From NCBI GenBank assembly GCA_903844785.1, contig CAIMVB010000242.1:1-18302 (forward strand): 18,302 bases of DNA, written 5' to 3'. The position numbers and the translations under genes are program-made. Below are positions 1 to 18,302 of this stretch, in pieces. The stretch comes from an uncultured Rhodospirillales bacterium (lineage in GTDB: Bacteria > Pseudomonadota > Alphaproteobacteria > Acetobacterales > Acetobacteraceae). The first letter of the stretch is position 1; each line of letters opens with the position of its first letter. The notes under the pieces were generated by a model. It saw nothing but the letters and a program-made list of their open reading frames with translations. It ran no database searches and was not told the origin of the DNA.

Positions 1-231
1 CCGCCGCATTATGACAGCCTGGTCGCGAAGCTGATTGTGCATGCGCCGAACCGGGCTGAGGCGATTGGCCGCATGCGGCGTGCTTTGGGTGAAATGGTTG
101 TGGCGGGTATCAAGACGACGCTGCCCTTGCATCAGGCGGTGATGGAAGCGCCGGAATTCCAGGATGGCGATTATACCATCCATTGGCTGGAGAAGTTTGT
201 CGCGGGCAGAAATAGCGACGCGGGGGGGTAA
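1..231 (+). CDS. accC: Acetyl-CoA carboxylase biotin carboxylase subunit, C-terminal fragment (5' end outside window)
   Basis: This is the last 76 residues of a biotin carboxylase, open from the first base of the window. The protein carboxylates biotin on the carrier protein AccB using ATP and bicarbonate, the first half-reaction of malonyl-CoA synthesis in the cytoplasm. The visible part is the typical AccC end: a YDSLVAKLI strand, then NRAEAIGRMRRAL, an AGIKTTLPLH segment and the terminal IHWLEKFV. Catalytic ATP-grasp residues lie upstream and cannot be checked. The next gene converges on it with only 19 bp between the stops and no obvious terminator. The end could also belong to the biotin carboxylase part of a longer acyl-CoA carboxylase, but a stop directly after IHWLEKFV fits stand-alone AccC best. 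Confidence 0.88.
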   Translation, partial: PPHYDSLVAKLIVHAPNRAEAIGRMRRALGEMVVAGIKTTLPLHQAVMEAPEFQDGDYTIHWLEKFVAGRNSDAGG

Positions 232-250
232 TCCCGCGCCGCCTGCGCGC

Positions 251-1843
251 TCAATTCGCTGGCTTCACCGCCATGGCCGTGGTGCGTTCATCCATGCGCG
301 GCGTATAGACAAAGCCGCGCCGCGTGGCCCAGACATTCACTAATTGGAATAGTGGGACCATCACCTGTTCATCCGTGGTGACCATCTTCACAGCCTCCCG
401 CAGCAGTTTTTCGCGTTCCGCATCATCCAGCGTGGCGGCGGCGCGTTCGGTGAGTGCGTCGAGCGCCGGATTGGAATAGCGCGATGAATTGGCGGCACCG
501 CGGCGCTTTTCCCTATCAAATGTGCCGAAGATATTGACCAGCATATAGGATGCTTCGCCGGTCACACTGCCCCAGCCGCCCATGCGGGCGTTGAATTCCT
601 GCCGCGCAGTGCGCGCGGCATAGGTGGTCCAGGGCAGGGTCTGCACTTCGGTGCGCAGCCCCACGCGTGTCCACATTTGCGCGACAGCCTGCGCCGTGCG
701 CGCATCATTCGGGTAGCGATCATTGGGCGCCATCAGCGTCAGGCGGAAGCCCTGCGGGAAGCCGGCTTCCGCCAGCAGGCGCCGCGCGCCATCAGCATCA
801 AAACGCGGCACGGGTACATCGGGGTTATAGGAAAAGGCACCGGGCGGCAGCCATTGGCCGGCTGGCTTGGCCGTGCCTTCCATGACGCGATCAGCCAAAG
901 CGTTGCGGTCGATGGCCATGGAAAGCGCGCGGCGCACCCGCACATCATGGAAGGGGTTGCGCGTGAAGGGCTTGCCTTCATTATCGCTAACCAGCACGGG
1001 GTTTTCCGCCCGCGAATAATCGAAGATCAGGTAGATCAATCGTAGCCCCTGGATTTCATAAAGCGAAATCCGTTGATCGCGCCGCAGGCGTTCCAGATCG
1101 GATGACGGCACCTGGTCAATCACATCCACATCGCCGGCCAGCAGGGCTGCGGTACGGGCCGCATCATTGGCGATGAAGCGGTAGGAAACCCGCGCCCAGG
1201 GTTGCGGCCCGGCCCAGTAATTCTCGTTCCGGGTGAATTCGGTGCGGTCACCTTGCCGGTAATTCGCCAGGCGATAGGGGCCAGTGCCAATCGCGGCGCG
1301 GCCGGAATTGTAATCCTCGGTCTCCGCCCCGCCGCCGGCATGGCGGGAAATGATCTGCACGGAAGCCAATTCCGTCGGCAGCAGCGGATGGGGTGCGGCG
1401 GTGTGAAAGCGGATGGTGAGCGGGTCTATGATTTCAGCGCGGGTAATGGCGCGGATCATGCCGGCGAAGGTGCCGGGGCTATTGCGCACATTGGGCACGC
1501 GTTCGATGGTGAAAACGACATCATCGGCAGTAAAATCCCGCCCATCATGCCACTTCACGCCGGGGCGAAGCTTGAATTCCCAAACGGTATCCGAAATGGG
1601 CCGCCAGCTTTGCGCCAGCATGGGCTGCAGCCGGGCTTCGGCATCCTGTTCCACCAGCCGGTCGAACATATGCTGCGTCAGGCTGATATTGGGCGATGCA
1701 TTGTAGAAATGCGGGTCAAGCGCGGTGGGAGAACCGCCGATACCAATGGTCAGATTCTGCGCTAAGGCGCCCGATGCGCCGATACCCGCCAGCAACGCGG
1801 CGGCAAGCGAAAGGGCAGGGATGCGGGACGGGGAGGGGGACAT
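251..1843 (-). CDS. ABC transporter substrate-binding protein, family 5 (peptide/oligopeptide type), paralogue 1
   Basis: A 530-residue periplasmic solute-binding protein of the DppA/OppA type (SBP family 5). It should capture a peptide-like ligand and deliver it to an inner-membrane ABC importer. The N-terminus is a Sec signal peptide: a weak n-region, a hydrophobic run over about residues 10-25, and an ALA-Q cleavage site after residue 28. There is no lipobox Cys, so it is probably soluble. The middle carries family hallmarks IGTGPYRL, NDAARTAALLAGDV and DVRVRRALSMAIDR. The start is supported by an AGAAGGAGA Shine-Dalgarno at 1851-1859 (minus strand), 9 bases before the ATG. It is divergent from a close paralogue at 1948-3534 and convergent with accC. 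No permease genes follow it, so it most likely shares the transporter encoded at 3550-7416. The ligand cannot be read from the sequence. Confidence 0.9.
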   Translation of the reverse strand: MSPSPSRIPALSLAAALLAGIGASGALAQNLTIGIGGSPTALDPHFYNASPNISLTQHMFDRLVEQDAEARLQPMLAQSWRPISDTVWEFKLRPGVKWHDGRDFTADDVVFTIERVPNVRNSPGTFAGMIRAITRAEIIDPLTIRFHTAAPHPLLPTELASVQIISRHAGGGAETEDYNSGRAAIGTGPYRLANYRQGDRTEFTRNENYWAGPQPWARVSYRFIANDAARTAALLAGDVDVIDQVPSSDLERLRRDQRISLYEIQGLRLIYLIFDYSRAENPVLVSDNEGKPFTRNPFHDVRVRRALSMAIDRNALADRVMEGTAKPAGQWLPPGAFSYNPDVPVPRFDADGARRLLAEAGFPQGFRLTLMAPNDRYPNDARTAQAVAQMWTRVGLRTEVQTLPWTTYAARTARQEFNARMGGWGSVTGEASYMLVNIFGTFDREKRRGAANSSRYSNPALDALTERAAATLDDAEREKLLREAVKMVTTDEQVMVPLFQLVNVWATRRGFVYTPRMDERTTAMAVKPAN

Positions 1844-1947
1844 GCCGGCATTCTCCTTCTATTGGGCTGGGCGATGCTAGCGGTGCCGCGCGCTGGCTGC
1901 TAGAAGGAAGTGAGGTTTGGCTCAAGAACAATAGGGGGTCTGGGGTG
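1844..1947. promoter_or_regulatory. Divergent control region between two paralogous substrate-binding protein genes
   Basis: This 104-bp gap separates two outward-reading genes, so it must hold the promoter of the left binding protein and that of the transporter operon. I see no convincing -35/-10 pair in either direction. The best minus-strand candidate is TTGAGC, 17 bases, then TAGCAG, which matches the consensus poorly. A short inverted repeat, CTAGC and GCTAG about 17 bases apart in the centre (around 1875-1902), could be an operator half-site pair, but is short enough to occur by chance. Ribosome binding sites lie at both edges: AGAAGGAGA on the minus strand at 1851-1859 and AGGGGG near 1932-1938 on the plus strand. 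Confidence 0.5.
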
Positions 1948-3534
1948 ATGGGTAATCTTCGCAAGCTGGCGCTGGCTGCCGGCACGGCTTTTATCGGCCT
2001 TTCGGCGCATGGCGCGCTGGCACAGAGTGTTACCATGGCGGTGGCAGCACCTGTCACTTCGCTTGACCCGCATTATCATCAGCTTTCGCCGAATAATGCA
2101 GTGGCAGATACCATTTTCGACAAGCTGGTGAATACGGACGCCAAATCGAACAACCTGCCCGGCCTGGCGCTCAGCTGGCGCGCTGTTGAACCCAATGTTT
2201 GGGAGTTCAAGCTGCGGCCCAATGTGCGCTTCCATAATGGCAATGAATTCACGGCTGAAGATGTGGCCTTCACGTTGCAGCGCCTGCCCAATGTACCCAA
2301 TAGCCCTTCTTCTTTCGCGGCCTATTCGCGGCCAATTCAATCCATTGAAATTGTTGATCCGCTGACCATCCGCTTCCGTACCGCCGCGCCGCATCCGCTG
2401 ATGCCGCTGGATATGACGAATGTCCGCATCCTGGACCGCGAGACGCATCAGAACGCGACGACCGAGGATTTCAACGCGGGCCGCGCGGCGATTGGCACCG
2501 GGCCCTATCGCGTGGTGTCGCATCGCAGCGGTGATCGGATTGAATTCGAACGCAATGACAATTATTGGGGGGACCGCGCGCCCTTCCAGCGTGTGCTGTA
2601 TCGCATGATCACCAATGATGCGGCGCGCACGGCGGCGCTGCTGGCCGGCGATGTCGAATTCATTGACCAGGTGCCGACATCGGATTTGGCGAAGCTCCGG
2701 CAGGATAATCGGATTGCGCTTTCTGAGACGGTTGGCCTGCGCCTGATCTTCCTGGGCTTGGATCACTTGCGCCAAGCGAATGAGAATTCGCCCTTCATCA
2801 CGGATAATGATGGCAAGCCGCTGGGCAAGAACCCCTTGCAGGATGTGCGGGTGCGGCGCGCGCTTTCCATGGCCATTGACCGCAAGGCCATTGTGGACCG
2901 CGTGATGGAAGGTGCCGCGGTGCCGGCGGGGCAATTCCTGCCAGAAGGCGTTTACACCCATGTGCCCAGCGTGACCCCGCCCGCTTTTGATCCTGATGCG
3001 GCGCGCCGCTTGCTGGCGGAAGCGGGCTATCCGCAGGGTTTCCGCATTCAGTTGAACGGGCCAAATGACCGCTATGTGAATGATGCGCGCATTATTCAGG
3101 CAGTCGGGCAGATGTGGACGCGCATTGGCGTGCGCACCACGGTGGAAGCGCAGCCCTGGACCACCTTTGTGGGCCGAGCGGGCCGAGCGGATTTTTCCTC
3201 TCACCTGATTGGCTGGGGTTCCAACCCGGACGGGTCGCATCCGCTGCGCAATATTCTGGCGACCGTGACGCGGGAGAAGGGCTGGGGTTCTTCCAATCGT
3301 GGACGCTATTCCAATCCGCGGCTGGATGCGCTGCTGGATCAGTCCTTGGTGGAATTGGATGAAGCCAAGCGCGTGCAGTTGGTGATTGAAGCGCAGCGCA
3401 TTGCGGCTGAAGATGTGGCGGTGATCCCGCTGCATATCCAGACCAATATCTGGGGTATGCGCCGGCATCTGGCACATGACGCGCGTAATGATGAGCTCAC
3501 GCGCGCACAGGATGTGCGCCCCGCGGCGCGCTGA
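1948..3534 (+). CDS. ABC transporter substrate-binding protein, family 5 (peptide/oligopeptide type), paralogue 2
   Basis: A 528-residue periplasmic binding protein of the DppA/OppA family and first gene of the transporter operon. The reading frame stays open far upstream, to 1696. I chose the ATG at 1948 because it gives a proper signal peptide (MGNLRKLALAAG, a hydrophobic core, cleavage at ALA-Q after residue 25), a purine-rich AGGGGG about 8-10 bases upstream, and a length matching the divergent paralogue. The two proteins share long identical blocks (GRAAIGTGPYR, NDAARTAALLAGDV, DVRVRRALSMAIDR, AARRLLAEAG) across their whole length and align almost without gaps, so they come from a duplication. 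Only 15 bp separate it from the first permease gene. It should be the main receptor of the importer. Whether it binds peptides, opines or another solute of this broad family is not visible. Confidence 0.9.
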   Translation: MGNLRKLALAAGTAFIGLSAHGALAQSVTMAVAAPVTSLDPHYHQLSPNNAVADTIFDKLVNTDAKSNNLPGLALSWRAVEPNVWEFKLRPNVRFHNGNEFTAEDVAFTLQRLPNVPNSPSSFAAYSRPIQSIEIVDPLTIRFRTAAPHPLMPLDMTNVRILDRETHQNATTEDFNAGRAAIGTGPYRVVSHRSGDRIEFERNDNYWGDRAPFQRVLYRMITNDAARTAALLAGDVEFIDQVPTSDLAKLRQDNRIALSETVGLRLIFLGLDHLRQANENSPFITDNDGKPLGKNPLQDVRVRRALSMAIDRKAIVDRVMEGAAVPAGQFLPEGVYTHVPSVTPPAFDPDAARRLLAEAGYPQGFRIQLNGPNDRYVNDARIIQAVGQMWTRIGVRTTVEAQPWTTFVGRAGRADFSSHLIGWGSNPDGSHPLRNILATVTREKGWGSSNRGRYSNPRLDALLDQSLVELDEAKRVQLVIEAQRIAAEDVAVIPLHIQTNIWGMRRHLAHDARNDELTRAQDVRPAAR

Positions 3535-3549
3535 ACCGGATAGGGCGAT

Positions 3550-4527
3550 ATGACCGTCTATCTCGTTCGGCGCTTATTGCAGGCACTGCTTGTTGTGCTG
3601 GCGATGTCGCTGATTGTCTTCATTGGCGTCTACGCCATCGGCGATCCGGTGGAAATCCTGATCAGCCCGGATGCGGACCAGATTGAACGCGAACGCGCCG
3701 TGCAGGCGCTTGGGCTCGATCTGCCGCTGTGGCAGCAATATGCGGTGTTCCTGACCAAGGCCTTGCAGGGCGATTTGGGACGGTCATTTGTTTATAATGA
3801 ACCGGCGCTGAAGCTGATTTTGCAGCGCATGCCGGCCACCATGGAACTGGCCTTTGGCGCCACCATTTTTGCGCTGATTATTGGCCTGCCCTTGGGGCTT
3901 TATGCTGGGCTCAGACCCAATAGCCGTTTCAGTCGCGTGATCATGGCCAGCTCCATTCTGGGCTTTTCGCTGCCCACCTTCTGGGTGGGGCTGATGCTGA
4001 TCATGGTGTTTGCCGTCTATCTTGGTTGGCTTCCTTCCACCGGGCGGGGGGACACCGGCACGCTTTTGGGCATGCAATGGTCCTTCCTGACCTGGGACGG
4101 GCTGCGCCATATGGCCATGCCTGCACTGAACCTATCGCTGTTCAAGATCAGCCTGGTCATTCGCCTGACGCGCGCCGGGGTGCGCGAGACCATGCTGATG
4201 GATTACGTGAAATTCGCCCGCGCGAAGGGGCTTTCCCCAGCGCGCGTGACCTTTGTGCATGTGTTCAAGAATATTCTGATTCCGGTGGTGACCGTGGTGG
4301 GCTTGGAACTTGGCAGCACCATCGCCTTTTCGGTGGTTACGGAAAGCGTCTTCGCCTGGCCCGGCATGGGCAAGCTCATCATTGATTCGATCAATGTGCT
4401 GGATCGGCCAGTGATTGTCGCTTACCTGATGCTGATTGTGCTGATGTTCATCGCCATCAACCTGATCGTTGATCTGACCTATTCAATGCTTGACCCGCGC
4501 GTCCGGCTGGAGAGCAAAGGCACATGA
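3550..4527 (+). CDS. Peptide-type ABC transporter permease, DppB/OppB-like
   Basis: A 325-residue inner-membrane permease. The N-terminal signature MTVYLVRRLLQAL followed by a long first membrane helix is typical of the DppB/OppB side of peptide importers. Then comes a periplasmic segment with LGLDLPLWQQY and GDLGRSF, and about five more membrane helices of the binding-protein-dependent transport fold. The cytoplasmic coupling (EAA) loop is around residues 212-236 (ETMLMDYVKFARAKGLS, then LIPVV). It pairs with the next gene product to form the channel. A GGATAGGG stretch lies just before the ATG. Its stop overlaps the start of the next gene by 4 bases (ATGA), which implies coupled translation and matched amounts of both permeases. 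Confidence 0.92.
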   Translation: MTVYLVRRLLQALLVVLAMSLIVFIGVYAIGDPVEILISPDADQIERERAVQALGLDLPLWQQYAVFLTKALQGDLGRSFVYNEPALKLILQRMPATMELAFGATIFALIIGLPLGLYAGLRPNSRFSRVIMASSILGFSLPTFWVGLMLIMVFAVYLGWLPSTGRGDTGTLLGMQWSFLTWDGLRHMAMPALNLSLFKISLVIRLTRAGVRETMLMDYVKFARAKGLSPARVTFVHVFKNILIPVVTVVGLELGSTIAFSVVTESVFAWPGMGKLIIDSINVLDRPVIVAYLMLIVLMFIAINLIVDLTYSMLDPRVRLESKGT

Positions 4528-5435
4528 GCGACGCCGTCATTCCCGGCAAAATCGCCGATAAGGTGGAAACACCCTTCCGGCGTTTTGTGTCCGAATTCGC
4601 TGAAAGCAAGGTAGCCCTTGGCGCGCTGGTGGTGTTCATCATCATCACATTGCTGGCGATTTTCGCGCCCTGGATCACACCGCAAAACCCTTATGATCTC
4701 GCAGAACTCGACATCATGGATGGGCGGATGGAACCGGGCACGGTGGGGGGCGCTGGCTTCACCTATTGGCTCGGCACGGATGATCAGGGGCGCGATATGC
4801 TGTCCGGCATCATCTATGGCTTGCGCATTTCGCTGACCGTGGGTGCCGGTTCGGCGCTGATTGCCTGCTTGATTGGTGCGTCCCTTGGCTTGCTGGCCGC
4901 CTATGCTGGTGGCCGGACCGATAGCGTCATCATGCGCTTGGTGGATTTGCAGCTTTCCTTCCCGACCATTCTGGCAGCGCTGATGATCCTGGCTTTCCTC
5001 GGCAAGGGCATCATGAATGTGGTGATCGCGCTGGTGTTGGTGGAATGGGCCTATTACGCGCGCACAGTGCGTGGCACGGCGCTGGTGGAACGGCGGCGCG
5101 AATATATTGAAGCAGCGCAATGCTTGGCTTTGCCGACGCATCGCGTGCTGTTTCGCCATTTGCTGCCCAATTGCCTGCCGCCCCTGATTGTGGTCGGCAC
5201 CATGCAGGTGGCGCGCGCCATTGCGCTGGAAGCAACCCTTTCCTTCCTTGGCCTTGGCGTGCCGATCACGGAACCATCGCTCGGCCTGCTGATTGCCAAT
5301 GGCTATGAATATATGCTGTCCGGCAAATACTGGATTTCCTTCTATCCCGGCATTGCGCTGCTGATCACCATTGTGTCCATCAATCTGGTGGGTGATCAAT
5401 TACGCGATGTGCTGAACCCGCGGTTGAAGAAATGA
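4524..5435 (+). CDS. Peptide-type ABC transporter permease, DppC/OppC-like
   Basis: A 303-residue second permease of the importer. It has the DppC layout: a cytoplasmic N-terminus (FRRFVSEFAESKVALGAL), a first membrane helix, a periplasmic domain holding the LGTDDQGRDMLSGIIYG signature near residues 84-100, and then five helices. The EAA loop begins at residue 196 (EAAQCLAL). The glycine usual at the seventh position of this motif is alanine here, a mild deviation I would expect to be tolerated. It ends in the family signature [13 protein letters not shown]. It overlaps the genes on both sides by 4 bases. The partner permease upstream and the two ATPases downstream complete the transporter. 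Confidence 0.92.
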   Translation: MSDAVIPGKIADKVETPFRRFVSEFAESKVALGALVVFIIITLLAIFAPWITPQNPYDLAELDIMDGRMEPGTVGGAGFTYWLGTDDQGRDMLSGIIYGLRISLTVGAGSALIACLIGASLGLLAAYAGGRTDSVIMRLVDLQLSFPTILAALMILAFLGKGIMNVVIALVLVEWAYYARTVRGTALVERRREYIEAAQCLALPTHRVLFRHLLPNCLPPLIVVGTMQVARAIALEATLSFLGLGVPITEPSLGLLIANGYEYMLSGKYWISFYPGIALLITIVSINLVGDQLRDVLNPRLKK

Positions 5436-6421
5436 ACATGACGGCGCCTACCTTAGAAGTTCGCGATCTCAAGACGCATTTCTTCACCCGCGCTGGCGTG
5501 GTGAAGGCGGTTGACGGCGTTTCTTTCTCCGTTGGCCGCGGCAAGGTGATGGGCTTGGTCGGTGAATCCGGTTCCGGTAAATCCGTCACGGGCTTTTCCA
5601 TCATTGGCCTGGTTGATCCGCCCGGGCGTATTGCGGGTGGTTCCATCCTGTTCCAGGGGCGCGATCTGGCGAAGCTTTCCGAAGAAGAGATGCGCGATTT
5701 GCGGGGCAACCGCATCGCCATGATCTTCCAAGACCCGATGATGACGCTGAACCCGGTGCTGCGCATTGATACGCAGATGATCGAAACGGTCCTGGCGCAT
5801 AAGAAGGTCTCGAAGGAAGAAGCACGACAGCGGGCGCGCGATACGCTTGGCATGGTGGGCATTCCGTCTCCGGATGAAAGGCTGAAGGCCTATCCGCATC
5901 AATTCTCGGGCGGGATGCGCCAACGTGTCGCGATCGCGATTGCGCTTTTGCATGAACCGCAATTGATCATTGCCGATGAACCGACCACGGCCTTGGATGT
6001 GACCATTCAGGGGCAGATTTTGGCCGAGGTGCAAAAGCTTTGCGCCACCACCGGCACATCCATGATCTGGATCACGCATGATCTTTCCGTGGTGGCGGGC
6101 CTCGCGGATGATATTGCGGTGATGTATGCCGGGCGTATCGTGGAAAAGGGCGTCGTCGGCGAAGTGCTGGACAGGCCGCTGCATCCTTACACGCATGGGC
6201 TGATTGGTTCTGTGCCCAGCCGCAACAAGCGTGGTGAGGCGCTGCGGCAAATCCCCGGCATGACGCCATCCTTGCTGAACCTGCCGCCGGGCTGTGCCTT
6301 CCGGTCGCGCTGCCCGCGCGCTTCCGAAGCTTGCCTGACGGAACCCTTGCTGGCGGAAATTCTGCCGGGGCGCGAAGCGCGCTGCGTACACCCCCATCTT
6401 GAAGCGCCGGAGGCCGCATGA
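5432..6421 (+). CDS. Peptide-type ABC transporter ATP-binding protein, DppD/OppD-like
   Basis: A 329-residue ATPase that powers import from the cytoplasmic face, as a heterodimer with the next gene product. All nucleotide-binding elements are present: Walker A GESGSGKS at 44-51, Q-loop Q100, signature FSGGM at 158-162, Walker B ending in D182-E183, and H-loop H216. The C-terminal oligopeptide-transporter domain follows, with four cysteines at 288, 294, 301 and 318. A related mycobacterial DppD has been reported to bind an iron-sulfur cluster in this region, from memory; whether this protein does is open. The start is the ATG in the 4-base overlap with the permease gene. A second in-frame ATG two codons on is an alternative. 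Its stop again overlaps the following start by 4 bases. Confidence 0.93.
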
Positions 6422-7416
6422 ACGCCGCACCGATGCTGGAACTGCGCGACATTACGCGCCGTTTTGAAAAGAAGCTGGATTTTGCCGGGCGCATCGCTCA
6501 GCGCCTGGGCGCGCCGGTGCGCGAAGAAGTGGTGCATGCGGTGGACCGCGTGAACCTGACTGTGCGCAAGGGCGAAGTGGTCGGCCTGGTCGGTGAATCC
6601 GGCTGTGGCAAATCCACGCTTGGGCGCATGGTGGCGGGCATTCTGCCACCCACCGAAGGCACCATTCTGCGTGATGGGCGCGATATCAAGGCGCTGACGG
6701 GTGCCGAAGCGCGGCAGATGAAACTCCGCACCCAGATGATTTTCCAGGACCCCTATGCGTCACTCAATCCCCGCATGCGTGTGCAGGATATTGTGGGTGA
6801 GGCGCCGCGTGTGCATGGGCTTTTGGATGGTGCCGCCTTTGATGATTATGTGGATGAACAAATGCGCCGCGCGGGGTTGGACCCAACCTTCAAGCGGCGT
6901 TATCCGCATCAATTCTCAGGCGGGCAGCGCCAACGCATCGGTATTGCGCGCGCACTCGCGGTGAAGCCCGATTTCATTGTGTGTGATGAAGCCGTGGCGG
7001 CGCTTGATGTTTCCATCCAGGCGCAAATTCTGAACCTATTCATGCGGCTGAGGCGCGAACTTGATCTGACCTATCTTTTCATCAGCCATGATCTTGGCGT
7101 GGTGGAACATCTGTCTGATCGCGTGGTGATCATGTATCTGGGCCGCGTGGTGGAGGAAGCGGATACGGAAACCGTCTTTCGCCGGCCTAACCACCCCTAT
7201 ACGCGGTCCTTGCTGGATTCAGTGCCGCGGATTGAAAATCGCAAGCGCGCCTTCAGTGTCGTGAAGGGGGAAATTCCTTCACCGATCAATCCCCCTGCTG
7301 GCTGCCACTTCCATCCGCGCTGCCCGCTGGCGACTGAACGATGCCGCGTGGAAGTGCCGAAGCTGCGCGAAGTGGCGCCGGGCCAACGCAGCGCCTGCCA
7401 TTTGAACGATCAATAA
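6418..7416 (+). CDS. Peptide-type ABC transporter ATP-binding protein, DppF/OppF-like
   Basis: A 332-residue second ATPase of the importer. Walker A GESGCGKS is at 59-66, Q110 is the Q-loop, the signature FSGGQ is at 166-170, Walker B acids are D190-E191, and the H-loop is H224. All catalytic residues are intact. The D-loop region reads DEAVAALD where DEPVSALD is the usual form. The C-terminal oligopeptide-transporter domain carries four cysteines at 296, 302, 309 and 327, parallel to those in the partner ATPase. Residues 18-37 ([14 protein letters not shown]) form the insert between the first strands typical of the OppF/DppF type. The stop codon TAA shares its last A with the ATG of a small lipoprotein gene, so the operon does not end here. 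Confidence 0.92.
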
Positions 7417-7532
7417 TGGCGCGGTTCTTCCTCGCCGCGCTGTTGCTGATCGGGCTGGCCGCTTGTGAGGGGAACGGCACGCGCGGTGGTTATATTGGTG
7501 GTGGTGCGGGCGGTAATCGCACCTCAAACTGA
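7416..7532 (+). CDS. Small putative lipoprotein (38 aa), translationally coupled to the transporter operon
   Basis: A 38-residue protein starting at an ATG that overlaps the preceding stop by one base (TAATG), an arrangement typical of translation re-initiation. There is no good Shine-Dalgarno of its own, which fits coupling. The N-terminus is a lipoprotein signal: MARF, a hydrophobic run FLAALLLIGLA, then the lipobox LAAC with Cys17 as the expected lipidated residue. The mature part is about 22 residues, glycine-rich and polar (EGNGTRGG, GGGAGGNRTSN). Residue +2 after Cys is Glu, not Asp, so outer-membrane sorting is plausible. It recalls small entericidin-like lipoproteins in size and design, but I do not recognise the family. 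The stop lies 3 bp from the stop of the convergent MFS gene. Function unknown. Confidence 0.62.
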   Translation: MARFFLAALLLIGLAACEGNGTRGGYIGGGAGGNRTSN

Positions 7533-7535
7533 AAT

Positions 7536-8720
7536 TTACTGCGTGCCGCGCGGGCGCGACGCCGCGTAAAAACTCGCCATCGCGAAAAGCGCAATCGCGA
7601 GCAACAGCCAGGGCACGGGGCCATAGCCGCCTGCTGCATCCCACACCAGCGCCAGCGCCAGGGGTGCCGCAGTGCGCGGCAGCACGGCAAAGGCGGAAAG
7701 TGCGCCGGATGTCGCGCCAAAGCCATCGCGGCCCATGATTTCCGCCACGCCCGCCGCACGCAGAATGGTCAGCAAGCCATCCGCCACCGCCCAGGCGATG
7801 ATGAAGGCAATGGTCAACGCGAGGCTATGCGGCGCAAGCGCGAATAACGCCATGCCAATCGGCAGCAGCATCACGGCAAAACGCCCCACATGGCGCATGG
7901 CAACACCGCGCCCCAAGGTGAACAGCACTAATCGTGCCGCCACCTGCCCCGGCCCATGTGCTGCGGCCAGCAGCAGAACGGTTGCCTCCGGCCAGCCACG
8001 TTCGCGCAGCAGCAAGACCAAATGCGCGCCAAGCCCGGTGCCGATGAAGGCATGGGCCGCGAAGCAAAACGCCAAGCCCAGAAAGACAGGATCGCGCAAG
8101 CGGCGCAGCAGTGAAATCGGCGGCGCGTTTTCCGCCATGCGTCGTGGTGGCCCGGCATGGCGCAGCATGAAGCCGGTCAGTGCTGCGGAACCCGTTTGAA
8201 TCACTGCCAACACCAGCAGCGCATCGCGCCAACCAAAGGCGCTGATCAGCATTTCAACAAAGGGGATGAAGATGGTGCCGGTGAAACCCGTAATCAGCGT
8301 AATGGCCGTAATGGCGCGCGTCACATCGCGCGATTCCGCCACCACCACCGCCATGGCCGGCCCCCAAAGGCAGGTGGCATGGGCCGCACCTAGTAAAATC
8401 CAGATCGCGACAAAGGCGATGGGGTGGGCAACAAAACTCCAACACACCAGCAAAGCCGCGCCCAGCAGCGCGCCGCCCGTCATCATGCCGCGCGGCCCGT
8501 GGCGGTCCTGCCAGCGCCCTGCCGGTACCGCGACCAGGCCCGAGATCAATAAGCCGCAGGTAAAGGCGCCCGAGATTAATACGCGGGACCAACCAAGCTC
8601 GGCCTCCATGGGCGCGACCATCAATTGGAATGGGGTGAAAAGGCAGCCCCAGCCGACAAGCTGCGTAATCGCCGTGCCCCAGAACAACAGGCGCGGCGCA
8701 ATGCGCGGCGCGTCACTCAC
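7536..8720 (-). CDS. Major facilitator superfamily transporter
   Basis: A 394-residue inner-membrane protein with about 12 hydrophobic segments, typical in length for an MFS carrier. The MFS loop 2-3 signature is present as [10 protein letters not shown] at residues 68-77. The N-terminal half ([29 protein letters not shown]) resembles the monocarboxylate/oxalate-type branch of MFS, but the substrate cannot be told. The start is a GTG whose GTGA overlaps the NAD kinase stop by 4 bases, so it is the last gene of the minus-strand run. It ends 3 bp from the convergent lipoprotein gene with no terminator-like hairpin between, so read-through from both sides would give overlapping transcripts. Confidence 0.85.
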
Positions 8721-9493
8721 ACTGTGAATTGCTCGGCGATGATGCGCTCGGAAAGCCCGTGATCTGGGTCGAACATCAAGGTCAGCGACACATCGCGCGC
8801 TTCACGCACTTCAACCCGCGTCACATCGCGCACTTCCGTGTAATCCGCGACTGCGGCGACGGGGCGCTTATCCGGTTCCAGAATGTCGAAGACTACGGTT
8901 GCATCTGAAGGCAGTAACGCACCGCGCCAGCGCCGCGGGCGAAAGGCGGAAATTGGCGTCAGTGGCAGCAGATTCGCACTCAGCGGCACAATTGGCCCAT
9001 GCGCGGAAAGATTATAGGCGGTGCTGCCGGCTGGCGTGCTCACCAGAATGCCATCGCAGATCAATTCTTGCAGCCGCGCCTTTCCATCTACCAGAATGCG
9101 TATCTTGGCGGCCTGCCGGCTTTCACGCAGCAGGGAGACTTCATTGATGGCGAGAGCCTCTACCGGTGGCCCATCCTGGCGCGACGCCACCATGCGCAGC
9201 GGATGCACAATGGCGGTTTGTGCGGCGGCCAGCCGCGCCGGCAGATCATCTTCCCGATAATCATTCATCAGAAAGCCAACACTGCCCCTGTTCATGCCAT
9301 AAACCGGCAATCCGCGGCGCAGGAAGCGGTGCAGCGTTTCCAGCATGAAGCCATCGCCGCCAAGGGCGACAACCATATCCGCTTCTTCTTCCGCCGCACT
9401 GCCATAACGCGCCACCAGCGCGGCGCGGGCCTTTTGCGCCTCAGTGCTTTGCCCGGCCAGGATGGTAACACGGCGGGGCGCGAAGGCGTTCAT
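8717..9493 (-). CDS. nadK: NAD kinase
   Basis: A 258-residue cytoplasmic enzyme that phosphorylates NAD to NADP. The NAD kinase GGDG motif is at residues 45-48 within [16 protein letters not shown]. The conserved NE pair is at N117-E118 (AINEVSLLR), and the nucleotide-binding block [21 protein letters not shown] is near 147-167. The usual GGP after SA is HGP here, and the residue after GGDG is F rather than T. Both changes are, to my knowledge, common in alphaproteobacterial enzymes. A TTG four codons upstream could extend the protein. I prefer the ATG at 9493 because it forms an ATGA overlap with the amidase stop. It overlaps the MFS gene by 4 bases at its other end. Confidence 0.95.
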
Positions 9494-10335
9494 GTGCGCT
9501 GCCAACCCTGCGCGGCGGCGCGGTGTTCCAGCAGCGGCATATCGCGCCGCACTCGCGCCGTCAGACCCTGGTCTATGCGCGCGGTTGCATGGCCTTTGCC
9601 GTCGCTTGCCTTGGCAACCACATGGCCCCAGGGATCGGCGATCAGCGAATGGCCATAGACGCTGCGTTGCGCGCCGCGTTCTTCATATTGGCCGAAGGAA
9701 GCGGCGGCGATGATCCAGCATTGCGTATCAATGGCGCGTGCACGCAGTAGCGCTTCCCAATGATCCTTGCCGGTTTGCAGCGTGAAATTGGATGGCACCA
9801 GAATCGCTTCCGCCCCCATGGCGCGCAGCGCGGAATAAAGCTCCGGGAAGCGCACATCATAACAGATGGTGCAGGCAAAACGGATGCCGCCCGCTTCAAA
9901 CAGCGCCAAATCGCGCCCACCGCCGTAAAGCGCGCTTTCACGATACCCTGTGCCATCGGGCGCGGTGATGTCGAACAGATGGATCTTGCGATAGCGCGCA
10001 ATCTCGGCGCCATCCGGGCCGAAAACCAACGTGGTATTGAACAGCTTCTCGCCACCATTTTCGATCATGGAACCGCCATGCACGGTAATGCCGTGCTGGC
10101 GCGCCAGGCCGCGCAGCAGCTCGTAAGCCGGGCCACCTTCAGCACCCGGCGCGGGCAGCACTTCGGCGGCGGCCATGCGGGCATCCCGCCCACCGCCCAG
10201 ATTGGTCCAGGTTTCCGGCAGGCTGACCAGGCCGGGCCGATCAGCGGCAATCGCCGCTTCGATCAGCCCTTGGGCCTGCGCCAGATTGGCCGCCTTATCG
10301 CTGCCCTGGTTCATCTGGATCACGCTGACGCGCAT
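9490..10335 (-). CDS. Carbon-nitrogen hydrolase, Nit-type amidase (nitrilase superfamily)
   Basis: A 281-residue cytoplasmic amidase of the nitrilase superfamily. The catalytic triad is complete: Glu41 in LPETW, Lys117 in YRKIHLFD, and Cys158 in [13 protein letters not shown]. The KIHLFD and CYDVRFPE context matches the Nit1/Nit2 branch, whose known members hydrolyse deaminated glutathione or omega-amides such as alpha-ketoglutaramate. That makes a metabolite-repair role likely but not proven. A longer reading from an ATG at 10350 is possible. I chose 10335 because an AGGAG lies 7 bases upstream of it (10343-10347, minus strand), inside the alternative N-terminus, and because family members start directly with the MRVSVIQM strand. 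It is followed by nadK with a 4-base overlap. Confidence 0.9.
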
Positions 10336-10406
10336 CCGCCTGCTCCTCATTATCTGATACCCCCATCAAGCCGGGGTGGGGGCTTGCCCGCAAGGGGGCA
10401 GCATCA
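10336..10406. other. Short intergenic stretch with G/C-rich repeats and hairpin potential
   Basis: These 71 bp between two minus-strand genes contain the amidase Shine-Dalgarno and a compact set of symmetric sequences. One is a CCCC/GGGG pair around 10360-10376 with an 8-base loop. The other is a TTGC-CC-GCAA palindrome at 10384-10393 flanked by direct copies of GGGGGC at 10378-10383 and 10394-10399. There is no T-tract on either strand, so an intrinsic terminator is unlikely. It may be a translational or processing element, or just GC-rich sequence. It is the longest gap inside the minus-strand run. Confidence 0.3.
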
Positions 10407-10796
10407 TCAGCCGCGTGGCGGGCGCCAATCCAGCTTGGGTTCGGCGCGGCGGTCACGCAAAGGGGGCTGGCTATAGGCAGGGGGCGGCGGCACGGGCGGG
10501 TTGGCGCGGAGGCCTGCTTCAGCCTCTCGGCGTGCGAAGCCCGCGGGTTCTTCCCAATCCTGTTCCACCTGCGCGCGCGGTGCGGCGGCGGGGCCAGCGC
10601 GGCGGAGTTCGGCGCGCAGTTCCGCCATTTGCAATTCCAGCGCTTCCAGGCGGGATTTTACGCCGTAAACGGCGAAGGGCATCCCAAGGAAGGCCAGCGC
10701 CAAAAGGCCCAGCAGCAGCGCCAGGACCAGCCCGGTCCAGGATGGCAGCCCTGGAAAGGTCAGGGCGGCGATGATGGTTTGCAGGGTTTCAGCCAC
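10407..10796 (-). CDS. Hypothetical single-pass membrane protein with coiled coil and proline-rich tail
   Basis: A 129-residue protein I do not recognise. A hydrophobic helix at about 21-44 (a leucine/alanine run ending MPFAVYGV) should span the membrane. It is followed by a positively charged residue and a short coiled coil at about 47-66 (heptad leucines in [20 protein letters not shown]). The rest is low-complexity, rich in Ala, Arg and Pro, with PPVPPPP at about 100-106 and a basic end. The topology is probably N-terminus out, coiled coil and tail in the cytoplasm. The start is a GTG lying inside the end of moaA, an 8-base overlap. The Shine-Dalgarno is weak, so translation may depend on moaA. 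Its position gives no direct clue to function. Codon pattern and the clean overlap support it as real. Confidence 0.68.
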
Positions 10797-11811
10797 CGGT
10801 CACACTCATGTGCCGGGCAACGGCGGGGCGGTTTTGCCGGCGGTCAATTACGAAATCATGGCCCTTGGGCTTGCGTGCAATGGCATCATGAATGGCTTGG
10901 CGCAGCGCCGCATCATCCACGCCGGGGTCGCGCAACATGGCGCGAAATTCCGCCGCGTCATCCTGACCCAGGCACATGTAAAGCGTCCCCGTGCAGGTCA
11001 GCCGCACGCGGTTACAGCTTTCGCAAAAATTATGCGTCATGGGGGTGATGAAGCCAATGCGCTGGCCGGTTTCCTTCACGCGCATATAACGCGCCGGGCC
11101 GCCCGTGCTGTAATCGGTATCTTCCAGCGTCCAGTTTTGCTTGAGCCGAGACCTTACCAGCGACAAAGGCAAATACTGATCCGTGCGATCCCCGGTGATA
11201 TCGCCCATCGGCATGGTTTCAATCAGGCAGAGATCAAAGCCGTGTTCGCCGCACCAGGCAATCATGCGGTCATATTCATGCTCATTCACGCCCTTCAGCG
11301 CGACAGCATTGATCTTGACGGCAAGCCCTGCAGCTTTGGCGGCGAAAATACCATCCAGCGTCTGTTCAATCTTGCCCCAGCGTGTGGCGGCGGCGAAGGC
11401 ATCCGCATCCAAGGTATCGAGTGAGACATTGATGCGCCTGACGCCCGCTGAGAAAAGCTCCTCCGCATAGCGCGTCAATTGCGTGCCATTGGTGGTGAGT
11501 GTCAGTTCACGCAAGCCGCCAGGGCCGATGCGTTGGCCCAAGCCCCGGATCAGCGACATCACATTCTTGCGCACCAAAGGCTCGCCACCTGTCAGCCTGA
11601 TCTTGTCCACGCCGCTTGCGATGAAGGCGGCCGAGAGGCGTTCCAATTCCTCAAGCGTTAGGATTTCCGCCTTGGGCAGGAAGGTCATGTCTTCCGCCAT
11701 GCAATAGACGCAGCGGAGATCGCAGCGATCCGTGACCGAGACGCGCAAATAGGACACGTGGCGCCCGAAAGGGTCCATCAGGGGCGCGGGTTGCGGGGCT
11801 ACAGCGTTCAT
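10789..11811 (-). CDS. moaA: GTP 3',8-cyclase MoaA (molybdenum cofactor biosynthesis)
   Basis: A 340-residue radical SAM enzyme. With MoaC it converts GTP to cyclic pyranopterin monophosphate, the first step of molybdenum cofactor synthesis. The N-terminal SAM cluster motif CX3CX2C is C30, C34, C37 ([12 protein letters not shown]). GGEP follows at 75-78. The second, substrate-binding cluster has C263, C266 and C280 in CX2CX13C spacing. The protein ends in the diagnostic Gly-Gly (SVTGG). A TTG at 11847 would add 12 residues; I prefer the ATG at 11811, which leaves the usual short lead before [13 protein letters not shown]. Neither start has a strong Shine-Dalgarno. No other moa, mob or mog gene is in the window. 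It is preceded by a TauE/SafE permease gene (43 bp gap) and overlaps the next gene by 8 bases. Confidence 0.95.
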
Positions 11812-11854
11812 AGTCGGGATTTGGGGGCGAAGCGGGGTTGTCTGCAAGCCCCCT

Positions 11855-12610
11855 TCAGAGCAGAAGCGCGATAGACCCGGCCCCGATCAGCACAATCAGC
11901 GCGAAGCGCCGGTACCAGCTTTGCGGCACCACATGGAAAAGCCGCGCCCCGATGGGCACGCAGACCACCATGATGGGCAGCAGCACAGCGGTCCGGACCA
12001 GGACGGGCAGGTCAATCAGCCCCGCAAAAAGCGGCGGGAAGACTGAAACCAGGGAAATCACCGAAAAGAACAGGATCAGATTGGCCCGATGCGTTTTGGC
12101 GGCTTCCGGCCCGGCCAGCAGGTAGAGAATAACCGGCGGCCCAGACATGCCCGTGGAGCCCTTCAGCAAGCCAGAAACCGCCCCCACTGCCATATTCAGC
12201 GGCAGCGGGCGGGAGCCATGATACCGCCAGCCAGACAGCAGCAACCCGCCGAAAATCAACACAAAGGCGCCAATGGCACGGCGCAGCATGTCTCCATCGG
12301 CGGTCAGCAGGATATAGGCGCCAAGCGGGGTCATTAGCGCCGCCGTGCCCCCAATGGGCAGGATGACGCGCTGATCCGCATCCTTGAAAGCCTTTGGCAG
12401 CAATTGGATTGAAACGATCAGTTCCATCAGCAGCATGATGGGCACGCCCGCACGCGGGCCCCACATGACAGAATAGATCGGCGCCAGGATCACCGCGGTG
12501 CCAAAGCCGGCATAGCCGCGCATGAGGCCGGCAATGGCAGTGGCGAGCGCTGCGCCCAGCAGCCGCCAATCGGTCAGCAGCGGCAGGGCAGCGTTGATGA
12601 GGTCTGTCAT
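11855..12610 (-). CDS. TauE/SafE family membrane protein (putative anion or sulfite exporter)
   Basis: A 251-residue integral membrane protein with about 8 hydrophobic segments, the usual size for the TauE/SafE family. The N-terminal repeat signature is visible as [19 protein letters not shown] near residues 26-44. A matching second-half repeat is around [21 protein letters not shown]. This pair of G-rich motifs is the best family marker. Characterised members move sulfite, sulfoacetate or taurine-derived anions, but substrate cannot be predicted here. A link to the neighbouring moaA (molybdate enzymes include sulfite oxidases) is only a guess. The ATG overlaps the stop of the upstream DUF3553 gene by 4 bases. 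Confidence 0.86.
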
Positions 12611-12789
12611 CTTGCGGGTGGAGCCTCAATAATCAGGTCAATCAGGCGGGCATTGATCAATACCTTCCCGGCATGCTCGAAATTGACCGTGACGCGTTCC
12701 CCCACGACGGATTGGACCTGGCCCAGGCCCCAATCTGCCTCGGTTGGGTGGCGCACGCGCATTCCGGGTTCTATCAAAGCCATCACCAT
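12607..12789 (-). CDS. DUF3553 small protein (Tudor/SH3-like)
   Basis: A 60-residue protein with the DUF3553 pattern: EPGMRVRHPTEADWGLGQVQS, then a strand GERVTVNFEHAGK and a hydrophobic end ARLIDLIIE. The spacing of small strands and the WGLGQV turn look like the Tudor/SH3-like fold at the C-terminus of UvrD/PcrA helicases and in CarD-type RNA polymerase binders. That resemblance is my inference from the pattern and not an established function. An alternative ATG two codons in (12783) is equally possible, since neither has a clear Shine-Dalgarno. It is the first gene of the minus-strand run and diverges from the ChpT-like gene across 52 bp. Confidence 0.82.
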   Translation of the reverse strand: MVMALIEPGMRVRHPTEADWGLGQVQSVVGERVTVNFEHAGKVLINARLIDLIIEAPPAR

Positions 12790-12841
12790 CCGCTTTCGTC
12801 GTTAATCACTTGCTAGGCTTAAGAGGATACTGTCCGAACCC
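12790..12841. promoter_or_regulatory. Compact divergent control region between DUF3553 and ChpT/che operons
   Basis: Fifty-two bases separate two outward-reading operons, so promoters for both must sit here or inside the flanking genes. Two TTAA tetramers occur at 12802-12805 and 12819-12822, separated by 13 bases. TTAA is the CtrA half-site core, but the known spacing is 7, so this is not a good CtrA box. An AAGAGGA at 12821-12827 resembles a Shine-Dalgarno but lies 14 bases before the plus-strand ATG, too far for a standard site. No clear -35/-10 is seen. Confidence 0.4.
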
Positions 12842-13489
12842 ATGATGCAAGTGATCCCCGAACCTGAAAGCGCCGAAGGCGCCGATCTGCACCTACGCCT
12901 GACCCGCCTGATCGGGCTCAGGCTTTGCCATGATTTGGGGGGCCTTGCGGGCACCATCGGCAATGCGCTGGAAATGCTGAACGATGCCGGTGACGAAGCG
13001 GCTGATTTGGCCGGCGAAGCGGCGGATATGCTGCGCCGGCGCCTTTTGCTGTGGCGCGCGGTGCTGGGTAGTGGGGAAGCGCGCACGCTGGGGGCGGCGA
13101 CCGGCTTGCTCAAGGGCCAGATTGCTAGCGGGCGGGCGAACCTTGAGATGGGTGATCTGCCCGAATCCGCGCCACTTTCCGAAACATTGGTGCCGCTGCT
13201 GCTGAGCGCGATTTTAGTGGCTGGTGAGGCTTTGCCGCGCGGTGGGGTGGTGCGCTTGGCTGGTGATTTGCGCCACGAAATCACCATCCTGCCGATTGGC
13301 GCTGGCGCGAAATGGAGCCCTGTGCTGCTGCGCCAAGCCGCAGGCGCGCCGCTGCCTGCCAATATTTCCAGCCGGGATGCTTTGGCCTGGTGGTTTTGCA
13401 TCAGTGCCGGCGCTGCCGGGGTTGCCTTCAGCCTGGCCCTGCCATCTGGAGAGGCGCCAGCCGCTTTGGTTATGACTCTCCCGTCCTGA
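12842..13489 (+). CDS. ChpT-like histidine phosphotransferase
   Basis: A 215-residue protein of the ChpT histidine phosphotransferase family. The phosphorylated histidine is most likely His30 in LIGLRLCHDLGGLAGTIGNAL, matching the RLCHD block of ChpT at the start of its first long helix. A second helix (ADLAGEAADMLRRRLLLWRAVLG) completes the dimeric hairpin. The C-terminal part resembles a degenerate histidine-kinase ATPase fold with no N, G1 or G2 boxes, as expected for a non-kinase. In Caulobacter, ChpT passes phosphate from CckA to CtrA and CpdR. Here it heads an operon with cheA, cheW and cheY, 73 bp before cheA. The start ATG is doubled (ATGATG at 12842 and 12845), and the nearest AAGAGGA is unusually far upstream. 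Family confident, partner unknown. Confidence 0.85.
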   Translation: MMQVIPEPESAEGADLHLRLTRLIGLRLCHDLGGLAGTIGNALEMLNDAGDEAADLAGEAADMLRRRLLLWRAVLGSGEARTLGAATGLLKGQIASGRANLEMGDLPESAPLSETLVPLLLSAILVAGEALPRGGVVRLAGDLRHEITILPIGAGAKWSPVLLRQAAGAPLPANISSRDALAWWFCISAGAAGVAFSLALPSGEAPAALVMTLPS

Positions 13490-13562
13490 AGGCGCGGGTT
13501 TTACGCTTTATTCGCAAGCGCTGCCCCATAAACCTTTCTTGCGGCCAAGCCCGGGGATGGTG
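13490..13562 (+). other. Gap between chpT-like gene and cheA
   Basis: Seventy-three bases, unusually long for this tightly packed region. The first part is A/T-richer than its surroundings (GTTTTACGCTTTATTCGC, CCATAAACC), so an internal promoter for cheA is possible, but no consensus pair is convincing. The end holds GGGG just before two in-frame ATG codons, serving as a weak ribosome binding site for cheA. Confidence 0.3.
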
Positions 13563-15662
13563 ATGGACGATCTGCTGCCTGATTTTCTGCTGGAAACCCA
13601 TGAAGGCCTGAGCCTTGTTGAAAAGGCGCTGTCGCGATTGCAAGACGCGCCTGATGATGCGCCAACGCGCGCTGAGATTTTCCGGCAGGTGCATAACATC
13701 AAGGGGGCTTGCGGCTTTCTTGGCCTGCCGCGTTTGGAAAAGCTGGCTCATGCGGCTGAGAGCATGCTTGGCCTTTGTCGCGATGGTAGCCTGGCTGTGA
13801 CACCGCAGAGCATGGCGCCGCTTGTGGCAGCCATGGATGCCATGCGGCAGATTGTCTTGGGGCTGGAACAGCATGGCCAGGAACCCGCAGGCGATGATGG
13901 AGTGGTGATTGCCGCCTTGGAAGCGGCGTCCGTGGCGGCATCCCATGCTTTGCCTAAGCTGGGCGCCCCGGAGAAAGACCGCCCAGCCTTGGCACCTTTG
14001 CGGACGCTGCGCGTGCCGGTGGATGTGCTTGAAGATTTGCTGCGGCTGATGAGTGAATTGGCGCGGTCGCGCAATCAACTGATCCAATTGGCGCGTGCTT
14101 CTTCCGATAGCCAAATCTCTGCCGCCGTGCAGCGCCTTTCGCAAATCACGTCCGAATTGCAGGCGGGTGTGATGAAAACGCGCCTGCAGCCGATTGGCAC
14201 AGCTTGGGCGACAATACCGCGTCAGCTGCGTGATTTGGCGCACCAATTGGGCAAGAAAATCAATCTCAAAATACGCGGCGCGGATACTGAACTTGACCGA
14301 CAGGTTTTGGAACTGATCCGTGATCCGCTGATGCACATGCTGCGCAATAGCGCTGATCATGGGCTGGAAACCCCCGCAGAACGCCGCGCCGCGGGCAAAC
14401 CAGAGGTCGGACAGATCCGGCTGAATGCCTATCACCAGGCTCAGTATATCATCATTGAAATCAGCGATGACGGTCGCGGTTTGCCGCTGAAGGAGATCCG
14501 CGCCAAGGTCCAGGCCCAAGGGCTTGCGACGCAAGCTGAATTGGCACGCATGAGTGAAGATGATGTGCGCGGCTTTATTTTTCAGCCGGGCTTTTCCACC
14601 GCGCAGCAGATCACCCCTGTCTCCGGTCGTGGGATTGGGATGGATGTGGTGAAGGCCAATATCGAACGCATGGGTGGCACGATTGATCTGCGTTCAGAGG
14701 AAGGACGGGGCACAAGCTTCACGCTCAAAATCCCGCTGACGCTTGCCATGATTTCTGCCTTGATCGTGCAGGCGGGCGGTGAACGCTTTGCGCTGCCGCA
14801 GATTGGCGTAGTGGAATTGATACGCCTTGATGATTCACATGAAAGCGTGGCGCGCCTTGAGAGAATCAAGGGTACTTTGATGCTGCGCCTGCGTGATCGC
14901 GTACTGCCGGTGGTTTCACTGTCAACCCTGTTGCGGCTTGGGGTGGCTTTGGCTGAATGCCTTGAGCGATATGTGATTGTGACGCAGGTGGGAACTCATA
15001 GATTTTGTATCCTAGTTGACCGTATTTTGGATGTGGAGAACATCACGGTGAAACCGCTGGCGCCCATTCTGCGCCACATCACCATCTTCGGCGGCAATAC
15101 GATTTTGGATGATGGCAGCGTCATCATGATCCTTGATCCGCATGGCTTGGGGCGCGGCGCTGGTATTGCGCCCGAAGCCTTTGCCGAAGATGAGGAAATT
15201 ATCGAGGCACCACCGGCAATTAATGCGGTGACCAAAACACCGCTGCTGCTTTTCCGCGCCGGTGATGAAGCATTGCAGGCAGTGCCGCTTGGGCAGGTGA
15301 TGCGGCTTGAGGATATAGCGGTTGAGCGCATCGAGTTTGCAGGCGCTGCGCCATTTGTTGCACATCGCGGCCAATCCATGCCCCTGCTGCCCATGGGCGC
15401 GCATTGGCAAGCCCCAAAATCCGGCCGCCAAGCCGTGCTTGTGCTGTCCGACGGTGACCACCCCTTAGGCTTGATGGTGGATGAAGTTCTGGATGTGTTG
15501 GATGACGCCGTACTGATCCAACCTGAGGCAAGCCGTCCAGCGTATCTTGGCAGTGCGGAAGTTGCAGGACGCGTCGCGCAGGTGATTGATACGGGTTATT
15601 GGCTTTCGCGCGCTTATCCCGATGGCATCGCGGGCAGCCCCTTCTGCCGCCAAGGAGCCTGA
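13563..15662 (+). CDS. cheA: Chemotaxis histidine kinase CheA without P2, with two CheW-like domains
   Basis: A 699-residue cytoplasmic kinase. The Hpt domain spans about 1-105 with phospho-acceptor His44 (VHNIKGACGFLG). A linker of only about 40 residues follows, with no recognisable CheY-binding P2 domain. The dimerisation helices are at about 145-205. The ATPase domain is about 206-391: N-box HMLRNSADHGLE (258-269), G1 DDGRG (302-306), F-box FQPGF (340-344), G2 GRGIGMD (355-361), G3 GRGTSF (381-386), all intact. A CheW-like domain at about 396-530 is followed by a second one at about 555-690, which most CheA proteins lack. I chose ATG 13563 (MDDLLPDFLLETHEG), as related proteins begin this way and GGGG lies 6 bases upstream. 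ATG 13557 and TTG 13539 are alternatives. Confidence 0.93.
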   Translation: MDDLLPDFLLETHEGLSLVEKALSRLQDAPDDAPTRAEIFRQVHNIKGACGFLGLPRLEKLAHAAESMLGLCRDGSLAVTPQSMAPLVAAMDAMRQIVLGLEQHGQEPAGDDGVVIAALEAASVAASHALPKLGAPEKDRPALAPLRTLRVPVDVLEDLLRLMSELARSRNQLIQLARASSDSQISAAVQRLSQITSELQAGVMKTRLQPIGTAWATIPRQLRDLAHQLGKKINLKIRGADTELDRQVLELIRDPLMHMLRNSADHGLETPAERRAAGKPEVGQIRLNAYHQAQYIIIEISDDGRGLPLKEIRAKVQAQGLATQAELARMSEDDVRGFIFQPGFSTAQQITPVSGRGIGMDVVKANIERMGGTIDLRSEEGRGTSFTLKIPLTLAMISALIVQAGGERFALPQIGVVELIRLDDSHESVARLERIKGTLMLRLRDRVLPVVSLSTLLRLGVALAECLERYVIVTQVGTHRFCILVDRILDVENITVKPLAPILRHITIFGGNTILDDGSVIMILDPHGLGRGAGIAPEAFAEDEEIIEAPPAINAVTKTPLLLFRAGDEALQAVPLGQVMRLEDIAVERIEFAGAAPFVAHRGQSMPLLPMGAHWQAPKSGRQAVLVLSDGDHPLGLMVDEVLDVLDDAVLIQPEASRPAYLGSAEVAGRVAQVIDTGYWLSRAYPDGIAGSPFCRQGA
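15652..15657 (+). promoter_or_regulatory. Ribosome binding site fixing the GTG start of cheW
   Basis: AAGGAG, the best Shine-Dalgarno in the operon, lies within the last codons of cheA and 6 bases before GTG 15664. The next in-frame ATG (15673) would be 15 bases away, so the site favours the GTG. Confidence 0.7.
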
Positions 15663-15663
15663 C

Positions 15664-16131
15664 GTGACCGTCATGGAAAACCTGGCAGAGGCGTCGCTAG
15701 TGGCTGAGCAGGAAGATGATGTCTTTCTGATCGTGACGCTGGCCGGGCAGGCTTGCGGCCTTCCCGTGATGCTGGTGCGCCATCTGCTGGGCCCGCAGGT
15801 CATCACGCCTATTCCCCTGGCACCTTCGGGCGTTGTTGGTGGGTTTAACCTGGGCGGACGCATTGTGACGGCGATTGATCTGCGCCGGCGTCTGAGCCTA
15901 CCGATTGCTGATGATGCTTCGGTTATCAACGTGATCGTGGAATATGCGGGCGCCTTATACAGCCTGATCGTGGATCAGGTTCAGGAAGTGCAGCCCCTGC
16001 AAGTCAGCAAAACCTATCCCATACCACCGCGGCTTGACCCGCTTTGGCAGGATTTGGCGCGCAATATTTATCGCTCCGACGACCAGATGATTGTGATGCT
16101 GGATGTCGAACGCCTTCTTTGTATCGGATGA
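15664..16131 (+). CDS. cheW: Chemotaxis coupling protein CheW
   Basis: A 155-residue scaffold protein that links CheA to chemoreceptors in the signalling array. The two five-stranded CheW subdomains are visible: DDVFLIVTLAGQACGLPVMLVRHLLG at about 18-43 with the hydrophobic GVVGGFNLGGRIVTAIDLRRRL strand pair at 57-77, then VIVEYAGALYSLIVDQVQEVQPL at about 90-112. Length fits the family. Translation should start at GTG 15664, set by AAGGAG 6 bases upstream; one base separates the cheA stop from this start. The stop overlaps the cheY ATG by 4 bases. It differs clearly from both CheW-like domains of the adjacent CheA, so it is a genuine separate adaptor. Confidence 0.9.
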   Translation: MTVMENLAEASLVAEQEDDVFLIVTLAGQACGLPVMLVRHLLGPQVITPIPLAPSGVVGGFNLGGRIVTAIDLRRRLSLPIADDASVINVIVEYAGALYSLIVDQVQEVQPLQVSKTYPIPPRLDPLWQDLARNIYRSDDQMIVMLDVERLLCIG

Positions 16132-16523
16132 AGAACATCATGCAGAATCGCTCTTGCCTTATCGTGGATGACAGTCAGGTGGTCAGGCGCGCCGCGCGGC
16201 GCATTGTCGAAGGCTTTGGCTTCACAGTGCATGAGGCGAAAGATGGTGCCGAAGCCTTGGCATTTTGCCAAACCGAATTGCCCGAAGCCGTGCTGCTTGA
16301 TTGGAATATGCCAATCATGGATGGGCTGGAATTTCTGAAGCATGTGCGCGCTGAATATGGGCCTGCGCGGCCGATTATAGTGCTTTGCACCACTGAAGCC
16401 GGCATTGACCGTGTTGTGGAGGCCTTGGCCATCGGCGCGCAGGAATATGTCATGAAGCCCTTTGATGCCGGCATCCTGCAGGACAAATTCGTCCAGGCCG
16501 GCCTGCTTGCAGATATCGCCTGA
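16128..16523 (+). CDS. cheY: CheY-like single-domain response regulator
   Basis: A 131-residue receiver domain with no output domain. The acidic pocket is D14-D15, the phospho-acceptor D58 (LLDWNMP), T88 and K110, with the switch tyrosine at Y107 (AQEYVMKPF). These positions match E. coli CheY shifted by one. It should take phosphate from CheA and bind the flagellar switch, or act as a phosphate sink or relay partner of the ChpT-like protein encoded in the same operon. The ATG at 16128 forms an ATGA overlap with the cheW stop, so I chose it; ATG 16140 is a shorter option. It is the last gene of the operon; cheB and cheR do not follow. Confidence 0.92.
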   Translation: MKNIMQNRSCLIVDDSQVVRRAARRIVEGFGFTVHEAKDGAEALAFCQTELPEAVLLDWNMPIMDGLEFLKHVRAEYGPARPIIVLCTTEAGIDRVVEALAIGAQEYVMKPFDAGILQDKFVQAGLLADIA

Positions 16524-16647
16524 TATCTTCTGGGTGCTTGGCTTCGCCAGAAAGTGGCGCGCGCAAGGGGGTAGTGATGCTCAGAAAAGCTCTCAGGTCG
16601 CCAGATCACGCGCGGCACGCATGCGCCAAGTGGTGCAAGGTCTCCGC
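16524..16647. other. Convergent intergenic stretch after cheY
   Basis: The gap between the convergent cheY and tldD genes holds no gene I can support. Near cheY there is a small hairpin, TGGC-TTC-GCCA, around 16540-16551, nested in a TTCTGG/CCAGAA pair, without a T-tract, so it is at best a weak or factor-dependent end for the che operon. Confidence 0.35.
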
Positions 16648-16669
16648 AAAAACCGCGCTAAACGGCGGT
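16648..16669 (-). terminator. Possible weak intrinsic terminator overlapping the tldD stop
   Basis: On the minus strand the sequence ACCGC, an 8-base loop containing the tldD stop codon TAG, then GCGGT runs into a short T-tract (five T in all). The 5-bp stem is short, so efficiency would be low, but position and polarity suit the end of tldD. Confidence 0.38.
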
Positions 16670-18085
16670 GCCGCCCACCGTCAGCCCGGTCAGTTTCAGT
16701 GTCGGCTGGCCAACGCCCACCGGCACGCCCTGGCCCTGCTTGCCGCATGTGCCAATGCCGGGGTCAAGCGCCATGTCATTGGCAACCATGCTGACCTTGG
16801 TCAGCGCATCCGGCCCATTGCCGATCAGGGTCGCCCCCTTTACCGGCGCGCCGATTTTGCCGTTTTCAATGAGGTAAGCTTCTGATGCGCTGAAGACGAA
16901 TTTGCCGGAGGTGATATCCACCTGCCCACCGCCGAAATTCACTGCGTAAATGCCGCGCTTCACACTGCCCAAAACTTCTTCCGGCGTATGGGCACCACCC
17001 AGCATCACCGTATTCGTCATGCGCGGCATCGGCGCATGGGCATAGCTTTGGCGCCGGCCATTGCCTGTGGGTGCAACACCCATCAGCCGCGCATTCTGCC
17101 GATCCTGTAAAAAGCCCACCAGCACGCCATCTTCAATCAAGGTGGTGCGCCCGCTTGGCGTGCCTTCATCATCCACGGTCAGGCTGCCGCGCCGATCCGG
17201 CAGCGTGCCATCATCCACCACCGTCACACCGGGGGCGGCGATGCGCTGGCCAAGCAAGCCCGCAAAGGCCGAGGTCTTTTTGCGATTGTAATCGCCTTCC
17301 AGCCCATGGCCGATCGCTTCATGCAGCAGAATGCCGGGCCAGCCGGGACCAAGCACCACTTCCATCTCTCCGGCAGGCGCGGGCACGCTGCCAAGGTTCA
17401 CAAGCGCTTGGCGCAAAGCCTCATCCACGCCGCGCTTCCAGCCCTCATTGCCCAGCACGCGTTCATACGCAAAGCGCCCGCCCGTGCCAAAGCTGCCGGT
17501 CTCCCGCCGGTCGCCTTCCTTCACCACGACCGAGACATTGAAGCGCACCAGCGGGCGTAAATCTGCCAAGCGCTGCCCATCCGGGCGCAGGATCTGCACC
17601 GCCTGCCATTCCCCGGTGATGGAGGCCATTACCTGCACCACGCGCGGGTCTCGCGCGCGCGCATAGGCGTCAATTTCCTGCAACAGCGCGGTCTTGGCAG
17701 CGAAATCCATCTGCGTAAGCGGATTGGCATCGGTGTAAAGCCGCGCATTTGTGGCACGCGGCGCGATATCCAAAGCGCCGCTATGGCCCTGGCGCACTGC
17801 CTTCACTGCGGCTGCCGCACGCGAAAGCGCAGCGTCCGACAATTCCCCCGCATGGGCGTAGCCTGCGGCTTCACCGGCCACGGCACGCAGGCCAAAGCCG
17901 CGCGTTGCATCGTAGCTGGCAGAACGGATGCGGCCATCATCCAGCGAAATCGCCTCACTTTCGCGGTATTCCAGGAAAAGTTCTCCATCTTCACAGCCCG
18001 CCGTTGCGTCGCGCAATTGGCGTTCGGCCCCCGCGCGATCCAGCAGCGTGAAGAACAGTTCATCGGTGATGCCGAGCGCGTTCAT
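16658..18085 (-). CDS. tldD: Metalloprotease TldD
   Basis: A 475-residue TldD protein. With PmbA/TldE it forms a metalloprotease known from E. coli for microcin B17 maturation and CcdA antitoxin turnover, in which TldD carries the zinc site. That site is visible as HEAIGH at 255-260 with the third ligand Cys447 in GIGTCGKQGQ. The N-terminal fold (ELFLEYRESEAISLDDGRIRSASYDATRGFGLR) and C-terminal GNGPDALTKVSMVANDM block are typical. The frame stays open to 18211, but the ATG at 18085 is preferred: AAGGAA lies 5 bases upstream (18091-18096) and the length equals the family norm. It follows a COX15-type gene by 17 bp, suggesting one transcript. No pmbA is in the window. Confidence 0.94.
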   Translation of the reverse strand: MNALGITDELFFTLLDRAGAERQLRDATAGCEDGELFLEYRESEAISLDDGRIRSASYDATRGFGLRAVAGEAAGYAHAGELSDAALSRAAAAVKAVRQGHSGALDIAPRATNARLYTDANPLTQMDFAAKTALLQEIDAYARARDPRVVQVMASITGEWQAVQILRPDGQRLADLRPLVRFNVSVVVKEGDRRETGSFGTGGRFAYERVLGNEGWKRGVDEALRQALVNLGSVPAPAGEMEVVLGPGWPGILLHEAIGHGLEGDYNRKKTSAFAGLLGQRIAAPGVTVVDDGTLPDRRGSLTVDDEGTPSGRTTLIEDGVLVGFLQDRQNARLMGVAPTGNGRRQSYAHAPMPRMTNTVMLGGAHTPEEVLGSVKRGIYAVNFGGGQVDITSGKFVFSASEAYLIENGKIGAPVKGATLIGNGPDALTKVSMVANDMALDPGIGTCGKQGQGVPVGVGQPTLKLTGLTVGGTAV

Positions 18086-18102
18086 GGTTATTCCTTGGCG
18101 GG

Positions 18103-18302
18103 TCAGGCTGTCAGAGAAGCGGTTGCGCGCGGGCGGCGCAAGCCATGAGTGGCGGCAAGCGCGGTGGCCAACACCAGCACCGCAATGCTTTGGTGCATAG
18201 TGCCAAGCCAAACCGGAACAACGGCCAGCAGCGTTGCAATGCCAAGCGCATATTGCAGCGCCACCGCGCCCGTCAGCGCCAGCACCGCACCACGCGCGAA
18301 GC
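18103..18302 (-). CDS. Heme A synthase (COX15/CtaA) C-terminal fragment (5' end outside window)
   Basis: The last about 66 residues of a membrane protein reading in from the right edge. Two hydrophobic helices are visible: RGAVLALTGAVALQYALGIATLLAVVP and, after a short loop, HQSIAVLVLATALAATHGL. The pattern LQ-x3-LGIATLL-x-VP and the following conserved HQ, a heme-ligating histidine in this family, match the C-terminal half of COX15-type heme A synthase, which hydroxylates and oxidises the heme O methyl group for cytochrome aa3 oxidase. Only the end is present, so catalytic histidines in the other helices cannot be checked. Its stop is 17 bp before tldD. Confidence 0.72.
   Translation of the reverse strand, partial: FARGAVLALTGAVALQYALGIATLLAVVPVWLGTMHQSIAVLVLATALAATHGLRRPRATASLTA

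Follow-up and report, generated by a model that had tools for sequence, protein, structure and literature searches.

A ChpT-type phosphotransferase gene at the head of a reduced chemotaxis operon and its neighbourhood across the Alphaproteobacteria

In an uncultured Rhodospirillales bacterium, the gene of a ChpT-type histidine phosphotransferase stands first in a chemotaxis operon, and about half of the alphaproteobacterial families sampled have kept the same order. Because the arrangement of chpT and che genes recurs across many alphaproteobacteria, it is an inherited neighbourhood and not a local oddity. As ChpT hands phosphate on to CtrA, a regulator of the cell cycle, the arrangement is a lead towards a possible connection of chemotaxis with the cell cycle. 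We regard it as fairly probable that this is an old motility-control locus, in which the CtrA relay and the chemosensory array stay together through shared purpose and not through any obligation of CheA to phosphorylate ChpT. The ancestral locus would have read DUF3553 / chpT-cheA-cheW-cheY-cheB-cheR / ctrA, with a receiver domain on its CheA and, in Azospirillum sp. B510, with fliI-fliJ beyond. The locus described here would be what remains of such an ancient locus headed by chpT. The relay would decide when flagella are made and the array would steer them, and the two modules would be held together by this common service to the flagellum, by inheritance and perhaps by expression; CheA need not feed ChpT. 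The persistence of the order in so many families could also mean a functional coupling tighter than shared purpose. These data suggest that the genes of the CtrA relay and of chemotaxis have stood side by side from an early point in the history of the class.

The operon and its ChpT

The window, by which we mean the whole stretch of 18,302 nucleotides that was analysed, carries on its + strand chpT (12842..13489), cheA (13563..15662), cheW (15664..16131; PF01584, 82.8 bits) and cheY (16128..16523; PF00072, 89.9 bits). The four genes are co-directional with gaps of 73, 1 and -4 nt, the start of cheY overlapping the stop of cheW by 4 nt. The ATG at 13563 was chosen as the start of cheA by homology to its sisters, and the list of open reading frames also holds an alternative TTG at 13539. 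According to Pfam, CheA consists of an Hpt (P1), a dimerisation, an ATPase and two CheW-like (P5) domains, and has no C-terminal receiver. CheY is a single receiver domain which, as read from its sequence, keeps the acidic pair, the phospho-acceptor D, the T and the K. A sequence scan of the chpT-cheA gap found no terminator-like or promoter-like site, and we infer that chpT, cheA, cheW and cheY are co-transcribed. On the - strand, divergent from chpT, lies the gene of a 60-aa DUF3553 protein (12607..12789; PF12073, 90.9 bits). A short gap behind cheY (16524..16657), the place of cheB and cheR in same-genus relatives such as L027 and L028 (locus and genome numbers are our own), separates the operon from the convergent metalloprotease gene tldD (16658..18085, - strand; Pfam). 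The tldD gene also follows cheR in L027 and L028, and the same side holds ctrA in four other same-genus loci. The original prediction of a ChpT-like protein with an intact RLCHD motif, first in a co-directional cheA-cheW-cheY operon, is thus borne out by open reading frames, Pfam and fold alike. Elsewhere in the window, positions 251-7416 hold genes of an oligopeptide-type ABC transporter, among which a family-5 binding protein, a permease and an ATPase were confirmed; another binding protein of similar appearance is encoded on the opposite strand of this region.

The ChpT protein of 215 aa is identified by its open reading frame, Pfam, alignment and predicted fold. It passes the Pfam family PF10090 (HPTransfase) with 36.4 bits at a cut-off of 22.9, and no kinase, receiver or other Pfam family was found in it at 0.01 besides this one. 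The motif R27-L-C29-H30-D31, with the phospho-acceptor H30, sits on helix 11-44 of the structure model, and its R, C, H and D are invariant in 13 aligned sequences including the window's. The helical hairpin and the kinase-like C-terminal domain of the model correspond to the fold of solved ChpT; in this comparison Foldseek matches were re-aligned by VIA-align, and families missing there are not thereby excluded. ChpT chains in the PDB also match the protein by sequence (best 2.3e-7). In the structural alignment it is 23-25% identical to Caulobacter crescentus ChpT (CC_3470; PDB 4fmt), to 4fpp, which is named only 'bacterial phosphotransferase', to 4qpj, an entry that includes a receiver domain, and to 4qpk, presumably from Brucella. 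Its genomic setting, a che operon, differs from that of these solved ChpTs. The protein scores 42.5 of 225 and 37.8 of 240 bits with the NCBIfam ChpT equivalogs NF046025 and NF046018, which, judged by their names, we take to be of Caulobacter and Brucella/Rhizobium type, respectively, and so stays below both cut-offs. Three other ChpTs also miss both, far more narrowly (177-218 bits), and the two models therefore look lineage-specific. A genome-wide search returned a single chpT. The other three PF10090 matches in the genome, open frames of 501-615 aa of which one is a CckA-like kinase, were rejected as a second copy.

Gene order across the class

A class-level search gave a ChpT match in at least 186 of 289 genomes. 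From the matches listed, one per family was taken for 80 families (74 loci from the class-level search and six from separate searches), a sample that favours well-scoring ChpTs, and the genes around chpT were mapped by BLASTP and a ChpT profile. Two further loci (L039 and L040) of the contaminated genome G018 were excluded from the family counts. Of the 80 ChpTs, 69 have the motif R-x-C-H-D (R or K as its first residue), and 77 fit a looser form with any residue for C and E allowed for D.

In 41 of the 80 families cheA lies directly behind chpT on the same strand, the overlapping cheA of L104 included, and two more have it at a distance of 2.5-10 kb. With about one orthologous cheA per about 4 Mb, well under one such adjacency would be expected by chance in 80 genomes. 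All ten ChpT loci examined in the window's own genus have cheA directly behind chpT, and these loci together with the 41 families rule out a chance or local arrangement. How common the order might be had been left open by the original prediction; it proves to be widespread. An eleventh same-genus genome, G005, gave neither a ChpT nor a CtrA match; it was considered as a natural chpT knockout and dropped, as its che contig ends inside cheA.

The association extends to the other end of the locus, where ctrA is found convergent downstream of chpT in 43 of the 80 families (counting the overlapping ctrA of L111). Both cheA and ctrA are present at the chpT locus in 25 families. Another 18 have the convergent ctrA with no cheA behind chpT in the stretch taken; the relay genes therefore keep company without cheA as well. 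Loci without cheA, such as L040, L110 and L119, look as if che genes had been inserted between chpT and ctrA, or lost from there. The distance from chpT to ctrA is within 100 bases in ten of the listed cheA-less loci. Ten families have cheY and/or cheR directly behind chpT without cheA, nine of them cheY, and 14 have none of cheA, cheY, cheR and ctrA there, five of these with less than 7 kb of downstream sequence. In 39 of the 80 loci chpT has a divergent DUF3553 gene beside it, a persistent neighbour. A second set, of named loci, comprised the best 80 of 211 relatives, many of them Kiloniellales; 37 of these loci have cheA adjacent and 26 have it at 2.5-10 kb, ctrA is convergent in 34, and eight have no such neighbour. 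In five of five loci looked at (L177, L181, L189, L196 and L204, from Kiloniellales and relatives), a solute-binding-like gene stands between chpT and the che operon and fills part of the 3-6 kb gap; its identity as an extracellular solute-binding protein was checked with Pfam in L189.

In published work, ctrA, cckA and chpT of Rhodospirillum rubrum are associated with flagellar genes, and chemotaxis genes stand in the flagellar cluster (PMC12363192). This remark comes nearest to the present finding; the parts of that paper drawn on here mention neither a che operon headed by chpT nor the spread of such an order through the class. Likewise, the portions of the open-licence literature consulted held no description of chpT heading a che operon across the class. 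As summarised in the sections used, the Rhodospirillales cluster of one best-hit survey is without a chpT orthologue (PMC2877005), and another survey reports chpT in 27-36% of Rhodospirillales genomes (PMC8116508). With the gene order described here the position of chpT can be predicted: immediately upstream of a cheA that encodes two P5 domains, often with ctrA at the other end. Divergent ChpTs can be found in practice by this means.

The original prediction had also suggested that the operon may be controlled together with motility by CtrA. We take TTAA-N7-TTAA to be the CtrA-box consensus. With at most one mismatch allowed, the stretches upstream of chpT hold no such site, neither in the window nor in the ten same-genus loci; CtrA-box control of the window's operon was rejected on this result, and the suggestion of shared control is left unsupported. 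In the family sample, CtrA-box-like sites are present at 18 of 66 loci against 4.7 expected, and exact matches at 4 against 0.4; both expectations come from random stretches of the same loci, a background unmatched for intergenic composition.

Reduction of the chemosensory half

A C-terminal receiver is the rule for CheA proteins encoded next to chpT. It was found in 36 of 40 CheAs longer than 600 aa at ChpT loci of the family sample and in 55 of 59 at the named loci (best 80 of 211 relatives). The 36 receivers of the family sample keep the phospho-acceptor D in 35 cases and the K in all, and the T/S position is occupied by A in five. All seven complete CheAs of the same genus carry this receiver, and the window's CheA does not. 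For the majority of CheAs encoded at ChpT loci the match spans the length of the query, with up to 1204 bits and about 53-70% identity; most other CheAs align over the kinase region only, under about 370 bits. Exceptions occur on both sides. First, the linked CheAs of G022 and G058 (L097 and L112) are of the low-scoring, receiver-less type, so that this kind accounts for two or more of the 41 adjacent CheAs. Second, a full-length-type cheA stands away from chpT in G015, G021, G083, G104, G117, G188, G196 and G270, and second copies of this type away from chpT are present in G018 and G174.

Reduction in the window goes beyond the CheA receiver. Its cheY is not followed by cheB and cheR, which the same-genus loci carry downstream of cheY wherever their sequence extends far enough. 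In the genome, CheB and CheR domains were found only in one open frame of 1056 aa on another contig (G000:C399:395-1771); long frames with both domains were also seen in G001, G005 and G015. A single chemoreceptor was found in the assembly, a protein of 425 aa with a HAMP and a signalling domain and no other Pfam domain (L170 9555-10832).

Relative rates were compared by counting residues unique to the window against residues unique to the sister G004, with L026 as outgroup. The counts are 134/22 for CheA and 32/1 for CheW, against 5/5 for CheY and 8/6 for ChpT; two other genes, TauE (5/10) and MoaA (6/4), were included. With the sister G006 the result is the same: 136/24 for CheA, 34/2 for CheW, 5/4 for CheY and 9/9 for ChpT. 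The frames of CheA, CheW and CheY stay open and their dN/dS is well under 1. To judge from these sequences, the kinase-coupling half of the window's operon is being remodelled, and ChpT and CheY are not. The original prediction had proposed a flow of phosphate between the Che pathway and the CtrA relay. The association of the two is broader than it claimed, given the ctrA genes at the far end of the locus; however, the phosphate flow is not favoured in this organism, where the CheA receiver, cheB and cheR are gone and CheA and CheW, unlike ChpT, evolve fast. ChpT is normally constrained here without an intact CheA of this type, and Ruegeria KLH11 is reported to use a CckA-ChpT-CtrA relay without recognizable chemotaxis genes (PMC3692519). 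For these reasons CheA is not considered a necessary donor of ChpT.

The losses, the fast CheA and CheW and the one receptor found would also be expected if the order were inherited without present function, with chpT under a promoter of its own and the window's che genes decaying. Consistent with such a relic, some relatives keep chpT and have their full-length cheA elsewhere (for example G015, G021, G083, G104 and G270). Against it stand the open frames of CheA, CheW and CheY with their low dN/dS, and the retention of the order in about half of the sampled families; we hold this explanation to be quite unlikely.

Another explanation starts from the two products of the operon that keep a normal rate in the window's lineage, ChpT and CheY. 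They could exchange phosphate, so that the relay tunes the motor or CheY serves ChpT as a sink. The families that keep cheY and/or cheR behind chpT without cheA fit this cross-talk, as does the report that Caulobacter ChpT serves more than one receiver, CtrA and CpdR (PMC2877005). The argument is, nevertheless, one from conserved gene order, and CheY is slow-evolving here, which makes its ordinary rate weak evidence. Co-change of protein distances is of limited use in this matter. Plain distance correlations between ChpT and CheA (0.74, n=33) and between ChpT and CtrA (0.61) only show shared vertical history. Partial co-change with the ChpT dimerisation domain at 33 loci is -0.02 for the CheA receiver (corrected for CheR and CheB), 0.19 for CheB and 0.27 for CheY, and in the same test the CtrA receiver reaches only 0.10 and the CtrA DNA-binding domain 0.42; the test fails to single out the CtrA receiver, a known partner, and therefore cannot judge CheA, CheB or CheY. 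CheY in any case scores lower than the CtrA DNA-binding domain, for which no contact with ChpT is expected. Cross-talk of ChpT and CheY appears fairly improbable to us, and the joint locus of shared purpose is retained as the preferred reading.

Known relatives and the rest of the relay

Azospirillum carries the locus in a more complete form. In RefSeq, Azospirillum sp. B510 has in succession DUF3553, a histidine phosphotransferase, CheA (annotated as CheW), CheW, a response regulator, CheB, CheR, CtrA, FliI and FliJ, with a few small opposite-strand genes in between. The same chpT, che and ctrA genes are present in A. brasilense MTCC4038 and Sp7, and the CheA of Sp7 bears a receiver. This Azospirillum che operon flanked by chpT and ctrA shares with the window DUF3553, the order chpT-cheA-cheW-cheY and two P5 domains in CheA; it differs in the CheA receiver, cheB, cheR and adjacent ctrA, which the window has lost (its ctrA is on another contig). 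Che1 of Azospirillum belongs to the F5 class; its CheA1 has two P5 domains, against one in CheA4 (PMC6759762). Three Azospirillum operons are described as orthologues of R. centenum operons (PMC3245306). The first R. centenum operon encodes CheAY, whose receiver has an uncertain role there, possibly that of a phosphate sink (PMC2993699). This CheAY of Rhodospirillum centenum (Rhodocista centenaria) ends in a CheY-like domain as do the CheAs of the window's relatives, in contrast to the window's own, and the A. brasilense CheA of this locus shares, over 72% of its length, 81% identity with a protein from Rhodocista pekingensis. Two P5 domains with a CheA receiver, the R. centenum CheAY and the operon orthology together indicate that the chpT-flanked locus of Azospirillum is probably Che1/F5. 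Of the F5/Che1 features, the window has the two P5 domains and lacks the CheA receiver and the cheB and cheR of the operon. Its system may thus be filed as a reduced derivative of F5/Che1 rather than as a full member.

In relatives with the intact locus, signals could also branch from CheA to CtrA: from receptors to the P1 domain of CheA, on to the CheA receiver, to ChpT and to CtrA, or back. The hybrid CheA would be a second input kinase by which receptors influence CtrA, the timing of motility and perhaps cell length. The prevalence of the CheA receiver, the conservation of its D and K and a kinase-receiver logic like that of CckA are consistent with this branch, and in A. brasilense Sp7 the genes of ChpT, of a CheA with receiver and of CtrA follow in that very order. 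With a conserved, CckA-shaped CheA beside ChpT and CtrA, an input from receptors into ChpT becomes a concrete hypothesis for these relatives; if true, it would provide a function for the CheA receiver and might account for the Che1-dependent cell length of Azospirillum. A membrane-bound isoform of CheA1, with seven transmembrane helices and seen in one laboratory's Sp7 strain, has been credited with the role in cell length (PMC8561660). The public Sp7 sequence (plasmid p1, L277 11176-14070) does not fit this, as no seven-transmembrane domain was found ahead of its cheA. In Sp7, MTCC4038 and B510 the open frame of cheA starts only shortly ahead of P1, which does not bear out the idea that the cheA of this locus carries the membrane domain linked to cell length. 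With no room for such a domain in the public sequence, the link to cell length is suggestive only and the equation with CheA1 tentative. In the window's organism, whose CheA has no receiver, the branch would be at most indirect, and the lineage would be one that lost it. Other observations also count against it. Co-change of ChpT with the CheA receiver is nil, though in a test that lacks power; the KLH11 relay works without recognizable che genes; and a search of 54 ChpT-bearing genomes, 20 of them picked for a linked cheA and the rest mostly without, with at most 16 candidates scored per genome, gave a CheA match at 1e-50 in 37 genomes and none in 17. We consider such a branch unlikely, and continue to favour a locus held together by shared purpose.

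The rest of the relay could be followed in the window's genome. Its CtrA exceeds the curated cut-off (G000:C186), and FlhA is also present. The CckA model NF046020 gave no match at 1e-100 in this genome. With the CckA of a relative as query, one match was obtained at 1e-40, a PAS-HisKA-ATPase-receiver kinase of 510 aa (264 bits). When this short hybrid kinase is set among non-orthologous kinases, CckAs score 253-274 bits and hybrid-kinase paralogues 220-249 bits. It is a probable shortened CckA, by a small margin over the paralogues. The window's ChpT would accordingly serve this organism as the phosphate shuttle between the CckA-like hybrid kinase and CtrA, a route that we infer from the set of components. 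The short kinase (about 510 aa; L262 141-1673 on G000:C53) is conserved in the genus, with counterparts on G006:C45 and G007:C59, and in G006 and G007 its gene lies about 2 kb from flhA. In the window's genome a ddl-ftsQ-ftsA-ftsZ cluster has ctrA at its end, facing ftsZ convergently (L169 44-5686, on G000:C186). This links ctrA with division genes in the window's lineage, unlike in four same-genus relatives, where ctrA stands beside the che operon.
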